This document shows positions 1 to 64,000 of a stretch of 64,000 nt of DNA, in pieces. Source of the DNA: Planctomycetota bacterium (GTDB lineage Bacteria; Planctomycetota; Phycisphaerae; Phycisphaerales; UBA1924); assembly GCA_024280755.1 (NCBI GenBank), contig JAJRPN010000002.1, forward strand, positions 50,374 through 114,373. Direction: 5' to 3'. Position 1 is the first letter of the stretch. Every line of letters starts with the position of its first letter. A model generated the notes under the pieces. The model saw nothing but the letters and a program-made list of their open reading frames with translations. It ran no database searches and was not told where the DNA came from. The translations under genes and the position numbers were made by a program.

Positions 1-1
1 T

Positions 2-535
2 CCAGATCCAAATCCTGGTTTTCCGCTTATGTCGATGTCGCATTGGCAGGCATCGAATCTCTGGGCCAATTTGTTTCTTGAGGAGTACCCGTGGGCGGGG
101 AATGAGCAGATGTATCTTGCCCCGGGCGCAGAGCGGGACTTCAGTAACCAACAGGTTATAGTAACTACTTTTTCTTCGTTCCAATATTCCGCTTCATTTT
201 TAGGTCAACCAAGGATATGGAACGGGCAGGGTGAAACTTTTCCAGACTTTGAATGGGAAAAGCTTGAACGCAGTGTTCGGCAATCGATGGTGCGGTATCC
301 GTCTGCTAAGGCGCTGATGTGGGATGTGGAGATGCCGTATATTCGTAGGCCTTTGGAGCGAGATCTGTATTTTAATCTGCTGGAAAAGACACCGATTTTG
401 TTTGCTGATCAACATGTTGAGAGCCGAATTCCTGCCGAGGCCAATCCTGGGGTAACGAACTGGGCAACCTATGCTGCCCATGCGCATCCGTTTCTCCATA
501 ACACCAAAGATGGTGTATATGGAAGGGACTATTAG
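2..535 (+). CDS. Pilin-like (type II secretion-like) protein, C-terminal part
   Basis: The reading frame is open from the window edge to the TAG, so the gene starts outside the window and the ATG at 29 is probably internal. About 177 residues are visible. The extreme C-terminus (PFLHNTKDGVYGRDY) resembles the endings of planctomycete proteins that start with a prepilin-type N-methylation leader. That leader would lie upstream and cannot be seen. No catalytic motif is visible. Such proteins are usually exported and sometimes form pseudopili; the role here is unknown. A family A inverted repeat follows directly. The coding frame is convincing; the family call is tentative. Confidence 0.55.
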   Translation, partial: PDPNPGFPLMSMSHWQASNLWANLFLEEYPWAGNEQMYLAPGAERDFSNQQVIVTTFSSFQYSASFLGQPRIWNGQGETFPDFEWEKLERSVRQSMVRYPSAKALMWDVEMPYIRRPLERDLYFNLLEKTPILFADQHVESRIPAEANPGVTNWATYAAHAHPFLHNTKDGVYGRDY

Positions 536-552
536 CATTTGGTTTCGTGTTT

Positions 553-629
553 ACGAGCCGCGACCGCGAGGGAGTGATCTTCTCTTTGTCCAGAAACCCA
601 AAGACCGCTCCCTCACGGTCGCGGCTCGT
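553..629. repeat. Family A dispersed inverted repeat, copy 1
   Basis: The arm ACGAGCCGCGACCGCGAGGG is matched by the near-perfect complement CCCTCACGGTCGCGGCTCGT across a non-conserved centre of about 35 bases. Near-identical units sit at 5280-5355 and 24922-24997. It lies between the convergent ends of the pilin-like gene and gmk, so as RNA it could form a long hairpin and act as a terminator or 3' stabiliser. That function is inference. Confidence 0.9.
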
Positions 630-639
630 TTGAGCATCG

Positions 640-1269
640 TTACTTGGTGTGCATGGTGTGGGCGATGCGGGCGGCTTTGACGATCATGATGGCCTCGGCG
701 ATCGCCTCGTCGATGTTTTCGTTGACTAAAAACTGGTCATAGGCATCGCAGGCTTTGGCTTCGGCGATCTCTCGCTTGGCTTCGGCGAATCGTTTTTGGA
801 TCAGCTCTTCGCTCTCGCGTTTGCGGTTTCGCAATCGGCGGAGGAGTTCGTCCTCGCTTGGAGGCAGGATAAAGAGCCCGAACGCGTCGGGGATTTTGGC
901 TTTGACTTGCTTTGCACCTTCGACATCGATTTCGAGGATGACGAGTCGGCCTCGGGAGAGTTGTTCGTCCACCCATTTTTTTCGCGTGCCGTACTTTCTG
1001 CCGAAGACATCGGCCCATTCCAAGAAAGCCTTTTTGTCGATCAGTTTTTGGAACTCGTCGTCGTAGATAAAGTGATAATCGACTGCTTCGACATCTGCTT
1101 CTGTTTTGTCGCGGGTTGTGCATGAAATGGAGAAGACAGAGTCGGCTATGGCGCGATCTATGCCTCGGGTGATGGTTGTTTTTCCAGCACCTGAGGGTCC
1201 AGAGATCATGAGCAGCAGCCCGTCATCGGTGTCTGTCGGGAGGCGAGGATGATGGGTTTGGTCGACCAT
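640..1269 (-). CDS. gmk: Guanylate kinase
   Basis: Guanylate kinase phosphorylates GMP (and dGMP) to GDP with ATP in the cytoplasm, an essential step in purine nucleotide synthesis. The 209-residue protein has the P-loop GPSGAGKTT near residue 22, then the GMP-binding segment (SCTTRD, VDYHF, FLEWADVFG, YGT), and the conserved ILEIDVEGAKQVK strand. Family length is about 200 residues, so it is complete. The ORF track extends 67 residues upstream, but that part has no family similarity and crosses the neighbour's terminator; the ATG at 1269 gives the normal N-terminus. It stands alone between a repeat and a terminator. Confidence 0.95.
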   Translation of the reverse strand: MVDQTHHPRLPTDTDDGLLLMISGPSGAGKTTITRGIDRAIADSVFSISCTTRDKTEADVEAVDYHFIYDDEFQKLIDKKAFLEWADVFGRKYGTRKKWVDEQLSRGRLVILEIDVEGAKQVKAKIPDAFGLFILPPSEDELLRRLRNRKRESEELIQKRFAEAKREIAEAKACDAYDQFLVNENIDEAIAEAIMIVKAARIAHTMHTK

Positions 1270-1324
1270 GAGAGAATATAGACATGTGATTGAGAGCCGG
1301 TCGAAACGATTGGAGTGTACGCCC

Positions 1325-1367
1325 AAAAAAAGCGAATCCCAGCCCCACTCACTGGGCTGGGATTCGC
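1325..1367 (-). terminator. Rho-independent terminator of the PEP-CTERM pair
   Basis: Read on the minus strand, a perfect 14-base stem (GCGAATCCCAGCCC and its complement) with an 8-base loop is followed by seven T residues. It lies 60 bases downstream of the stop of the gene at 1427-2083 and so closes the minus-strand run. Confidence 0.92.
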
Positions 1368-1426
1368 AATGTAACCTGATCGCGGATGAACAAAGAATCC
1401 ACGATGCAGGAAAGGAAACGGTGTGG

Positions 1427-2083
1427 CTAGTGCTTGCGTCTGGGCTTTCTTCGAGAGCCGAGAAGTCCACCCAGTGCCAAGATGCTCAGAGCACCTGGCG
1501 TGGGTGTTGTTTGGACGGAGCCTCCGAGCGTTCTGATTCGATCGGATAAGTCTCGGCCGTACTGGAAGTTGAGATCGATGAACCCAGATTGGTATCCATC
1601 GAGCGGATTGCCCGAGAGATCGCCGACGAAAACTTCATAGCGTGCATAGTGCGGGCCATGAACTTCGGTCGCGTACCAGTTGTGGATCATGGTGCCATCC
1701 CACTGCCATGTGTCCGAGCTGTCTTGGGTGCCGAAGATTGGATCGAAAGATCCTTGTTCAAACACGGAAAGATGAGGGGACATCGCGAGCGTGCGGACAA
1801 AGATTCCTGATGCTGGCGGCAGCGAGATAAACCCGTTTGCGAGCCAGCCGAACTGCGCGTTGTAGCCCAGGTCGTTGAGTGCGCTCGACGAGCCTGTGAA
1901 TGTTCCGTTGTTGTCTTGCATGTCTACGGCTGCCATTGATGGCGACTCGAAGGTGAGGAAGATTTCGTTTTGGAACAGGGTCACGAGCAGGTGGGACATT
2001 GGGCCGCCGAGCGTTGGGATATCTGCGAGGGCTGAAGAGCCTAATGCGCCGAGCAAGGCGGTGGAGACGATGATTGCCTTCAT
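1427..2083 (-). CDS. Secreted PEP-CTERM-like protein, paralogue of the next gene
   Basis: A 218-residue exported protein of unknown function. It has a signal peptide (MKAIIVSTALLGALGSSALA) and a C-terminal sorting-like tail: a TPTPGALS motif, a hydrophobic stretch (ILALGGLLG) and an Arg/Lys-rich end (SRRKPRRKH). In families with this tail the protein is handled by an exosortase at the envelope; no exosortase gene is in the window. The middle shares the block FDPIFGT...WQWDGTMIHNWY with the upstream gene, so the two arose by tandem duplication. Its ATG begins one base after the upstream TGA, which suggests translational coupling. Confidence 0.8.
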   Translation of the reverse strand: MKAIIVSTALLGALGSSALADIPTLGGPMSHLLVTLFQNEIFLTFESPSMAAVDMQDNNGTFTGSSSALNDLGYNAQFGWLANGFISLPPASGIFVRTLAMSPHLSVFEQGSFDPIFGTQDSSDTWQWDGTMIHNWYATEVHGPHYARYEVFVGDLSGNPLDGYQSGFIDLNFQYGRDLSDRIRTLGGSVQTTPTPGALSILALGGLLGSRRKPRRKH

Positions 2084-2084
2084 A

Positions 2085-2717
2085 TCATGCTCGCTTTCTG
2101 CGTGTTGCGATCAGTGAGCCCATGCCTAGGAGGGCGAGCGATGATGGGGAAGGCACTGCGCGGAAGTTAAGGGCGATGGCGGTTTCGCCGAAGCCTGAGA
2201 TTGCGTCGCCGTTGGCATCGCCGACATAGATGCGGTAGTTTGCTTCATAGTCGCCGAGTTCTGAAGCACTGTACCAGTTGTGGGTCATCATGCCGCTCCA
2301 TTGCCAGTTCATGTCTGAACCTGCGGTGCCGAAGATCGGGTCAAATGTTTGCATGGGGATCATCATGCGCATCCCGCCTTGGTATGTTTCAAGGCCTGTG
2401 GTTTGTGAGGTCATCTCGATCCAGATGGAGTTTCCGAATCCTGGATCGACGATGCCGTCGAGTACCCAGCCGTATTGATCGGAGTAGTACTGGTTATCGA
2501 GAGTCGACGCGTTGGCGTCGTATGTTTCGCCTGCGAAGCGTTGCATTTCGACGGGGTTGGTTGCGCTGGTGTTGACATGTGCATGGAGTGCGTTGGTGTC
2601 ATCCATCGAGACCATAATGTGTTCCATCGGCCAGGTGTGCGCGTTGGGCATGCCCGCTGTTGCGAGGGTTGTTGCTGCTGCGATGGTCATGGTTACGATT
2701 GTTGTTGCGTTCTTCAT
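2085..2717 (-). CDS. Secreted PEP-CTERM-like protein, first of a tandem pair
   Basis: A 210-residue exported protein related to the gene at 1427-2083. It has a signal peptide ending near ATAGMP, the shared block FDPIFGTAGSDMNWQWSGMMTHNWY, and a C-terminal tail VPSPSSLALLGMGSLIATRRKRA of the PEP-CTERM type (Pro-rich motif, hydrophobic helix, basic end). The protein is unusually rich in Met. The role is unknown; such proteins are typically surface or matrix proteins in bacteria with exosortase. It sits 27 bases after the pilin-like gene and is probably co-transcribed with it. Confidence 0.8.
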   Translation of the reverse strand: MKNATTIVTMTIAAATTLATAGMPNAHTWPMEHIMVSMDDTNALHAHVNTSATNPVEMQRFAGETYDANASTLDNQYYSDQYGWVLDGIVDPGFGNSIWIEMTSQTTGLETYQGGMRMMIPMQTFDPIFGTAGSDMNWQWSGMMTHNWYSASELGDYEANYRIYVGDANGDAISGFGETAIALNFRAVPSPSSLALLGMGSLIATRRKRA

Positions 2718-2744
2718 CTTATGTAAATCCTTTAAAAAAACAGG

Positions 2745-3533
2745 TTAGTCGTCGGTGTCAATAAACAGTTTGTTGATCATGGGGTTCCATTGATCGTGAT
2801 GTGATTCGGGGTTGTATGTTTCGATGAGTGCTGCGTTTGCTGCGTGGCCGTCGAGATAGGCGTAGCCCGATGTCTCGCCATGACGATCAGAAGCCACTTC
2901 GAACTCTGGGTCAACTCCTGCGGTTCGCCAGAAGTGAGCCATGATGTGATCGCGCGATGAAGTTTCGGTCAGCCCGCCCATCAACACAGTGGTCGATGGG
3001 TGAGGGGTTGCGAAGAGCTTTCCAAACGGAGGCTTTGATGTGCCGCCCGAGCGAGAGGGATCGATCTCGGATATTTTGAGTTCAAAGTAGACATTCATGC
3101 CATAGCTGAACGCGGGCATCGAGAATGGCAATCCGGATTGTTCGATCGGGCTTTCGCGTCGATCGTGTGGGCAACGATAAAACGAGTTTGTCGCATCCCA
3201 CCATCCGGTGTCATCCCATGTATAACTTGTGCCTTCGAAGGCTCTGCCTGTGATTGGTTCGTAGAGCGTCGCTGCCCAAGGCAGCGCGTTGAACCCGGCG
3301 GAGTGGCTCGATTTGGGTAAGTTACTGTGGTGATCATCTGCATATTGGTGGATCGTGATTCCCAGTGTTCGCAAGTTGGCGAGGCACTGGATCGAACGCG
3401 CGCTGTCGCGTGCGCTGCCCAATGACGGGAGCAAAATACCAATCAGTAATGCGATGATCGCGATGACAACCAGAAGCTCGATGAGCGTGAACGCACCGTG
3501 TGCCTTTGCGGGCGTGCGCGTGAGAACAGACAT
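2745..3533 (-). CDS. Pilin-like protein with prepilin N-methylation leader and H-X9-DG motif
   Basis: A 262-residue protein of the large planctomycete group of type II secretion-like proteins. The N-terminus (GAFTLIELLVVIAIIALLIGIL) is a textbook prepilin cleavage and methylation site with the following hydrophobic helix, so a prepilin peptidase would cut after the Gly. The C-terminal part carries RHGETSGYAYLDGHA, the H-X9-DG motif. The start at 3533 is chosen because AAAGG lies at the right spacing and the leader follows within about 20 residues; the ORF track's extra 82 residues are not family-like. It appears to head or sit within an operon with the two PEP-CTERM-like genes. Confidence 0.88.
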   Translation of the reverse strand: MSVLTRTPAKAHGAFTLIELLVVIAIIALLIGILLPSLGSARDSARSIQCLANLRTLGITIHQYADDHHSNLPKSSHSAGFNALPWAATLYEPITGRAFEGTSYTWDDTGWWDATNSFYRCPHDRRESPIEQSGLPFSMPAFSYGMNVYFELKISEIDPSRSGGTSKPPFGKLFATPHPSTTVLMGGLTETSSRDHIMAHFWRTAGVDPEFEVASDRHGETSGYAYLDGHAANAALIETYNPESHHDQWNPMINKLFIDTDD

Positions 3534-3631
3534 GAGTTGACCTTTCGTTGTGCTTGAAAACAAACAGAAGCACAGTGAACCAGCGCATGCCAAAGGCACG
3601 CGCATCGAGAGCAGTTCAAAGAAACGAAAGT

Positions 3632-4084
3632 TCAGGCTCGTGGTGGCGGCGTGGGCAGATCGCGTACTGGATCGAGCGGGGCATCGTCTTGGCTGATCAG
3701 GTGGGCGATTGATGCGGGTGATGCAAGTGCGTTGCTTTGGCGTGCGCCAAAGACAAAGGACAGGAAGATCGAAGCGCACCCGGCTTGCGATGCTATCGAG
3801 GCTGCTTCAAAGCGCGAACTTTTGGGCATGCGCTTTGGGTTGTCGGTTGGGGTGGAGGGGGAATCTGAGTATCCGGTGTCGGCGTTCTCATCGACAATGC
3901 ACAGCGGGCAATCGGGTTCAATGGCTGTTGTCGGCAAGCATGAACACATGTCTTGGCCACAGACGGACCACGCCGGTCTGCTTTGCATCTTGGCTGAGAG
4001 TACAAGCGACCATCCAGATCCGGCGAAGACGAACCCGGTGACAAAGAATGCCATGGCGACGATTTGAAGGTGGCTGTGTCTCAT
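3632..4084 (-). CDS. Hypothetical membrane or exported protein with a Cys-rich segment
   Basis: Not recognised. The 150-residue frame begins with a hydrophobic segment (IVAMAFFVTGFVFAGSG) that could be a signal peptide or anchor, followed by a Cys cluster (VCGQDMCSCL...DCPLC) that could bind metal or form disulfides, a Ser/Pro-rich linker, a second hydrophobic stretch (CASIFLSFVFGA) and a Pro-rich end. It is 98 bases upstream of the pilin-like gene on the same strand, so it may be the first gene of that operon. No clear Shine-Dalgarno sequence is seen. An overlapping plus-strand ORF is less protein-like. Confidence 0.5.
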   Translation of the reverse strand: MRHSHLQIVAMAFFVTGFVFAGSGWSLVLSAKMQSRPAWSVCGQDMCSCLPTTAIEPDCPLCIVDENADTGYSDSPSTPTDNPKRMPKSSRFEAASIASQAGCASIFLSFVFGARQSNALASPASIAHLISQDDAPLDPVRDLPTPPPRA

Positions 4085-4120
4085 TTGACAGGAAACTATA
4101 CGCTTGAGCAGGAAACAAAG

Positions 4121-5248
4121 TCAAGGGTGAGCCTGAAGAAGTATGGAATCTGCTGCCTGTTGAGCTGTTTTGTACTCAATTTGCTCGATCGCGCATTGTT
4201 CTGGGTGATCGTTGGCGGATTGGTCGGGTGGTCGGGTTGGATCGGCGACGATGATGGTTTCGGAGGGTGATCCGTTGGGCAAGGGTTTGGTTGGGATGGT
4301 GGTCCATCGTGGATCGGTCGGGCCAAAAAGGGTGATCAAAGGCGTACCAAACGCTGCTGCGATGTGGCGCGGGCCGGTGTCGTTGGTGATCATGATCTTC
4401 GCACCAGCGATGATCGGTTTGAGCGCGCCCAAGGTGTTGCCGAGCGCGGGCAGTGAGATCGGGTTGGAGTTGGCGAGGGTGATAATCTCGTCGCAGAGTT
4501 CGGCTTCAGCCGGTGAGCCGTTGATGAGGACGGCGAGGTTGTGTTTGTGAGAGAGATGATCCGCGATCTTGGCAAAGCGATCGGCGGGCCAGCGTTTGGC
4601 GTGGTTGTTGCCGCCGGGGTTGAGGATGGCGTAGTTGGTATCGCCGTCTATGTGCCCGCGTCCGAGGATGTCGGTCGCCTTGGTTTGATCGTCATCAGTG
4701 AACCCGAGTTCCATGAACGCATCGCTGGGCAATGCGAGGGGCATGTCTTTGCAGTTGGTCGGTGTGTGGATCGACCAATCGATAGGATCTTCGTCGAGCA
4801 GATGCGATGCGAGGTTCCAGTAGTAATCGACAGCGGGGGTGAGCTTCCACGAACGATCAGCGTTTCGAGGCGGCGCGATGGGGTCGGTCAAAAGGACGGC
4901 GCGCGAGTCTCGGTTGTAGCCGATGCGCCGAGGGATGAATGCCAGGCGAGTCGTTAATGCGGTGGAGAACGAGTTGGTGAGCAGGAGTGCGGAGTCGTAT
5001 TGTCGCGGGCGGATTTTGTTGGCGGTTTTTTTGGTTGCCATCATGCCGTGTTGGGTAGTGATGTGGAGTTCATCGAAGAGTGTGTTGCCGGTGAGGAGTT
5101 GGTCCATCCCGGGGCGGACTAAGCCGCCGATGAAGATACCGGGGTATGCGTCGCGCAATCGACGAACGGTTGGCGTGGCCATCACGATATCGCCAACCCA
5201 TGAGGGCATGACGATGAGGAGTCGGAGTGGTGATGATGGCGCAGGCAT
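4121..5248 (-). CDS. waaF: Glycosyltransferase family 9, heptosyltransferase II-like
   Basis: GT9 enzymes transfer heptose from ADP-heptose to the inner core of lipopolysaccharide on the cytoplasmic face of the inner membrane. The 375-residue protein shows the N-terminal MPSWVGDIVMATPTVRRLR glycine-rich acceptor-domain start, the NPGGNNHAKRWPADRF sugar-nucleotide loop, and the C-terminal ITNDTGPRHIAAAFGTPLITLFGPTDPRWT signature. Length is normal for the family. The next gene upstream on the same strand is gmhB, which makes the precursor of ADP-heptose, so context supports heptose transfer. The exact acceptor sugar is not certain, so the symbol is by similarity of type only. Confidence 0.85.
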   Translation of the reverse strand: MPAPSSPLRLLIVMPSWVGDIVMATPTVRRLRDAYPGIFIGGLVRPGMDQLLTGNTLFDELHITTQHGMMATKKTANKIRPRQYDSALLLTNSFSTALTTRLAFIPRRIGYNRDSRAVLLTDPIAPPRNADRSWKLTPAVDYYWNLASHLLDEDPIDWSIHTPTNCKDMPLALPSDAFMELGFTDDDQTKATDILGRGHIDGDTNYAILNPGGNNHAKRWPADRFAKIADHLSHKHNLAVLINGSPAEAELCDEIITLANSNPISLPALGNTLGALKPIIAGAKIMITNDTGPRHIAAAFGTPLITLFGPTDPRWTTIPTKPLPNGSPSETIIVADPTRPPDQSANDHPEQCAIEQIEYKTAQQAADSILLQAHP

Positions 5249-5279
5249 GAAGAGAGGGTAGGAGGAGTGTGATGTATTG

Positions 5280-5355
5280 ACGAGCCGCGACCGTGAGGGA
5301 GTGGTCTTTGATCATTCAGAAAAGAGAAGACCGCTCCCTCACGGTCGCGGCTCGT
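5280..5355. repeat. Family A dispersed inverted repeat, copy 2
   Basis: It has the same arms as at 553-629, here nearly perfect (ACGAGCCGCGACCGTGAGGG and complement). It fills the gap between gmhB and the downstream glycosyltransferase gene, and its last base is the first base of the gmhB stop codon complement. The short ORFs drawn through it on either strand are artefacts of the repeat. Confidence 0.92.
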
Positions 5356-6275
5356 CAAGTCAGGGGATCGTGTGCACTTGGCCAGAGGTCTTTGCTGGTG
5401 TGGGATGTGTGCCAGCGGTTGGTGTCTCGGCGGAGCTGGGCGATGAATGCCAGGGCGCTAAGTTTGGGCAAATCGAGTGTTGCCGTGATGGATGATTCGG
5501 TGGTGGTAATGGAGATGATGCGGATGCCTGTGCGCTCGGCAATGGCGGTCGCGCAGGCTTCGACGGTGCTGCGGATGCGCTCGTCGGCGAGTGGTTGATC
5601 AAACTCGTTGATCGCTTTGAGTGTAACGGTGGTCGTTGGATGGGCGGCTTGCTCGTCGTCGATATTGAGGATGAGCCGAGCAGCGTGGGCGAGATCGGCG
5701 ATGGGAGAATCGTGCGCGACGCGGATGGTTTGGGTTGCGGGCACGCCGGCAGCGATGGCGGCGTCGAGATCTCGCTGCTTGTCGCCGACCATCCATGATC
5801 GCTTGGGATCAAGATTGAGCTCTTTGCACGCGGCGGTGATCATGCCGGGGTGAGGTTTGCGCCAATCGTGCTCTGCTTTGAGATGGGGGACCACGCCGGT
5901 CTCTGGGTGGAACGGGCACGAGTACCAGGTGTCGATGATTTGGTCGTCGAAGAGTGCGAGGGAATCGTCGGGGTGCAATGTTTGTTCTGTGTGATGGATG
6001 AGGTTGCGCATGCGATCGTTGCAGGCATCGACATCGTGCATGGTGCCACCCGCGCGGGCGACGCCGCCTTGGTTGGTGATGACGACGATGCGGTAGCCAG
6101 CGTCTTTGAGCGCATGGAGTGCTTCGATGACGCCGGGGAAGAGCAGCGAGAACTCAGGCTTGAGCAGGTCGCCCCACTTGACATTCTCCCAAGCCGCGTC
6201 AGGGAGATCGGCGTTGCGGTTGATGGTGTCATCGCGATCGAGGAAGATCGCGGGGCGTGGGGGATTGTTTGGCAT
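5355..6275 (-). CDS. gmhB: D-glycero-D-manno-heptose 1,7-bisphosphate 7-phosphatase with an extra C-terminal domain
   Basis: GmhB removes the 7-phosphate from heptose bisphosphate on the way to ADP-heptose for LPS. The first 190 residues form a HAD-IIIA phosphatase: FLDRDDTIN (nucleophile and acid Asp), ITNQGGVARAGG, a Cys/His zinc-type loop reduced to CPFHPETG, KPHPGM, and GDKQRDLDAA. The family is normally about 180-190 residues. This protein has roughly 110 further residues (from VTLKAINEFDQPL to the end) that I do not recognise. The extension is in frame without interruption. It is probably expressed with the GT9 gene downstream, although repeat A separates them. Confidence 0.85.
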   Translation of the reverse strand: MPNNPPRPAIFLDRDDTINRNADLPDAAWENVKWGDLLKPEFSLLFPGVIEALHALKDAGYRIVVITNQGGVARAGGTMHDVDACNDRMRNLIHHTEQTLHPDDSLALFDDQIIDTWYSCPFHPETGVVPHLKAEHDWRKPHPGMITAACKELNLDPKRSWMVGDKQRDLDAAIAAGVPATQTIRVAHDSPIADLAHAARLILNIDDEQAAHPTTTVTLKAINEFDQPLADERIRSTVEACATAIAERTGIRIISITTTESSITATLDLPKLSALAFIAQLRRDTNRWHTSHTSKDLWPSAHDPLT

Positions 6276-6330
6276 GTGATGATGATAGGTTTGTGGAACT
6301 GGCGGTATTAGGAACTGGTATACTCATTCA

Positions 6331-7881
6331 ATGATCTGGACTATTGCTTATTGGGTGTTGTTGGTGCTTGGGGTTCTTGTTGGGCTGCGGGCGTTGTTGT
6401 GGGATCGCGCGGGGTTTTGTGGGCGGGCGAAGCTGCGGTGTCGGAAGTGTTGGTATGACCTGACGGCTGCGCCCGGGGACTTGCGTGAAGAGCCGATCGT
6501 GTGCCCAGAGTGCGGCAAGAAGCATGCGAGCCGACGGGCGATGCGCAAGACTCGGCGGAGCAGGCGATGGGTTGCAGCGGCGATGGTACTTGTGTTTGCA
6601 TCATATTCTGTTCGAATGACACCAAAGATTAAAAAATATGGCCGGTGGGCTGCTGTACCCAACTGGGTGTTGATCGCTTCAATTCATCAGATCCCTGAGT
6701 TTGTTCAAAATCCTGATATTGAATGGGAGGCTATTTCATATGGTCGATCATCTTCGTTCCAACGAGCGCATGGGGTGTTGCAGTGGAAAGCTCGCGTTGG
6801 TGATTTGAGTTGGTTTGATTATCAACTTGTTGCTTGGCTTGCTCGGACAGAAGGGGAAGAAGGGCTTTGTATAAAAAATGACGGGCGAGCCAACGGCGTG
6901 CAGCCAAGGGCAACGGCATATCTCGTTCTGATGGAATCCGGAATTCGGAGAGGCAAGCTTGGCGAGTTTCATTCTCGTTGGTACAGACAACTGGTAAGTG
7001 TGAAAGTAATCACTCGGCCAGCATGGCCGGAAGGGTATCGGGTGTTTGGCCGTCCGCAGATTTTAAGTGCGTTTGGGAAGTATGCGAAAGATCCTCATCT
7101 TCGTGTTCGTTTTTTTGATCCAACTCATGGGACTTCGATTTTCTCCCCTACATCAAATGGTTTGCCATGGAAAATTGAGGATTTAGATTTTTCTGGATTA
7201 CAGTTTCAACCTCCTCGATTTGGACGACCAAGCAAGCTTGCAAATATTGCATGGAGCGATGGCATGATTGAACTCAAGCCAAGAGATCCATCAGATAATT
7301 ATGCAGATCTTCAAGTGACTGTTACTGAATATATGGGTGAAGGCAGAGAGCTTGGAGAACCAGAAACAGTTATTGATCGCTATCAACTCTCAGTCCCTGT
7401 AGCCCGAGTTCGTGATATTGATCAGTTGGTAACAGTTGTTTCAAGCCAAGACATCATCGACGAGATTCAACGGTGTGTTCGTGCGGAAGGGTATTGGTGG
7501 TATGACTTGCATGGCCAGAGACGGATTGTTCTTTCGATGAAGTTGAAAGATGATCCGAGAATACAAAGACGACGCTATACATTTGGGAATGACACTATTA
7601 CAGCTCGGAGGAATAGCAATGGCGGGCTTTATGGAGGCGCATGGTGGGCACTTGAGCCGACCGCGGACGGTGGGTGGCATCTTGTGCATGGGTGGAAGCT
7701 CGTCTCCATGTATGGTGGGGCAACTGAGCAGAGCTTACTCACAAGTGGTGATCAGCCATGGCGGCTCTTGGTATCATCAAATCCCGAGTTCTGTTTGAGA
7801 GATTTGGAAGCGACCCATGTTCTTGATGGTGGGTTCTCGCTTCAAATATCATGGACCATGATGCCAGAAGATGAGTGGTAA
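6331..7881 (+). CDS. Zinc-ribbon membrane protein of unknown function
   Basis: A 516-residue protein with a transmembrane helix at about 5-22, a zinc ribbon (CRKCWYDL...CPECGKKH, residues 37-61) and a second helix at about 80-95. A long soluble domain of no recognised family follows. The zinc-ribbon plus membrane architecture recurs at 43775-44212 and 44527-44985 (CPTCNYDL, CPICDYNL), so this is a local protein style. From about 6600 on the DNA is visibly richer in A and T than the neighbours, which could mean relaxed selection or foreign origin. It is transcribed divergently from gmhB, with only 55 bases between the two starts. Confidence 0.75.
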   Translation: MIWTIAYWVLLVLGVLVGLRALLWDRAGFCGRAKLRCRKCWYDLTAAPGDLREEPIVCPECGKKHASRRAMRKTRRSRRWVAAAMVLVFASYSVRMTPKIKKYGRWAAVPNWVLIASIHQIPEFVQNPDIEWEAISYGRSSSFQRAHGVLQWKARVGDLSWFDYQLVAWLARTEGEEGLCIKNDGRANGVQPRATAYLVLMESGIRRGKLGEFHSRWYRQLVSVKVITRPAWPEGYRVFGRPQILSAFGKYAKDPHLRVRFFDPTHGTSIFSPTSNGLPWKIEDLDFSGLQFQPPRFGRPSKLANIAWSDGMIELKPRDPSDNYADLQVTVTEYMGEGRELGEPETVIDRYQLSVPVARVRDIDQLVTVVSSQDIIDEIQRCVRAEGYWWYDLHGQRRIVLSMKLKDDPRIQRRRYTFGNDTITARRNSNGGLYGGAWWALEPTADGGWHLVHGWKLVSMYGGATEQSLLTSGDQPWRLLVSSNPEFCLRDLEATHVLDGGFSLQISWTMMPEDEW

Positions 7882-7907
7882 AAAAGACCCCGCCGAAGCG
7901 GGGTCTT
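7880..7907 (-). terminator. Rho-independent terminator of the aldolase gene
   Basis: The stem AAGACCCCGC/GCGGGGTCTT with a TTCG-type loop is followed on the minus strand by six T residues. It overlaps the TAA of the plus-strand zinc-ribbon gene and lies 26 bases past the aldolase stop, so it may serve both convergent genes, with the stronger T run in the minus direction. Confidence 0.93.
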
Positions 7908-7932
7908 GAGCGGATCGATTGTTGACTCAGCT

Positions 7933-9027
7933 TTACGCGATCGTGACTTTGTCGTCGAGGTACACATCTTGAATCGCCTGAAGCAGCGCTGCCCCTTCGC
8001 CCAGTGGGCGTTGGAAGGCTTTGCGGCCGGAGATCAGGCCCATGCCGCCGGCGCGTTTGTTGATGACTGCTGTGGTGACGGCTTCTTTGAGATCGCCGGC
8101 GCCGCTTGATGCACCGCCTGAGTTAATCAGGGGGGATCGGCCCATGTAGCAGTTAGCGACTTGGTATCGGCAGAGGTCGATCGGGTGGCCGCCGCCGCCG
8201 GTTTCGTCGCAGCCGGCGAGTTTGGTGTAGATGGAGTTGTCGAACTTGCCGTAGGAGGAGTCGCCTGAGTTGAGCGCGGAGTAGCCGCCGTTGTTGGTGG
8301 GGAGTTTTTGCTTGATGATGTCGGCTTGGATGGTGACGCCGAGGTGGTTGGCCTGTGCGGTCAGGTCTGCCGAGGCGTGGTAATCGACGCCGTTGACTTT
8401 GAAGGCGTTGTTGCGGATGTAGCACCAGAGGACGGTGACCATGCCATATTCATGTGCTTCGTGGAACATGTCGGCGACATACTGGATCTGAGCTTCGGAT
8501 TCATCGGACCCAAAGTAGATCGTCGCGCCGACAGCAGCGGCTCCCATCTCCCAGCATTGCTTGATGTTGCCAAACGGAACCTGATTGAAGGTGTTTGGAT
8601 AGGTCATCAGTTCGTTGTGGTTGAACTTGACGAGGTAGGGGATTTTGTGTGCGTATTTGCGGGCGGTTGCGCCCAGCACGCCGAAGGTCGATGCGACGGC
8701 GTTGCATCCGCCTTCGATCGCGAGCTCGATGATTGATTCTGGATCGAAGTAGGTTGGGTTTGGCGCGAACGATGCGCCGGCGGAGTGTTCGATGCCCTGG
8801 TCAACGGGGAGGATCGAGGTGTAGCCGGTGCCGGCGAGGCGTCCGGTATTGAAGATGCGCTGGAAGTTGTTGAGAACATTTTGGTTGCGATCGGTCATCG
8901 CGAGGATGCGATCGACGAAGTCGCTGCCGGGGAGGTGGAGTTGGTCTTTGGAGATCGCGGGGGTGTTGAAGTTGAGCAAGGAGTCGTCTGCGAGGGTTGA
9001 TTGGACATCGATGGTCAGGTTTGGCAT
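7933..9027 (-). CDS. fbaB: Class I fructose-bisphosphate aldolase (DhnA/FbaB type)
   Basis: It catalyses reversible cleavage of fructose 1,6-bisphosphate to two triose phosphates through a Schiff base. The 364-residue protein shows the DhnA-type landmarks [25 protein letters not shown] (Schiff-base region), the repeated strand segments AVGATIYFG and [23 protein letters not shown], and [15 protein letters not shown] for phosphate binding. The ATG at 9027 is preferred over the ORF-track start because AGAGAGAAA precedes it and the 21 extra residues look non-coding. A strong terminator follows, so it is probably monocistronic. Confidence 0.93.
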
Positions 9028-9128
9028 TGGTGTTTCTCTCTGGTGAGTGATGGGTGACGAATCAGTGTATCCGGTTCTCCGATCATTCAATCGGATTGTC
9101 CGGATAGGTCAATGGTATCCATATCGGC

Positions 9129-10280
9129 TCATTGCGTGTAGTTCTTTGGTCCTGATTCGATGGCTTTACGGATGGCGGAGTCGAGTTTTTTTGCAGCGAC
9201 GGGTGTGGCGAGTTGTTCGAGGAAATCGGCATAGGCTCGATCAACCATCGCTTGGCGTTCTTGGGGGTGATCGAGGAGATACGAGATAGATTGGGCATAT
9301 TCGTCGACAGTGTCGGCCAGCATGCCGTTGGTGCGGTGATCGAAGAAGTCGGAATGATCGGGGACGGTATCGGTGACGACAGCGGTGTTGGTAGCGATGT
9401 AGGAGAGGATTTTGCCGAAGGATTTGCCGTGGGCGTAATCATTTTCGAGCCGAACCGGGTGGATCCCGATCGGGGTTTGGGCGATGGTGTCGAGATAGTC
9501 GGTGTATTGGTCGAAGTAGCCAAACTGCTTGAGCTTGACCCCGGCTTCGAGCAAAGGCCTGGCGAATGTGTTCGCCCACTCTTTGTTCTTGCACCCGGTC
9601 ATCCAGAACTCGAAATCGGTGCGATGGGATTGGAGTGTGCAGATGGCATTGGTGATGAAGTCTGATTCGGTGGTGTAGCCAACGGGGTTGTTGGGGGCCC
9701 ACATGATGATGTTGGGGCGTTGAGCGTTTGGAATCTTTGGAGTTGTTGCACGAGGGACATGGGGCACCCAGATTTTTTCAACATGATCATTGTGTTGGGC
9801 ACACCATGATTTGACATACTCATTGCCGGCGATGACTAGGGCGGCAGCCTGAGTGCATTCAACAACATGGTCATGCTCTTTGGGATCGAGAAAGTCGGCG
9901 TCGTCCATCAGGAACACGAGCGGGATGTTTGGATAGTGGTGCGGGCGGTTTTTCCAGGTGCGGGCCTTGAGAAAGAAGATCGCGTCGGGCTTGAGCAGTT
10001 TGCACAGGCGTTTGCGTTGGGAGAGTTCGAGCTGAGGCGGGGCGAGCACGACATCCCACCCGAGCGATTCCATTTCTTTGAGTGCGCCTTGGCCCCACAG
10101 GAGCCCCGAGCAGGCTTTCCATGAATCGCACGGGAAGGCGACCAGCCGGGGGCGTCGAGACTTGAAGATGTGCTTGGACAGAATGGAGAGTTCGCGCACA
10201 CGATGAGCGGCGAATCTTTTGAGATTCGGTTTATCGCTCTGGATATCAACCTTTGGATCCTTGTGATAGGTCACGAACAA
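9129..10280 (-). CDS. GT-B fold glycosyltransferase
   Basis: A 383-residue protein with a Rossmann-like N-terminal half (RPRLVAFPCDSWKACSGLLWGQ, then FFLKARTW, LVFLMDDADFL) and a C-terminal half typical of GT4-like enzymes: PNIIMWAPNN at the domain linker, FGYFDQYTDYLDTIAQTPIGIHPVR, and the donor-binding segment HGKSFGKILSYIATNTAVVTDTVPDHSDF, followed by helices ending the fold. It likely adds a sugar to a surface glycan, but donor and acceptor cannot be told. It is the last of three minus-strand genes, with a SRAP gene between it and a second glycosyltransferase. Confidence 0.75.
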   Translation of the reverse strand: MFVTYHKDPKVDIQSDKPNLKRFAAHRVRELSILSKHIFKSRRPRLVAFPCDSWKACSGLLWGQGALKEMESLGWDVVLAPPQLELSQRKRLCKLLKPDAIFFLKARTWKNRPHHYPNIPLVFLMDDADFLDPKEHDHVVECTQAAALVIAGNEYVKSWCAQHNDHVEKIWVPHVPRATTPKIPNAQRPNIIMWAPNNPVGYTTESDFITNAICTLQSHRTDFEFWMTGCKNKEWANTFARPLLEAGVKLKQFGYFDQYTDYLDTIAQTPIGIHPVRLENDYAHGKSFGKILSYIATNTAVVTDTVPDHSDFFDHRTNGMLADTVDEYAQSISYLLDHPQERQAMVDRAYADFLEQLATPVAAKKLDSAIRKAIESGPKNYTQ

Positions 10281-10339
10281 ACTCCCTCGCGTGGATCATA
10301 TCGTGTTGCGAGCAGCCTGGTGATGATTTGTTGGCAGAT

Positions 10340-11092
10340 TCAATCCCAAAGCGACGAGGCAACCGCATTGGTGTCTGGTTTGACCAATGATGAGTCGTTG
10401 TTGGCTGGGGTGTTCACTTTGGTGCTGATTCGATGGGCTGCCAGAATGCCCGAGTGTGCAGGCGCGAGCAGGGCTTGAAGCTCGCGAGGCTCGGCTGTCG
10501 GGTCGTACCATGTGTTGATCGACTCAGGCTCGATGACGATTGGCATCCGATGGTGGATATTCGAGATGAACTCATTGGCTGAGGTGGTGATCAGCGAGAA
10601 TGAATCCACCTCGCAATGCCCGTGTTCTGGATCGAGCCAGGTGTCGCACACGCCAGCAAGCAGCATGGGGGTGCTGTCTGCGCGATAGATGTACCAGGGC
10701 TGCTTAGATTTTGTGCCGGGAATCCTTTGCCATTCGTAAAACCCAGAGATCGGGAGCAGGCATCGTCGGGATCGAAACACATCGCGGTAGGCGGGCTTGG
10801 CCGTGATGGTCTCGCTTCGGGCGTTGATCATCGAGCTTGATCGAGATCGATCTTTGGCCCATGATGGGGTTAATCCGAAGTGCCCCTGGGTGACACTCTT
10901 TCGCAAGCCAAAGGCGGAGTGAATAACCATCGCATACTGCGTTGGGGCGATGTTGTAGGATGGTTTGCCGGTTGCATAGTTATTGGATAGCAGGTCAAGG
11001 AGATGATCATCGGCGACACCTGGAGTAGTCAGGGCATCGGAGATCTGCATCAGATCTTGTTCTTGGAATACTTGGGAAAATCGGCCGCACAT
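10340..11092 (-). CDS. SRAP-domain protein (HMCES/YedK family)
   Basis: SRAP proteins protect abasic sites in single-stranded DNA by forming a covalent thiazolidine link through Cys2, and can reverse it. The start at 11092 gives MCGRF, placing the catalytic Cys directly after the initiator Met; the ORF-track start would bury it 31 residues in, where it could not act. Other family marks are YNIAPTQ, GLTPSWAKD, NARSET, RCLLPISGFYEW (active-site Glu), LAGVCDTW and HHRMPIV (catalytic His). At 250 residues it is of normal size. It lies 22 bases after a glycosyltransferase gene, an association without obvious functional meaning. Confidence 0.92.
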   Translation of the reverse strand: MCGRFSQVFQEQDLMQISDALTTPGVADDHLLDLLSNNYATGKPSYNIAPTQYAMVIHSAFGLRKSVTQGHFGLTPSWAKDRSRSSSMINARSETITAKPAYRDVFRSRRCLLPISGFYEWQRIPGTKSKQPWYIYRADSTPMLLAGVCDTWLDPEHGHCEVDSFSLITTSANEFISNIHHRMPIVIEPESINTWYDPTAEPRELQALLAPAHSGILAAHRISTKVNTPANNDSSLVKPDTNAVASSLWD

Positions 11093-11114
11093 AGTGCATG
11101 GTATGCGTGGCGGG

Positions 11115-12281
11115 TTATTGGGATTCGATATTGGCGATTGATCCAGTGCGAAGTTCTTTGAGGTCTTCTGGTGCTCCTGCAAGCCACAAGTTCACAACAT
11201 CATGCCATGCAAAGGGCATCATGAGCTTTTTCCAAACGCTTGGCGTATTGCATGAAATATGATGATAGAGCCCGGTGGTGGTGACTAATCGGTGGGCCGC
11301 GTCGGCGATTGATTGCGGATCACCTGCTTTGAACATGACACAGCTTTGTTCATCATCAAGCACTGGGGTAAACATTGGGTGATCCGAAGCGATGAGGGGG
11401 GTTCGTGTGGCGAGCGATTCAAAGATCGTGTGCGGCAACCCCTCTGGATAAGCTGGTCTGCTCGGTACGATGACCGCATCGTGATCGCGCATCAGTTCGA
11501 TGACTCGTGCGTTTGTTTGTCGGCCTAAGAGTTGAACATCGGCTTGAATACCAAGATCATTGATGCGCTGATCGAGTGTTTGTTGATGATCACCAATGAT
11601 GGTAAGTGTTGCTTTGATGCCTTTGGCGTTGATGAGCGGGAGCGCGTCGAGCACATCGAAGATGCCTTTGGGCTGCGAGATGACGCCGACATAGATGATG
11701 CGAATCTGCGAAGGTGCTTGTGGTGATTGTTTGGGCGCAAACTGATCGGGCGTATAGGCGCGGGCGTAGTCGTAGGGGACAACCTTTGAAGCGTCGACGC
11801 CGATCGAGCAGAGCGATCTTGAGGCATTGATATTGTGATTCGAGACGATCTCGATGCGCGGGTCGTTGAGTGTGCGGACCAGACGGCGTAGGCGGAATCG
11901 ATTGCGAAGGGAAGGCTGATTGAATGAATCGGCGAAGATCGGGAGCACATTTGCTCCGATCGATACTCCAAGTTGAATCATATCAACTCGGGGCGAACGG
12001 ACAACAAGGTGTGTTGGGTGCAGGTCTTTGATTTGTTTGAGTAGTGTTTTGTTCCCATTGGGAGCGTGTTCGTCGAGTCCGATGGCTCGAACGCCGTTGG
12101 AAAGGATTGTGTCGTAGGGTTGGGCCCGAGTGCATATCACGATCACCTGATCGTGCTCATTGACGAGGTCTGCGACAGATTCGACAGAGTAGCGTTGATT
12201 GCTATAGGTTTCATCGTTCCCGGCATCGAAACGCTCGACTGCTTCCTTAAAATCACCAGCTTGAACAAAGACGATACGCAT
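11115..12281 (-). CDS. Glycosyltransferase family 4
   Basis: A 388-residue GT-B enzyme. The N-terminus MRIVFVQAGDF at 12281 is the natural start, 19 residues inside the ORF-track frame. The C-terminal domain begins with IRIIYVGVISQPKGIFDVLDALPLI and contains LTIIGDH, LLGRQTNARVIELMRDHDAVIVPSRPAYPEGLPHTIFESLA, which holds the E-X7-E nucleotide-sugar motif, then TPLIASDHP and ADAAHRL. It probably extends an exopolysaccharide or LPS chain; substrate unknown. It heads a minus-strand run with the SRAP gene and a second glycosyltransferase, and is divergent from leuS across 214 bases. Confidence 0.88.
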   Translation of the reverse strand: MRIVFVQAGDFKEAVERFDAGNDETYSNQRYSVESVADLVNEHDQVIVICTRAQPYDTILSNGVRAIGLDEHAPNGNKTLLKQIKDLHPTHLVVRSPRVDMIQLGVSIGANVLPIFADSFNQPSLRNRFRLRRLVRTLNDPRIEIVSNHNINASRSLCSIGVDASKVVPYDYARAYTPDQFAPKQSPQAPSQIRIIYVGVISQPKGIFDVLDALPLINAKGIKATLTIIGDHQQTLDQRINDLGIQADVQLLGRQTNARVIELMRDHDAVIVPSRPAYPEGLPHTIFESLATRTPLIASDHPMFTPVLDDEQSCVMFKAGDPQSIADAAHRLVTTTGLYHHISCNTPSVWKKLMMPFAWHDVVNLWLAGAPEDLKELRTGSIANIESQ

Positions 12282-12495
12282 AGACAAAGCTCCGTATAGG
12301 GCTGTTGGGTAATGGGTCGATATCGACCCAATCGTCATACGAAGTTCATTATTCCTGTCTTTGAGTGCTCTATTGCAAGGCTCGTGTTTGGGGCGTGTAG
12401 ATTACGGGCTTTTTAAGAGAATCTTGGATATATCACCTTCTCTCAGCAAACCTCCAGCACCATGATCTGAGATTCCGAGCCTAAACTCCCCGATC

Positions 12496-15348
12496 ATGGG
12501 AAATGCAGATCAACAACATAGCGATACGACTCCTACAAACCGATATTCGGCCCAGATGGCCCAAGATATCGAGCTTCGGTGGCAGCGGTGGTGGGAGGCT
12601 CAGGGCACCTATGTTCAGCCGAATCCCGGCGAGGATGGGTTTGATGCGTCCAAACCCAAGTATTTCTGTATGGATATGTTCCCGTATCCATCGGGGGCTG
12701 GGCTGCATGTTGGGCATCCGGAAGGGTATACGGCTACCGATATCATCTGTCGCTACAAACGGATGAAGGGTTTCAATGTGCTTCATCCGATGGGGTGGGA
12801 TGCGTTTGGATTGCCTGCCGAGCAATATGCTATCCAGACCGGGGTGCATCCTGAGATCACAACCAAGACCGCGATTGATAACTTCCGCCGACAGCTTCAG
12901 CGGTTCGGCTTTTGCTACGACTGGACCCGTGAGTTTGGGACTATTGATGAGGATTACTATAAATGGACCCAGTGGATCTATTTGAAGGTGTATCACTCAT
13001 GGTTCGATGTCGAGGCTGACAGGGGCAAGGGCAAGGCTCGACCGATCAATGATCTGATTTCGGACTTTATGAGTGGCAAGCGCACGGTGAAGTTGAATCC
13101 GCACGCGGTGGAATATACGGGTGCGGGCGATTTGCCAGATGGTACCGATGCGGGGCCTTGGGAGACGCTTGATAATGAGACTCGTAAGGCTGTGGTCGAT
13201 TCGTATCGTTTGGCGTATTTGTCGCAGCAGACGGTCAACTGGTGTCCGAAGCTGGGCACAGCCTTGGCCAATGAAGAGGTGAAGGACGGGTTGTCTGAGC
13301 GCGGGGGCTTCCCGGTGTTCCGCAAGCCTTTGCGTCAATGGATGTTCCGAATCACCGCGTATTCAGATCGCTTGCTCGATGGCTTGAAGGATTTGGATTG
13401 GCCAAACTCCACCAAGACCCAGCAGGCCGAGTGGATCGGAAGATCCGAAGGCGCCGAGGTCGGGTTCCCGATCGTTTTGGGTGGTGGGATGGAGATGGGC
13501 GAGACGCTTCGTGTCTTTACCACGCGCCCGGATACCATTTATGGAGCGACTTACATGGTCGTCGCGCCCGAGCATGGGTTGGTCGAGATGGCGATGGAGT
13601 TCGCTGGCGAAGACACCGATTGCGATCAGATCAGCGAGTATGCTGCGTGGGCATCGAACCGTTCGGACATCGAACGCCAAGAGAACAAAGAAAAAACAGG
13701 TATCTTCTTGGGCATCCATGTCCGCAACCCACTCACCGAAGAGCTGATCCCGGTGTGGACAGCCGACTATGTCATGATGAACTATGGCACGGGTGCGATC
13801 ATGGCGGTGCCTGGGCAGGATCAACGAGACTGGGACTTTGCCAAGAAGTTTGATCTGCCGATTGTTCGGACCGTGACGCCACCAAAGGACTTTGAAGGTG
13901 ATGCGTATACCGGCGACGGTCCGGCGATGAACTCGGGCATCCTCGATGGGCTGATGATTGATGATGCCAAGGCCAAGATTATCGAATGGATGAGCGAACA
14001 CCATATTGGTGCCAAGCGGGTGAACTTTAAGCTCCGCGATTGGTTGTTCTCGCGTCAGCGGTATTGGGGCGAGCCGTTCCCGATCGTGTTTGATGATCGC
14101 GGGAACCATCATGGTGTTGGCGAAGATTCGTTGCCCGTGCGCTTGCCGCCTTTGGCGGACTATCAGCCTGTGGAATCGGACACGCCTCAGCCGTTGCTCG
14201 CCAAGGCAACCGATTGGGTGCATACGACCGCTGGCGAAGCCGGCGTCGATGGCATGCACCCAGATTCGAAGGTGACGCGCGAGACCAACACGATGCCGGG
14301 TTGGGCCGGGAGTTGTTGGTACTACCTGCGGTATTGCGATCCCAAGAACTCCGAAAAACTCATCGGCGACGCGGCCCAGGACTATTGGATGGGCGAGGGC
14401 GGCGTAGACCTGTACATCGGAGGCAACGAGCACGCGGTATTGCACTTGTTGTACGCCCGGTTCTGGCACATGGTGATGTTCGACCTCGATGTCGTCAAGA
14501 GCCAAGAACCATTCCGCAAACTGTTCCATCAAGGGATGATTACCAGCCATGCGTTCCAACGGCCAAACAAGACACTGGTGCCGATCGACGAGGTTGAAAA
14601 TCGAGGCACTGAAGAGAAGCCGGCATACTTTGAAACAGCGGAGAACACGCCGGTCGAGCGCATCGTTGCCAAGATGTCCAAGAGCCTCAAGAATGTGGTG
14701 AACCCGGATGATGTGATCGAGGAATATGGTGCGGACACCTTCCGGCTGTATGAAATGTACATGGGGCCTTTGGAAGCGAGCAAGCCTTGGAACACGCGTG
14801 ATATCATCGGGCTGTATCGTTTGGTACAGAAGATGTGGCGGTTGTGTATTGATGAGGCCACTGGTGAACTCAAGTTTGCAGATGCGGCAGATGACAAGGT
14901 AGAGAAGCAGCTCCATCGCATGGTCGCCAAGGTTGGCGATGATGTCGAGAAGCTCAGCTTCAACACCGCGATCGCGGCGATGTTCGAGTTTGTCAATGTC
15001 GCCAAGAGGTTGACCAAGGATCAGATGGATCGTTTTGTTCGGGTGATTGGGCCGTTCACGCCGCATGTTGCTGAGGAGATTTGGCACAAGATGGGCAATG
15101 AGACTTCGGTCGCTGTTGCCGACTGGCCGAGTTTCGATGAGGCGATGTTGGTTGATGACGAGATCGAGATTCCGATTCAGGTGATGGGCAAGGTGCGCGC
15201 GAGATTGCATGTTGCGCCCGATACCGATGTCAAAACGCTCGAAGAAATGGCACTGGCCAACAGCAGGATTCAAGAGTTGATCGAAGGCAAGACCGTCCGC
15301 AAGGTGGTCGTGGTGCCGGGTCGGCTTGTCAATATTGTGGCGAACTGA
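12496..15348 (+). CDS. leuS: Leucine--tRNA ligase
   Basis: It charges tRNA-Leu. The 950-residue class I synthetase has the HIGH-type motif in YPSGAGLHVGHPEGYTATD, the connective editing domain (VFTTRPDTIYGATYMVVAPEH, then NYGTGAIMAVPGQDQRDWDFA, both needed to clear mischarged tRNA), and KMSKSLKNVVNPDDVI. The anticodon-binding and C-terminal parts follow (QVMGKVRARLHV). It is somewhat longer than the usual 800-870 residues. purB follows after 20 bases, so the two are probably one transcript. Upstream, 214 bases separate it from the divergent GT4 gene; I see no clear leader structure there. Confidence 0.97.
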   Translation: MGNADQQHSDTTPTNRYSAQMAQDIELRWQRWWEAQGTYVQPNPGEDGFDASKPKYFCMDMFPYPSGAGLHVGHPEGYTATDIICRYKRMKGFNVLHPMGWDAFGLPAEQYAIQTGVHPEITTKTAIDNFRRQLQRFGFCYDWTREFGTIDEDYYKWTQWIYLKVYHSWFDVEADRGKGKARPINDLISDFMSGKRTVKLNPHAVEYTGAGDLPDGTDAGPWETLDNETRKAVVDSYRLAYLSQQTVNWCPKLGTALANEEVKDGLSERGGFPVFRKPLRQWMFRITAYSDRLLDGLKDLDWPNSTKTQQAEWIGRSEGAEVGFPIVLGGGMEMGETLRVFTTRPDTIYGATYMVVAPEHGLVEMAMEFAGEDTDCDQISEYAAWASNRSDIERQENKEKTGIFLGIHVRNPLTEELIPVWTADYVMMNYGTGAIMAVPGQDQRDWDFAKKFDLPIVRTVTPPKDFEGDAYTGDGPAMNSGILDGLMIDDAKAKIIEWMSEHHIGAKRVNFKLRDWLFSRQRYWGEPFPIVFDDRGNHHGVGEDSLPVRLPPLADYQPVESDTPQPLLAKATDWVHTTAGEAGVDGMHPDSKVTRETNTMPGWAGSCWYYLRYCDPKNSEKLIGDAAQDYWMGEGGVDLYIGGNEHAVLHLLYARFWHMVMFDLDVVKSQEPFRKLFHQGMITSHAFQRPNKTLVPIDEVENRGTEEKPAYFETAENTPVERIVAKMSKSLKNVVNPDDVIEEYGADTFRLYEMYMGPLEASKPWNTRDIIGLYRLVQKMWRLCIDEATGELKFADAADDKVEKQLHRMVAKVGDDVEKLSFNTAIAAMFEFVNVAKRLTKDQMDRFVRVIGPFTPHVAEEIWHKMGNETSVAVADWPSFDEAMLVDDEIEIPIQVMGKVRARLHVAPDTDVKTLEEMALANSRIQELIEGKTVRKVVVVPGRLVNIVAN

Positions 15349-15368
15349 AATCATACACGAGATTCAAG

Positions 15369-16910
15369 ATGACTAACCCACACGATACTTATACCTCGCC
15401 GCTCGCTGCTCGTAACGCATCTCCTGAGATGTGCAAGATCTGGTCGCCGAGGCATAAGTTCACGACCTGGCGCAAGATCTGGTTGGCGGTGGCTGAGGCG
15501 CAGCAAGCCTGCGGGTTGGACATCACCGACGAACAATTGGGCGAGATGCGGGCGCACTTAGAGGTCACCGATGAGGATATGGAACTCGCCGCCAAGTACG
15601 AACGCGAGCTGCGCCATGATGTGATGGCCCATGTGCACGCGTTCGGTGATCGGTGCCCCAAGGCACGCGGGATTATTCATCTGGGGTGCACGAGTCAGGA
15701 TGTAGTGTGTAATGCGGATCTCGCAGCCTTGAGAGAAGCACACGATTTAATGGTTGAAAAACTGGAGCGTGTAATCTACGGACTAGGAACCCAAGCAGCA
15801 AAGACGATCGACATTCCAACACTCGGATTCACGCACTATCAGCCGGCGCAGCCGACCACAGTTGGCCGTCGTCTAGCTGGCTGGGCGTATGACCTTTCGC
15901 TTTGTGAAGACCGCATGTCAACAGGATATCCACTTGCAGACACACGCGGCTTGAGAGGCGCAACCGGAACACAGGCGTCGTTTTTAAAGCTTCTGAACGA
16001 TGATTCTGAGCAAGTGGATCGGTTGGAGTTTAAGTTTCTAGCAGCGCGTGGTGAACTTGGCTATGGCGAAGGTGTAAAGGTTGAACCAGATCGGTTATGC
16101 AACGAGTTTGATTCAAAGCTATCAAGCAATCCGCTGAGTGATATTGCTCGTCAAGCGACCTTTGATTTGACTGGTCAAACTTACCCTCGCGTGTATGACA
16201 CATTTATCCTCGCCGATCTTGCCTCCATCGCCTCCGTCCTCCATAAAATCGCCACCGATATCCGGCTCCTCTCCAACCGCAAAGAGATCGACGAACCCTT
16301 TGGCAAGTCCCAGATCGGGTCGTCGGCGATGCCTTACAAACGCAACCCGATGAAGTGCGAACGCATCTGTGGGTTGACTCGGTTTGTGATGAACCTTGTC
16401 GGCAACGCCTACGACACCGCCGCGACGCAATGGCTCGAACGCACGCTTGATGATTCGTCGAATCGTCGGCTCTCACTCCCCGAAGCGTTCCTCGCTTTGG
16501 ATGGTGCGTTGGATCTGATGCACACGGTTGCTGATGGGTTGATTGTCAATGAAGCGATGGTCAAGCGGAACCTGATGGCGGAACTCCCGTTCATGGCGAC
16601 GGAGAACATCATGATGGAGGCCGTCAAGCTCGGGCGCGATCGACAAGATGTGCACGAAGCGATCCGCGTGCATTCGATGGCTGCCGGGCAGGTCGTCAAG
16701 CAAGAGGGTAAGGATAATGATCTGCTTGAGCGATTGAAGGATGAGCCTTTGTTGGAGGGGATCGATATCGATTCGCATCTCGATCCGATGGCCTACATCG
16801 GGCGATCGGTTGAACAAACCGAGCGATTCATCAAGGAAGTTGTTGAGCCGATGCGTGAGCGATACAGCGATGAGTTGGAATCGTTGGGCAGCGCAGACCG
16901 CGGCGTGTAA
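15369..16910 (+). CDS. purB: Adenylosuccinate lyase (long, eukaryote-like form)
   Basis: It catalyses two fumarate-releasing steps: SAICAR to AICAR in purine synthesis and adenylosuccinate to AMP. The 513-residue protein carries the superfamily signature GSSAMPYKRNPMKCER (flexible loop with catalytic Ser), LGCTSQDV (general-acid region), and FTHYQPAQPTTVGRR. The flow of RGATGTQASFLKL, TGQTYPR, ATQWLERTLDDSSNRR and ELPFMATENIMMEAV resembles the eukaryotic branch more than the short bacterial one. Between about 15740 and 16200 codon choice shifts to more A-ending codons without breaking the frame. It follows leuS closely. Confidence 0.95.
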   Translation: MTNPHDTYTSPLAARNASPEMCKIWSPRHKFTTWRKIWLAVAEAQQACGLDITDEQLGEMRAHLEVTDEDMELAAKYERELRHDVMAHVHAFGDRCPKARGIIHLGCTSQDVVCNADLAALREAHDLMVEKLERVIYGLGTQAAKTIDIPTLGFTHYQPAQPTTVGRRLAGWAYDLSLCEDRMSTGYPLADTRGLRGATGTQASFLKLLNDDSEQVDRLEFKFLAARGELGYGEGVKVEPDRLCNEFDSKLSSNPLSDIARQATFDLTGQTYPRVYDTFILADLASIASVLHKIATDIRLLSNRKEIDEPFGKSQIGSSAMPYKRNPMKCERICGLTRFVMNLVGNAYDTAATQWLERTLDDSSNRRLSLPEAFLALDGALDLMHTVADGLIVNEAMVKRNLMAELPFMATENIMMEAVKLGRDRQDVHEAIRVHSMAAGQVVKQEGKDNDLLERLKDEPLLEGIDIDSHLDPMAYIGRSVEQTERFIKEVVEPMRERYSDELESLGSADRGV

Positions 16911-16919
16911 GGCATCTTG

Positions 16920-16995
16920 GTGGGACGGGCTTCCAGCCCGTCATCTGTATAAACCATGATGAGAAAGATGACGACGGGCTGGAAGCCCGTCCCAC
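16920..16995. repeat. Family B inverted repeat, copy 1
   Basis: The arms GTGGGACGGGCTTCCAGCCC and GGGCTGGAAGCCCGTCCCAC are complementary across a short spacer, and each arm itself contains a small palindrome (GGGCTTCCAGCCC). It sits between convergent purB and mgtC. A diverged copy lies at 45284-45354. Confidence 0.92.
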
Positions 16996-17034
16996 TGAAG
17001 AGACTCCACTGAAGAGGATTCACCTATAAGAGTG

Positions 17035-17550
17035 TTAGTCTTCTTCGTCGAGGGTGCCGGTGGCGAGGGCGTAGACCCAAGGCATCCACATGGTGACAAA
17101 GGTGATGGCGAAGAGGAAGAAGGCGATCATAAACTCGCCCACGCCACACGCGGCGCCGATGGCCGCAACAACCCAGATTGAGGCGGCGGTGGTCAGCCCG
17201 CGGACAGTGCGTTTGGAGTGCAAGATTGCGCCCGCGCCAAGGAAGCCCACGCCGGAGATGATGTAGGAGAGGACACGGGTCGGATCGGTGCGGATAATCG
17301 CGTCGTTGTCGGCGGTGGCGATGAGTTGTTGCCCGATGAGCGTGAAGGCTGCGGCTCCGGTTCCAATGAGGACCATTGTGCGGATGTCGGCGGGTTTGTC
17401 GGAGCGTCTTCGTTCCCAGCCGAGCAGGCCCCCGAAGCATGCTGCCAAGAGTAGACGAAAGAGAACCTCGTACTTCTCCTGATCGGAGACATTCCAGTCG
17501 ATGAGCTGGGCGAGTTGGAGATCGGAAACTGATGAGAAAAGAAAGTGCAT
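17035..17550 (-). CDS. mgtC: MgtC/SapB family membrane protein
   Basis: A 171-residue inner-membrane protein. After an N-terminal helix the MgtC signature is clear: RLLLAACFGGLLGWERRRSDKPADIRTMVLIGTGAAAFTLIG, then DPTRVLSYIISGVGFLGAGAILHSKRTVRGLTTAASIWVVAAIGAACGVG. Members are linked to growth at low magnesium, acid stress and, in some bacteria, modulation of the F1Fo ATP synthase. The C-terminal regulatory domain seen in pathogen MgtC is missing, as in many environmental versions. It appears monocistronic and is convergent with purB across a family B repeat. Confidence 0.9.
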   Translation of the reverse strand: MHFLFSSVSDLQLAQLIDWNVSDQEKYEVLFRLLLAACFGGLLGWERRRSDKPADIRTMVLIGTGAAAFTLIGQQLIATADNDAIIRTDPTRVLSYIISGVGFLGAGAILHSKRTVRGLTTAASIWVVAAIGAACGVGEFMIAFFLFAITFVTMWMPWVYALATGTLDEED

Positions 17551-17685
17551 TGGTTATTGTGGCCTAGTTGGTGCCAAAATGCAAACCGATCGGGTGTCAA
17601 GGGCCCTGTTGTGTGTATATTGATTGGTGGGGCGGATGAAATTGATCAAGGTTTTAGAGGGAGCAGGCTTGGGATGAGGTGAAAC

Positions 17686-17832
17686 ATGCCTGGATGGTCG
17701 AGCCTGTCGGGTAGGCGTTTGCAGTTTGAGTTCTTCTCGACGCATCCAGACCCAGAAAACCGGATCGAGAAGATCGATGCAGCGATCCGTGATGTATTCC
17801 CCAACGGGATTCCCGATGGGCTTGCAGAATGA
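17686..17832 (+). pseudogene. Remnant of an M48-type metallopeptidase C-terminus
   Basis: An open stretch of 48 codons reads ...FEFFSTHPDPENRIEKIDAAIRDVFPNG..., which matches the characteristic C-terminal STHP-P-x-NRI segment of M48-family zinc peptidases. In-frame stops lie immediately upstream, and no HEXXH catalytic region is present, so only the tail survives. It sits in the 299-base gap between mgtC and the LuxR-type gene; the rest of that gap shows nothing. The short ORFs listed there are otherwise not convincing. Confidence 0.5.
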
Positions 17833-17849
17833 ACTTTATGAGGCTGCTT

Positions 17850-18527
17850 TTATAAGGTTGTCTTTGGCTGTGCTTTGCGTGTTGATTTGACCTGCACGGC
17901 GACCTGTTCTTTATGCACGAGCCGATTGCCTTTGACAATTGCTGCCCATTCATCGTCAGAAAACGATTGAATCCCGCGTTCACAAGCGTAGCGAACAAGC
18001 TGGGCTCGTGAGTGGGTTTCGAGCTTGGTATGGGTAGAGTTGATCTGGTTTTCAATGGTCTTTGGTGATCGGCAGAGGTGTTTGGCGATTTCTGGGGTAC
18101 TCATGCCTTTGGCTACAAAGTGCAGCACTTCGAGTTCGCGAGCGGTGAGGGCATCGAGTTCTCTGAGATTTGGCGTAGAGAGCACTGGGATTTCGTATTC
18201 AGCGCTGAGCCGAACATCTGCGGGGGCATCTTTGACGAGTCCGAGCACGCCACGATGGCCAAAGGCTTGTTCGTCGAGCGGGTAGATGGTGCAAATCACG
18301 CGGGCGTCATCGCTGAACTGATAGTGGCTATGGGTTTGCTTCGTCTCAATGACCTGGCGATAGAGTATCTCACGCTCGTCGGCTGCCTGCTTAGAAAGCA
18401 CATCGTGCAGGGTCTTGCCCATGAGATCCTCAGTAGATTCTACCGAGCGGAGAATTCGTGTAAAGCCTGTGGTGCACCAGAACGAACGCATCTGTTCATC
18501 GCGTGCGACCGCGACAATTCCGGGCAT
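17850..18527 (-). CDS. LuxR-type transcriptional regulator with PAS-like sensor domain
   Basis: A 225-residue DNA-binding regulator. The C-terminal half carries a GerE/LuxR helix-turn-helix: LDALTARELEVLHFVAKGMSTPEIAKHLCRSPKTIENQINSTHTKL. The N-terminal 110 residues look like a PAS domain (GIVAVARDEQMRSFWCTTGF, then GKTLHDVL, and a VICTIYPLDE...GVLGLVKDA strand pair). No receiver domain is present. The frame stays open upstream of this ATG for 23 codons and reads PDDFEIIEQ, a typical PAS beginning, but has no ATG, GTG or TTG, so the true start is in doubt. Targets are unknown. Confidence 0.82.
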   Translation of the reverse strand: MPGIVAVARDEQMRSFWCTTGFTRILRSVESTEDLMGKTLHDVLSKQAADEREILYRQVIETKQTHSHYQFSDDARVICTIYPLDEQAFGHRGVLGLVKDAPADVRLSAEYEIPVLSTPNLRELDALTARELEVLHFVAKGMSTPEIAKHLCRSPKTIENQINSTHTKLETHSRAQLVRYACERGIQSFSDDEWAAIVKGNRLVHKEQVAVQVKSTRKAQPKTTL

Positions 18528-18806
18528 TTGTTCAATGATCTCAAAGTCATCTGGTCGGATACATCGGCATTGAGATGGATGGGCTATGGCAAGGTCCTAT
18601 TCTGGGCTAAGTGCAATTCGCATGCTCTGGTGAATAGAGGCCGCGATCAGCATCTGGATATCCTCAGTCGCCATCCTACCCTGAAAAAATACTTGCCGGG
18701 TAAACACCGAAACGGAATCCAGTAAACGGTCGTTAGGAAGTGGTCGGATTCGATCTATACGAGGTTATATCATTTCAAATTGGTGCAAATTACCACCTCG
18801 GACAAC

Positions 18807-19619
18807 TCACTCTGGGCAGCCGATAGAGTAGATCGTGAGGAAAAACGAGATGTCAAAAAAGTTCAATGTTCCGTCGCCGGTTACATCGGCAGCAAGATCT
18901 TGAGCAGAGAAGAGATTCAAGAATGCAGAGACATCGAAGAAGTTCAGGACGCCATCATCGTTGTAGTCGATCGGGCATCCGGCGGTCGATTCGCCTGTTG
19001 CACGGATCATCCATGCGCCCTGGAACGGGCTCTCGCTCATATGAAGGATGAAAGGCGACGAGCCAAGATCTTTGAGGTTGAGCTTAGGATTGTAAAACAT
19101 CCAGCTTTGCGTGCCTGCAGATGGGGAGTTGGGATCCATCGATGCGGGATTGGCCCGTTGGAGGACATCCATGACGACAGCGACGAAGAAGACGCCTTCG
19201 ACTTGGGTGGGTGTGATGGGGTATTCAACAAACTCGCCAAACCCGGTGTCCATCCATTGAACGGTTGTTGTCGAGAGCAGAATCGCATCTGTGGGGTCAT
19301 GGTCGTTGTTTGGATCAGCCAAGATGGCGAGGGTTACGATATCTGAGCCTGGAATACCATTGTCGTCTTCGATATCGCCAAAGGAGACGGAGATATTGGT
19401 GATGTATTCGCCGCCTGCGATGGTATTGAATGAGTTGAGCCAGGTCATGTTGGCATCGAACTGGGATGGGCCAATGTTGAATGTTCCCACGCCGGTATCA
19501 AGGATGTAGTCGACCTGTTGGGCATGGGCAGAGGATGCTCCTGCGAGAATCAACCCGGTTGTGAGCATGGCGAGGCGTGAGGAAAGTTTGGTGTGGGTAC
19601 GGGTGGTGAGTAATGGCAT
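18807..19619 (-). CDS. Secreted protein with C-terminal GC-type dockerin-like module
   Basis: A 270-residue exported protein with a signal peptide (TTGLILAGASSAHAQ) and a middle domain of unknown function. The end contains two dockerin-like Ca-binding half-repeats: DYNDDGVLNFFDVSAFLNLFSA and DVTGDGTLNFFDISFFLTIYS, closed by a Gly-Cys pair. In planctomycetes this module is a common C-terminal tag on secreted proteins, thought to anchor or assemble them on the cell surface. A second protein with this tag lies at 54298-56643. It is read divergently from the coiled-coil gene; 306 bases separate them. Confidence 0.85.
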   Translation of the reverse strand: MPLLTTRTHTKLSSRLAMLTTGLILAGASSAHAQQVDYILDTGVGTFNIGPSQFDANMTWLNSFNTIAGGEYITNISVSFGDIEDDNGIPGSDIVTLAILADPNNDHDPTDAILLSTTTVQWMDTGFGEFVEYPITPTQVEGVFFVAVVMDVLQRANPASMDPNSPSAGTQSWMFYNPKLNLKDLGSSPFILHMSESPFQGAWMIRATGESTAGCPIDYNDDGVLNFFDVSAFLNLFSAQDLAADVTGDGTLNFFDISFFLTIYSIGCPE

Positions 19620-19925
19620 TGTTTGATTTCCTTGGATGGAATGGATGAATGCAGAGGCGGGTTGGGATGAGAATTATGAGCCTGAAGAATGATCATATGG
19701 GATCTTTCTTCAATCGCCAAGCCCAATTCCAGTCAGAAACGGATACTCTACCCTATACTCGTCGTCACCGAAGCGTTTGAATTTCGCTTTGGTGCGAACC
19801 GATCAGCTTGATCGGACGAATAGATTTGACCTGGGGTGTGGTCCCGGCGAGGCGTCTCTGTCTTTGAGGTTGCCTGGAAATGAATACGAACTGAAGTCCC
19901 CGAACTACGAACGGGAGTTGTATAT
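19620..19925. other. Divergent intergenic region, no gene seen
   Basis: These 306 bases separate two divergently read genes and must hold both promoters. GGGAG precedes the ATG at 19926. I see no inverted repeat, terminator or convincing small gene. Confidence 0.5.
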
Positions 19926-21299
19926 ATGGCAGCCCGCACCGGAGCAAGCGTCGGCGTCGCCGTCACCATCACGATTCTTGGCGCAATGAGCCTTGCATTC
20001 TTTGTGACGACGATGGTCTTTTATGGCAACGCCCAGAGCGCCCAGAGCGATCTTGATGCAGCCAATGAGGATGTGAAACAGTTTGTTTCGCCTCAGGAGC
20101 GTGAGCATGCAGCGATCCGTACGATCCGCGATGAAGCATCGCGCGAACGCAAAACGGTTGTTGGCTATCTTGCGACCAATACAAGCGAGTTGATGCAAAC
20201 GGTTGCAGGCGATTCATCAATGGGCATGGCCGAGCTGCGTGAGCGGCTCGCCGGGATCGAAGGCACCGAGGGGCTCTCGCTCGTCGGGCTTATCGAACTT
20301 CGCAATGACCAAATCAAACAACTCGACAAAGAACTCGAAGCTTCCGAGACTGCACGCCAAAGCGCCCAGGCTACATCGCAAGCAGAAGCTCAGCGCGTTG
20401 CACAGATCGAGAGCGATTTTGACGCAGCAGCTCAAGATATGCAAAGAGCAGTGCAGGGGTATGGCGATTCCAACAAGCAGGTGCTTGATGGTGTTGAGGG
20501 TATTCAGAATAAGTATGGTCGGCAAATCGAAGGGCTACGCAACGATTTCTCGTCGGGCACAAGCCGATTGCAGGCAGACAACGATGAGCTTACTCAAGAG
20601 AACATCACGCTTCAAGATCAGATCCTCCGCTTGCTGGGCATGGGCAGTATCGCAAGCATCGAAGGGCTTCCAGAAGAGGCACTCGTCGATGGTTTGATCA
20701 ATCAGGTCAATGCGATTGACAATGAAGTCATGCTCTCAATCGGTCGTGAGCAGAAGGCTGTTCTCGGGATGACCTTTGCAGTCTATGGCGATGCGATTGA
20801 TATCCGTGCGGATGAAAACGGTGAGTATCCGGTGGGCAAAGCGGTTGTTGAGATCGTTCGTGTCGAGCAGACCTTCTCGCGTGCTCGCGTGATTCAGTCT
20901 TCTGCTGGTAACCCGATCGTTCGTGGCGATGTGATTGCCAATGCGATTTACGATCCAACCAAGACCTACAAGTTCGTGGTTGATGGCTTGTTTGACACCG
21001 ATGGCGATGGCATCCACTCACGCTTTGAACGCGAAACACTCGAAGCGCTCATCGAACGCTGGGGTGGGATTCTCGTTGACGAGATCTCGGGCGATACCGA
21101 CTTTGTGGTTCTTGGTGAGAAGCCCGTGCTTCCGCCTCAGCCAGGACCGGGCGCACCAGTTGCTTCGATCCAAGAGTATGTCCGTCTTCAGCAAGAGATT
21201 CAACGCTATGACGATCTGATGAACAAGGCTGAAGTCACTTCGATGCCTTTGCTCAACGCCAACCGTCTTCAGACACTCATCGGCGACTTCCCGAACTAA
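19926..21299 (+). CDS. Membrane-anchored coiled-coil protein with a possible BRCT-like domain
   Basis: A 457-residue protein with one N-terminal transmembrane helix (SVGVAVTITILGAMSLAFFVTTMVFYG), then about 190 residues of Ala/Glu/Gln-rich coiled coil, a small beta-rich domain (IASIEGLPEEALVDGLINQVN...IGREQKAVLGMTFAVY...VGKAVVEIV), and a segment YKFVVDGLFDTDGDGIHSRFERETLEALIERWGGILVDEISGDTDFVVLGEKP whose order (hydrophobic strand, helix, WGG-type turn, DTDFVVLG) resembles a BRCT fold. Function is unknown; a structural or envelope-organising role is possible. The lysophospholipid acyltransferase-like gene follows after 42 bases. Confidence 0.8.
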   Translation: MAARTGASVGVAVTITILGAMSLAFFVTTMVFYGNAQSAQSDLDAANEDVKQFVSPQEREHAAIRTIRDEASRERKTVVGYLATNTSELMQTVAGDSSMGMAELRERLAGIEGTEGLSLVGLIELRNDQIKQLDKELEASETARQSAQATSQAEAQRVAQIESDFDAAAQDMQRAVQGYGDSNKQVLDGVEGIQNKYGRQIEGLRNDFSSGTSRLQADNDELTQENITLQDQILRLLGMGSIASIEGLPEEALVDGLINQVNAIDNEVMLSIGREQKAVLGMTFAVYGDAIDIRADENGEYPVGKAVVEIVRVEQTFSRARVIQSSAGNPIVRGDVIANAIYDPTKTYKFVVDGLFDTDGDGIHSRFERETLEALIERWGGILVDEISGDTDFVVLGEKPVLPPQPGPGAPVASIQEYVRLQQEIQRYDDLMNKAEVTSMPLLNANRLQTLIGDFPN

Positions 21300-21341
21300 A
21301 CTCGGGCAGATGCCAGGTGAGTTTTACAGACGGAGTCTTTG

Positions 21342-22445
21342 ATGTCTAGGTTTGATCCGCGCCCACAGCTCAGCCCGATGCAGTCGCTGGTTATTCAGCC
21401 TGCGATGTATACGGCTTTGCGATCTTTATTGATTGGCGCGCATGCGCTCCCGTTGCCAACGGTGTTGCGCGGGGCCAAAGCGATCGGGCACGCCTTTGGC
21501 GATTCGAAGATGAACCGTAAGCGTGTCGGTCTGGCGATCGATCGGCTCGAAATAGCAATGCCAGAGTTTGACCGGGATCGACGCAAGGAGTTGGTGCTTC
21601 AGAGTTATGAGCACCTTGCGATGTTGGCGGTCGAGCTTGCGGTGATGCCGAGGTATCTCACTGAGGATGCGTGGACGGATTATGTCGAGCTCAGTTCGCT
21701 GGAGAATATCATTCGGCCTTTGATTGATGATCAGCCCACGCTCTTGCTTACCGGGCATTGTGGCAACTGGGAGACGCTTGGATATACGATGGCCCTGCTC
21801 GGGTTTCGGATGCATGTGCTGTATCGCCCGCTTGATCTTCGCCCGGCAGACGCATGGCTTCGCCAGACACGATCTCGGCGCGGGCTTGAGTTGGTCGACA
21901 AGTTTGGCGCGATGAACAAGCTGCCCGAGTTGCTCGAAGCTGGTGAGTCGGTCGGGGTTGTTGCGGATCAGAACGCGGGCGATCGCGGGTTGCAGGTGCC
22001 GTTCTTTGGTCGGTTGGCGTCGAGCTATAAGTCGATCGGATTGATGGCGATCAAGAACCGGGCCAAGATCATCGTGGGGAGTGCCCGTCGGCTGTCCACG
22101 AATCCCAATGAATCGGTGAAGCTCAAATATCGGATAGAAATCCATGATCGGATCGATCCTGAGGACTGGGAATCGCAGCCTGACCCGCTTTTTTACATCA
22201 CGGCGCGGTATAGAAGGGCAATTGAGCAATCAGTTCGCAATGCGCCGGAACAGTACCTGTGGATGCACCGAATCTGGAAGAGCAGGCCTCGCCATGAGCG
22301 GCTCAACAAGCCATTTCCAAAGAACCTGCGTGAGAAACTCGAATCGCTCCCTTGGATGACCACCGAGGAGATCGAGGGGATTGTTAATCGCTCGGATCGA
22401 GACCGGGCGTATATGCTCGAGCAGAACATCACCCATTTTAAGTAA
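21342..22445 (+). CDS. LpxL/HtrB-family acyltransferase
   Basis: Members transfer a secondary acyl chain from acyl-ACP to the lipid A precursor at the inner membrane. The 367-residue protein has the catalytic H-X4-E motif in LLLTGHCGNWETLGY, followed by the substrate block VLYRPLDLRPADAWLRQTRSRRGLELVDK and ESVGVVADQNAGDRGLQVPFFGR, and ends with an EQYLWMHRIWKSRP segment as in LpxL. The ATG at 21342 has CGGAG upstream; the ORF-track start is a TTG one codon earlier. Its neighbour is a response regulator, and LPS-core genes lie elsewhere in the window, so a lipid A role fits. Confidence 0.85.
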   Translation: MSRFDPRPQLSPMQSLVIQPAMYTALRSLLIGAHALPLPTVLRGAKAIGHAFGDSKMNRKRVGLAIDRLEIAMPEFDRDRRKELVLQSYEHLAMLAVELAVMPRYLTEDAWTDYVELSSLENIIRPLIDDQPTLLLTGHCGNWETLGYTMALLGFRMHVLYRPLDLRPADAWLRQTRSRRGLELVDKFGAMNKLPELLEAGESVGVVADQNAGDRGLQVPFFGRLASSYKSIGLMAIKNRAKIIVGSARRLSTNPNESVKLKYRIEIHDRIDPEDWESQPDPLFYITARYRRAIEQSVRNAPEQYLWMHRIWKSRPRHERLNKPFPKNLREKLESLPWMTTEEIEGIVNRSDRDRAYMLEQNITHFK

Positions 22446-22468
22446 GCATTATCTTTGAGGGGACGCCT

Positions 22469-22966
22469 ATGAATGATGAACAAGCGAATGATCAAACCGA
22501 AGAACAATCTGCAAGTCAGCCTATCCAAGCCCAAGATGAGTTTGAACAAGAAGACGGGATGCTTCAAGATGTGCGGGTGTTGATTGTTGATGATGAAAAG
22601 GATGTGCTCGATGCGATCACGGTCGCGTTTGAATCGGAGGGTGCGCTCACGCTCACGGCGATGGACGGCGACGAGGCTGTTCGGATCTGTGAAGAAGATC
22701 CGCCAGAGCTTGTGATCCTCGACATGATGCTGCCCAAGCGATCGGGGTTCCTTGCGCTCGAAAAGATCAAAGGCAAGGAAGATTCGCCGATCGTGATCAT
22801 GGTGACTGCCAACGAGGGCAAGCGGCATCAGGCGTATGGGGAATCGTTGGGGGTGGATGCGTACATGCTCAAGCCGGTGCCTTTGATGTTGCTGCTCAAT
22901 AAGGCTGCGGACTTGCTTGATGCGAGGGACGAGGCGGATGGAATCCTCGATGAAGACGAGGATTAG
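22469..22966 (+). CDS. Single-domain response regulator
   Basis: A 165-residue protein consisting of an acidic, Gln-rich N-terminal stretch of about 35 residues, a receiver domain and a short acidic tail. The receiver has VLIVDDEKDVLDAI (acidic pocket), VILDMMLPKRSGF (phosphorylated Asp), IVIMVTANEG (Thr switch) and DAYMLKPVPL (conserved Lys). There is no output domain, so it probably acts by binding a partner protein, as CheY-like regulators do. No histidine kinase gene is nearby. GAGGGG precedes the ATG, 23 bases after the acyltransferase stop. Confidence 0.88.
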   Translation: MNDEQANDQTEEQSASQPIQAQDEFEQEDGMLQDVRVLIVDDEKDVLDAITVAFESEGALTLTAMDGDEAVRICEEDPPELVILDMMLPKRSGFLALEKIKGKEDSPIVIMVTANEGKRHQAYGESLGVDAYMLKPVPLMLLLNKAADLLDARDEADGILDEDED

Positions 22967-23003
22967 GGGACACCATTGATTGTGTCGGCTATCCTTTCCT
23001 CCT

Positions 23004-23339
23004 ATGGCTTCACGCAAAAAACGCATCTTGGTGATGATCAAACCCAAAGACGCAGAGGATATGCTCGCGGGAAACTTTCCATTGGGATCACCCCAAGAGG
23101 TGTGCAAAGCGTTGGCCCAGTTTAACACCGCAGCCGACGGAGGTGAAGTTAAACGATTGGGCACCATGGTGCTTCATGGGCCAGGCTACACGGTTGAATA
23201 TGCGATGGGGCACGATGAGTTGATGCAAGCGATGGTCGTGGTGAACAACATGGACTTTGCTTGGCCGGTCTTGTCGAAGCTGTGCAAGGTCAATGGGTGG
23301 AAGATGCAAGATACCGAGTCTGGGCAGATTTTCGGGTGA
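23004..23339 (+). CDS. Small conserved-looking hypothetical protein
   Basis: Not recognised. The 111-residue soluble protein starts MASRKKRILVMIKPKD and has no transmembrane segment or Cys motif. Alternating strands and helices (LGTMVLHGPGYTVEYAMGHDELMQAMVVVNNMDFAWPVLSKLCKVNGWKMQD) suggest a compact alpha/beta fold. The ATG at 23004 is chosen over the ORF-track start, which adds eight non-homologous-looking residues. It lies in a plus-strand run between the response regulator and the FmdB-like gene. Confidence 0.7.
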   Translation: MASRKKRILVMIKPKDAEDMLAGNFPLGSPQEVCKALAQFNTAADGGEVKRLGTMVLHGPGYTVEYAMGHDELMQAMVVVNNMDFAWPVLSKLCKVNGWKMQDTESGQIFG

Positions 23340-23405
23340 ACTGACGATCTTGTTGAGCCGATAACTCGTATAGTGAAGAGCGGAATGACCGTTTGGAGAT
23401 CTAAA

Positions 23406-23702
23406 ATGCCTGTATATGTCTACGAATATCTTGATGATAAAGGTGAAGGCACCGGCGAACACTTCGAGCTGGTTCAGAAGATGGCGGACGATGCGCTCAC
23501 CGATCACGAGGGTCGGCCTGTCCATCGTGTGCCGACGCTTCCCAATATTGCGGGCAAGTGGTCGAACATGAAAGAGAAGTCCATGCTGAGCAACAAGAAC
23601 CTCGATCGGCTTGGGTTTACCAAGTATGAAAAACGAGGCGATGGATACATGGAACGCGTCGCGGGCAAAGAAGGCCCCAAGTCGATCTCGTTGGATGACT
23701 AG
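23406..23702 (+). CDS. FmdB-like small protein lacking the zinc cysteines
   Basis: A 98-residue protein whose N-terminus MPVYVYEYLDDKGEGTGEHFELVQKMADD... HEGRPVHRVPTLPN follows the pattern of FmdB/CxxC_CxxC zinc-ribbon proteins (MPIYEY-C-C-G-FE, then a second Cys pair before RV), but all four Cys positions are replaced. It therefore probably does not bind zinc in the usual way. GGAG stands at good spacing before the ATG at 23406; the ORF-track start is 11 codons upstream. It is the last gene of the run and is followed by a long family C repeat. Confidence 0.7.
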   Translation: MPVYVYEYLDDKGEGTGEHFELVQKMADDALTDHEGRPVHRVPTLPNIAGKWSNMKEKSMLSNKNLDRLGFTKYEKRGDGYMERVAGKEGPKSISLDD

Positions 23703-23736
23703 TCCCTGTCTGACGGCTCGGCTTTTTTCGACTATT

Positions 23737-23914
23737 CGCCTCCCCCGGGCTTCCGGGGGAGGTGGCGAACGAAGTGAGGCGGAGGGGGTCTTCTCTTTCT
23801 TCTCTTCCCCATTGCCTCTTCCCCATTGCCCATTGCCTTCTTCAAGACCCCCTCCCGTCTGCTGCGCAGCCACAACCGCCCTATGGGTGCTCCCCCGGAA
23901 GCCCGGGGGAGGCG
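23737..23914. repeat. Family C long inverted repeat, copy 1
   Basis: A 178-base unit has outer arms CGCCTCCCCCGGGCTTCCGG and CCGGAAGCCCGGGGGAGGCG and inner arms around GAGGGGGTCTT / AAGACCCCCTCCC. Its centre is a low-complexity CTTCCCCATTGCC stretch. Related units lie at 26891-27034 and 44258-44416. It separates the convergent FmdB-like gene and miaA. Confidence 0.92.
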
Positions 23915-23958
23915 AAAAAAGAGCGTCCTTGTGTGGGGAATGAGTCGTCAGGCACGCC

Positions 23959-24891
23959 CTAGTCCGAAACTGAGAAACAACTCAGAACTTCGTCTGCAAT
24001 ATTTTGGACGCTTCGATCGGCAGCATCAATCCAGATTGAGCCTTCCCGAATGCGCAGGCGTTTCATCCAGGTGCGTTGGTTTTTGGCGAATCTTCGTGTG
24101 TCGATTTTGATGCGTTCGATGGCTTCGTCGAGTGTGCATCGCCCTTCAAAGTGAACGATGAGTTGTTTATAGCCGATAGCTTCGCGGGACTGATCGCCAT
24201 ACGCATTCGCATCGAACAAGGCGCGGGCTTCATTGACGAGCCCGGCTTCGACCATGAGCTTGACGCGTTGATTGATGCGCGAGTTGATCAGTTCTATTGG
24301 CCAATCGAGCCCGACAAGCACCGCTTGGGGGCGCGATGTTTTTTCATGCTCCCATTGTTTTTGAAGCTCGGTGATTGGTGTGCCGGTTTGGAGATAGACC
24401 TCTAATGCTCGGCGGGTTCGGCGGATATCGGCGCCGTCGATACGATCGGCTGCGTTGGGATCAACCTCGGCGAGCATTGCTCGGCGTTCTGGTTGAGACA
24501 TTGCTTCGACTTGTTCTTTGATTGCATCGGTTGGTTCTGGTGATTCAAACAGCCCATCGAGGAAGGATTTGACATAGAGGTTTGTGCCGCCGACCACGAT
24601 CGGGGTTGAAGATTTTGCTTGGAGTGTTTCGATGAGTGGGTTGGCACGATTGAGCCAATCGTGAACGGTGAAGCGGTCTTTGAGATCGGTGATGCTGATC
24701 AGGTGATGGGGGATGCCCTGCTGTTCTTCGATCGTTGGCTTGGCGGTGCCGATATTGAGATCGGTATAGATTTGATAGGCATCTGCGGTAACGACCTCGC
24801 CAGTGAATCGTTTGGCGAGTTCGACCGCGAGTGCGGTCTTGCCGCCAGCGGTTGGGCCGACAATAACAGGATAGCGGGTGTGGTGAGTCAC
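23959..24891 (-). CDS. miaA: tRNA dimethylallyltransferase
   Basis: MiaA adds a dimethylallyl group to A37 of tRNAs reading UNN codons. The 310-residue protein shows the P-loop VIVGPTAGGKTALAVELAKRF, the ADAYQIYTDLNIGTAKPT substrate motif (Asp general base), PHHLISITDLKDRFTVHDW, IVVGGTNLYVKSFLDGLF, and the tRNA-binding YGDQSREAIGYKQL and RRFAKNQRTWMKRL segments. Length is normal. A family A repeat lies just upstream of its start and a family C repeat just downstream of its stop. Confidence 0.96.
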   Translation of the reverse strand: MTHHTRYPVIVGPTAGGKTALAVELAKRFTGEVVTADAYQIYTDLNIGTAKPTIEEQQGIPHHLISITDLKDRFTVHDWLNRANPLIETLQAKSSTPIVVGGTNLYVKSFLDGLFESPEPTDAIKEQVEAMSQPERRAMLAEVDPNAADRIDGADIRRTRRALEVYLQTGTPITELQKQWEHEKTSRPQAVLVGLDWPIELINSRINQRVKLMVEAGLVNEARALFDANAYGDQSREAIGYKQLIVHFEGRCTLDEAIERIKIDTRRFAKNQRTWMKRLRIREGSIWIDAADRSVQNIADEVLSCFSVSD

Positions 24892-24921
24892 GCGGAGAGT
24901 TTAGGGTGTGAATATACATCG

Positions 24922-24997
24922 ACGAGCCGCGACCGTAAGGAAGCGGTCTTTTAACTATTGCAAATCGGAAGACCACTCCCTTACGGTCGCGGCTCGT
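24922..24997. repeat. Family A dispersed inverted repeat, copy 3
   Basis: The arms ACGAGCCGCGACCGTAAGG and CCTTACGGTCGCGGCTCGT match the copies at 553 and 5280. Here both arms carry TAAGG instead of TGAGG, a compensated change that keeps the stem paired. The right end touches the stop codon of the next minus-strand gene. Confidence 0.92.
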
Positions 24998-25536
24998 TAT
25001 GAAAGAGGATCAAGATTGGCGGCAGGCAAGATTCCATACATCACCGAGACCGCACCGATCAATACAAACCAGAACCTCGAATCGAGCCCGGTGGTGAGTG
25101 TTTCGAGGCGCGAAGCTTTTACAATCCGAGGCTTGAATGCAACGGGGGTTGGCTCAAGAAACTCGAAGAGTTGTGGATCGGCGGGTTGTCCGGGGATAAT
25201 CAATGCTTGGCGATCGCTCGCGATCATGCCGAGTTGTGACATGGCCAAGAGTTTGACGGTTTCAGGAGCAGGATGCTCCATCTCGGCGAGGAAGGTTTCG
25301 TATCGTTCGATGCGTGTGTTGTGAGATTGTTCGATGTGGAGGGCAAGGTCGCGCTGGTTGCGGGTTTCGCAGAGATCGATCTGTGCGGGCAAAATTAATG
25401 CAGCGACAAGGATCGCAAGACCCGCAGCGAAAATAAACCAACGCCCGAGTGCGCCGGCCCATTCGTTGGTATCAGTTTGAACATCTTCATCGAACACGAA
25501 CAATCTATCGGCGAACGCTCGGGGATCACTCGACAA
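24997..25536 (-). CDS. Hypothetical two-helix membrane protein downstream of nadA
   Basis: Not recognised. It has a transmembrane helix (WFIFAAGLAILVAALILPAQ), a charged likely coiled-coil region (CETRNQRDLALHIEQSHNTRIERYETFLAEME), a soluble segment, and a second helix near the C-terminus (FWFVLIGAVSVMYGIL). The layout recalls FtsB/DivIC-like septum proteins, but this is only a resemblance. The ORF-track start overlaps nadA by 95 bases. I chose a TTG at 25536, 17 bases past the nadA stop, giving 179 residues; no good Shine-Dalgarno sequence marks it, so the start is uncertain. Confidence 0.6.
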   Translation of the reverse strand: MSSDPRAFADRLFVFDEDVQTDTNEWAGALGRWFIFAAGLAILVAALILPAQIDLCETRNQRDLALHIEQSHNTRIERYETFLAEMEHPAPETVKLLAMSQLGMIASDRQALIIPGQPADPQLFEFLEPTPVAFKPRIVKASRLETLTTGLDSRFWFVLIGAVSVMYGILPAANLDPLS

Positions 25537-25552
25537 TGCAGTTGTAAATTGC

Positions 25553-26818
25553 TCAGGCCTTGACTTGCGTGTTGCCGGTATGCGCCAGCATGCGATCGAG
25601 TGCTTTGACCGCGAGCCTGGTTGCTTCTGGATGAACCGTGATAACATTGCGAACCTTTATCGGACCATTTATGGAGTCAATCGGCGCATCTTTGGTGGTG
25701 CCGATGCCGCAGAGGCCGTCGAGTATCCAAAGCATGTGCGGCTCATCAATGCGGTACATCGTTGTGCATAGGCATTGGCAATCCGAAAGCATCTGAACCT
25801 CCATGCCCTTTGCTTTGAACTCGTTGGCGAGCCGATTGACCAAGTGGACTTCGGTGCCGATTGCCCACTTGCTGTTCTCTGGTGCATTGCGCAGCGTGTT
25901 GATGATGTACTCGGTCGAGCCGGAGTAGTCGGCGAGATCGACGACCTCTTTACAGCACTCGGGATGCACAAGGATTTGGGTCGGCTCTTCATGCGCACTC
26001 AGCGCGGCGTTTGCGCGTTTGATCTGTGCGCAGTGTTCGGGGCGGAAGAGCTTGTGGACGCTGCAATGTCCTGCCCACAAGATAGTTGCTGCGTTGTGTA
26101 ACTCCAAAGCGGACGCGCCGCCGAGTGGTTCGCCTTGCTCGGTGGCTTTGGGATCATACACGCAGGTGTTGCGCTCGGTGTCGATGCCGTAGGCCGATGC
26201 GGTGTTGCGTCCGAGGTGTTGATCTGGGAGGAAGAGGATTTTGATATCCTCGTTCTCGTTCTTTGGTGTTGTCCCGCCAGCCATAGCCCATTTGAATACT
26301 TGGTCGGCGTTGGATGAAGTGCAGCACGCGCCGCCGTGATCGCCGACGAATGCTTTGATCGCTGCGGTCGAGTTGACATAGGTGATGGGGATAATGCGTC
26401 CGGTCCATCCTGATTCTTTGAGTGAGTTGTGGATGAGTTCCCATGCCTCGACGGTTTGGTCATAGTCCGCCATGTCGGCCATCGAACAGCCCGCGCTCAG
26501 ATCGGGCAGGATGACAGAAACGGAATCGGGCGTAAGCATGTCGGCGGTCTCGGCCATGAAGTGGACGCCACAGAAGATGATGTGATTAACCGTGGTGCCT
26601 TCTTTGGCGCGGTCTTCGACGACCGATGATGCGAGCTGCGAGAGTTTGAGCGAGTCGCCGAGGAAGTCGGCATGGCGGACGACATTGTCCATCTGGTAGT
26701 GATGCCCGAGGATGACGAGTTTGTCGCCGAGTTGTTTGCGCCGAATTTCGATCTGCTCGTTGAGCTGATCTTCGGTGAGGGTGTGGTAGTGATCGGGGAG
26801 TGATGGTTGCCAGAGCAT
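25553..26818 (-). CDS. nadA: Quinolinate synthase
   Basis: NadA condenses iminoaspartate with dihydroxyacetone phosphate to quinolinate for NAD synthesis, using an oxygen-sensitive 4Fe-4S cluster. The 421-residue protein has KLVILGHHYQMDNVVRHADFLGDSLKLSQ, FCGVHFMAETADML (first cluster Cys), YVNSTAAIKAFVGDHGGACCTSSNA, LFLPDQHLGRNTA, VHPECCKEVVDLADYSGST (second Cys) and an internal MLSDCQCLCTTMYRIDEPHMLWILDGL (third Cys region). It is longer than the roughly 300-370 residue family norm. nadB and nadC are not in the window. Confidence 0.95.
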   Translation of the reverse strand: MLWQPSLPDHYHTLTEDQLNEQIEIRRKQLGDKLVILGHHYQMDNVVRHADFLGDSLKLSQLASSVVEDRAKEGTTVNHIIFCGVHFMAETADMLTPDSVSVILPDLSAGCSMADMADYDQTVEAWELIHNSLKESGWTGRIIPITYVNSTAAIKAFVGDHGGACCTSSNADQVFKWAMAGGTTPKNENEDIKILFLPDQHLGRNTASAYGIDTERNTCVYDPKATEQGEPLGGASALELHNAATILWAGHCSVHKLFRPEHCAQIKRANAALSAHEEPTQILVHPECCKEVVDLADYSGSTEYIINTLRNAPENSKWAIGTEVHLVNRLANEFKAKGMEVQMLSDCQCLCTTMYRIDEPHMLWILDGLCGIGTTKDAPIDSINGPIKVRNVITVHPEATRLAVKALDRMLAHTGNTQVKA

Positions 26819-26890
26819 GTGTGTCCTTTATAAATCCGCTTGGGTATTGTACGATCTATGGGGGCAATGGGCAATGGGGATTTCTTTATC

Positions 26891-27034
26891 CCTCCCTGCG
26901 CCCCGCGGGGAGGTGGCACGCGCAGCGTGACGGAGGGGTGTCTTAAAAAGGACACAAGTCACGCAGTCTGAGAGAATCGGAAGACACCCCTCCGTCTCAC
27001 TTCGTTCGACACCTCCCCGCGGGGCGCAGGGAGG
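26891..27034. repeat. Family C long inverted repeat, copy 2
   Basis: The outer arms CCTCCCTGCGCCCCGCGGGG / CCCCGCGGGGCGCAGGGAGG and the inner GACGGAGGGGTGTCTT / AAGACACCCCTCCGTC are complementary. The plan is as at 23737 with changed outer sequence but the shared GGCACGCGCAGCGTGACGGAGG-like core. It lies between the divergent starts of nadA and the DUF3137-like gene, so it is upstream of both. Confidence 0.9.
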
Positions 27035-27123
27035 AGCAAGAGGTTCCAACCCATCTCGGTGCTCTGGGCTCAAATCATCCCTGAAATCGAGCAGGCCGAA
27101 TCCCGAACAACTATGATGTACGA

Positions 27124-27888
27124 ATGATGGATATGTCGAGCATCTCGGTCATTATTGGAATCCTCGTCGTGGGCGGGTTGGTTTCGATATATGCCATTAA
27201 AGAAGCGGCAGCCGCAAAAGAGCGGGCACGCATTCGCAAAGAGACCATGGTGGGCTTCGCCGAGCGGATGGGATTCTCGTTTACGCCCTCGCTCGATGCC
27301 TCGCATGATGAGCAGTATGCCCATTTCGAAGTGTTTCGACATGGGTTCGACCGGTATGCGTATAACACGATCGAAGGGGTGATCGATCTGGACGCGGCAG
27401 TTGTCCAGTGCAACATGGGCGATTTTCAATACAAGACCCGTGAGACCTATACGACGACCGATTCCAAGGGGCGGACGACGACGCATACGCGGATCGTGAA
27501 ACATGATTTTAGTTATTTTATTCTTGAGCTGCCGTATGATCGAATCCCGGATTTGTTGATCCGGCGCGAGGGATTATTTGATAAGATAGCGTCGGCCTTT
27601 GGGAAGAACGATATCGATTTCGAGAGCTCGGAGTTCTCGCGGAAGTACTTTGTGAAATGTGAGAGCCGAAAGTTTGCCTATGACATCATCAATCCGCGGA
27701 TGATCGAGTTCTTGCTCGAGAGCAAGCCGCACCTGATTGATCTTGAGAACGGGCGGATCTGTTTGACCAATGGGTTGTCTACCTGGCCCGCCGAACGCTT
27801 CGAGCGGTCGTTGGGTTGGACGCTCAAGTTCCTTGAGCATTGGCCAGACTTTGTGGTGAAAGATTTAGAAGAAGGAAGAATCTCATGA
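27124..27888 (+). CDS. Membrane-anchored protein partnered with LemA
   Basis: A 254-residue protein with one N-terminal transmembrane helix (ISVIIGILVVGGLVSIYAI) and a soluble domain. The domain has FAERMGFSFTPSLDAS, AAVVQCNMGDFQYKTRETYTTTDSKGRTTTHTRIVKHDFSYFILEL and FSRKYFVKCESRKFAYDIINPRMIEFLL, resembling the DUF3137-type proteins that often accompany LemA. The function of that family is not established. Its stop overlaps the lemA start by four bases (ATGA), so the two are translationally coupled. Confidence 0.78.
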   Translation: MMDMSSISVIIGILVVGGLVSIYAIKEAAAAKERARIRKETMVGFAERMGFSFTPSLDASHDEQYAHFEVFRHGFDRYAYNTIEGVIDLDAAVVQCNMGDFQYKTRETYTTTDSKGRTTTHTRIVKHDFSYFILELPYDRIPDLLIRREGLFDKIASAFGKNDIDFESSEFSRKYFVKCESRKFAYDIINPRMIEFLLESKPHLIDLENGRICLTNGLSTWPAERFERSLGWTLKFLEHWPDFVVKDLEEGRIS

Positions 27889-28454
27889 GTGGACTCGTCA
27901 TCGGATTGATCGTTATTGGAGTGCTCGTTCTCATCGTTGGCGGCTGGGTCGCAGGCATCTACAACAAACTCGTGCGCGTACGCCAACATCTCAAGGACTC
28001 ATGGTCTGGGGTCGATGTCGAACTCAAGCGACGCTATGACCTGATCCCAAACCTGGTCAACACGGTCAAGGGCTATGCCAGCCATGAGAGCGAAACGCTC
28101 GAAAATGTGATCGCGGCAAGAAACCAGGCTGCGGGGAATACTGGTTCGCCATCATCGCAGGCCAAAGACGAGGGCATGCTTGTTGGTGCATTGAAGCAAC
28201 TCGCCGTGGTCGTTGAGCAGTATCCAAACCTCAAGGCCGACACGCAGTTTATCAATCTCCAGGAAGAACTGTCTGAGACCGAAAACCGAATCGCCTCATC
28301 ACGCCGACTCTACAACGGCAATGTCCGCGAGATGAATACAACCGTCGAAAGCTTTCCGAGTGTGATCATCGCCAACATGTTCAACTTTGATAAAGCTGAG
28401 TATTTTGAGATCGAAGATGCCGCGGTGCGCGAGACGCCCAAGGTTGAGTTTTAG
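27885..28454 (+). CDS. lemA: LemA family protein
   Basis: A 189-residue protein with one N-terminal helix (GLVIGLIVIGVLVLIVGGWVAGIYN) and the LemA helical-bundle domain: LVRVRQHLKDSWSGVDVELKRRYDLIPNLVNTVKGYASHE, ENVIAARNQA, YPNLKADTQFINLQEELSETENRIASSRRLYNGNVREMNTTVESFPS. This closely follows the family consensus. LemA proteins are membrane-anchored with the domain outside the cytoplasm; their role is poorly defined. The ATG at 27885 overlaps the previous stop. The 15 extra N-terminal residues in the ORF track are read-through of the upstream gene's bases in another frame. Confidence 0.93.
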   Translation: MSGLVIGLIVIGVLVLIVGGWVAGIYNKLVRVRQHLKDSWSGVDVELKRRYDLIPNLVNTVKGYASHESETLENVIAARNQAAGNTGSPSSQAKDEGMLVGALKQLAVVVEQYPNLKADTQFINLQEELSETENRIASSRRLYNGNVREMNTTVESFPSVIIANMFNFDKAEYFEIEDAAVRETPKVEF

Positions 28455-28508
28455 TACAAAAAGTTGAGTTCAGAGGCAATCCATTGACCGTAGTTGGAGA
28501 TTGATATC

Positions 28509-29636
28509 ATGGCACTTTATGGAATGACCAGCGAACGGTTTGAGTCTCTTACTCCTACAACTTTTGAGGATGAGGGGATTACTGAACGAGCAGATTTGCA
28601 GCGGATTCTTGCGGATCAAATTCAGGTGATTGATTCCGAACTTCTTGTTCTCTGTGATGAGTTTAATCACTGGGAAGGAACTAAGCGACGAATAGACCTG
28701 TTGTGTATGGACCGCGAGGCTCGATTGGTGGTAATTGAACTTAAAAGAAACCAAAGTGGCAACCATATGGAACTTCAGGCATTGAGGTATGCTGCCATGA
28801 TATCGACAATGACTTTCAAGGAGGCCGTCGAGTCATATGCTCGATATAAGGATATTGGACGAGACGAGGCTGATCAGTTTCTTGTAGAACATGTCCATGA
28901 TGAGAATATTGAGGAAGTGTTTGGTTCTGATGTACGGATAATTTTGGCTTCAGCAAATTTTTCGCAGGAATTGGTTGCGACGGTGACCTGGTTAAACAAG
29001 CGAGATTTGGACATTCGTTGCATTCGTCTTCGGCCTTTCAAACTTGGTTCTCGATTAATAGTACAAGCCGAGCAGGTGATCCCACTTGTAGATGCTGGAG
29101 ACTTTGAGTTTCGAGTTCGAACAAAAGAAACGGAGCGCAGAGCAAGTTTCCCCAAAACTAACTGGACAGGCGCATGGTTTCTCAATGTTGGCGAGGACAA
29201 AAGTCCGTGTAGATCATGGGAAGATTCAGCAAAATATCAGTATATCAGTGCCGGAGGCGGGAAATCTTGGCAAGATCAAATACGAAAACCGGCAAAGGGT
29301 GAACTTGTTTTTGCATACATCAATTCGGTTGGGTATGTTGGTGTCGGCACGGTTCTAGAGACAGCAGTTCCATGTAAAGGATTTGTTCCACACAACCAAA
29401 CTGAAAAGCTAGTTGACCTATCGCTTGCGAAACCCCTTACAGCTCCATCGCAAATTGAGAACCTAGACACATGTGAGTATTGCCTATCAATCCATTGGCA
29501 TGCTCTGCGAGATCGGACCAATCCTGTGCGAGAAGATCATCGTCGAGGTACAGCTCGAAAAATTCACGATGAAGGCTTGGTGTCTCGCTTATGTAATGAG
29601 TTCAAAGTTGGTCGGTATCCAGAGATCAATCCATAA
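28509..29636 (+). CDS. PD-(D/E)XK nuclease fused to an EVE/YTH-like domain
   Basis: The 375-residue protein's N-terminal half contains a restriction-like nuclease core: RRIDLLCMDREARLVVIELKR, with Asp63, Glu77 and Lys79 as the D...E-X-K triad, followed by ELQALRYAAMIS, as in NucS/DUF91-type nucleases. From about residue 205, WTGAWFLNVGEDKSPCRSWEDSAKYQYISAGGG...IRKPAKGELVFAYINSVGYVGVG resembles an EVE-like domain, a fold that reads modified bases. The pair suggests cleavage guided by DNA modification, possibly phage defence; that is inference. Codon use is more A/T-rich than in the neighbours. GGAG precedes the ATG at 28509; the track's start is a TTG. Confidence 0.75.
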   Translation: MALYGMTSERFESLTPTTFEDEGITERADLQRILADQIQVIDSELLVLCDEFNHWEGTKRRIDLLCMDREARLVVIELKRNQSGNHMELQALRYAAMISTMTFKEAVESYARYKDIGRDEADQFLVEHVHDENIEEVFGSDVRIILASANFSQELVATVTWLNKRDLDIRCIRLRPFKLGSRLIVQAEQVIPLVDAGDFEFRVRTKETERRASFPKTNWTGAWFLNVGEDKSPCRSWEDSAKYQYISAGGGKSWQDQIRKPAKGELVFAYINSVGYVGVGTVLETAVPCKGFVPHNQTEKLVDLSLAKPLTAPSQIENLDTCEYCLSIHWHALRDRTNPVREDHRRGTARKIHDEGLVSRLCNEFKVGRYPEINP

Positions 29637-29662
29637 AAAAGGCGTTCAAATTGAACGCCTTT
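29635..29662 (-). terminator. Terminator between the nuclease gene and ppdK
   Basis: The perfect palindrome AAAGGCGTTCAA/TTGAACGCCTTT is followed by a run of six T residues on the minus strand and three on the plus strand. It lies 23 bases past the ppdK stop and abuts the stop of the plus-strand nuclease gene, so it probably serves ppdK mainly and perhaps both. Confidence 0.88.
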
Positions 29663-29684
29663 GAAGTTTGTCTGTGAGTTCTAC

Positions 29685-32630
29685 TCACTCGTCCATGATC
29701 GCGGCTTGTGCCGCGGCCAAGCGTGCGATGGGCACACGGAACGGTGAACAGCTTACATAATCGAGCCCGATCTTGTGGCAGTAGTGGACGGACTTTGGAT
29801 CGCCGCCGTGCTCGCCACAGATGCCGATCTTGAGATCAGGCTTGGTCTCACGACCTTTACTGAAGCCCATCTCGACGAGTTGGCCGACACCGGTTTGGTC
29901 GAGGCTCTGGAATGGGTCTTCGGGGAGGATGTCGCGTCCGAGGTAATCAGGCAAGAAGGTGTTGATGTCGTCACGCGAGTACCCGAAGACGAGCTGGGTC
30001 AGGTCGTTGGTGCCGAAGGAGAAGAAGTCGGCATGCTCGGCGATCTCGTTGGCGGTCAGGGCCGCGCGTGGGATCTCGATCATGGTGCCGATCTTGATAT
30101 CGAGTTTCTTTTTGAAGCCCAGTTCCTTCTTGACCTCTGCGATGACATCTTCAGCCTGTGCACGCAAGATGCTCAGTTCCTGATGTGTACCAACGAGCGG
30201 GATCATGATCTCAGGCACAGCCTTGACCTTGTTGCCCGCACATTCGATCGCGGCTTCGACAATCGCGCGAACCTGCATCGAAAGGATTTCGGGATAGGTA
30301 ATCGCCAAGCGACATCCGCGATGCCCCATCATTGGGTTGGATTCATGAAGCAGGGCGACCTGCTTGCGAACCACATCAACGCTCACGCCTTGGTTGGTTG
30401 CCACGCGTTGAATCGCATCTGGCTCGTGAGGTAGGAACTCGTGAAGTGGTGGATCGAGCAGGCGGATGGTGACGGGCAAGCCGTGCATCGCGGTGAAGAT
30501 CCCGACGAAGTCTTCGCGTTGGAACGGCAAGAGCTTGGCGAGTGCGATTTCACGATCGGCGGTGTTCTCTGCGAGGATCATCTCGCGCATCGCGGTGATG
30601 CGTTCGCCCTCGAAGAACATATGCTCGGTGCGGGTGAGCCCGATGCCTTGGGCACCAAAGTCACGCGCCCGTTGTGCGTCGGCTGGCGAATCAGCATTGG
30701 TGCGAACACCCATCGTGCGATATTTGTCGGCCCATTTCATGATCTTGGAAAAGTTGCCGGACAGTTCTGGTTCGACGGTAGGCATTGATCCAGCGAACAC
30801 TTCGCCGGTGGAGCCGTCGATCGAGATCAGATCACCACGACCAAAGGTATCGGCGCCGATGGTAAAGGTTCCGGCTTTTTCATCAATCTGAACCGCGCCT
30901 GCGCCTGCGACGCAGCATTTGCCCCACCCACGAGCAACAACTGCCGCGTGGGAGGTCATGCCGCCGGTGGAGGTGAGAATACCGACCGCGCTGTGCATCC
31001 CGTCGACATCTTCTGGGCTGGTTTCTTTACGAACAAGAATAACCTTCTCGCCTTTGTGTGCTCGTTCTACGGCTTCGCTTGCAGTGAATGCAGGATGCCC
31101 AACCGATGCGCCCGGCGACGCTGGAAGCCCGGTCGCAAGGGCGACACTTGTTTCTTTGGCTTTGGGATCAAAGCTTGGAAGCAAGAGCTGGGTGAGATCG
31201 CCGGCGGGGATGCGCAAGAGCGCTTCCTTTTCGGTGATTCGTTTTTCTTTGACCATATCGCATGCGATGTTGACGGCTGCCGAACCTGTCCGTTTGCCGG
31301 TACGGGTTTGGAGCATGAACAACTCGCCTTGCTCGATGGTGAACTCGATGTCCTGCATTTCGACATAGTGATCTTCGAGCGTTTTCTTGATCTCAAGAAG
31401 CTGCTTGTAGATCGCGTTGTTCCATGCTGGCATTTCGTCAACAGGTTGAGGCGTGCGGATACCGGCAACCACATCTTCGCCCTGGGCATTGATGAGGAAC
31501 TCGCCATAGAACTTATTTTCGCCGGTCGATGGGTTGCGGGTGAAGGCGACACCTGTGCCACAGTCTTCGCCCATGTTGCCAAAGACCATTGTTTGTACAT
31601 TGACGGCTGTGCCGTTGAGCCCGGTCATGCCTTCGATGCGACGGTATGAGATCGCCTTGTCAGCCATCCATGAACCAAAGACCGCGTTGATCGCGAGTTC
31701 GAGCTGTTTGATTGGGTTTTGTGGGAACTTTGCACCGACATGCTTGGCGTAGACCTCTTTGTACGCGACGCAGAGTTCTTTGAGTCCTTCAGCAGGAACA
31801 TCGGTGTCGTCGGTGACCTGATACTTCACCTTAATGATGTTGAATGCAGCTTCGAACTGATGATGATCGACACCCATGACGACATCGCCGAACATGTTGA
31901 TAAGCCGACGGTAGGCGTCGTAGGCGAAACGATCATTGCCTGTTTTTTCGGCCAAGCCCTTGACGGATTTATCGTTGAGTCCGAGGTTGAGGATGGTGTC
32001 CATCATGCCCGGCATCGAGACGGCTGCGCCTGAACGGACGGAGACGAGCAACGGATCGGACTGATCGCCAAACTTCTTGCCGCGTTGTTTTTCGAGTGAA
32101 GCCAGATTCTTGGCGACTTCGATCATGAGTCCCTTTGGAAGGCGCTTCTTGTTTTTGTAGTACGCTGCGCAGGTGTCGGTGGTGATGGTGAATCCTGGAG
32201 GCACCGGGAGACCAATACTGGTCATGTTGGCAAGGTTCGCGCCCTTGCCGCCGACGAGTGATTTCATAGAGACATCAGCCTCGTTCTTCTTACCGAATGC
32301 GTAGATCATCTTGCCCGCGATGACGCGCTTCTTCGGTGGTGATCTCTTTGCGGTCTTTTTTGCGGTCTTCTTAGTGGTTGTCTTGCGTGCAACTTTGCGG
32401 ACGGCTTTCTTGGTGCGCTTCTTGGAGGTGTGGCGTTTGCCCGCAGCAGCCTTCTTTGTTGATTTTTTTGCAGCCTTCTTTGTGACCTTCTTATGGGCCG
32501 AGGCGGTGCGCTTGATGACTTTTTTCTTTGCTGCCTTTTTAGTGGTCTTCTTCGCAGCTTTCTTAGCTACTTTTTTGGTGGTCGATTTGCGGACGGATTT
32601 CTTGGATGGTTTTTTCTTTGCCATGGGCAT
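29685..32630 (-). CDS. ppdK: Pyruvate, phosphate dikinase with a lysine-rich histone H1-like N-terminal tail
   Basis: PPDK interconverts pyruvate, ATP and phosphate with PEP, AMP and pyrophosphate. From about residue 107 the protein is canonical: MIYAFGKKNEADVSMKSLVGGKGANLANM (ATP-grasp start), SVRSGAAVSMPGMMDTILNLG, AFTRNPSTGE, the phosphohistidine motif GGMTSHAAVVARGWGKCCV, and the PEP-binding barrel (GIGLTRTEHMF, NPMMGHRGCRL, GTNDLTQLVFGYSRDD, GICGEHGGDP). Ahead lie about 100 residues of Lys/Ala/Thr repeats (KKAAKKTTKKAAKKK type), as in bacterial histone H1-like proteins. The tail is in frame and AGGGA precedes its ATG, so it is part of the protein. The terminator follows. Confidence 0.93.
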   Translation of the reverse strand: MPMAKKKPSKKSVRKSTTKKVAKKAAKKTTKKAAKKKVIKRTASAHKKVTKKAAKKSTKKAAAGKRHTSKKRTKKAVRKVARKTTTKKTAKKTAKRSPPKKRVIAGKMIYAFGKKNEADVSMKSLVGGKGANLANMTSIGLPVPPGFTITTDTCAAYYKNKKRLPKGLMIEVAKNLASLEKQRGKKFGDQSDPLLVSVRSGAAVSMPGMMDTILNLGLNDKSVKGLAEKTGNDRFAYDAYRRLINMFGDVVMGVDHHQFEAAFNIIKVKYQVTDDTDVPAEGLKELCVAYKEVYAKHVGAKFPQNPIKQLELAINAVFGSWMADKAISYRRIEGMTGLNGTAVNVQTMVFGNMGEDCGTGVAFTRNPSTGENKFYGEFLINAQGEDVVAGIRTPQPVDEMPAWNNAIYKQLLEIKKTLEDHYVEMQDIEFTIEQGELFMLQTRTGKRTGSAAVNIACDMVKEKRITEKEALLRIPAGDLTQLLLPSFDPKAKETSVALATGLPASPGASVGHPAFTASEAVERAHKGEKVILVRKETSPEDVDGMHSAVGILTSTGGMTSHAAVVARGWGKCCVAGAGAVQIDEKAGTFTIGADTFGRGDLISIDGSTGEVFAGSMPTVEPELSGNFSKIMKWADKYRTMGVRTNADSPADAQRARDFGAQGIGLTRTEHMFFEGERITAMREMILAENTADREIALAKLLPFQREDFVGIFTAMHGLPVTIRLLDPPLHEFLPHEPDAIQRVATNQGVSVDVVRKQVALLHESNPMMGHRGCRLAITYPEILSMQVRAIVEAAIECAGNKVKAVPEIMIPLVGTHQELSILRAQAEDVIAEVKKELGFKKKLDIKIGTMIEIPRAALTANEIAEHADFFSFGTNDLTQLVFGYSRDDINTFLPDYLGRDILPEDPFQSLDQTGVGQLVEMGFSKGRETKPDLKIGICGEHGGDPKSVHYCHKIGLDYVSCSPFRVPIARLAAAQAAIMDE

Positions 32631-32763
32631 TGATGAATCCCTGAATAGTGCTGATCTGACGGGTGGAAACCACTTTCATAGTGGGTTGGTCAGTTGACCA
32701 AAGCTGCCATAAATGGCAGACTGAGAGTGTAGAACAAGATCTGGGCTTTGGCGCGCATCTCGG

Positions 32764-34065
32764 GTGTTGGAAACGCATAGGAATTGGCAGTTTTCAGCCA
32801 TACCATCCAACTCAATGTGTCAATGTTCGCCATCCAACCTGTTTCAAACTGATTGTGCTCATCATGCCCGACAGGGTGTTGTATTCGCCGGACTCGGCTT
32901 TGAAGGTTCCAATCAGGCTGCTCGGGTTTGTAAGACTTGGATTATAGAGCACGGCGATCCTGATCCGGTTCGTTCGATTCAGGCAGTTCTTGATACCTAC
33001 CCAACCCAAGATTCTCCAACAAATGCAGGCTGGGTGATCATGCTCAGCTATGAACTCGGTCGTGTGATCGAACCCAAAGCCCAGTTTGCGGATATCGAAT
33101 CCCAGGGTTTTCCGCTGGCGGTGATTCAACGATGGGAGGCTTGTACACAACAAGAGCCTGAAAACACAAGGGAATATACAATCGGATCGATGAAATCATC
33201 GATGGGCAAAGCTCGATACATCGCTGCGGTTGAGCGCACAAAGGCGTATATCGCTGCGGGTGATATCTATCAGGCGAATATCGCTCATCATCTGTGTGCT
33301 TCGTTCTCGGGCAGTGCATCTGCGTGCTTTGCCGATCTTGCTAGGTTTGCTCAGCCAAGGCATGGATCGATGATGATCTTTGATTATTTGGGTTCTCGGC
33401 ATGCGATTTGTTCGATCTCGCCTGAGTTATTCATTGAATGCGATCTCGAATCGAGGCTGATTCGCACCGAGCCGATGAAGGGCACGCGCCCGATTGAGGC
33501 GGATGCCGATGAGCTGCGTCATTCAGTCAAGGATCGCGCCGAACTCGATATGATCACGGATCTGATGCGCAATGACCTTGGTCGTGTGTGCACGCTCGGC
33601 TCGGTGAAGGTGGTCGAGCCTCGCAAGATCGAAGCCCACCAATCCGGTGTGCTTCAAGCAAGCGCAACGATCGAAGGGCGATTGGCTGATGGCGTTGGGT
33701 TTGGCGAGATCATCCGGGCAGCCTTCCCGCCTGGGTCGGTGACCGGCGCGCCCAAGGTTCGGGCGATGCAGATCATTGACGAACTCGAAGCGGATGAGCA
33801 GGGGTGCAAGCCTCGCGATTCGTATTGCGGAGCCATGCTGGTGATGGATGACCATGGCAAGATCAAAGGCTCAGTCTCGATCCGAACAGCCCATATCTGG
33901 GGGGCAATCGATCCAAAGAGTTCAGATTCAATTCTCAACGGACAGCTTGTCTATCCCGTTGGAGCCGGGATCGTCGCGGACTCTGATCCGCAGGCGGAAT
34001 GGGCAGAAACGCTGGTCAAAGCGGAGGTTTTACGGGCTGCGCTTGGGATAGAGTTTGAGGGATAA
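32764..34065 (+). CDS. pabB: Chorismate-binding enzyme, aminodeoxychorismate synthase component I-like
   Basis: The enzyme aminates chorismate on the way to 4-aminobenzoate and folate. About 433 residues carry the chorismate-binding domain: YIAAVERTKAYIAAGDIYQANIAHHL, HAICSISPELFIECD, RTEPMKGTRPI, ELDMITDLMRNDLGRVC, AAFPPGSVTGAPKVRAMQIIDELE, RDSYCGAMLVMD and PVGAGIVADSDPQAEWAETLVKAEVL. The KGT-P pattern and short N-terminal domain favour PabB over TrpE. The first 55 residues are poorly family-like and the start (GTG at 32764) is uncertain; a frameshift there cannot be excluded. A class IV lyase-like enzyme that could act next lies at 42479. Confidence 0.85.
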   Translation: MLETHRNWQFSAIPSNSMCQCSPSNLFQTDCAHHARQGVVFAGLGFEGSNQAARVCKTWIIEHGDPDPVRSIQAVLDTYPTQDSPTNAGWVIMLSYELGRVIEPKAQFADIESQGFPLAVIQRWEACTQQEPENTREYTIGSMKSSMGKARYIAAVERTKAYIAAGDIYQANIAHHLCASFSGSASACFADLARFAQPRHGSMMIFDYLGSRHAICSISPELFIECDLESRLIRTEPMKGTRPIEADADELRHSVKDRAELDMITDLMRNDLGRVCTLGSVKVVEPRKIEAHQSGVLQASATIEGRLADGVGFGEIIRAAFPPGSVTGAPKVRAMQIIDELEADEQGCKPRDSYCGAMLVMDDHGKIKGSVSIRTAHIWGAIDPKSSDSILNGQLVYPVGAGIVADSDPQAEWAETLVKAEVLRAALGIEFEG

Positions 34066-34221
34066 TGCGGGCGATCGTCCGGGAATCTGTATTGGTGATG
34101 CAGTTTTTGATGAACTTTGGGTACAGAACGCGCCGATCTTGAGGAGTATCAAGGGTTTGCAGTTGAGGCTTTTTTGTTCTCGCCACTCAGCACACGCCCG
34201 CTGACAATCAAAGAGGTCGAT

Positions 34222-34581
34222 ATGACGATTGAACTCAAGCTCAAACACAGTTCCGAACGCAGGATGCACCCACGATCATTTACCGAGATCGCTGTCAAGC
34301 TCAGGCGCAGCGCTCGCACGCTTTTTACAGGCGGGCGAACGCTTGATGTCTCGCAAGGGGGCGCATCGATCGAGCTCTTTGGTCCACGAGAAGCCCATGC
34401 AGGCGAGCGCATCGCGATCGCCTTTGAGAACTTGCATTGCCCGGTGACACGGGCATCTCGGATGATCGGGGCGCAGGTGATTCGTGTTGAGCCGATGCGT
34501 GATGGCAGGCAGCATGTAGCGATTGAGTTCGATTCGCTTCAGCTTGGGTTTGAGAGCATCGATCTTCCCGCAGCTGCATAG
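34222..34581 (+). CDS. PilZ domain protein
   Basis: A 119-residue protein made of a single PilZ domain, the usual c-di-GMP receptor: ERRMHPRSFTEIAVKLR supplies the RxxxR-type arginines and TLDVSQGGASIEL the [D/N]xSxxG motif, followed by the barrel strands. It could link c-di-GMP level to motility, adhesion or matrix. AAAGAGG stands before the ATG at 34222; the 35 residues upstream in the ORF track look non-coding. It is convergent with the TlpA-like gene, whose stop is 15 bases away. Confidence 0.88.
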   Translation: MTIELKLKHSSERRMHPRSFTEIAVKLRRSARTLFTGGRTLDVSQGGASIELFGPREAHAGERIAIAFENLHCPVTRASRMIGAQVIRVEPMRDGRQHVAIEFDSLQLGFESIDLPAAA

Positions 34582-34596
34582 GCACGGGGCCGAAGT

Positions 34597-35907
34597 TTAG
34601 TTCGCGTCGATCGCTTTTTGGATCGCGTCTTTGGTTGCTTTGATGAGATCTTCTGCGCTGAGTTCTTTGCTGATGCCTCTATGATAGGTGATCTCACCAT
34701 CGCGATCGATCACGATCAGGGTTGGGAACACACGAGCCTTAAAAGTTGAAACAAGCGTATCGGCATCGAGTACGAGCGTGTGTTGATATCGATTGATGGT
34801 GAAATCGTCCGCGGTCTGATCCGGGTCGGCTTCTCGAATCGCAAGCCCAAAGATATCGACCGGATCAGATGAGAAATCGTTGGCGAGCTGCGAAACCAAT
34901 GGCGACGCCGATTTGCACGGGATACACCACGAACCCCAGAAATACAAAACAGTGATCCGGTCGGCCTGTGTCGAGTTGCTCACTTCTGAGCCGGATTCCG
35001 GGGTGAACGCATAGGCTGGTGTCCGTTTGATGCGGGGAACACTTGTTTCAACAGGATTCAGGTTCGTTTGGATTTGGTGAGCAGGACGATCTGTAGTCAG
35101 AGGCGGGCGCACCTCGTTGGCGTCGTTGTTCGCCTCGTCGGGATTGGGCATCGTTGATCGAAACTCAAAGCTCTCAGGACGGTTCACATCAAGCAGGTCC
35201 TGAGGCGGCTCGGTGATTTTTAAGTTCGAAAGCTCGAAGAGTAGCGTGATCTTTACCAGCCCGGCATCGGTGATGTGTTCGAGCTTGCGTGGGAGTTTGT
35301 CGTCAACTCCGATGAACCATCGGGCGTCGGTGTAGGTGCTCGAACTTGATGATCGCCCTTTGGGTTTGGTGCGCTTGATGTGGATGACATCACAGAGGGT
35401 GTCGCCGATGACTTCTTGAGTGAGCAGGTCGATGGTCTGCGCGTTGTCCGCATCTTCTGCATAGGGATCATCTTGCACGATGGACCGGAGCAGCATGAGT
35501 TGGAAGGCAGAGGGGATGCCTCGCCCGTTCTTTGTCGCAGGGCGTTCGTTGATGGTGTGTGCGGTGATGTCGGTCCAGATGAATCGGTCCGAAGTGATCA
35601 GGAGATCGATCGGCTGCGATGGCATGGTTTGTTGATCGCGGGCTTCGCCAATACAGTGAATGACGCGCCCGAGTTCTTCGTGGGTGCCAAAGAAGAGCTG
35701 CCCGGTCATCGAGGGCAGGGTGTCTTTGAACATCGCCCCCCCTTCGCCTCCCATCTTAAACTGGGCACTGAACCCGGTGAGTTCAGCCAGTGCGTCGCGC
35801 GAGGCGACAAGGATGTCGTTTGGGCTTTGGGCAATTGCAGGTGTGATCGCTCCAAAGAGCGTTGTGCAGATCATGGCGATGCAAAGACGAAGGGTTATCG
35901 AAGACAT
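34597..35907 (-). CDS. Periplasmic thioredoxin-like (TlpA-type) protein with an N-terminal lipoprotein-carrier-like domain
   Basis: A 436-residue exported protein (signal peptide ...CTTLFGAITPAIAQ) in two parts. Residues 25-250 have alternating strands (FSAQFKMGG, GQLFFGTHEEL, DLLITSDRFIWTDI, GDTLCDVIHIKRT, KLPRKLEHITDAG) as in DUF2092/LolA-like beta domains. The C-terminal 140 residues are thioredoxin-like, with YFWGSWCIPCKSASPLVSQLANDF (WCxxC active site), a cis-Pro segment RVFPTLIVIDRDGEITYHRG and family length. It may reduce or shuffle disulfides in the periplasm. The start at 35907 gives the signal peptide; the ORF track adds 16 residues. Confidence 0.85.
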   Translation of the reverse strand: MSSITLRLCIAMICTTLFGAITPAIAQSPNDILVASRDALAELTGFSAQFKMGGEGGAMFKDTLPSMTGQLFFGTHEELGRVIHCIGEARDQQTMPSQPIDLLITSDRFIWTDITAHTINERPATKNGRGIPSAFQLMLLRSIVQDDPYAEDADNAQTIDLLTQEVIGDTLCDVIHIKRTKPKGRSSSSSTYTDARWFIGVDDKLPRKLEHITDAGLVKITLLFELSNLKITEPPQDLLDVNRPESFEFRSTMPNPDEANNDANEVRPPLTTDRPAHQIQTNLNPVETSVPRIKRTPAYAFTPESGSEVSNSTQADRITVLYFWGSWCIPCKSASPLVSQLANDFSSDPVDIFGLAIREADPDQTADDFTINRYQHTLVLDADTLVSTFKARVFPTLIVIDRDGEITYHRGISKELSAEDLIKATKDAIQKAIDAN

Positions 35908-35992
35908 GAATGGAATCCTACATGAAAAGAACTGGACACAAGCCCAACGGCTCAACCATCAGATTATTGCCCATGAATCAAGGCATAACAGG

Positions 35993-36841
35993 TTATGCGA
36001 GCATGCTCTTGAGGGCATCGCCAGGGTGAGGCTGGCGCATGAAGTGTTCGCCGATCAGGGCGATATGGACATTGTGAGACCGAAGCCGGGCAAGGTCTGC
36101 CGGGGCTTTGATGCCTGATTCAGAGACCAAAATGGATCGATTCTCGACCAGATCAACAAGGTCGGTGGTATGGGCCAGATCGGTGACCATCTTGGAGAGA
36201 TCACGGTTATTGATCCCCAGAAGCGTTCGTTTATGATTCGATGCGTTGAGAATCGGCCCGACGCGGAGCAGGTTGGCTTTTGAGTGGACTTCGAGAAGGA
36301 CAGCTAGATCGAGCGTATTGGCGAGGTTGAGCATCTCGGCGATTTGGGTGTCGCTCAGGCATTCGGCGATCAATAGCACCGCGTCGGCGCCATGGGCTCG
36401 GGCTTGGGTGATTTGGTAGGGATCGAGGATGAAGTCTTTGCGGATGACCGGGAGCGAGACGACGGCTTTGATACGATTGATGAATGAGAGGTGCCCACCA
36501 AAGAATTTTTCGTCCGTAAGGCAAGATATAGCCGATGCACCTGCATTGGAGTATTGTTGCGCGATGTCTTCTGGATTAAAACCATCATCTGAATATTCAG
36601 GGCGGATAAGCCCAGCGGATGGGCTTTGCCGTTTGATCTCGGCGATGACGCGCGTGTGTTGTTCGTTGGGATCGACCAATGAGCCGAAGAAATCGCGCGT
36701 GGGATCGGCATCAGCGATCATTGATTCAAGTAATGCGACAGGCTCGGTGCGTTTAGCCGAGGAAATCTCGCCAAGTTTGAACCCGACAATCTCACTCAAA
36801 ACAGCAGGCAGGTCATTTGGGATGGATGATAAATCACTCAT
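35993..36841 (-). CDS. trpC: Indole-3-glycerol phosphate synthase
   Basis: TrpC closes the indole ring from CdRP in tryptophan synthesis. The 282-residue (beta-alpha)8 barrel has VIAEIKRQSPSAGLI (catalytic Glu/Lys), GASAISCLTDEKFFGGHLSFI, LPVIRKDFILDPYQI (catalytic Lys), ADAVLLIAECL, VLLEVHSKANLLRV, LLGINNRDLSKM and ILVSESGIKAPADL. ATG at 36841 replaces a track start 46 codons upstream. No other trp genes are adjacent. It is divergent from the CPBP protease gene with only 43 bases between starts, so their promoters must overlap. Confidence 0.95.
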   Translation of the reverse strand: MSDLSSIPNDLPAVLSEIVGFKLGEISSAKRTEPVALLESMIADADPTRDFFGSLVDPNEQHTRVIAEIKRQSPSAGLIRPEYSDDGFNPEDIAQQYSNAGASAISCLTDEKFFGGHLSFINRIKAVVSLPVIRKDFILDPYQITQARAHGADAVLLIAECLSDTQIAEMLNLANTLDLAVLLEVHSKANLLRVGPILNASNHKRTLLGINNRDLSKMVTDLAHTTDLVDLVENRSILVSESGIKAPADLARLRSHNVHIALIGEHFMRQPHPGDALKSMLA

Positions 36842-36884
36842 AAATCGTGTACTCGATAGATCGGTTTGCTCGCCAACTCGCTTG

Positions 36885-37898
36885 ATGGTGATGGCGGCTT
36901 TGTTTGCATGTATTCTATCGCCCGCAGTTGCCCAGGCAGAGATGGTCGGCGCAACGCTCGCGCAAGTGGTGGATACCAACTCAGTTCAGAGTAAAAGCGT
37001 AGGCGATGTCTATGAGACCATGAAACAGTGGAAGCTGGTCTCGCTCGGGATCTCGATGCTATTGGTGATCGCATTGCTCTTTGCAGGCGGATTGTTGCGT
37101 CCGGGTGGATTTGCCAAAGCGGGTTTGCGTGATGTTTCGACGCTGCCGGGCGTGGTGTGGGTCTTTGCGTGCTTTGTGGTGATTTTGGCGATGTCGTCTG
37201 CGCCCCAACTGATCGGCAAGATTCAGTGGATTCAAGATCAGCAGTATGACGAAACCCAGATGCTCGCGATCAACACGGTGGGCTCGTATATCTTTGGGAT
37301 GATCGCTGGGATCGGGATGCTGTTCATCCTCAAAGGCAGCGCAACGACTGGCGATGGCGAAGGAAAAAACAACTGCGGGCTTGGGCTGAGCCTGCTTGAT
37401 GTTCCTGTCGGGCTTGGGTGCTTTGTGTTGGCGTATCCTTTTATAGAGCTGCTCAATATGCTCGGGGTCTTTGCCTATACCCAGACGCAAGAGTCGCCTC
37501 CAGAAGGGATGGGGCACCCGACACTTGAGTTGCTCACCAATCAGCCTGAGAACTATTGGGTGTGGGCGATCGTCGCGGGAGCTGTTATTGGGGCACCGAT
37601 TGTCGAAGAGCTGATTTTTCGTGTGTTCTTGCAAGGGGCGTTGATTAAGTGGATCAAGAGCCCTTGGCTCTCGATTATTTTCTCTGCGATTATTTTCGCA
37701 GGAATTCATCGGCTCAGCTCCGAGCCACTCCCTTGGCATGCCCTGTTGCCGATCTTTGCACTCGGGCTCACCTGCGGCGTCGCGTATGAACGCACCAAGC
37801 GCGTGGGTGTGCCGATCACGATGCACATCTGTTTTAACGCCCTCAATGTGATGCTCGCGCTGATGATCAACGCCGACGCAGCACAGACCGGGGTGTGA
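36885..37898 (+). CDS. CPBP-family intramembrane protease
   Basis: A 337-residue polytopic membrane protein of the CAAX-protease/bacteriocin-processing (Abi) family. It starts with a signal-like segment (MVMAALFACILSPAVAQAE), has about seven further helices, and carries the family motifs IVEELIFRVFLQGAL (EExxxR, catalytic Glu pair), IIFAGIHRL (catalytic His) and ITMHICFNALNVMLAL (second His with Asn). Substrates of bacterial members are mostly unknown. The ORF track runs 152 codons further upstream inside antisense trpC and is not real there. The stop abuts that of the convergent small-membrane-protein gene. Confidence 0.87.
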   Translation: MVMAALFACILSPAVAQAEMVGATLAQVVDTNSVQSKSVGDVYETMKQWKLVSLGISMLLVIALLFAGGLLRPGGFAKAGLRDVSTLPGVVWVFACFVVILAMSSAPQLIGKIQWIQDQQYDETQMLAINTVGSYIFGMIAGIGMLFILKGSATTGDGEGKNNCGLGLSLLDVPVGLGCFVLAYPFIELLNMLGVFAYTQTQESPPEGMGHPTLELLTNQPENYWVWAIVAGAVIGAPIVEELIFRVFLQGALIKWIKSPWLSIIFSAIIFAGIHRLSSEPLPWHALLPIFALGLTCGVAYERTKRVGVPITMHICFNALNVMLALMINADAAQTGV

Positions 37899-38465
37899 TT
37901 ATTCCTGATCTTTGGTGCTTGCTTGCGGGTTGGCCGCGTTCCAGTATTGCATGAAGCGATCGTACTCTTCGGGGGTGAGAAGCCCGAGAGTGGCCGATGT
38001 GTTGGTGTTTATATCCGTGACGGTGAGGGTGGTGTAGTGCTTGAGCTTGGTTTTTGTGTCAAGGGTTGAGCCGGCGAGTTTGATGAGGGTTGGTGACTTG
38101 CGAAGGTGGAAGATTTTGAGTTGTTCAGGGTTGAGTTGCTCGGCGTAGAACCAGAGGGGGCACTTTGAATAACAGTGAATGGTTTTGAGCAGAGGGAATG
38201 CCGTGAGGAGAGAGACCGGTAGGCAGACAAGGATGGAAGCCCCTACAATGACATACCACGATTCGGTTGGGGTATTGAATCCAATGAGGAACGATGTGAC
38301 ACTGGGCATGACGATTCCCATTGCAATGGTGCTTGGGATCAGGCCCCAGGTGAGGAAGTTGAGGAAGCCAAAGTAAGATAAATCGCGATAGGTATATGCC
38401 GCACTCCGGGTTTGATATTCGCGGCGAAGCCAGAGTTCTTCACCAAGTGGTTGTGGATTAGGCAT
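37899..38465 (-). CDS. Two-helix membrane protein, third of three tandem paralogues
   Basis: A 188-residue protein: a short basic N-terminus (MPNPQPLGEELWLRREYQ), two transmembrane helices (GFLNFLTWGLIPSTIAMGIV and VIVGASILVCLPVSLLTAF), then a cytosolic-looking beta-rich domain (LWFYAEQLNPEQLKIFHLRKSPTLIKLAG...YYTTLTVTD-type strand) and the C-terminal signature LLTPEEYDRFMQYWNAA. The plan resembles YcxB/PH-like small membrane proteins, but that is a guess. It shares N- and C-terminal blocks with the two genes upstream. ATG at 38465 overlaps the previous stop by eight bases (ATGCCTAA). Confidence 0.8.
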   Translation of the reverse strand: MPNPQPLGEELWLRREYQTRSAAYTYRDLSYFGFLNFLTWGLIPSTIAMGIVMPSVTSFLIGFNTPTESWYVIVGASILVCLPVSLLTAFPLLKTIHCYSKCPLWFYAEQLNPEQLKIFHLRKSPTLIKLAGSTLDTKTKLKHYTTLTVTDINTNTSATLGLLTPEEYDRFMQYWNAANPQASTKDQE

Positions 38466-38985
38466 CGGTGTCAACTTGTGCGGCGTTCCAATATTGCATA
38501 AAGCGATCGTACTCTTCGGGGGTGAGAAGCCCGAGGGTGGCGGATGTTTCTGTGGCCTTGTCGGTGACGGTGAGGGTGGTGTAGTATTTGATTTTGGTCT
38601 TTTTTGTGTCTAGTGATGAGTTTGCGAGTTTGATAATCGTTGGTGGCTTGCGGAAGTGGTAGACTTTGAGTTGCTCAGGGTTGAGTTGTTCGGCGTAGAA
38701 CCAGATGGGAGAGAAGCGTGACATGGCAAGAAGAATGTATACGAGGAAGAAGAAGCTGATGTACGCCGGTATGAGGACGATAACGGTGCCGACAGCTATG
38801 GCCAGTGGAGTTGCTCGATCGCTCGTTTGAAATAATATGACGAAAACTGGTATTAGAAGCAGAAGAGATGCTTGCCAAAGAAGAATGCAAATGACGAAGA
38901 GTTCTCGAAAGATGAAGGGTCCGCCGCGATTTTTTAAGTCGCGGCGAAGCCAGAGTTCTTCACCAAGTGGTTGTGGATTAGGCAT
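38458..38985 (-). CDS. Two-helix membrane protein, second of three tandem paralogues
   Basis: A 175-residue paralogue of its neighbours. It has MPNPQPLGEELWLRRDLK at the start, two hydrophobic segments (ICILLWQASLLLLIPVFVILF and IAVGTVIVLIPAYISFFFLVYILL), the shared WFYAEQLNPEQLKVYHFRKPPTIIKLANSSLDT block, YYTTLTVTD, and LLTPEEYDRFMQYWNAAQVDTDA. The last 70 bases are nearly identical in DNA to the end of the first paralogue, indicating recent duplication or gene conversion. Start and stop both overlap the neighbours through ATGCCTAA. Confidence 0.8.
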   Translation of the reverse strand: MPNPQPLGEELWLRRDLKNRGGPFIFRELFVICILLWQASLLLLIPVFVILFQTSDRATPLAIAVGTVIVLIPAYISFFFLVYILLAMSRFSPIWFYAEQLNPEQLKVYHFRKPPTIIKLANSSLDTKKTKIKYYTTLTVTDKATETSATLGLLTPEEYDRFMQYWNAAQVDTDA

Positions 38986-39502
38986 CGGTGTCAACTTGTG
39001 CGGCGTTCCAATATTGCATGAAGCGATCGTACTCTTCGGGAGTGAGCAGCCCGAGGGTAGCCTCAGATTGTCTGTTTTTGCTTACAATGGTTAAGTTGAT
39101 ATAGTGATTTTTAAGAGCTTTGGAAACAGTGGACTCTTGTAGTGGCACTAGGATTTGTGGCTTCCCTAAACGATAAATCGTGAGTTGGACGGGATCGATT
39201 TGTTCAGCGTAAAAGAAAATGGGGCAAATTGCGAGTGAGCAAGCTTGCAGGAAAACGATTCGTGTAAGGTAGATACATGTAAATGTAAAAAACATGTAGA
39301 GGAGAACCGCAGCCCAAGGCGGAAAGCTGTCATTTCTATAAACAATAGTTGTTGTTCGGAAGAGTACAAACAATGTTATGAATGAAAACAATACGAGTAG
39401 TGTGGTGATTCTGATTTCTCTTAGGAGAAAAAGCGCGCCGCGGCCAGAGTGGTCGCGGCGCACCCAAACGGATTCGCCAAGTGGGTATTGGATTTGATTC
39501 AT
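38978..39502 (-). CDS. Two-helix membrane protein, first of three tandem paralogues
   Basis: A 174-residue paralogue. It starts MNQIQYPLGESVWVRRDHSG, has two transmembrane helices (ITTLLVLFSFITLFVLF and WAAVLLYMFFTFTCIYLTRIVFL), then FFYAEQIDPVQLTIYRLGKPQILVPLQES and the common end LLTPEEYDRFMQYWNAAQVDTDA. It is the most divergent of the three in the middle. It begins two bases after the stop of the secreted protein gene, so the four genes form one tight operon. A role next to that secreted protein, for example as a binding or protective partner, is possible but unproven. Confidence 0.8.
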   Translation of the reverse strand: MNQIQYPLGESVWVRRDHSGRGALFLLREIRITTLLVLFSFITLFVLFRTTTIVYRNDSFPPWAAVLLYMFFTFTCIYLTRIVFLQACSLAICPIFFYAEQIDPVQLTIYRLGKPQILVPLQESTVSKALKNHYINLTIVSKNRQSEATLGLLTPEEYDRFMQYWNAAQVDTDA

Positions 39503-39504
39503 TA

Positions 39505-40512
39505 TTAGACTAAGTCTTCAATTGCTGCTGCAATAAGAAGTTCGGCTCCGGTTGCGTTATCCACATTCCACCCTTCATCATCAAGCGCATTTCGCAACTC
39601 TTCACGGGCAACACCAATTTTGTCAACTGCATCGGTAACTTCGATTAGAGCGTACATGGCAACAGCAGTTACGGCAAGAGCGACGGCCATGGCACCCGCG
39701 GCAGGCGAGAGTGCAATAACAACTGCTCCAATTCCGGCGATTGCAACTGCTTTCACACATGAGGATATGGCGCTTCTGACACTCGCCTTAAATGAACTGA
39801 GTAAGCCAAAGGTGTCGAAATTTTCTATGTTGTAATAGGCGGGGTCATCTAGGTCGCCGTCCATCAAGATGATAGTGTCCTCTAGTAAATTTATGTCCTG
39901 TGTTGACACCCTGGCAATTGGAAAAACACTCGTTACTGGAGTGGTGTCAGTATTTCTTTGAATCCAAAAAATTAGGGTGCGAGTTTCGTCTCCTGATATA
40001 TTTGTGATTTTTGTCCAAGCAATTCCAAGCCGTGCCGAAACGCTTGAAAGCAGGTCGATGTCCTCTTGAGCGATAAAGCTGTATCGGTCTGGGAGAATTT
40101 CGAGGGACATCGTCACATCTACAGGTAAGGAAACTCCCTCTTCATTTTGGATGATTACATTTCCGGAGGCCTGAGAAAGCCATTCGCCTGTCGTGATTTG
40201 TGAGTTGTTCACATCGAAATCAGAGTTGAAGAGCTCCCCCCAGATGCTGCTGGAGAAAGCAATATACTCTCGAATTGGGTCAGGTTTGGGCTCGATGAGG
40301 TCGCCGATGCCTACTCCGGCCGCGAGCCCGGTCATGACATCGTTGATTTCATCGACGGTCGTCGGTGCTTCTTGTGTTGTTGAGGTGACGCCTTGGATGG
40401 GGTCGTTCATCAGGTTGCTTTGGGCGAGGAGTTGTGATGGGTATCCAAACACAACTGCGGATGCTAAGCAGCCTGTGGTGAATGCTCTGAGTCTCTTGAA
40501 CCTTTGAATCAT
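39505..40512 (-). CDS. Exported protein with a C-terminal hydrophobic region, head of a four-gene operon
   Basis: Not recognised. The 335-residue protein has a signal peptide (TGCLASAVVFGYPSQLLAQ), a 170-residue mixed domain with several beta strands, and then a long hydrophobic Ala/Val/Gly-rich stretch (SSCVKAVAIAGIGAVVIALSPAAGAMAVALAVTAVAMYALIEVTDAV) that could form a helical hairpin in a membrane, ending in an acidic tail. The three paralogous membrane proteins follow with 2-base or overlapping spacing. Three 14-base direct repeats lie just upstream of the start, in the promoter region. Confidence 0.75.
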   Translation of the reverse strand: MIQRFKRLRAFTTGCLASAVVFGYPSQLLAQSNLMNDPIQGVTSTTQEAPTTVDEINDVMTGLAAGVGIGDLIEPKPDPIREYIAFSSSIWGELFNSDFDVNNSQITTGEWLSQASGNVIIQNEEGVSLPVDVTMSLEILPDRYSFIAQEDIDLLSSVSARLGIAWTKITNISGDETRTLIFWIQRNTDTTPVTSVFPIARVSTQDINLLEDTIILMDGDLDDPAYYNIENFDTFGLLSSFKASVRSAISSCVKAVAIAGIGAVVIALSPAAGAMAVALAVTAVAMYALIEVTDAVDKIGVAREELRNALDDEGWNVDNATGAELLIAAAIEDLV

Positions 40513-40531
40513 AATCGATTTCTCCTGGGTT

Positions 40532-40579
40532 GGTTATGCCCAGGCGGTTATGCCCAGACGGTTATGCCCAGGCGGTTAT
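40532..40579. repeat. Three tandem 14-bp direct repeats upstream of the four-gene operon
   Basis: The unit GGTTATGCCCAGGC is present at 40532, 40546 (one mismatch) and 40560, followed by a partial fourth copy GGTTAT. It lies 20-67 bases upstream of the ATG at 40512. Spacing of 14 bases is short of a helical turn multiple. It could be a regulator-binding array or simple slippage; there are no spacers, so it is not CRISPR. Confidence 0.88.
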
Positions 40580-40713
40580 ATTGAAATGCAATTGGAGATC
40601 CAATATACATTACATGTCACGCACACTAGCAGAAGTTTGGGACAGATGTTGGAGAATGAAAACAAATTTTGCATAAATTGTTTGCTGGTCGGTTGGCTCC
40701 TAAACTTCTCGCT

Positions 40714-41793
40714 ATGACCACCACTTTTTCACATCGGCCGCGCATTTTGACTGGCGATACGCCGACGGGGCAGCTTCATCTTGGGCATTGGGTCGGGTCG
40801 CTAGAGAGCCGGGTTGCGTTGCAGGATGAGTATGAATGTTTCTTTTTGATCGCCAACATGCACGCGTTTACGACGCGGGCGGATAAGCCTGCCGATATTC
40901 GTCGATCGACGATTGATATCGTCAAGGACTGGCTCGCGTGTGGGATTGATCCGGAGAAGTCAACCTTTGTGCTGCAGACCGAGATCCCGGGGATCGCGGA
41001 GCTGACTTGGTATCTGGCGATGCTGTTGCCGTTTAATCGAGTGATGCGGAATCCAACGCTTAAGACCGAGCTGGAGACCAAAGGGCTTGGCGACAGCTAT
41101 AGCTTCGGGTTCCCGATGTATACTGTCGGGCAGTGTGCGGATATTTTGTTGTTCCGTCCTGAGTTGGTGCCTGTGGGCGAGGATCAGTTGGCGCATATTG
41201 AGCCATGCCGAGAGGTCGCGCGTCGGTTTAATCAGATGTACTGTGGGGTGAACCCGCACACCGAGGATGCAGATTATGTGAAGGAAGGCGGGTTGTTCCC
41301 GATTCCTGAGGGCAAGATCGGGCGTGTGGCGAGGCTTGTCGGGACCGATGGTGTCAACAAGATGTCCAAATCGCTCAATAACACGATTTTGTTGAGTGAC
41401 ACCTTCAAGAAGATCAAGAAGAAGATGGGCGGGTTGTACACCGGGCGGACAGCCATGGACGAGCCGGGCGATATCAAGAACGCGTTGTTTGATTATGTGC
41501 GTGCGTTTATCCAAGATGAGGGTCGCGTGAAGGCGCTCGAAGAGGCGTATTCCAAGGGCGATAATATCGGCGATGGGCATATTAAGGTCGAGATCGCTGA
41601 GCATATCGACAAGCTGCTTGAGCCTATGCGTGAGCGGCGGGTGCCATATGAGGGCGAAGCGGGCGATGCGAAGGTTTTGGAGCTTTTGCGGGAACATACC
41701 AAACGGGCCAATAACGCCGCGGAAGAAACCCTCTATCTTGCCAAAGAAGCGATGCAGATTGACTTCGGCAAGCGGAACCTGATGTTCGATTGA
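40714..41793 (+). CDS. trpS: Tryptophan--tRNA ligase
   Basis: The 359-residue class Ic synthetase has ILTGDTPTGQLHLGHWVGSL (HIGH-type motif), YECFFLIANMHAFTT, SFGFPMYTVGQCADILLFRPELVPVGEDQLAHIEPCREVARRFN, and VNKMSKSLNNTILLSD (KMSKS). ATG at 40714 replaces the ORF track's start 15 codons upstream; the residues after MTTTFSHRPRI match the family start. It is followed after 18 bases by the MauE-like gene and then the class IV aminotransferase on the same strand, so a three-gene transcript is likely. Confidence 0.96.
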   Translation: MTTTFSHRPRILTGDTPTGQLHLGHWVGSLESRVALQDEYECFFLIANMHAFTTRADKPADIRRSTIDIVKDWLACGIDPEKSTFVLQTEIPGIAELTWYLAMLLPFNRVMRNPTLKTELETKGLGDSYSFGFPMYTVGQCADILLFRPELVPVGEDQLAHIEPCREVARRFNQMYCGVNPHTEDADYVKEGGLFPIPEGKIGRVARLVGTDGVNKMSKSLNNTILLSDTFKKIKKKMGGLYTGRTAMDEPGDIKNALFDYVRAFIQDEGRVKALEEAYSKGDNIGDGHIKVEIAEHIDKLLEPMRERRVPYEGEAGDAKVLELLREHTKRANNAAEETLYLAKEAMQIDFGKRNLMFD

Positions 41794-41811
41794 ATCGTAT
41801 ACTCAGTATTC

Positions 41812-42462
41812 ATGAATGAACTACTCCATAATCTACGACGCACGCCCGATCAACCCATTGATGCTGGCAGCGGGCTCTCTATGCCTTCGGAAGCAGATCA
41901 CGAGCGAGGCAAGGAGGACGACTCGTTTTCCGACGGGCTCGATTCGGCCCATCGCAATGAAACAGCCAAGGCGCAAGAATCCGAGCCAGAAGCGAAGTAT
42001 ATATTCGCACGGATCGCGGTTGTTCTGATCATGCTGATGTGGGTGGTTGCGGGGTATTCAAAGGTCTCTGATATGTCGGCGTTTGTCGATATCGTGGCTC
42101 AGCACCGGGTTGTGCCTGAAGATATGAAGGCGTTGTTGTGGTGGGTTGGCCCGGGCGAGCTTGTAATGGGGTTGCTGTTGGTGTTTGTGATTGGCTCTGA
42201 GCTTCGCAAGCCCTTTGGCAAGGTTGTGCTTGTGGTCTCGATGTCTGCGATTGGTGGGTTTATATATTACCTGTCGCTGGTGGACCCGGTCGTGCTTCAG
42301 GAATCTGGGTGCGGGTGTTTGAGCGACTATCGGATCGCGTCTGGGATGGAAAACTCGGTGCGGTTCTTTGCGTATGGGCGGAATGTGATCCTGATTATTC
42401 TGCACCTTGTCGCGTTGTTTGGGCCTGCGATGGTTGATAGTAATCGACGATCCCATGCTTGA
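41812..42462 (+). CDS. MauE/DoxX-like four-helix membrane protein
   Basis: A 216-residue protein: a charged cytosolic N-terminus of about 65 residues, then four transmembrane helices (ARIAVVLIMLMWVVAGYSKV, GELVMGLLLVFVIGSEL, VVLVVSMSAIGGFIYYLSLV, VILIILHLVALFGPAM). The helix-1 ...GYSKVSDMSAFVDIVAQHRVVPEDM segment and the ESGCGCL Cys pair after helix 3 are typical of MauE-type proteins, which are tied to disulfide or electron transfer in protein maturation. No mau genes are near, so the partner is unknown. It sits between trpS and the class IV enzyme. Confidence 0.75.
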   Translation: MNELLHNLRRTPDQPIDAGSGLSMPSEADHERGKEDDSFSDGLDSAHRNETAKAQESEPEAKYIFARIAVVLIMLMWVVAGYSKVSDMSAFVDIVAQHRVVPEDMKALLWWVGPGELVMGLLLVFVIGSELRKPFGKVVLVVSMSAIGGFIYYLSLVDPVVLQESGCGCLSDYRIASGMENSVRFFAYGRNVILIILHLVALFGPAMVDSNRRSHA

Positions 42463-42478
42463 GTGATACGCTTGAGGC

Positions 42479-43432
42479 ATGACTGACCAAGACAAAGCCC
42501 AAGACAACGATCAAGATCAAGACCAAATCGCATCCGTATTCCTCGATGGCGAGTTTATGAACCGCGAGGACGCCAAGCTCTCGGCATTCGACGCGGCCAT
42601 CCAGCATGGGGTCGGGTTGTTTGAGACCTTGAGCGCGACATCCACAATGGACGGGATCGTGGTGCATGATCTTGAAGCCCATCTCGATCGGCTCCAAGCA
42701 TCGGCAGCCAAGCTGGGGTTGAGCGATGATATTAAGACCGGGCCTTTGGGCGAGGCGATCACGGAGACTGTCCGCCGGGCGCGGTACAAGAACACGCGGG
42801 TTCGGTTGACCCTCACCGGCGGCGATCTGAACCTGCTCCAAACCCACGGCCGATCCAACCATCGCCCGACCGTACTCATCGCGGCCCAGCCCGCGACGGA
42901 TTATCCCGATGAGATGTTCGACAAGGGGGTCATGGTGACGCTGGGACAGGCACGGGTGAACCCGCTTGATCCAACATCGGGGCACAAGACGCTCAACTAT
43001 TGGTGGCGGCTGCGCGAGTTGCAAGATGCGGCGAGCAAAGGGGCGGGCGAGTCGATCATCTTTTCGGTGAGTAATCACCTCGCGAGCGGGTGCGTGTCGA
43101 ACCTGTTTGTGGTCGATGGCGGGAATTTAATTACGCCGATCGCGCAAGGCGAGGAAGAAGATGTCAGCGGGATCGAGACCAAGGAGGGTGTGATGCCCTC
43201 GCCGGTGCTGCCGGGCATTACGCGGATGCGGGTGATCGAGCATGCCAAAGAAATGGGCATCAAGACCACCAAGCGGATGATGACGATCGACGATTTGCTC
43301 GATGCTGAAGAAGTGTTCCTGACCAACTCAAGCTGGGGCGTGCTGCCTGTGGTGAAGGTGGAGGGGGAAGCAATCGGGAGCGGGGTGCCGGGGGAAGTGA
43401 CGAAGAAGCTGCGGGCGGCGGTTCTCGGATAA
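42479..43432 (+). CDS. Class IV PLP aminotransferase/lyase (BCAT or aminodeoxychorismate lyase type)
   Basis: A 317-residue fold-type IV PLP enzyme. It has FLDGEFMNREDAKLSAFDAAIQHGVGLFETLSA, LEAHLDRLQASAAKLGL, TRVRLTLTGGD, PTSGHKTLNYWWRLRE (PLP Lys in GHKTLNY), ESIIFSVSNHLASGCVSNLFVV and PGITRMRVIEHAKEMGI. Family members are branched-chain or D-amino acid aminotransferases and 4-amino-4-deoxychorismate lyase. With a pabB-like gene in the window PabC is plausible, but the motifs do not decide it. The last 85 bases of the gene reappear at 43683-43769. Confidence 0.85.
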   Translation: MTDQDKAQDNDQDQDQIASVFLDGEFMNREDAKLSAFDAAIQHGVGLFETLSATSTMDGIVVHDLEAHLDRLQASAAKLGLSDDIKTGPLGEAITETVRRARYKNTRVRLTLTGGDLNLLQTHGRSNHRPTVLIAAQPATDYPDEMFDKGVMVTLGQARVNPLDPTSGHKTLNYWWRLRELQDAASKGAGESIIFSVSNHLASGCVSNLFVVDGGNLITPIAQGEEEDVSGIETKEGVMPSPVLPGITRMRVIEHAKEMGIKTTKRMMTIDDLLDAEEVFLTNSSWGVLPVVKVEGEAIGSGVPGEVTKKLRAAVLG

Positions 43433-43445
43433 CAGTTTTGATTCT

Positions 43446-43543
43446 GGGTGCCACGCCTTGACCGTCTTCGGCAAGGCGTGTCTTCGTGTGTTTTGATATG
43501 GACAAGACACTGCTTGCCGAAGACGGTCAAGCAGTGGCACCCG
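43446..43543. repeat. Family D inverted repeat, copy 1
   Basis: GGGTGCCACGCCTTGACCGTCTTCGG... is mirrored by ...CGAAGACGGTCAAGCAGTGGCACCC, with stems of about 24 bases and a few mismatches around a TGTCTTCGTG centre. A partial copy is at 44443-44523 and a rearranged one at 43591-43683. It starts 13 bases past the class IV gene stop. Confidence 0.88.
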
Positions 43544-43590
43544 GCCCGTCAGAATATATTTATGCCGGTAATCCGCGTGGCGTACCAGAA

Positions 43591-43683
43591 AGCCGGGTGC
43601 CATGTAGGTGCCGTCTTCGGCTTCTGTGATCGTGATGGAATCGAAGACATGGAGGAGACTTCGTCACCTCCATGGTACCCGGC
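43591..43683. repeat. Family D-related inverted repeat, rearranged copy
   Basis: The outer arms GCCGGGTGCCATG / CATGGTACCCGGC and an inner ATGGAATCGAAGACATGG region are seen, with the shared GTGCCGTCTTCGGC core of family D. It lies directly upstream of the duplicated 3' end of the class IV gene. Confidence 0.7.
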
Positions 43684-43769
43684 CTGTGGTGAAGGTGGAG
43701 GGGGAAGCGATTGGGAGCGGGTCGCCGGGGGAAGTGACGAAGAAGTTGCGGGCGGCTGTGGTGGGGTGA
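43683..43769 (+). pseudogene. Duplicate of the 3' end of the class IV aminotransferase gene
   Basis: About 85 bases starting CCTGTGGTGAAGGTGGAGGG repeat the end of the gene at 42479-43432 (there 43348-43432) with roughly ten substitutions, again running in frame to a stop (VVKVEGEAIGSG...TKKLRAAVVG). There is no start or upstream coding part. It appears to be left from a duplication or insertion involving the family D repeats. Confidence 0.85.
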
Positions 43770-43774
43770 GTTTA

Positions 43775-44212
43775 CTAGAAAATGTTTTGGAAGTACAACA
43801 CCAGGATAAGCATATAGATTGTGCTGGCTGTTGAAACTGACCAACAGCTAATTTGAAAAGCTGTTTCAAGCCAAGTTGCACCGTGCCGAGTTATATTGAT
43901 GGTTCTTACACACAAAAACACGCTCAAGTAGAACAGTTGAAGCGTCATTGCGCCTACAGCAAATCGAGCAATACCTGGATCAACTGGCGCAACTGCCGGA
44001 AGAAGCATCCGCCACAACCCCGCGTGTATAAGTGGGGTAATCAGTACCAGTTCAAATGTAATCGCATTGCTCGATCGTTTGCGGACGCACATGAGAGCAT
44101 CAACTCGAGCCGAGTTGCCACACTCTGGGCAGGTGGCGGATGCGCCTTGGTTGATGAGGCCGGTGAGGTCGTAGTTGCAGGTGGGGCAGGTTGGGGTGAT
44201 GGGTTTGGGCAC
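43775..44212 (-). CDS. Zinc-ribbon four-helix membrane protein
   Basis: A 145-residue protein starting at a GTG. A zinc ribbon (TCPTCNYDLTGL...TCPECGNSARV, residues 8-34) is followed by about four transmembrane segments (ELVLITPLIHAGLWRMLL, ARFAVGAMTLQLFYLSVFLCV, WLETAFQISCWSVSTASTIYMLILVLYF). It shares plan and ribbon with the gene at 44527-44985 and the ribbon of 6331-7881. No function is known. It is flanked by repeats D and C on both sides. Confidence 0.7.
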   Translation of the reverse strand: MPKPITPTCPTCNYDLTGLINQGASATCPECGNSARVDALMCVRKRSSNAITFELVLITPLIHAGLWRMLLPAVAPVDPGIARFAVGAMTLQLFYLSVFLCVRTINITRHGATWLETAFQISCWSVSTASTIYMLILVLYFQNIF

Positions 44213-44257
44213 GATTGATTCTAGGTCTTGTCTGATGACTCCTCGTTTTCATTCTTT

Positions 44258-44416
44258 CGCCTCCCCCGGGCCTCCGGGGGAGCACCCAAAGGGTGGTTGT
44301 GGCTGCGAAGCAGACGGAGGGGGTCTTTTCTTAAAGAAGGCAATGGGGAAGAAAAAGAATAAGACCCCCTCCGTCTCACTGCGTTCGGCACCTCCCCCGG
44401 AGGCCCGGGGGAGGCG
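44258..44416. repeat. Family C long inverted repeat, copy 3
   Basis: The outer arms CGCCTCCCCCGGGCCTCCGG / CCGGAGGCCCGGGGGAGGCG and inner GACGGAGGGGGTCTT / AAGACCCCCTCCGTC are complementary. Closest to copy 1 at 23737, including the CAAAGGGTGGTTGTGGCTGC segment that reads as its complement there. It is located between two minus-strand zinc-ribbon genes. Confidence 0.92.
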
Positions 44417-44442
44417 ATAAGAGCGTGAAGACCGCGTAAGCA

Positions 44443-44523
44443 TGGCACCCGGCAAGGTGTGGCTTCGTGTTTGATGCCAACTCAAGACACTGCTTGCCGA
44501 AGACGGTCAAGCAGTGGCACCCG
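44443..44523. repeat. Family D inverted repeat, copy 2 (left arm shortened)
   Basis: The right arm CTTGCCGAAGACGGTCAAGCAGTGGCACCC is identical to copy 1. The left arm is reduced to TGGCACCCGGCAAGGTGTGGCTTCGTG, so part of the stem is missing. It lies between family C copy 3 and the stop of the gene at 44527. Confidence 0.82.
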
Positions 44524-44526
44524 GCG

Positions 44527-44985
44527 TTAAAACCCAGCCCATTTACTGAACGCAAAGATTGTTGCGAAATATATGGCGGATCCGGGTAAGCAGTAGAGCA
44601 ATCCCCAGAGCGGGATGCTCCAGCGTTGGTATGGCCGGGGGTATCGCTTTGATTTGACGAATGTTGATATACATGCACTGATGAAGAGTGCAAAGAGAAT
44701 CAATGGATTGAGCAAAGCATGAAAACCAAGCACGAATATGCTGATTTCAAACGGGAGGAACACGCCTACGAATCCAGCAAAATTTGTGATGAGGGTGGGG
44801 ATGATAAGTATGTAGAGGAAGAGGAAGTGAAATTTTTTCTTGGTGAACCCGGCGCTGGGGGATGCTGGTTTGAGGAGCGTGCCACACTCTGGGCAGGTGA
44901 TGCGATTGGCCTTGTCGGGTTCGATGCCGAGGAGGTTGTAGTCGCAGATGGGACAGACGGAGTTTGAGACTGGCAATTTATTCAT
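44527..44985 (-). CDS. Zinc-ribbon membrane protein, relative of 43775-44212
   Basis: A 152-residue protein with a zinc ribbon (VCPICDYNLLGI...TCPECGTLL, residues 11-38) and four predicted transmembrane segments (FHFLFLYILIIPTLITNFAGFVGVFL, ISIFVLGFHALLNPLILFALFISACI, WSIPLWGLLYCLPGSAIYFATIFAF). It starts inside the stop of the upstream gene (ATGAATAA, eight-base overlap), so the two are translated together. Function is unknown; the soluble ribbon with a membrane bundle recurs in three proteins of this window. Confidence 0.72.
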   Translation of the reverse strand: MNKLPVSNSVCPICDYNLLGIEPDKANRITCPECGTLLKPASPSAGFTKKKFHFLFLYILIIPTLITNFAGFVGVFLPFEISIFVLGFHALLNPLILFALFISACISTFVKSKRYPRPYQRWSIPLWGLLYCLPGSAIYFATIFAFSKWAGF

Positions 44986-45259
44986 CGCGATCCATCACGC
45001 GGACATTTCTTCGGCCGTCGAGGGGGCCGTTGGGGGCGTGGGATTTGGAGAAGGCTCGTTTTATTTTGAAGTAGGCAAAGAGGATCAGGGCGAGGACGAT
45101 GACGATGATCGCCAGAGGGATAAAGATAATGAACCCGAGGATGATCAGGGTGAGCAGGATCAGGATCGAGAGGATTTGGGCGATTGGGCCACCGGCTTTG
45201 AACTGGACGGATCTGCCGGTGGTGGATGCCGAGGTAAATTGTGGATTGGGTTGGTTCAT
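44978..45259 (-). CDS. Small membrane protein with one long hydrophobic helix pair
   Basis: A 93-residue protein: a polar N-terminus (MNQPNPQFTSASTTGRSVQF), one very long hydrophobic stretch (IAQILSILILLTLIILGFIIFIPLAIIVIVLALILFAYF) long enough for two short helices, and a basic/acidic tail ending VRVMDRDE. It is translationally coupled to the zinc-ribbon gene downstream. I do not recognise the family. A family B repeat lies just upstream of its start. Confidence 0.7.
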   Translation of the reverse strand: MNQPNPQFTSASTTGRSVQFKAGGPIAQILSILILLTLIILGFIIFIPLAIIVIVLALILFAYFKIKRAFSKSHAPNGPLDGRRNVRVMDRDE

Positions 45260-45283
45260 GGTAATTGGTGATCTTGTTTTTCT

Positions 45284-45354
45284 GGTGGGATGGGCTTCTA
45301 GCCCGTCTTCTTGGGATGCAGGGAGTAAGAGACGGGCTGGAAGCCCATCCCACC
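45284..45354. repeat. Family B inverted repeat, copy 2
   Basis: GGTGGGATGGGCTTCTAGCCC and GGGCTGGAAGCCCATCCCACC are complementary; related to 16920-16995, with GAT for GAC in both arms (compensated change). It lies between the divergent starts of the small membrane protein gene and dnaE. Confidence 0.92.
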
Positions 45355-45504
45355 AAGAAGTCCATCCAGCTAAGATTCTCTACACCTATGATAGGGATTC
45401 GGTTCGTCGGATTTCGAGGGATCTTGCTTCACAGTTGTATCGGGATTGTGTACGATGGGGGTTGGATCTGATGAATCGCCTATTTGCTGTGTTTGGGGCC
45501 TGAG

Positions 45505-48500
45505 TTGACGAAAAAGCAAGAACAAAACAAAGATCGCAAGTCCTTTGTGCATTTGCACTTGCACTCTGAATACTCGCTGCTCGATGGCGGGAATAAGGTC
45601 AGCAAACTGGTCGATCGGGTGGTTGAGCTTGGGATGGAAGCTGTCGCGATCACGGATCACGGCAACATGCACGCGGCGATCCCGTTTTATAACCTCGCCA
45701 AGAAGAAGGGCATCAAGCCGATCTTGGGGGTCGAGGCGTACATCGCGCCGCGCGATCGCCATGACCGGACTTACACCGGGGTGAAGGATGGCGGTTTCCA
45801 CCTGGTGATGCTCGCCGAGAATCTCAAGGGTTGGGAGAACCTGCTGTACTTGTGTTCTGAGGCATATTTGACGGGGTTTTATTACAAGCCTCGGATGGAT
45901 CGCGAGTTGCTCGAAAAGCATAACGAGGGCATTATTGTGATCAACGGGCATCTGGGCTCGGAGATTGCGCACCACATGGTGATGTATGAAAATACACGGG
46001 ATCAGTCGCATTGGGACAACGCGGTTGAGGTGGCGAAGTGGTACCGGAATGTTTTTAAAGGGACGGAAAGCGGCCCTGGGTTTTATCTTGAGTTGCAGCA
46101 CCACATCGGTTTGCAGAACTCGATCAACCCCCATGTAATCAAGCTGGCGCGTGAGTTGGATATCCCGCTGGTGTGCGATAACGATTCGCATTTTTTGCTT
46201 GAGGATGATTACGACGCGCACGATACGCTGGTCTGTATCTCGACGGGCAAGGTGAAGAACGATCCGGATCGGATGCACTATCCGACGGAGCTGTATGTGA
46301 AGTCGGCTGAGGAGATGGAAGAAGTCTTCTTCAGTGACGAGTACAACAACGAAGAGATGGGCGAGGCTGGCAAAGAGGCGATGGCCAACACGGTGGCGAT
46401 CGCGGATCGGTGCGATGTCGAGGTGCCGATCGGTGCGAACCATGCGCCGGTGGTGATTGTCAAGGCACCGGCCAAGAGCAAGCTGCCTAAGCACAATGCC
46501 AAGAAGTATGAGGGTGATCTGACCGCGTGGTTCAAGGATTACTGTACGAACTTCGAGCTTGACCCGGCGAACGATCCTGATCTGGATCAATCATCGCTCA
46601 AGGAGGAATGTGACCAGACGCTTCGGATGCTGTGTGAAGCCGGGATGATCTGGCGGTATGGCGGCGGGATCCTTGATTATCGCCATGAACAGATCGAGCA
46701 TATTGACCCGATGCCTGAAGGGTTAGAGGGCGAAGACGCGGTTGGTTGGGAGAAGTGGGCACGATTAAATCGTGAGCTCAAGATCCTTGCAGACAAACTG
46801 ATCAGTGCGTACTTCTTGATCGTGTGGGACTTTGTCAACTGGGGGCGTCAGCGTAGCATCCCGTCGATCGCGCGTGGTTCAGGTGTGGGGACGATGTGTG
46901 GATATGTGCTGGGGTTGTCCAACGCGTGCCCGGTGCATTATGGGTTGTTGTTTGAACGGTTCACCGACCCGGATCGAACTGAATATCCCGATATTGATAT
47001 CGACCTGTGCCAGAACGGTCGGCTCGAAGTGATTAACTATGTCCGCGAGAAGTATGGGCATGTGGCGCAGATCATTACCTTTGGTACGCTCAAGGCGCGT
47101 GCGGGGATTCGTGATGTGGCGCGGGTGTTGGAGATGCCACTCGGTGATGCGGATAAGCTCGCCAAGTTGATCCCCGAAGAGTTGGGCATCACGCTCGATA
47201 AGGCCCTTGAGCAAGAGCCGGATTTGAAGGACTGGTACGACTCCGATGCGATGGTCAAGCGGGTGATTGATACCGCAAGGACCTTTGAAGGGCAGGCAAG
47301 GCATTCGAGTGTGCATGCCGCGGGTGTGATCGTGGCGACGCGGCCATTGCACGAAGTCGTTCCTTTGTATAAGGCAGCGGGCGCAGAGGATCATGAGATC
47401 ATCACGCAGTGGGACGGGCCGACCTGTGAGATGATGGGGCTGCTCAAGATGGATTTCTTGGGGTTGCGCACGCTCAGTGTGATTGAGCGAGCTCGCCAGG
47501 AGATTCAGGACTCGTTTACCGAAGAGCAAATCTGGGCGGCGGTCGGCAAGACAAAGAAGAAGGGCGAAGATCATCCCCTCGATCTCGATCGCTTGGAGTA
47601 CACCGACCCGATCGTGTTTGCGATGTTCCAACGCGGCGATACGACGGGCATTTTTCAGTTTGAATCCGGCGGCATGCGCAAACTGCTCAACTCGATGAAA
47701 CCCGACAGGCTCGAAGACCTCATCGCAGCCAACGCGTTGTTCAGGCCTGGGCCGATGGATCTGATTCCAGATTACAACCGGCGCAAGCATGGGACCGAAG
47801 AAGTGCCCAAGGTGCATGAGATTGTCGATCGGTTTACAGCCGAGACCTATGGCGTGATGGTGTATCAGGAACAGGTCATGCAGATTGTGCATGAGCTTGG
47901 TGGGATTCCGCTTCGTAGTGCGTATTCGTTGATTAAGGCGATCAGTAAGAAGAAGGTCAAGACGATTGATGCCGAGCGTCCAAAGTTTGTCGATGGGGCT
48001 GGGGAGAAGGGCTTGGAGAAGAAGAAGGCAGAAGAACTCTTTGAGTTAATTCTCAAGTTCGCCGGGTATGGTTTTAACAAATCGCATTCGACGGGCTATG
48101 CGATTGTCGCGTATCAGACGGCATACCTGAAGACCTACTTCCCGAGCCAATACATGGCGGCCTTCTTGAGCTTTGAATCGCAGGCGCAGAAGATCAGCGA
48201 TTGGATTCCGTATCTCGAAGATTGCAAACGGCTCAAGTTTGTTGACCCGAAGACTGGCGAAGAACTCCGATCGGGCGTCGAGGTGCTTGCGCCCGATGTG
48301 AATCATTCCAAGCCTGACTTTGGCGTGGTCTTTGGTGATGACGAAGAGCATCGCCCTGATACAGGCCAGATCATGTTTGGGCTCAAAGCGATCAAGGGCG
48401 CGGGGAGCAAGGCGATCGGAGGCATCGTCAACGAACGCGACTTTGGAACGGATAAAGAGAACCCAGAGCGAAAGATCTTTACAAGTTTGTTTGAGTTCTG

Positions 48501-49488
48501 CGAACGGGTGCCCAGCGGCAGCGTGAATAAGGCGACGATCGAGGCGTTGATTAAAGCCGGTGCGTTTGACAACATGTACACGCGCGATCAGCGGGCATCG
48601 TTGGTTGCATCGATTGAATCTGCGGTGAGTGCTGGGCAAACGGTCGCTGCGGATAAGGCTGCGGGGCAAGGGGCGTTGTTTGGCGGTGGCGAAGAACCCG
48701 AGCAAACCCAAGTTGAGTCTGATGCGATGTTGGCCAAGGTTGAGCCTTGGAGCGAGGCGGAGATTCTCAAGCAAGAGAAGGACACGCTCGGGTTCTATGT
48801 GTCGAGCCATCCGATGGAGGAATGGAGCCATTGGGTGCGGGCGTTTACGCATACGAGGGTGGGTGATCTCAAGAAGCTCGCTCAAGACAAACGCGTGATC
48901 GTCGCGGCGATGGTGCAGAGCACAAGAATCATCGTGATGCGCAACGGGCGCAATGCCGGGCAGAAGATGGCGATCTTGACGATCGAAGACGCAACAGGGA
49001 CGGCTGACGCGGTGATGTTTAGTAATGTCTATAGCCAGTTTGGGCACTTGCTCGAAGATGATCAACCCAAGTTCTTCATGGGTCGATTGGATCACTCGCG
49101 AGGCGATGCCCAGATTATTGTCGATCGTTTGGTGCCGATTGATGGGCACCCGCTTGAGCAGGGCACGGTGCAGGTGATGGTTCGTCCAGATCGATTGAAT
49201 GGCGACGCCCAAGACCGACTCGAAGCCGCGAAGGTGTTGCTCAAGGAGCCGATCGATCCGAGTGATTTGTCATTGGGTAAATCGGCTCGCCCGGTGGAGG
49301 TGATCATCGAGACTCCTGGTGCGTGGGTATTGGTTGAGCCGAAGGCTGTGGGCAAGGTCACGCTTCGTCCAGAACTGGTGAAACTGATTGCAGGGGAGTT
49401 GGGTGCGGATTCCGTTCGGCTTGCGGGTGGGGTGAGCGTGGAGCTCAATAAGGAAGATGACCGGCGCAAGAAGTACACTAAAGCGTGA
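45505..49488 (+). CDS. dnaE: DNA polymerase III subunit alpha
   Basis: The replicative polymerase, about 1327 residues from this start. The PHP domain opens FVHLHLHSEYSLLDGGNK, with VAITDHGNMHAAIPFY. The polymerase core has SIPSIARGSGVGTMCGYVLGL, the catalytic PDIDIDLCQNGR, HSSVHAAGVIV, FRPGPMDLIPDYNRRKHG and GYGFNKSHSTGYAIVAYQTAYLKTYFPSQYMAAF. Helix-hairpin-helix and OB-fold (MAILTIEDATGTADAVMF) parts follow. No ATG is available: the frame opens after a TGA and offers TTG codons at 45484, 45493 and 45505. I favour 45505 (GGGG five bases upstream, MTKKQ start). It is longer than most bacterial DnaE proteins. Confidence 0.95.
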   Translation: MTKKQEQNKDRKSFVHLHLHSEYSLLDGGNKVSKLVDRVVELGMEAVAITDHGNMHAAIPFYNLAKKKGIKPILGVEAYIAPRDRHDRTYTGVKDGGFHLVMLAENLKGWENLLYLCSEAYLTGFYYKPRMDRELLEKHNEGIIVINGHLGSEIAHHMVMYENTRDQSHWDNAVEVAKWYRNVFKGTESGPGFYLELQHHIGLQNSINPHVIKLARELDIPLVCDNDSHFLLEDDYDAHDTLVCISTGKVKNDPDRMHYPTELYVKSAEEMEEVFFSDEYNNEEMGEAGKEAMANTVAIADRCDVEVPIGANHAPVVIVKAPAKSKLPKHNAKKYEGDLTAWFKDYCTNFELDPANDPDLDQSSLKEECDQTLRMLCEAGMIWRYGGGILDYRHEQIEHIDPMPEGLEGEDAVGWEKWARLNRELKILADKLISAYFLIVWDFVNWGRQRSIPSIARGSGVGTMCGYVLGLSNACPVHYGLLFERFTDPDRTEYPDIDIDLCQNGRLEVINYVREKYGHVAQIITFGTLKARAGIRDVARVLEMPLGDADKLAKLIPEELGITLDKALEQEPDLKDWYDSDAMVKRVIDTARTFEGQARHSSVHAAGVIVATRPLHEVVPLYKAAGAEDHEIITQWDGPTCEMMGLLKMDFLGLRTLSVIERARQEIQDSFTEEQIWAAVGKTKKKGEDHPLDLDRLEYTDPIVFAMFQRGDTTGIFQFESGGMRKLLNSMKPDRLEDLIAANALFRPGPMDLIPDYNRRKHGTEEVPKVHEIVDRFTAETYGVMVYQEQVMQIVHELGGIPLRSAYSLIKAISKKKVKTIDAERPKFVDGAGEKGLEKKKAEELFELILKFAGYGFNKSHSTGYAIVAYQTAYLKTYFPSQYMAAFLSFESQAQKISDWIPYLEDCKRLKFVDPKTGEELRSGVEVLAPDVNHSKPDFGVVFGDDEEHRPDTGQIMFGLKAIKGAGSKAIGGIVNERDFGTDKENPERKIFTSLFEFCERVPSGSVNKATIEALIKAGAFDNMYTRDQRASLVASIESAVSAGQTVAADKAAGQGALFGGGEEPEQTQVESDAMLAKVEPWSEAEILKQEKDTLGFYVSSHPMEEWSHWVRAFTHTRVGDLKKLAQDKRVIVAAMVQSTRIIVMRNGRNAGQKMAILTIEDATGTADAVMFSNVYSQFGHLLEDDQPKFFMGRLDHSRGDAQIIVDRLVPIDGHPLEQGTVQVMVRPDRLNGDAQDRLEAAKVLLKEPIDPSDLSLGKSARPVEVIIETPGAWVLVEPKAVGKVTLRPELVKLIAGELGADSVRLAGGVSVELNKEDDRRKKYTKA

Positions 49489-49541
49489 TTTGATCCGTTT
49501 GGAGTGGAATTTGGTACCCAAAGCAGTTTGGTTATAGTCTA

Positions 49542-49577
49542 CACTAACCAAAAATAAGTAAAATATTTTGGTTAGTG
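49542..49577. promoter_or_regulatory. Perfect inverted repeat upstream of fic, probable operator
   Basis: CACTAACCAAAA and TTTTGGTTAGTG form a perfect 12-base inverted repeat around a 12-base A/T-rich centre, ending 26 bases before the fic ATG. A further half-site TTTGGTTA lies at 49527-49534. There is no T run in terminator position, so a dimeric regulator site is more likely. The binder could be the Fic protein's own C-terminal winged helix; that is inference. Confidence 0.7.
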
Positions 49578-49603
49578 CGGGTTGGGACCAATACACTTTG
49601 GGT

Positions 49604-50815
49604 ATGAAACCTGACACATTCCATCCAAAATTAAGTACCGGCCGCCTTGTTCAGACTCAGTTTCAGACGGTGAAGTTTCAGTCTGGTCGGCTGAAAAAAA
49701 TTCATGAGGATGGATGGGCGTTCATTCCAAACCTTATGCCAAATTTGGACGAGGTGCTCACAGAAACAAAGTCTCTGCTCTCGCTCCATGAGCAGGCGAC
49801 GGCGATGCTCGGGCGTTTGGATGGGAGTTTTCAGAATGTACCAGGTGGATTGAGTATCAATCCGTGGGTGCTGTATAAGCCCTTGCGTATGCGGGAAGCT
49901 CGGTTGTCATCAAAGATTGAAAACACGATTGCGAGTGCGACAGAAATTGAAGCAGTGATGGTTATGCCCTCCGAGCGTAGCGAGCCTTTGGAAGTGCGGA
50001 ATTATTTCAAGGCGATAGAGATGGGGGCTCAAGATCAAGGCCCAATTAACGAAACGATGATTCGTGGGCTGCATAAAGAGTTGCTCAGTGGTATTCCTGA
50101 ATCAGAGAAAAAATATCCAGGCCAGTATCGTCCTTCGCAGGTCATGATTGGAGATGACGATGAGTCATTCTCTGATGCTCGCTTTGTGCCACCACCGCCG
50201 GGCGAGGTTCCGATGTTGATGCAGCAGCTTGCTGAGTATATGCGCAATCCGCCTGAGGGGATGCCATCTCTCTTTGTGGCGGCAATCGTTCACTATCAGT
50301 TTGAGGCGATTCATCCGTTTGCTGATGGAAATGGGCGATTGGGGCGGATGCTTATCACGCTGTCGTTGTGCAATAATACTTTGTTGTCGAGGCCATTGAT
50401 ATATCCCAGTGGGTACATCAATAAACACAAGCAGCAGTATTACGATCTGCTACTTCGGGTCTCAACACATGGGGATTGGGCATCTTGGCTGGGGTATTTT
50501 CTAAAAATGGTGATCGCAGAGTCACAGGGAACGATTCAACGCATACAGAGATTGTTTCAGCTTCGGCAAGATTATCTTGGGCGGCTTGATAACAAGCCTC
50601 GCGGACAACGGTTTACAGATGCAATTGATTCATTGTTTGAGCAGTCCATGACCACTGTCAAGATGCTTCATAATCGCATAGGCGGAACAGAGCAGACTGT
50701 TCGAAATTATGTAGATATCATGGTTGAATATGGAATTCTACATCGCGCCGAGGGGACTCAGAGGACAAAGATTTATTTTGCTCCTGAAATCCATATGGTC
50801 GTCGATGAAGATTGA
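49604..50815 (+). CDS. Fic family protein with C-terminal winged-helix-like region
   Basis: Fic enzymes transfer AMP, or another nucleotide part, to a hydroxyl of a target protein. The 403-residue protein has a DUF4172/Fic_N-like N-terminal half (LLSLHEQATAMLGRLDG...SSKIENTIASATEIEAV), the inhibitory-motif-like SSKIENT, and the catalytic loop VHYQFEAIHPFADGNGRLGRMLI (HPFxDGNGRxxR, complete). The last 90 residues (AIDSLFEQSMTTVKMLHNRIGGTEQTVRNYVDIMVEYGILH) look like a winged helix. ATG at 49604 replaces a TTG in the ORF track. It may be autoregulated through the inverted repeat. It is convergent with ubiX, stop against stop. Confidence 0.9.
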   Translation: MKPDTFHPKLSTGRLVQTQFQTVKFQSGRLKKIHEDGWAFIPNLMPNLDEVLTETKSLLSLHEQATAMLGRLDGSFQNVPGGLSINPWVLYKPLRMREARLSSKIENTIASATEIEAVMVMPSERSEPLEVRNYFKAIEMGAQDQGPINETMIRGLHKELLSGIPESEKKYPGQYRPSQVMIGDDDESFSDARFVPPPPGEVPMLMQQLAEYMRNPPEGMPSLFVAAIVHYQFEAIHPFADGNGRLGRMLITLSLCNNTLLSRPLIYPSGYINKHKQQYYDLLLRVSTHGDWASWLGYFLKMVIAESQGTIQRIQRLFQLRQDYLGRLDNKPRGQRFTDAIDSLFEQSMTTVKMLHNRIGGTEQTVRNYVDIMVEYGILHRAEGTQRTKIYFAPEIHMVVDED

Positions 50816-51484
50816 TCAACCGGACCACCGTGTATCAAGATCGTGTTGTACGCCGAGCAGGTCGAGGGCTTTGCCGGCGATGAAATCAACGAGGTCATTG
50901 ATGCACTGTGGATTGAGATAGAGCCCAGGGTTCGTTGGGGCGATGATCGCGCCGGCCAAGGTGAGGGTGCGCATGTTTTCGATGTCGATGAGGTTCAAGG
51001 GTGTTTCGCGGTGGCAGATGATCAGCGGGCGGCGTTCTTTGAGGGTGACGGCGGCGGCGCGGGTGAGTAGATTCGAGCCTGAACCCGTTGCGATGGCACC
51101 CATTGAGGTTGATGAGCAGGGGAGGATGACCATGCCTTGGTTGAGGAAGCTGCCTGTGGCGATGACGGCGCCGACATCTTTGTTGGGGTGGATGATCAAG
51201 AGTGATCGGTAGTGATCGGCGTGTTGATCGGCTGAAAGGTGTGGACAGAGGGTTTCGAGGGCGACGGCTGAGATATTGAGTTCGTCGATGAGTAGGCGTT
51301 TGCCGAAGTCGGTGACCACAAGGTGAACTTCGTGCCCCTTTGTTAAAAGTTGGTCGAGCAGGCGGATGGTGTAGGCTGCGCCCGATGCGCCCGTGATCCC
51401 GACGACAAATCGTTTGCCTGTGGGCGAAATCGGTGTCGATGGCGGAGTTGTTTGGCGTGGGGTGATGGGTGATGGTGAAGGCAT
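50816..51484 (-). CDS. ubiX: Flavin prenyltransferase UbiX
   Basis: UbiX joins dimethylallyl phosphate to FMN, making the prenyl-FMN cofactor of UbiD-type decarboxylases. The 222-residue protein starts with a Pro/Ser/Thr-rich stretch of about 25 residues, then VVGITGASGAAYTIRLLDQLL (flavin-binding Ser/Gly loop), VVTDFGKRLL, GAVIATGSFLNQGMVILPCSSTSMGAIATGSGSNLLTRAAAVTLKERRPLIICHRETPL, and GAIIAPTNPGLY. ATG at 51484 is used; the track adds 50 residues that are not family-like. No ubiD is in the window. Confidence 0.93.
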   Translation of the reverse strand: MPSPSPITPRQTTPPSTPISPTGKRFVVGITGASGAAYTIRLLDQLLTKGHEVHLVVTDFGKRLLIDELNISAVALETLCPHLSADQHADHYRSLLIIHPNKDVGAVIATGSFLNQGMVILPCSSTSMGAIATGSGSNLLTRAAAVTLKERRPLIICHRETPLNLIDIENMRTLTLAGAIIAPTNPGLYLNPQCINDLVDFIAGKALDLLGVQHDLDTRWSG

Positions 51485-51619
51485 GGGCAGATGGTATGGA
51501 AGTTGATTGCTTCGAGGGTGTGCTTGGGGCAGAGTTGATCTATGATAGTGCAAGGACGCTTGAGAAAGAGTCAGCTTGGTCACGATGCAGCTGCGGACGC
51601 AGCGAGAAGGCAGGACAGT

Positions 51620-52384
51620 ATGAATCGAATACATAGCAGCCGATTGGGCATGTTTGGCATGTCAGGGCTTATGGGATTGGCATGTATCCTTGGCGGGTGC
51701 GTGAGTTACACCAATGTGCCTGTGCCTTCGAGTGCGCCGGCCTTTAAGAATGCGAATCACTATCAATCGATCACGGTTTTAACGCGTGCGCTCGAATCGG
51801 TGATCAATGAGCATCCTGTTGATGGGGCCTATGCGATCAACCTGCCTTCGGGGACGACGCCCGAAACCTTCGGGAAGATTACAACCCAGCTTCCTGCTGG
51901 AGCGGTGATGCCTACCGATGAGATGAGCAGCGATATGCCGATCTATCACATCGGACGAATCTGGATTCGTGCATCGGATGCCAAGGTTGATGTGATCTAT
52001 CCGTTTACGGGGATCGATGGCGTGACGAGCGATCAGAATGTGACGATTTGGTTGAGCGGGGGCGTTCGGCGTTGGCGTGTGTATCGCAAGCAGCATTGGT
52101 CTGCCGGGACGATTCCTACGCCTCCAATTTATGTACCTGCCTGGTCAGATGGTGGAGCAGATGATGCGTTTGTTGACGAACCAAACGGATCGGGTGCTGT
52201 TGTGCCTGAACCAACTTATGAAGACGCATGGTTGCCAACTCCAGAGCAACAAAAATCTGAAGCAATCATTGAGCCTGCTTCTACACCTACGCCTGCACCC
52301 GTGGTTCGCCAACAACAAGAATCATTGGGTGGCGGCGAAGTTGGTAATGTGTATCGCCAGGTGCCTTTGCAGGCGGGTGAATAA
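51620..52384 (+). CDS. Hypothetical lipoprotein
   Basis: A 254-residue protein with a lipoprotein signal (GLMGLACILGGC, lipobox with Cys about residue 24). The body has a strand-rich domain (VLTRALESVINEHPVDGAYAINLPSGTTPETFGKI, YHIGRIWIRASDAKVDVIYPF, NVTIWLSGGVRRWRVYRKQHW) and a Pro/Glu/Gln-rich C-terminal third of low complexity. I do not recognise the family. The ATG at 51620 is preceded by AGGACAG; the ORF track starts 26 codons upstream. pyrB follows after 32 bases, and co-transcription is likely. Confidence 0.78.
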   Translation: MNRIHSSRLGMFGMSGLMGLACILGGCVSYTNVPVPSSAPAFKNANHYQSITVLTRALESVINEHPVDGAYAINLPSGTTPETFGKITTQLPAGAVMPTDEMSSDMPIYHIGRIWIRASDAKVDVIYPFTGIDGVTSDQNVTIWLSGGVRRWRVYRKQHWSAGTIPTPPIYVPAWSDGGADDAFVDEPNGSGAVVPEPTYEDAWLPTPEQQKSEAIIEPASTPTPAPVVRQQQESLGGGEVGNVYRQVPLQAGE

Positions 52385-52416
52385 AAGACGCAGTTGGGTT
52401 GCGGTAGGAGTTTTCC

Positions 52417-53328
52417 ATGTGGAATGGGCATCATCTGCTTTCGATGGAACACGCGAACGCAACACAGGCGCGGGCGTTGCTCGCGATGGCTGACGCGGAT
52501 GCGTTTGCGCCCGATGCACTCGCTGGACGATCGATAGCGAATCTGTTCTTTGAAGATTCGACCCGTACACGGGTGAGCTTTTCACTCGCTGGGCAGAGGC
52601 TCGGGGCGCATATGGTAGATCTGACAAGCAAAGGCTCGTCGATATCCAAAGGCGAAACGCTGATCGATACCGCACGGACGATCGAGGCAATGGGCGTCGA
52701 TGCATTGGTGATTCGTATAGGTGAATCTGAGGCATGTCAGCAGATTGCAGATCAAGTGAAGATCCCAGTGATCAACGCGGGCGACGGTACGAATCAGCAC
52801 CCAACCCAAGCATTGGCTGATGCGTTGACAATCGGGCGGTCGTTCAAGCTCAATACGAGTTGGGATTTTTCGGCCTTGCGTGTGGCGATCGTTGGCGATG
52901 TTATTTCTTCGCGTGTTGCAGGATCAAATATCGGATTGCTTCATGCGCTCGGCGCGAGCGTTGTTGTTGTTGGATCGCCAAGGATGGCTCCTGATTCGAT
53001 GTCGTCGATGGGGTGCGAGGTTGTGCATGATCTCGATGCGGTAGTCGATCAGGTTGATGTGGTGATGATGCTCCGCATCCAGTTCGAGCGCGGCGGGGGC
53101 GACGGGCTCGCATCAACCCAAGCATATCACGAGCAGTTTGGATTAACCAAGGAACGAGCCGACCGGATGAAGAGCAACGCGATCGTGATGCATCCTGGCC
53201 CGATGAACCGAGGTGTGGAGATCGCGAGCGAAGTTGCCGATGGCGAGCGGAGTGTGATTCTCGATCAGGTTGCGCACGGCGTGCTTGTGCGCAAAGCAGT
53301 GCTGGCAAGAGCAATCACGCAGCGCTGA
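52417..53328 (+). CDS. pyrB: Aspartate carbamoyltransferase catalytic subunit
   Basis: PyrB makes N-carbamoyl-aspartate, the first committed pyrimidine step. The 303-residue protein has LFFEDSTRTRVSFSLAGQRLGA (carbamoyl-phosphate STRT loop), KGSSISKGETLIDT, VINAGDGTNQHPTQALADALTI, VAIVGDVISSRVAGSN, VMMLRIQFERGG and VMHPGPMNRGVEI. All are as in trimeric ATCase. The usual partner pyrC is not adjacent. Length matches the family, so the ATG at 52417 is accepted. Confidence 0.95.
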   Translation: MWNGHHLLSMEHANATQARALLAMADADAFAPDALAGRSIANLFFEDSTRTRVSFSLAGQRLGAHMVDLTSKGSSISKGETLIDTARTIEAMGVDALVIRIGESEACQQIADQVKIPVINAGDGTNQHPTQALADALTIGRSFKLNTSWDFSALRVAIVGDVISSRVAGSNIGLLHALGASVVVVGSPRMAPDSMSSMGCEVVHDLDAVVDQVDVVMMLRIQFERGGGDGLASTQAYHEQFGLTKERADRMKSNAIVMHPGPMNRGVEIASEVADGERSVILDQVAHGVLVRKAVLARAITQR

Positions 53329-53351
53329 GTTCTGTAGGTCTGATGTTTGGT

Positions 53352-53627
53352 TTAGGAAGCGGTCTGGTGCTTGGGCGTGTTCGTGGCGTTGATGTCTTTG
53401 ACCCACCAGCGTGTTCCTGGGAACTGGGTATGGAGCACATCGAGTAGTTCATGCGAGATCAGCGAGAGGTTCGCAGGCTTATTGTTGAGGTGGGTGATAA
53501 CGCCGGCTTTGGAATCGAGGTAGACAACGCCAATGGCGAGGGCGGCTCGGGGATCAGCGGGGGCACAATGGGTGTGCGTTGATCCTGTGTGATCGATCCA
53601 CCAGTTAAGTTCGTTCGTGGGCTTCAT
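53352..53627 (-). CDS. Small hypothetical protein
   Basis: Not recognised. The 91-residue soluble protein starts MKPTNELNWWIDHTGSTHTHC and has a compact alpha/beta look (LAIGVVYLDSKAGVITHLNNKPANLSLISHELLDVLHTQFPGTRWWVKDIN). Two Trp-rich ends stand out. The start at 53627 is preferred to the track's, which adds 63 residues running back toward the tRNA gene. It is convergent with pyrB. Confidence 0.6.
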   Translation of the reverse strand: MKPTNELNWWIDHTGSTHTHCAPADPRAALAIGVVYLDSKAGVITHLNNKPANLSLISHELLDVLHTQFPGTRWWVKDINATNTPKHQTAS

Positions 53628-53818
53628 GGCACATACTCGCGGAAAATCTTGGTCGTCCTTGTGTCTCTCTTCGGATTGGATTGGCGTTTGGATGATGGAA
53701 ACTGTGTGAATGGAGAAAATTGATGCCGATAACACGATGATTGTGCGCTTTGTTGACAACACGAACGAATGATCTACGATTGATTGCTCGGGTCTTATGG
53801 CCTTTGCCAATCTCATTT

Positions 53819-53891
<73 letters not shown>

Positions 53892-53900
53892 TTGACAGAG

Positions 53901-53933
53901 AACGCCTTTGGCTTGATGCTAAGGGCGTTTTTT
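53901..53933 (+). terminator. Terminator of the tRNA-Ala gene
   Basis: AACGCC ... GGCGTT closes a hairpin (extended by TT/AA pairs around a GGCTTGATGCT loop) followed by six T residues, ten bases after the tRNA 3' end. Confidence 0.8.
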
Positions 53934-54023
53934 GATGGATACTCACGATGGTTGAAATTGGGGTTGACCCGCTTTGATCCGCTAGGGGAAGATAGCTGGG
54001 GACGGCTGAGTAGATGATGGATA

Positions 54024-54100
54024 AATCCATCTTCCAAATGTATCCATTTCTACGAGAATACTCGTATCAAAAATGGACTAGATATTTGGGGGGCAGGTCA
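54024..54100 (-). mobile_element. Left-end relic of the IS3-type element, copy 1
   Basis: Read on the minus strand from 54100 the sequence begins TGACCTGCCCCCCAAAT and runs through CTAGTCCATT and the hairpin CTACGAGAATACTCGTA. It matches the left end of the element at 63861 base for base at most positions, and breaks off just before the transposase ATG would come. No transposase is left. The remaining 200 bases up to the next gene hold nothing I can identify. Confidence 0.85.
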
Positions 54101-54297
54101 GGGTGCGCCCGTTCTTCCGGATTGGCATCAATGAATCTCCTAAAAATGATCAAAGACAAAGCTTCAGGAAGGTATACAGAATCAATGGCTGGGGATTGCG
54201 CGATTACTCAGAGATTCCTCTTGTATCGGTTTGAAATTTTCGATATAATTCATACGCTGATGTTTAGTAACAGTTTTGTTCTGAGTGAGGTCTCGTT

Positions 54298-56643
54298 ATG
54301 TGTGATAGAGTTCGGATTCGAGCTTGTGTAGTGTTGTGCTGCTGGGTTGTACTTGTGTGGAGTGACTTTGATGCACATGCTCAGATGTGCGGCAGCGATC
54401 TCTTTGGTTCGCGAGTTGTCGAGCTGAACAGCAACGCTGAACGACTCTGTGTAGGTGATCTCAATGGCGATGGGCTCCCCGATCTCGTCGCTTCACTACC
54501 TAATGCAGACGATCTGGCGATTAGGTTGGGTAACTGTGCAGATGAGGAAGCGATTCGTATCGTCGAGAGTGGTGATGGCGCATGGGCTATCGCTATCGCG
54601 GACCTTGACGGTGACGGCGATCTCGATCTTGCGAACACGAACAGGTACAGTAACCAGATCAGCGTGCATTTCAATGACGGCAACGCATACTTCAGCGGGG
54701 AGAAAAGATATGCAACCTCTTCAACTCCTAAGAGCATCGGTGCTGCTGATCTTGATGCCGACGGTGATATCGATCTCGTCACCGGGAACATGTTCGGCTT
54801 CAACGAAGACATTAGCATCTTCCTGAACCAAGGTGATGGTTCATTCGAATCCGGGGTGCTGATTCCAGGGGGGAGCCGGGTTTCGGCGCTGGCTCTCGGA
54901 GATATTGATGGCGACTCGTTGCCCGATATTGTGGTTACTAACCAAAACCATGACCGGATCGGGGTTCTGCTCAACCAAGGGGATGCGAAATTCTCAGAGA
55001 TAATATATGTTCCGGTTGGTGACTCTCCGGTTGACCTTGCGCTTTGTGATCTCGATCAGAACGGGGCACTCGATGTGCTTGTGTGTAACGGAAGTAGTAA
55101 CGATATCAGTCTGTTGTTCAATACAGGTGCAGGCTCATTCGGAGATGAGATTCGAATCCAAACTGGAGAATCGCCTCACGCCATCGCTGTCGGAGATCTG
55201 AACGGCGACGGCTCGCCTGACGCTTCGGTCATGCATGTTATGAGCGATGATACTGTGGTGCTCATTAACGACGGGGGCGGGAACATGATCCCCGAGCGAT
55301 CGTATGGGACAGGGTTGGGGCATCGGGATGTCGTGTTTTATGATGTAGATTGCGATGGAGATCTCGATCTAGCAAGTGCATCGTTGCCCAACCATGCGAT
55401 CGCGTTTAGATTTAACTCAGGCGATGGTTCGTTTGTGCCCGATCTCGTGCTCTCTGAATCTTATAGGCCCGGCCCATTTGAGTTTGCTGATTTCGACAAT
55501 GATGGTGATGCAGACCTCGCAGTGGGCTCTAGCTATCTATCGCCTGATTCGCTCGGGCTGGGTATTCATTTCAATGTGGGCGAGGGCGTTTTTACCGAGG
55601 TGGGGCAGTATCTTCTGATTGGGGGAGTGCAGGATATCGATATCGGTGATCTCGATGGCGATGGCGACATTGACATCGTCACTACGCCATCGAACGTTTT
55701 TCATGACCCACAAGTCTGGTTGAATGAGGGAGATGGGACATTTATTGATACGGGAAGCTATCAAGCTGGCATCGCACCAAGCGAGAGCGTGCTGGTCGAT
55801 GTCGACGGAGATGGAAGTCTTGATCTGCTCAGTGTCAACGGTAATAGCGACGAGCTAAGCGTGCTGATCAACGACGGCTCGGGTGTGTTTGCGGATCCTG
55901 TTCTGTATCCCGCAGGGAGCTCGTCGCGTGGTATCGCGTCGGGCGACCTCAATGGTGACGGTCATCCCGATGTAGTGATTGGCGACTCGTTGACGGATGA
56001 GATAACCATCTTCTTCAATCTTGGGACTGGCGTGTTCTTGCTCAAATCCGAAATCGAAGTCGGCGAGAACATGCTCGATATTCTTGTCGCGGATCTCGAC
56101 GGCGATGGGGATCTCGACATCTCGACGGCTGACAACCAGGTGGGAGCAGCACTCATTTTGTACAACGACGGCACAGGCGGGTTTGTAGATGTAGTTATGC
56201 ATCCTCTCGGGAGTAGTCCTAGCAAGCTCGCAGATGGTGATGTAAACTCTGATGGGTTCAATGATTTGATTGTGCTGGACCGACTGGCGGGGACGGTTTT
56301 CGTGCTGCTCGGCTCAAAGACTGGTATTACAACAGAACGCCGTGAATATCTAGTCGAGAACAGTCCAAGATCATTGGGAGTGCACGATGTTAATCAGGAT
56401 GGGGATCTTGATATCGTCACTTCGAGTTTGAACGGGCGGGTTGGGGTGCTGCTCAATCGCTGCGTTGAGCCGGTTTGCCTTGTGGATTTTGTATCGGATG
56501 GGGTCCTGGACTTCTTCGATGTTTTAGCGTTTTTGCAAGCCTTTGCCAATAATGATTTCGTTGCCGACTTTACTGGCGACGGCGTTTGGGACTTCTTCGA
56601 TATTTCAGCCTTCCTTCAGGCCTTCTCAGCAGGATGTCCATAA
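54298..56643 (+). CDS. Secreted FG-GAP/VCBS repeat protein with GC-type dockerin-like end
   Basis: A 781-residue exported protein: signal peptide (ACVVLCCWVVLVWSDFDAHA), then about thirteen FG-GAP/VCBS-type repeats of roughly 50 residues, each with a Ca-binding D-x-D/N-x-D-G core (GDLNGDGLPDLVAS, ADLDADGDIDLVTG, GDLNGDGHPDVVIG) and a FNxGDGSF-like strand. These should form beta-propellers. The C-terminus carries two dockerin-like half-repeats (DGVLDFFDVLAFLQAFA, DGVWDFFDISAFLQAFS) and a Gly-Cys end, as in 18807-19619. A surface-attached binding or adhesion role is likely. A terminator follows. Confidence 0.9.
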   Translation: MCDRVRIRACVVLCCWVVLVWSDFDAHAQMCGSDLFGSRVVELNSNAERLCVGDLNGDGLPDLVASLPNADDLAIRLGNCADEEAIRIVESGDGAWAIAIADLDGDGDLDLANTNRYSNQISVHFNDGNAYFSGEKRYATSSTPKSIGAADLDADGDIDLVTGNMFGFNEDISIFLNQGDGSFESGVLIPGGSRVSALALGDIDGDSLPDIVVTNQNHDRIGVLLNQGDAKFSEIIYVPVGDSPVDLALCDLDQNGALDVLVCNGSSNDISLLFNTGAGSFGDEIRIQTGESPHAIAVGDLNGDGSPDASVMHVMSDDTVVLINDGGGNMIPERSYGTGLGHRDVVFYDVDCDGDLDLASASLPNHAIAFRFNSGDGSFVPDLVLSESYRPGPFEFADFDNDGDADLAVGSSYLSPDSLGLGIHFNVGEGVFTEVGQYLLIGGVQDIDIGDLDGDGDIDIVTTPSNVFHDPQVWLNEGDGTFIDTGSYQAGIAPSESVLVDVDGDGSLDLLSVNGNSDELSVLINDGSGVFADPVLYPAGSSSRGIASGDLNGDGHPDVVIGDSLTDEITIFFNLGTGVFLLKSEIEVGENMLDILVADLDGDGDLDISTADNQVGAALILYNDGTGGFVDVVMHPLGSSPSKLADGDVNSDGFNDLIVLDRLAGTVFVLLGSKTGITTERREYLVENSPRSLGVHDVNQDGDLDIVTSSLNGRVGVLLNRCVEPVCLVDFVSDGVLDFFDVLAFLQAFANNDFVADFTGDGVWDFFDISAFLQAFSAGCP

Positions 56644-56672
56644 TCGGTTGAACCACAATCTATTCCAAACGA

Positions 56673-56697
56673 GGCTGCACTTGGTGCGGCCTTTTTT
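56673..56697 (+). terminator. Terminator of the FG-GAP repeat gene
   Basis: The stem GGCTGCAC/GTGCGGCC (one G-T pair) with a short loop is followed by six T residues, 30 bases past the stop. The T run overlaps the stop codon of the convergent integrase gene. Confidence 0.85.
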
Positions 56698-57802
56698 ATG
56701 GACACTCGTTGCTATCAAATACAAAGGGCTGAGACAATTCGGTAATCGCCATATCCAGGCGGGCCCAATCACGCTCTGCATAATGCCTTTTCATCAAGCC
56801 CTTCTCAGAATGGCCAAGGAACATGGATGTTGTTGAATCATCAATTTTTTCAACTTCTGAAGCAGCCGTCTTTCTCAAAGAATAAAATCCGCGATGATTG
56901 GGCACCTTGGTCTTCTTCATGAGTCGAAAGAAGGCTGAACGGATGGCATCAGTTCGCTTGAACTTGTCATCTACGAAATACTCTCTGACAAGCGGATGAC
57001 CGGACTTGGACAAAAAGACTCGGTCGTTAGGCTTGCCATCAAGGTTGCCATGAATCTTCAGCATCTCAACAGTCAGAGGCCATAAAGCGAATTCGCAATG
57101 AATCCCAGTCTTCGTTCTCTTGCGCACAATCCGGTTTTCACTCATTTGGATTTCAGAATTCCGAAGTGAAGAGATGTCCGTTTGGCCCATGCCACAATTG
57201 AGTCCCAGTAGCATGAACATTTTAGTTCTCTCGCTTGCTGCTGAATAGAGGGTGTTTATCTCTTCTCTCGAAAACCGATTGACTGTTGGCTCAGGGATTG
57301 TGATCTTTGCATAGCCATCAAGATTCCTTGGCAGAGTCTCTATCAATGCCATCTGGTAACCCCACTTGATCATCAGCTTGACGATGTCCAATCTTGATTT
57401 GGCCGTCCATGGCGAAATGGATTTGTCAGTTGCTGCCGAGATGGGCAACGACAAGGTGTAGTTTCTGTAATCATCAAGATGCATCTCATTGAGCTTTGAG
57501 AGTGGCAAGTCGGTTTGGAGATAATCAACGAAATGGCAAACAGAGATTCTGATTTTCTCAAGCCATGTAGCTGAGATTTCTCCTCGTTCATAACGGGTAA
57601 AGCAGGACTGCAAATACTTCTCTCCAAAGTCTTCGACTGTGAGCTTCGCCACTTTGATTTCAACGGGGAGTTTCACTTCTCTTTCCGCCAGAAATTCAAA
57701 GTATCGGAGTTCAGCATCTTTGTACGAACGGTTCACGCTCTTTGGGTTTACAGATCCGAAGTATCGCATCTTCCCATCAATCTGCTTGTGACCTACCCCC
57801 AT
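56696..57802 (-). CDS. Tyrosine recombinase/integrase, planctomycete type
   Basis: A 368-residue site-specific recombinase. An N-terminal segment (KMRYFGSVNPKSVNRSYKDAELRYFEFL) and SAM-like core-binding domain (LTVEDFGEKYLQ...TWLEKIRISVCHFVDYL) precede the catalytic domain: LLGLNCGMGQTDISSLR at the first-Arg region, with Gln-Thr where most families have Arg, then KRTKTGIHCEFALWPLT, HRGFYSLRKTAASEV (second Arg), MFLGHSEKG (His) and MKRHYAERDW (nucleophilic Tyr). The divergent first box is common in planctomycete integrases. ATG at 57802 is preferred, with GGGAG upstream. It may have brought in the surrounding island. Confidence 0.85.
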   Translation of the reverse strand: MGVGHKQIDGKMRYFGSVNPKSVNRSYKDAELRYFEFLAEREVKLPVEIKVAKLTVEDFGEKYLQSCFTRYERGEISATWLEKIRISVCHFVDYLQTDLPLSKLNEMHLDDYRNYTLSLPISAATDKSISPWTAKSRLDIVKLMIKWGYQMALIETLPRNLDGYAKITIPEPTVNRFSREEINTLYSAASERTKMFMLLGLNCGMGQTDISSLRNSEIQMSENRIVRKRTKTGIHCEFALWPLTVEMLKIHGNLDGKPNDRVFLSKSGHPLVREYFVDDKFKRTDAIRSAFFRLMKKTKVPNHRGFYSLRKTAASEVEKIDDSTTSMFLGHSEKGLMKRHYAERDWARLDMAITELSQPFVFDSNECP

Positions 57803-58070
57803 ATCCTGTACCACTCCCTATGTCAGGACAGCAGCATTCCTTTGTCCGATCAGAGGTCTGCTGAGTGGAGCAGTGATCTGAACACCCTACGAGCGACCTG
57901 AATCAAATGGGGATAGCGAGATGCAGGTGTCTATCGAGGGGTACGCAGCCTATAGGTGACACTACCAACATGATATATGAGATTGCCCATCCCAATCTTA
58001 TGAAAAGCGGCGAGATGCGTGTCATTGACCCAGACGGCGCTGTGATTTTTGTCAGCCAGTTGGCCAAACG

Positions 58071-58140
58071 AATCGGGGTGACAGGACACCAGTTGAACTA
58101 TTTTTGACCACAATACGCCTTTGGAACTCTGAAACACATA
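58071..58140. repeat. Family E repeat, copy 1
   Basis: AATCGGGGTGACAGGACACC is followed by AGTTGAACTATTTTTG and GCCTTTGGAAC-CTGAAACAC. About 70 bases align with 59531-59600 with few differences, and more weakly with 58556-58620. It lies 50 bases downstream of the stop of the phosphotransferase remnant. The 57815-58070 stretch before it holds no convincing gene. Confidence 0.85.
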
Positions 58141-58189
58141 TTCCACCCTACGCACGCATGATCGCGACACGCTGATAATGTGTCCGGAT

Positions 58190-58459
58190 CTATGTCTCGT
58201 CGATCAGAATATCGCCCAAGACACGAGCCGCTGATGCTGCATGCGCGGGATTGGTCCCTTGTGCTCCAGAAAGCGTGATGAGCGCTTTCCACAAAGCCCA
58301 CCCACGGGCCCGCGCCCAGACATCCTCACCGAGCCTGAATGTTCTGTTATCCCATCCGTTGGGCTCAACGCGTCTGATCGGAAGATGCTCCCACTGTGGA
58401 AACTGCGACACGATGAGACGCTGCACGAGAGGAACATCGATTTCATCGGGTAGCTGCAT
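58190..58459 (-). pseudogene. Internally deleted aminoglycoside phosphotransferase-family gene
   Basis: The 89-codon frame joins the N-terminus of an APH/choline-kinase-like enzyme (LPDEIDVPLVQRLIVSQFPQW...PNGWDNRTFRLGED) directly to its C-terminus (WARARGWALWKALITLSG...NPAHAASAARVLGDILID). Full members run to about 290-300 residues, so roughly 200 residues, including the catalytic HGDxxxxN and Mg-binding loops, have been removed in frame. It cannot be an active kinase. It lies in the mobile region between family E repeats 1 and 2. Confidence 0.8.
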
Positions 58460-58555
58460 CTTCTCAGTCTAGATGAGTGTCAGCTCACGGATCAGCTATA
58501 AAGTATTCTTGCTGCCATCTTTGGGAATATGAGGGTTGATCATTCTAGAACTCGA

Positions 58556-58620
58556 GGTAGCAGGACTCCAGTTGAACTTTTGCCATCTATATCAGGCTCT
58601 GGGGTTCAGAATCACACTAC
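58556..58620. repeat. Family E repeat, copy 2 (diverged)
   Basis: GAGGTAGCAGGACTCCAGTTGAACTTTT...CAGGCTCTGGGGTTCAGAATCACAC follows the family E order with more substitutions. It lies between the phosphotransferase remnant and the isochorismatase-family gene. Confidence 0.65.
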
Positions 58621-58644
58621 AGAAAGTACAGAAACGGGTACAAG

Positions 58645-58702
58645 CGTAATCCCGTCGCGTACTCTCACAAAGAACGGGCTATAGGCATTGGGCGGCAGGT
58701 CA
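58645..58702 (-). mobile_element. IS3-type left-end relic, copy 2, fused to the isochorismatase stop
   Basis: On the minus strand from 58702: TGACCTGCCGCCCAATGCC, then CCCGTTCTTTGTGAGAGTACGCG, which aligns with TGACCTGCCCCCCAATAAC...TTCCTTATGCGAGTATCCTCG at 63861. The match to the terminal 16 bases is strong, the rest is decayed. The first three bases, TGA, are the stop codon of the hydrolase gene. Confidence 0.6.
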
Positions 58703-59251
58703 CTTTTTAGCGATGAATGTGTCCGTCGATGTCAATGTTGCATACGCGAACCCGAGGGCCGACATATACGCAGCATGTACATCCGCCGCTGGAATCGTCC
58801 TGCCGTTGAACTCAAGGTCACATGTGGCGCAGGCGTCATGGATCAGCGTGATGACATAGCCAAAATCACTGGCAGCTCGCGTCACCGCGTCGATGCACAT
58901 GTGGCTCATCGCACCGCAAATCGCAATATCCTTCACGCCTTCACGATCTAGTACACCCTTCAGATCGGTTTCTTTGAACGCATTGACTTGATGCTTGAGG
59001 ATCACAATCTCACCATCCAATGGCTGGACTTTATTGTGAATTCGCGCGCCGTCAGACCCAGGCGTAAAAAAGGGGGCGTCGTCCGATGGGAACTCATGCC
59101 TCACATGCACAACAAGATCCCCAGACAATCGGGCTGCATCGAGTAGCTGCGCGGCGTTGTCGGCGGCAGTATCGATGCCCGCCAATGTCCATTTTCCATC
59201 GGCGAAGTAATCCTCTTGTATATCGATCAAGATCAGTGCGCGGTTGCTCAT
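58700..59251 (-). CDS. Isochorismatase-family cysteine hydrolase
   Basis: A 183-residue alpha/beta hydrolase of the isochorismatase/nicotinamidase group, which cleave C-N or ether bonds in small molecules. The catalytic Asp lies in ALILIDIQEDYF, the Lys in LKHQVNAFKETDL and the Cys in ICGAMSHMCIDAVTRAASDFGY. VVHVRHEFP and GSDGARIHNKVQP complete the pattern. Substrate is not predictable; GAMSHMCID suggests a general cysteine hydrolase. Its TGA stop is the first triplet of an IS-like end, so the original C-terminus may have differed by a few residues. It is flanked by family E repeats and IS relics, consistent with gain by transfer. Confidence 0.9.
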   Translation of the reverse strand: MSNRALILIDIQEDYFADGKWTLAGIDTAADNAAQLLDAARLSGDLVVHVRHEFPSDDAPFFTPGSDGARIHNKVQPLDGEIVILKHQVNAFKETDLKGVLDREGVKDIAICGAMSHMCIDAVTRAASDFGYVITLIHDACATCDLEFNGRTIPAADVHAAYMSALGFAYATLTSTDTFIAKK

Positions 59252-59396
59252 ATTATTCCTTAAACAAAGTTTTTACATGCCTGTTTTCAGGCAGATATTC
59301 TATTCCGAGCGTCCGTCTGTGTCAATCGAAAGCGACCTTCCTCGCCTTGAGTCATACCACTTGGAGTGTGATCCAATAACAGTGGCTTGCTATGCT

Positions 59397-59470
59397 TGGC
59401 CTGGCCCCCAAAAATCCTAGTCCATTCTTAAATTTGAGCATACTCGTAGAATGGGCGAATTTGGATGACA
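59397..59470 (+). mobile_element. IS3-type left-end relic, copy 3
   Basis: TGGCCTGGCCCCCAAAAATCCTAGTCCATTC followed by CATACTCGTAGAATGGGCGAATTTGGA aligns with the left end of the element at 63861 in the same orientation. The transposase start is absent. It lies 145 bases upstream of the isochorismatase-family start. Apart from this and family E copy 3, the 59252-59804 gap holds no gene I can support. Confidence 0.78.
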
Positions 59471-59530
59471 CAAGTCATCATCTCTCACTGCAGGACACAA
59501 GGACACTTGCCCGTGAAACTTCTGCCGCGA

Positions 59531-59600
59531 AATCGGGGTGACAGGATACCAGTTGAACTTTTCTTGGTGCAGATTGGCCTTTGGAGCCCAGAAACACGAT
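59531..59600. repeat. Family E repeat, copy 3
   Basis: AATCGGGGTGACAGGATACCAGTTGAACTTTTCTTGG...GGCCTTTGGAGCCCAGAAACACG is about 80 percent identical to copy 1 at 58071-58140 over 70 bases and in the same orientation. Confidence 0.85.
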
Positions 59601-59804
59601 CTCTAGTTCCGTGTGATTCCGGGTGCCGTGAGACATCTTAAACCGAGGGATAAGAGCACGGTCAGAAATCGGATGTACAAACACCAGTATCGCTTTACAC
59701 AGATGTGATTCTACTCTGGAGTCTTGGATCTCAATGACCATTTGAGTATGATTCTCGTACTCAATCATCTTGGTTCAGCAAGAGCGAAATATATTTTTGA
59801 AACT

Positions 59805-60803
59805 TCATCGAGACTGTGCAATGAGATCTTCGATCATCTTTGCTACGAATCGGGCGGGAATCGCGGCGGTGTTGGCTCTGTCCATTCTCGCGATATTGAG
59901 CCCGATTGCGCGTCCATCAAGATCGATGAGGGGGCCGCCGCAATCGGAAGCATTGATCGGGGTGTCATGCAGAAACACGAGCGGGAAATCTCTAGACCGA
60001 TCGCTGACGGGGGAGGCCATCTCAGAAACAACTCGGAGAATCTCCCTTGTTCTTTGGCCCGCATCAGATGATTCAAGATGGTCATCGCTCATGCGTATCT
60101 TGCTATGAATGATTTCACCATTCGGACGGAGACGAGAGAGGGTGACAACACTGCCCTGCGTGCTATTTCGAAGACTCATCGCAAATGAGGCACCGTTACT
60201 GATTGGGGATCCGTTGACTGCGATGATAATTTCGCCTGGTTCGACGCCCGCTTGATGGGCTGGGCCTTGCTCATCAACCTCCTTGATTTGAGTCACGCTC
60301 TTTGTTCGTTCGACTTTGAGTCCCAGCATGTTTAAAATCGAGAAATATGGGCTTAGCCTCTGTGGGATCGCTTGATGACTCAGTGTCCCGAAACCGAGCA
60401 CTTGGGATGCTCCTGGAGTCACAACAAAGCTCCCAACCGACGGCGTAGCGGTCTCATCCCATTGGATCGGTGTAAGGTTCTTTGCGGCAATGCGGATCAG
60501 CGCCAGGTCGTTTGGTTCATCGGTTGCAATGACATCCGCGTCATATTGTGTGTTGCCAATTTCTACAGTGAACGATCCAGCGAGTTCGCTCGCCTTGCTT
60601 ACGACCAGCCCGTCCTGATCAACAACAACACCCATCGCAACAGGCTCGCCTTGGCTGTACAGTCGAACAACGCTCTGGGAGAATGGTGCCGTGAGCGGTT
60701 TGACGACCTCGATGAGATCTTGATCCGGTTTGTTTGTGCTGCCGTCCTCCAATCCTAAGATTTGGACATCGCCCTCGATTTCCATCTCTTTGAGCCGTTC
60801 CAT
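59805..60803 (-). CDS. Degenerate HtrA-like trypsin/PDZ protein, probably missing its 5' end
   Basis: From this ATG 332 residues are visible. They form a trypsin-like half (QSVVRLYSQGEPVAMGVVVDQDGLVVSKASEL, ...EPNDLALIRI), a PDZ domain (GPAHQAGVEPGEIIIAVNGSPISNGASFAMSLRN), and a Ser-box equivalent DCGGPLIDLDGRAIGLNI. The catalytic His position reads SKASEL and the Ser is replaced by Cys, so normal protease activity is unlikely. No signal peptide is present, yet the frame is open and protein-like (FEIDPSNPGRARELL) for 26 codons upstream, back to the TAA of the active-looking gene. That suggests loss of the 5' end by deletion. Confidence 0.7.
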   Translation of the reverse strand: MERLKEMEIEGDVQILGLEDGSTNKPDQDLIEVVKPLTAPFSQSVVRLYSQGEPVAMGVVVDQDGLVVSKASELAGSFTVEIGNTQYDADVIATDEPNDLALIRIAAKNLTPIQWDETATPSVGSFVVTPGASQVLGFGTLSHQAIPQRLSPYFSILNMLGLKVERTKSVTQIKEVDEQGPAHQAGVEPGEIIIAVNGSPISNGASFAMSLRNSTQGSVVTLSRLRPNGEIIHSKIRMSDDHLESSDAGQRTREILRVVSEMASPVSDRSRDFPLVFLHDTPINASDCGGPLIDLDGRAIGLNIARMDRANTAAIPARFVAKMIEDLIAQSR

Positions 60804-60881
60804 AAGAAGTTCTCGCGCCCGCCCTGGATTACTTGGGTCAATCTCGAACTTAAAGGATCGTGTTGAGTGAGACTGAGAAAC

Positions 60882-61835
60882 TTAATCGCTGTCGGTTGAT
60901 GGTTGGGTCTTGCTCGTTACGGTTGATTTAACGAGTTGTGTCTCACCTGATTCGATCATCTCTCTGATATGTGCGGGCAATTCAGAGAGATCCTGAACAA
61001 CATGGGTTGTCGACATCTCCTTGGTTGTGTTCGCCGCTTCGATCGGCGTGTCAAGACTTGATGCGTCTGGAGACTTAAGCCGATCCATAATGTATTGACC
61101 GAACTCTTGCCTTGCGAGAAGTTCGTTCATTCGTTGATGAACATCGTCAACCGGTGCGTGGAAACTATGCTCGCCTTGGAGCGCGCTGATTGCTCTATGC
61201 ACCCCGATGAGACGCCCCTCAAGATCAAAGAGCGGCCCACCCGAATCACCACTGATCAGTGATGCGGATGTCTGGATTCCAAGTCCTGGGTGCTTCATAA
61301 TGTCATGATCGAACACCCTGCTCACCCTGCTCACCCTGCTCACCCTGAGCACGCTTGAACGATCCGGTTGTCGCCCGCCGGGATGTCCCAATGCCAGACA
61401 CCATTGCCCCGGAATCGTCGTGTCAGCGAGTTCCACAAATGGATAAATTCCACCCTCAAGGATGATCGCGAGTGCAATATCTTTATCGTGGTCGCAGCCG
61501 AGTACACGAGCTGATAACACGCGCCCATCAGCCAGTGTAATCATGAGCTGTTCATCTGGGACACCCACGACATGTGCGGCCGTCAGAATCAGGCCATCCT
61601 CACGAATGATCGCCCCCGATCCGCTCCCGTATCCCGATCGGATCGAGACGGTCGCGCTGGTGATCCGATCAAGTACTCGCTTTGTATCTGCCTGGACCGA
61701 TTGAAGGTCTTGGATCGAGAGATGCCCAACCCCATTCGTCGGCGTATCTGACTGAGGTGGCTCAGGAGCCAACCCGAGCATGCTTGCTGCTGCCAGAACA
61801 GGGAAAATTCCTCTCGTATTCAAGTATTTCAACAC
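60882..61835 (-). CDS. Secreted trypsin-like (S1C/HtrA-type) serine protease
   Basis: A 317-residue exported protease. It starts at GTG with AGGAGA upstream and has a signal peptide (GIFPVLAAASMLGLAPE). The S1 triad is intact: GSGAIIREDGLILTAAHVVG (His), DHDKDIALAIIL (Asp) and SASLISGDSGGPLFDLEGRLIGVH (Ser). There is no PDZ domain; the C-terminal 90 residues are polar. Between the Asp and Ser regions a VLRVSRVSRVSRVF tract is encoded by a 9-base tandem repeat. HtrA-type enzymes degrade misfolded envelope proteins. The degenerate protease gene follows in the same frame after its TAA. Confidence 0.88.
   Translation of the reverse strand: MLKYLNTRGIFPVLAAASMLGLAPEPPQSDTPTNGVGHLSIQDLQSVQADTKRVLDRITSATVSIRSGYGSGSGAIIREDGLILTAAHVVGVPDEQLMITLADGRVLSARVLGCDHDKDIALAIILEGGIYPFVELADTTIPGQWCLALGHPGGRQPDRSSVLRVSRVSRVSRVFDHDIMKHPGLGIQTSASLISGDSGGPLFDLEGRLIGVHRAISALQGEHSFHAPVDDVHQRMNELLARQEFGQYIMDRLKSPDASSLDTPIEAANTTKEMSTTHVVQDLSELPAHIREMIESGETQLVKSTVTSKTQPSTDSD
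61314..61347. repeat. 9-bp tandem repeat inside the protease gene
   Basis: The unit CACCCTGCT occurs three times plus a seven-base partial copy. On the coding strand it gives repeated Arg-Val-Ser. Copy-number change would add or remove three residues without a frameshift. Confidence 0.9.
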
Positions 61836-62111
61836 AACTTCTCCTCAGTTTTTCTTCACATGCGGAAAATGCCCGCTCAGACTCTGAGATCATGTAGATG
61901 TTCGAGTATGGCGAATCTGGCAGTATATAGTAGTTTTATTCTGCAAACCCTGAATCAAATCAACCTCTAGAACCCTGAGGCTCGAGTTCTCATAACGCCA
62001 CAAGCTGAACTATATAGAGGGGCTCGCCCTCACTTCCAATGATGCAGGATCGGAAATAGCTCGTCGCAACACGAGAAGCTTGGGTGCAATACACAAGCTA
62101 CCGGTGTGGTC

Positions 62112-62918
62112 CTAATCATCATCACGGATCAGCTGTGTTATAAACTCATGGAATTCATCTTCGCCAACGCCGAGCATGCTCTCCAATGTTTCAAAGAACT
62201 GCTCGCCTGAACGCCCGGATCGAGTCAGCTTCATCACTTCATCAAAGCCGTGGCGATCGAGGACTTCCTCGCACAGAAAAGCAGAGATTACAAAGTAGGT
62301 AAAGTGCCGGCGGATCGATGATTTCCTGCCCTTATGAAACTCCTCAAGGAAGTTCATATCCGGGCGAGCTGCCAACTCATCCCGGAACTGCGACTTGAGG
62401 GTCTCGATGTCGTCACCACCAAGCCCATACCCACCGTAATACGCTGCCATCCCGTACACAAACGGCGGATAAAGATCGCCATCATCGTCGCAATAGCGGC
62501 TCATGTAGTCGACAAGATAATCGAAGATGAACCGCTCATTTCCGGTGCCCGTAAGAAACACCCGCCCATCATTGTCCATGAAACCCAGATCTTCTTTCAA
62601 CCAGTTGCACCGCGTGCAATCGTAAACGATGCCATAGGCTCTAAGAACCTCGTCCAGCGTCTCAAAGCAGAAGTATTCAAGATCCGTAGTCGGCATCCCG
62701 ACACGGGATTCAAAGTCCTTCTTAAAGCGAGCAAACTCCCCGGCCCGGGCCCGATCGAATAAACTTTGAAAGCGGTATCGAACTCCATCCACCTCCAGCA
62801 TATCGAGTGTACGCGTGCGATACTCGAAAGGGCTTCGGAAGCGGTAGCCGTCAGCATACGGATATGCGTGAAACTCGATGATCTTCTCGATCTGGTTGCC
62901 CTGTTCATGCGGGCTCAT
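62112..62918 (-). CDS. Hypothetical protein, downstream part of a gene split by an in-frame TAG
   Basis: Not recognised. From this ATG 268 residues are read, mostly helical and acidic, with aromatic clusters (FRSPFEYRTRTLDML, YPPFVYGMAAYYGGYGLGG) and a C-terminal helical region (HFTYFVISAFLCEEVLDRHGFDEVMKLTRSG). The end faintly recalls the C-terminal helices of gluzincin peptidases, but no HEXXH is present. The same frame continues upstream (PDGGKSFLISVAF) to a TAG that ends the gene at 62958, so both pieces were probably one secreted protein of about 399 codons. The 276-base gap to the protease gene on the left shows nothing. Confidence 0.65.
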   Translation of the reverse strand: MSPHEQGNQIEKIIEFHAYPYADGYRFRSPFEYRTRTLDMLEVDGVRYRFQSLFDRARAGEFARFKKDFESRVGMPTTDLEYFCFETLDEVLRAYGIVYDCTRCNWLKEDLGFMDNDGRVFLTGTGNERFIFDYLVDYMSRYCDDDGDLYPPFVYGMAAYYGGYGLGGDDIETLKSQFRDELAARPDMNFLEEFHKGRKSSIRRHFTYFVISAFLCEEVLDRHGFDEVMKLTRSGRSGEQFFETLESMLGVGEDEFHEFITQLIRDDD

Positions 62919-62957
62919 GAACGCTACAGAGATCAGGAAACTCTTGCCCCCGTCCGG

Positions 62958-63311
62958 CTAGAATGATTTCAACACTAAGGGTAAAGCTGAGGACGGATCC
63001 GGATCGGTGGCAAGGCGGCGCAGCGCTCCCATGAAGAACGAATGCCGCTGCTGGTCTTCGGTCGAGATATGACGATCCGTGATCTCCCCGCTTTGTACCG
63101 CAGTGATCATCGCCGAAAAGGATTCACCGAGTGCCGCCGCAATCAACTCATCCTCTGCGAAAACCGCACCACGATTCATCAGATACGGCGGTAACTCCTT
63201 CGCTTCGACTTTGTCGACGGGGGCTTGCGTTTGACTTGTCTCGGATGCAGACAATGGGCTCATGGCAAGGGTCGCCGCAATGAAGACGCTAAAGATGAAA
63301 TCTTTGTTCAT
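62958..63311 (-). CDS. Hypothetical exported protein, upstream part of the same split gene
   Basis: A 117-residue frame with a signal peptide (MNKDFIFSVFIAATLAMSPLSASETS), a polar helical region (DELIAAALGESFSAMITAVQSGEITDRHISTEDQQRHSFFMGALRRLATDPDPSS) and a sudden end LPLVLKSF-TAG. The ATG at 63311 is chosen because the signal peptide follows; the track's extra 63 residues are not export-like. Reading through the TAG leads directly into the next gene in the same frame. It is most likely the first third of a pseudogene or, less likely, of a recoded gene. Confidence 0.65.
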   Translation of the reverse strand: MNKDFIFSVFIAATLAMSPLSASETSQTQAPVDKVEAKELPPYLMNRGAVFAEDELIAAALGESFSAMITAVQSGEITDRHISTEDQQRHSFFMGALRRLATDPDPSSALPLVLKSF

Positions 63312-63860
63312 AAGAATCACTACCTCATTGCTGAGATAAAGTTGCTGATTTCTCCCGGATGGTATGCGAACATCCAGTTGTACCCACTCACTTCTCCGCA
63401 GCCCATCGATGAAGCATGCGGGGATACCAGTTGCCGAGGTGGTGCTCGGATAGGTTTTTACCACCCCGCTCAGGAGGCGATCTACTGTATAGAGCGGCAT
63501 TTTACTCGTTGGCTACTACGGAGTTCCAATAGCCTTCATTCTGATGAACAGCGGATTTTGTCCATTGAAGAAGTTGTTCGTGTGCTTGAGATTCAGTCAT
63601 CGTTTTGAGTATTTGCGTCCAAGCTGTGCTGATGGGCAAATGAATACCGTTTTCCCATTCACAGCGAGTGGTACAAACAATGGGGCAGATTATGGGCTAT
63701 TTCAGTAAATGGGTATAGCAGCGAGCAGTACCAGTAGTGCATTGCGGTTTTGCCATTAGCTTACAATCGTGGATCGACTGGCTCGCTCTCTAGAGCTAGC
63801 ACGCCGAAGACGCACTCATGAACTCGCCTGAGAGGTTCACGACGGACGAATCTGTCAAGC
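63312..63860. other. Non-coding or decayed stretch, no supportable gene
   Basis: About 550 bases between the signal-peptide ORF and the IS3-type element. ORFs on either strand are short and unlike any family I know. A 32-codon minus-strand frame at 63502-63600 (MTESQAHEQLLQW...) is open but unsupported. Confidence 0.45.
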
Positions 63861-64000
63861 TGACCTGCCCCCCAATAACTAGTCCATTCCTTATGCGAGT
63901 ATCCTCGTAGAATGGGCGTATTTGGAAGGCAGACAATCATGGCCAGGAAACGGCATTCAGCAGAGCAGATCATCAACAAGCTTCGTGAGGCCGAGGTCCA
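63861..64000 (+). mobile_element. IS3-family element, left end (continues beyond the window)
   Basis: It begins TGACCTGCCCCCCAATAAC, includes the small palindrome CGAGTATCCTCG, and leads into a transposase OrfA start at 63939. Three relics of the same end lie at 54024-54100, 58645-58702 and 59397-59470. The right end is outside the window, so intactness cannot be judged. Confidence 0.85.
63939..64000 (+). CDS. IS3-family transposase OrfA, N-terminus only
   Basis: The visible 20 codons read MARKRHSAEQIINKLREAEV, the typical start of the helix-turn-helix OrfA of IS3-family elements (pattern RKR-x-x-EQII-x-KLREAEV). OrfA binds the element ends and is usually joined to the DDE OrfB by a programmed -1 frameshift; OrfB would lie beyond the window. 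Confidence 0.88.
   Translation, partial: MARKRHSAEQIINKLREAEV

Follow-up and report, generated by a model that had tools for sequence, protein, structure and literature searches.

Fusions of an EVE domain to a PD-(D/E)XK nuclease have been predicted to function as type IV restriction endonucleases, and the available text of the same study describes many defence EVE domains as detectable only by sensitive methods (Bell et al., 2020, PMC7641849). VcaM4I, an EVE-HNH protein, is a modification-dependent endonuclease that binds DNA containing 5mC or 5hmC through base flipping, the flipped base being accommodated in a pocket composed of P24, W82 and Y130 (PMC7897488). Type IV enzymes complementing BREX are, according to the accessible part of the source, a documented arrangement (PMC8565348). 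The families known as PDCs are single-gene candidates proposed by guilt-by-embedding, mostly without experimental validation (PMC12988326); for one of them, PDC-S11, no member with a published activity was found in the literature, the available texts of which include an in-silico co-occurrence survey naming the family. The kind of system considered here has already been predicted and its family has already been catalogued; the present analysis adds the exchange of modules within the family, a paralogue on an apparent integrative element and an atypical reader domain.

The gene considered here, located in a 64-kb stretch of DNA analysed in full (the window), encodes a nuclease-EVE fusion (Table 1) and was probably acquired by horizontal transfer. 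Its product is probably a modification-dependent (type IV-like) restriction nuclease that works as a stand-alone, single-gene system. Its reading frame (28494/28509-29636, + strand) is intact, with 375 codons and no internal stop, and the TTG at 28494 is unlikely to serve as an alternative start. The initial annotation had described codon use unlike that of the neighbours and an insertion between lemA and ppdK, and both observations were borne out. The gene has a GC content of 0.447 and a GC3 of 0.374, the lowest value among 51 ORFs of the window (mean 0.602, sd 0.079; z = -2.9), making it compositionally foreign, more deviant than any other ORF there. In each of three congeners that share this gene order, the lemA-ppdK interval lacks the nuclease gene and contains other genes, named from their translations as a zinc-ribbon membrane protein (genomes G005 and G014) and a YdcF-like protein (G013); this interval is a variable slot, because the congeners hold unrelated genes there. 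The slot genes of the congeners are found at L119 2184-2660 (-), L121 4553-5137 (+) and L123 1623-2261 (-), and proteins similar to the zinc-ribbon proteins of the slot are encoded at 43778-44212 and 44530-44985 of the window. The inverted repeat separating the nuclease gene from ppdK was not reported by a strict terminator scan, promoter and terminator scans gave no match, and the congeners have a different hairpin at this place.

Table 1. Features of the nuclease-EVE gene and its flanks (window positions)
Feature	Position	Strand	Basis
lemA, left neighbour, flank of the variable slot	27885..28454	+	
Probable ribosome-binding site (GGAG) for the ATG at 28509	28497..28500	+	8 nt upstream; read directly from the sequence
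Whole gene, nuclease-EVE fusion, PADLOC PDC-S11 family	28509..29636	+	375 aa; PDLC04915 E = 9e-100, residues 1-367
NucS/RecB-type PD-(D/E)XK nuclease domain, residues 1-~190	28509..29078	+	Pfam NucS_C, profile against PDB, Foldseek
Codon of catalytic Asp63	28695..28697	+	Identical in 54/54 homologues covering the position
Codons Glu77-Leu-Lys79, (D/E)XK motif	28737..28745	+	E77 and K79 identical in 54/54
Codons Gln90...Tyr94, QxxxY motif of RecB/NucS-type nucleases	28776..28790	+	Identical in 54/54
Linker helix, residues 198-213; exchange point of C-terminal modules in the family	29100..29147	+	AlphaFold2 model; module boundary in homologues
EVE/YTH-like reader domain, residues 214-375	29148..29633	+	Own AlphaFold2 model and Foldseek
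Conserved strand motif GYVGVG of the reader domain, residues 275-280	29331..29348	+	Aligns in register with the classical EVE GxVGI strand
Trp330 codon; invariant reader-domain residue, candidate pocket aromatic	29496..29498	+	55/55
Inverted repeat AAAGGCGTTCAA/TTGAACGCCTTT, perfect, terminator-like, separating ppdK from the convergently oriented nuclease gene	29638..29662	.	Read directly from the sequence
ppdK, pyruvate phosphate dikinase, right neighbour, flank of the variable slot	29685..32630	-	

The remainder of the window consists mostly of housekeeping genes. A PADLOC search of 52 window ORFs identified, besides the nuclease gene, a single SoFic and two more candidate families of the single-gene type, and no restriction-modification gene was found among the 51 other ORFs. 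The 64-kb surroundings of this copy are not a defence island, and the gene is stand-alone by context, given the absence of a restriction-modification gene from the window and the dissimilar neighbourhoods of its relatives. A Fic-family protein, which is probably the SoFic match, is encoded at 49568-50812 (+) with a low GC3 of 0.496. An ORF resembling a tyrosine recombinase/integrase, also of low GC3 (0.516), lies at 56699-57814 (-), where no mobile element was delimited.

The N-terminal domain is a predicted nuclease of the NucS/RecB type. Pfam NucS_C matches residues 28-100 with an E-value of 6.8e-5, slightly under the cut-off, and also matches 55 of 57 aligned relatives, and the family profile retrieved NucS (2vld, 1.7e-6) and EndoMS (5gke, 0.0096) from the PDB. 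The same two proteins were obtained when the AlphaFold2 model of the whole protein was compared by Foldseek (2vld, 2.8e-5; EndoMS, 1e-4). This model has a pLDDT of 87.6 and a pTM of 0.55, with low confidence at about residues 195-199, near the linker helix, and the pTM makes the relative geometry of the domains uncertain. The active-site residues initially proposed (Asp63, Glu77 and Lys79) were correctly placed and, like Q90 and Y94, are fixed in all 54 relatives covering them, indicating strong constraint on catalysis across the family. The NCBIfam cut-offs for NucS were missed by a wide margin (28.1 and 24.8 bits versus 216 and 252). An assignment to Cas4 was rejected (22.8 bits against a curated cut-off of 65), as was one to Shedu SduA, for which the fold match is weak and a PADLOC search of the protein at E-values up to 1 gave no match to a Shedu model.

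The C-terminal domain, folded alone from 54 sequences with AlphaFold2 (residues ~214-375), gave a pLDDT of 87.9 and a pTM of 0.84. Its best Foldseek match in the PDB was 2eve (1.7e-4), followed by further EVE-family proteins, and the matches included human THYN1 with 5mC DNA (6.4e-4), VcaM4I (7.3e-4) and the YTH domain of Mmi1 (9.5e-4). E-values for these EVE/YTH matches ranged from 1.7e-4 to 1e-3, with probabilities of 0.98-1.00 and modest TM-scores of 0.36-0.5. The top match, 2eve, is the EVE prototype from which the name was taken. A comparison independent of structure prediction, in which hhalign aligned the reader-domain profile to 18 bona fide EVE proteins encoded in genomes of the same order, gave a probability of 74% and an E-value of 2.7e-5 over 34 columns, the GD.v..Y...GyVGvG.V region aligning in register. 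The Pfam EVE model did not match the protein sequence, and when the reader-domain profile was searched against PDB sequences, no match was credible (best E 0.012). The EVE assignment is nevertheless well supported, even without a Pfam match, because Foldseek and the independent hhalign comparison agree. The pattern that had first suggested an EVE-like reader, GAWFLNVGEDKSPC...GELVFAYI, is present within this separately folding domain, and the structure comparison proposed as a check on that suggestion returned an EVE-like predicted fold. The genome carrying the window yielded no stand-alone EVE protein (PF01878), although 42 of the 61 searched genomes of the order have one.

The full-length protein belongs to PADLOC family PDC-S11, a candidate for phage defence, matching four further strong PDC-S11 models in addition to PDLC04915; in the models of this family the same nuclease is combined with a number of different C-terminal modules. 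Relatives were found in 360 plasmid records and at 167 confirmed loci in species-representative genomes. The distribution of the family in the phylum is patchy, with relatives in 12 of 294 phylum genomes and in 11 of 61 near relatives. A scan of IMG/VR with the protein returned no relatives, and no DNA match was found in 5,426 E. coli genomes. Phage carriage through MT836049 (L016), the sole match to a record labelled as phage, was considered and rejected, since this record, despite its label 'Bacteriophage sp.', appears to be a fragment of a bacterial chromosome; its genes, inspected by eye, are ordinary chromosomal ones (TrmD-like, ABC transporters). Two relatives are apparently broken, L034 by a split frame (261-581 and 639-1355) and L137 by an in-frame TAA, as expected of a family whose genes are rapidly gained and lost.

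For 22 non-redundant loci, the three closest ORFs to the left and to the right were surveyed (112 ORFs in total, ~0.15 Mb), and seven of them encode type I specificity subunits (HsdS). About 50 HsdS domains were counted in 40 phylum genomes (~175 Mb), so that some 0.04 would be expected in a comparable stretch; the excess near the relatives is more than 100-fold, with control genomes that differ in taxa from the loci. Type I restriction genes adjoin nine of the 22 non-redundant loci and 38 of all 78 relatives. Members of the family defined by the N-terminal nuclease also occur in BREX islands, and one lies between hsdS and hsdR, inside a type I operon. The contexts are thus many and very often restriction loci, which refutes the conserved housekeeping neighbourhood that had been named as an outcome contrary to a defence role. 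Even near-identical enterobacterial relatives have neighbourhoods unlike each other. A conserved partner upstream of the Klebsiella/Providencia plasmid relatives was rejected, as the two genes concerned are unrelated and are missing from the chromosomal relatives compared.

Family members carry, C-terminal to the nuclease, an EVE domain, DUF4268, a TNQWG-type module or others. When these labels, which were assigned partly by eye, are placed on the nuclease tree, 11 changes are required, and three would suffice if each module had arisen once; the EVE label changes six times, with at least three of the changes forced by well-supported branches. The relative L017 illustrates the exchange clearly in the nuclease and EVE trees: its nuclease falls in the clade of the window protein, while its EVE domain groups with those of L008, L039 and L072, and of these L008 and L039 have nuclease domains of a different clade. 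In the family, the nuclease has been conserved while the C-terminal module was swapped repeatedly, and repeated swapping of one half with a fixed catalytic half would be expected if the C-terminus sets the target.

The genome carrying the window contains two further members of the family. One paralogue (L009/L097) is 43% identical and has the same architecture; it is flanked by a serine integrase adjoining tRNA-Ser on one side and by a terminase-like gene on the other, and further genes of the stretch encode a DrmD-like helicase, a ParB-methyltransferase, and the methyltransferase and restriction enzyme of a type III system. This stretch is an apparent integrative element. An XRE/metalloprotease pair is also found on this defence-carrying element at tRNA-Ser (L097 1-16001; L128 1-19501, contig C35). 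The other paralogue (L010/L098) has the same nuclease and an unrelated C-terminus, and its GC3 of 0.41 is low, like that of the window gene.

Taken together, the fixed catalytic motif, the reader fold, the PDC-S11 match, the restriction contexts of the relatives, the paralogue on an apparent integrative element, the patchy distribution, the foreign GC3, the variable slot and the swapped modules support direct modification-dependent restriction, the role tentatively suggested from the sequence at the outset. It is the best-supported explanation; CMoRE and VcaM4I are single-protein reader-nuclease enzymes that act in this way. In the mechanism that we infer, the EVE-like domain would bind DNA, its presumed target, and flip a modified base into its pocket; binding would anchor, and perhaps de-repress, the NucS-type domain, which would then cut the DNA in a metal-dependent manner via D63, E77 and K79. 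Host DNA would be spared because it does not carry the modification, so that no methyltransferase partner would be needed, and an anti-phage effect could result.

The same architecture and defence context would be found in an abortive-infection effector, in which the EVE domain senses a mark of infection (modification or damage) and the nuclease cuts DNA non-specifically, killing the host cell. VcaM4I deprived of its reader and linker is a non-specific toxic nuclease (PMC7897488), and a loss of control is therefore easily imagined, but the characterised fusion CMoRE restricts directly and non-abortively according to the accessible part of its description (PMC12923530), and abortive killing appears improbable here.

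It is also quite improbable that the gene is a recently acquired copy, now being lost, with a reader that has diverged to inactivity, although three features point that way: the foreign composition, the lack of a close orthologue in 20 congeners (none was found that was close enough for a test of purifying selection) and the altered reader. In the family alignment, the window reader keeps W237, Y276, E323 and W330 and deviates at near-invariant positions (G244Q, Y254W, L261P, A339P and G344H), with FGNQN replaced by RGTA, and it forms a long branch in the tree. Judged from these substitutions, it may bind another ligand, or its function may be weakened or failing. However, the frame is intact and preceded by a ribosome-binding site, all catalytic residues are kept, and neither the paralogue L009 nor L007, a relative of that paralogue, has FGNQN, so that an alternative sub-type is suggested and not decay. 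A bolder proposal, rather doubtful as a whole, is that PDC-S11 is a single NucS-type nuclease platform onto which readers (EVE, DUF4268, TNQWG-type and others) are grafted, much as specificity subunits are swapped in type I systems, and that the sub-type of the window, without FGNQN and changed at G244, Y254 and L261, reads a base modification read by no characterised type IV enzyme.

RNA is also bound by EVE and YTH domains, and the fold matches include YTH readers of RNA, as would be expected of an RNA-targeting nuclease guided by a reader of modified RNA. NucS-type PD-(D/E)XK domains cut DNA, however, and the neighbours of the relatives are DNA restriction systems, so that such a target is very unlikely. 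A NucS/EndoMS-like housekeeping role in DNA repair, suggested by the closest sequence and fold matches of the nuclease domain, is highly improbable and largely refuted by its distribution in 12 of 294 phylum genomes, which is not that of a widely conserved core gene, and is further opposed by scores of about 28 bits against cut-offs of 216-252, by the exchanged C-terminal modules and by contexts with mobile and restriction genes.

The protein is a compact candidate for a modification-dependent restriction enzyme, a kind of enzyme that is useful for mapping DNA modifications, and the module exchange suggests that DUF4268 and the remaining modules are readers not yet described.

Compared with known systems, the protein has a weak whole-protein Foldseek match to Shedu SduA (8ps4, E = 8.9e-3). 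With NucS/EndoMS it has the nuclease fold and motif in common, but the similarity is confined to the nuclease domain, lies far under the curated cut-offs and is not accompanied by a mismatch-repair context. VcaM4I (PDB 6yex) has an EVE reader of the same fold fused to a nuclease, but that nuclease is of the HNH type and its EVE domain is N-terminal, whereas that of the window protein is C-terminal. CMoRE, a GIY-YIG type IV enzyme, is a single protein with the same layout of an N-terminal nuclease and a C-terminal modification sensor; its nuclease belongs to another family and, in the accessible part of its description, the sensor is not established as EVE-like (PMC12923530). The EVE-PD(D/E)XK fusions of Bell et al. 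(2020, PMC7641849) have the same domain pairing and proposed role; the available text does not mention NucS, confirm that their set includes the window subfamily or describe one nuclease on which EVE is exchanged with DUF4268 or further modules. With PDC-S11, finally, the protein shares a full-length match and the same two-part build, and nothing tested excludes its membership of this family.
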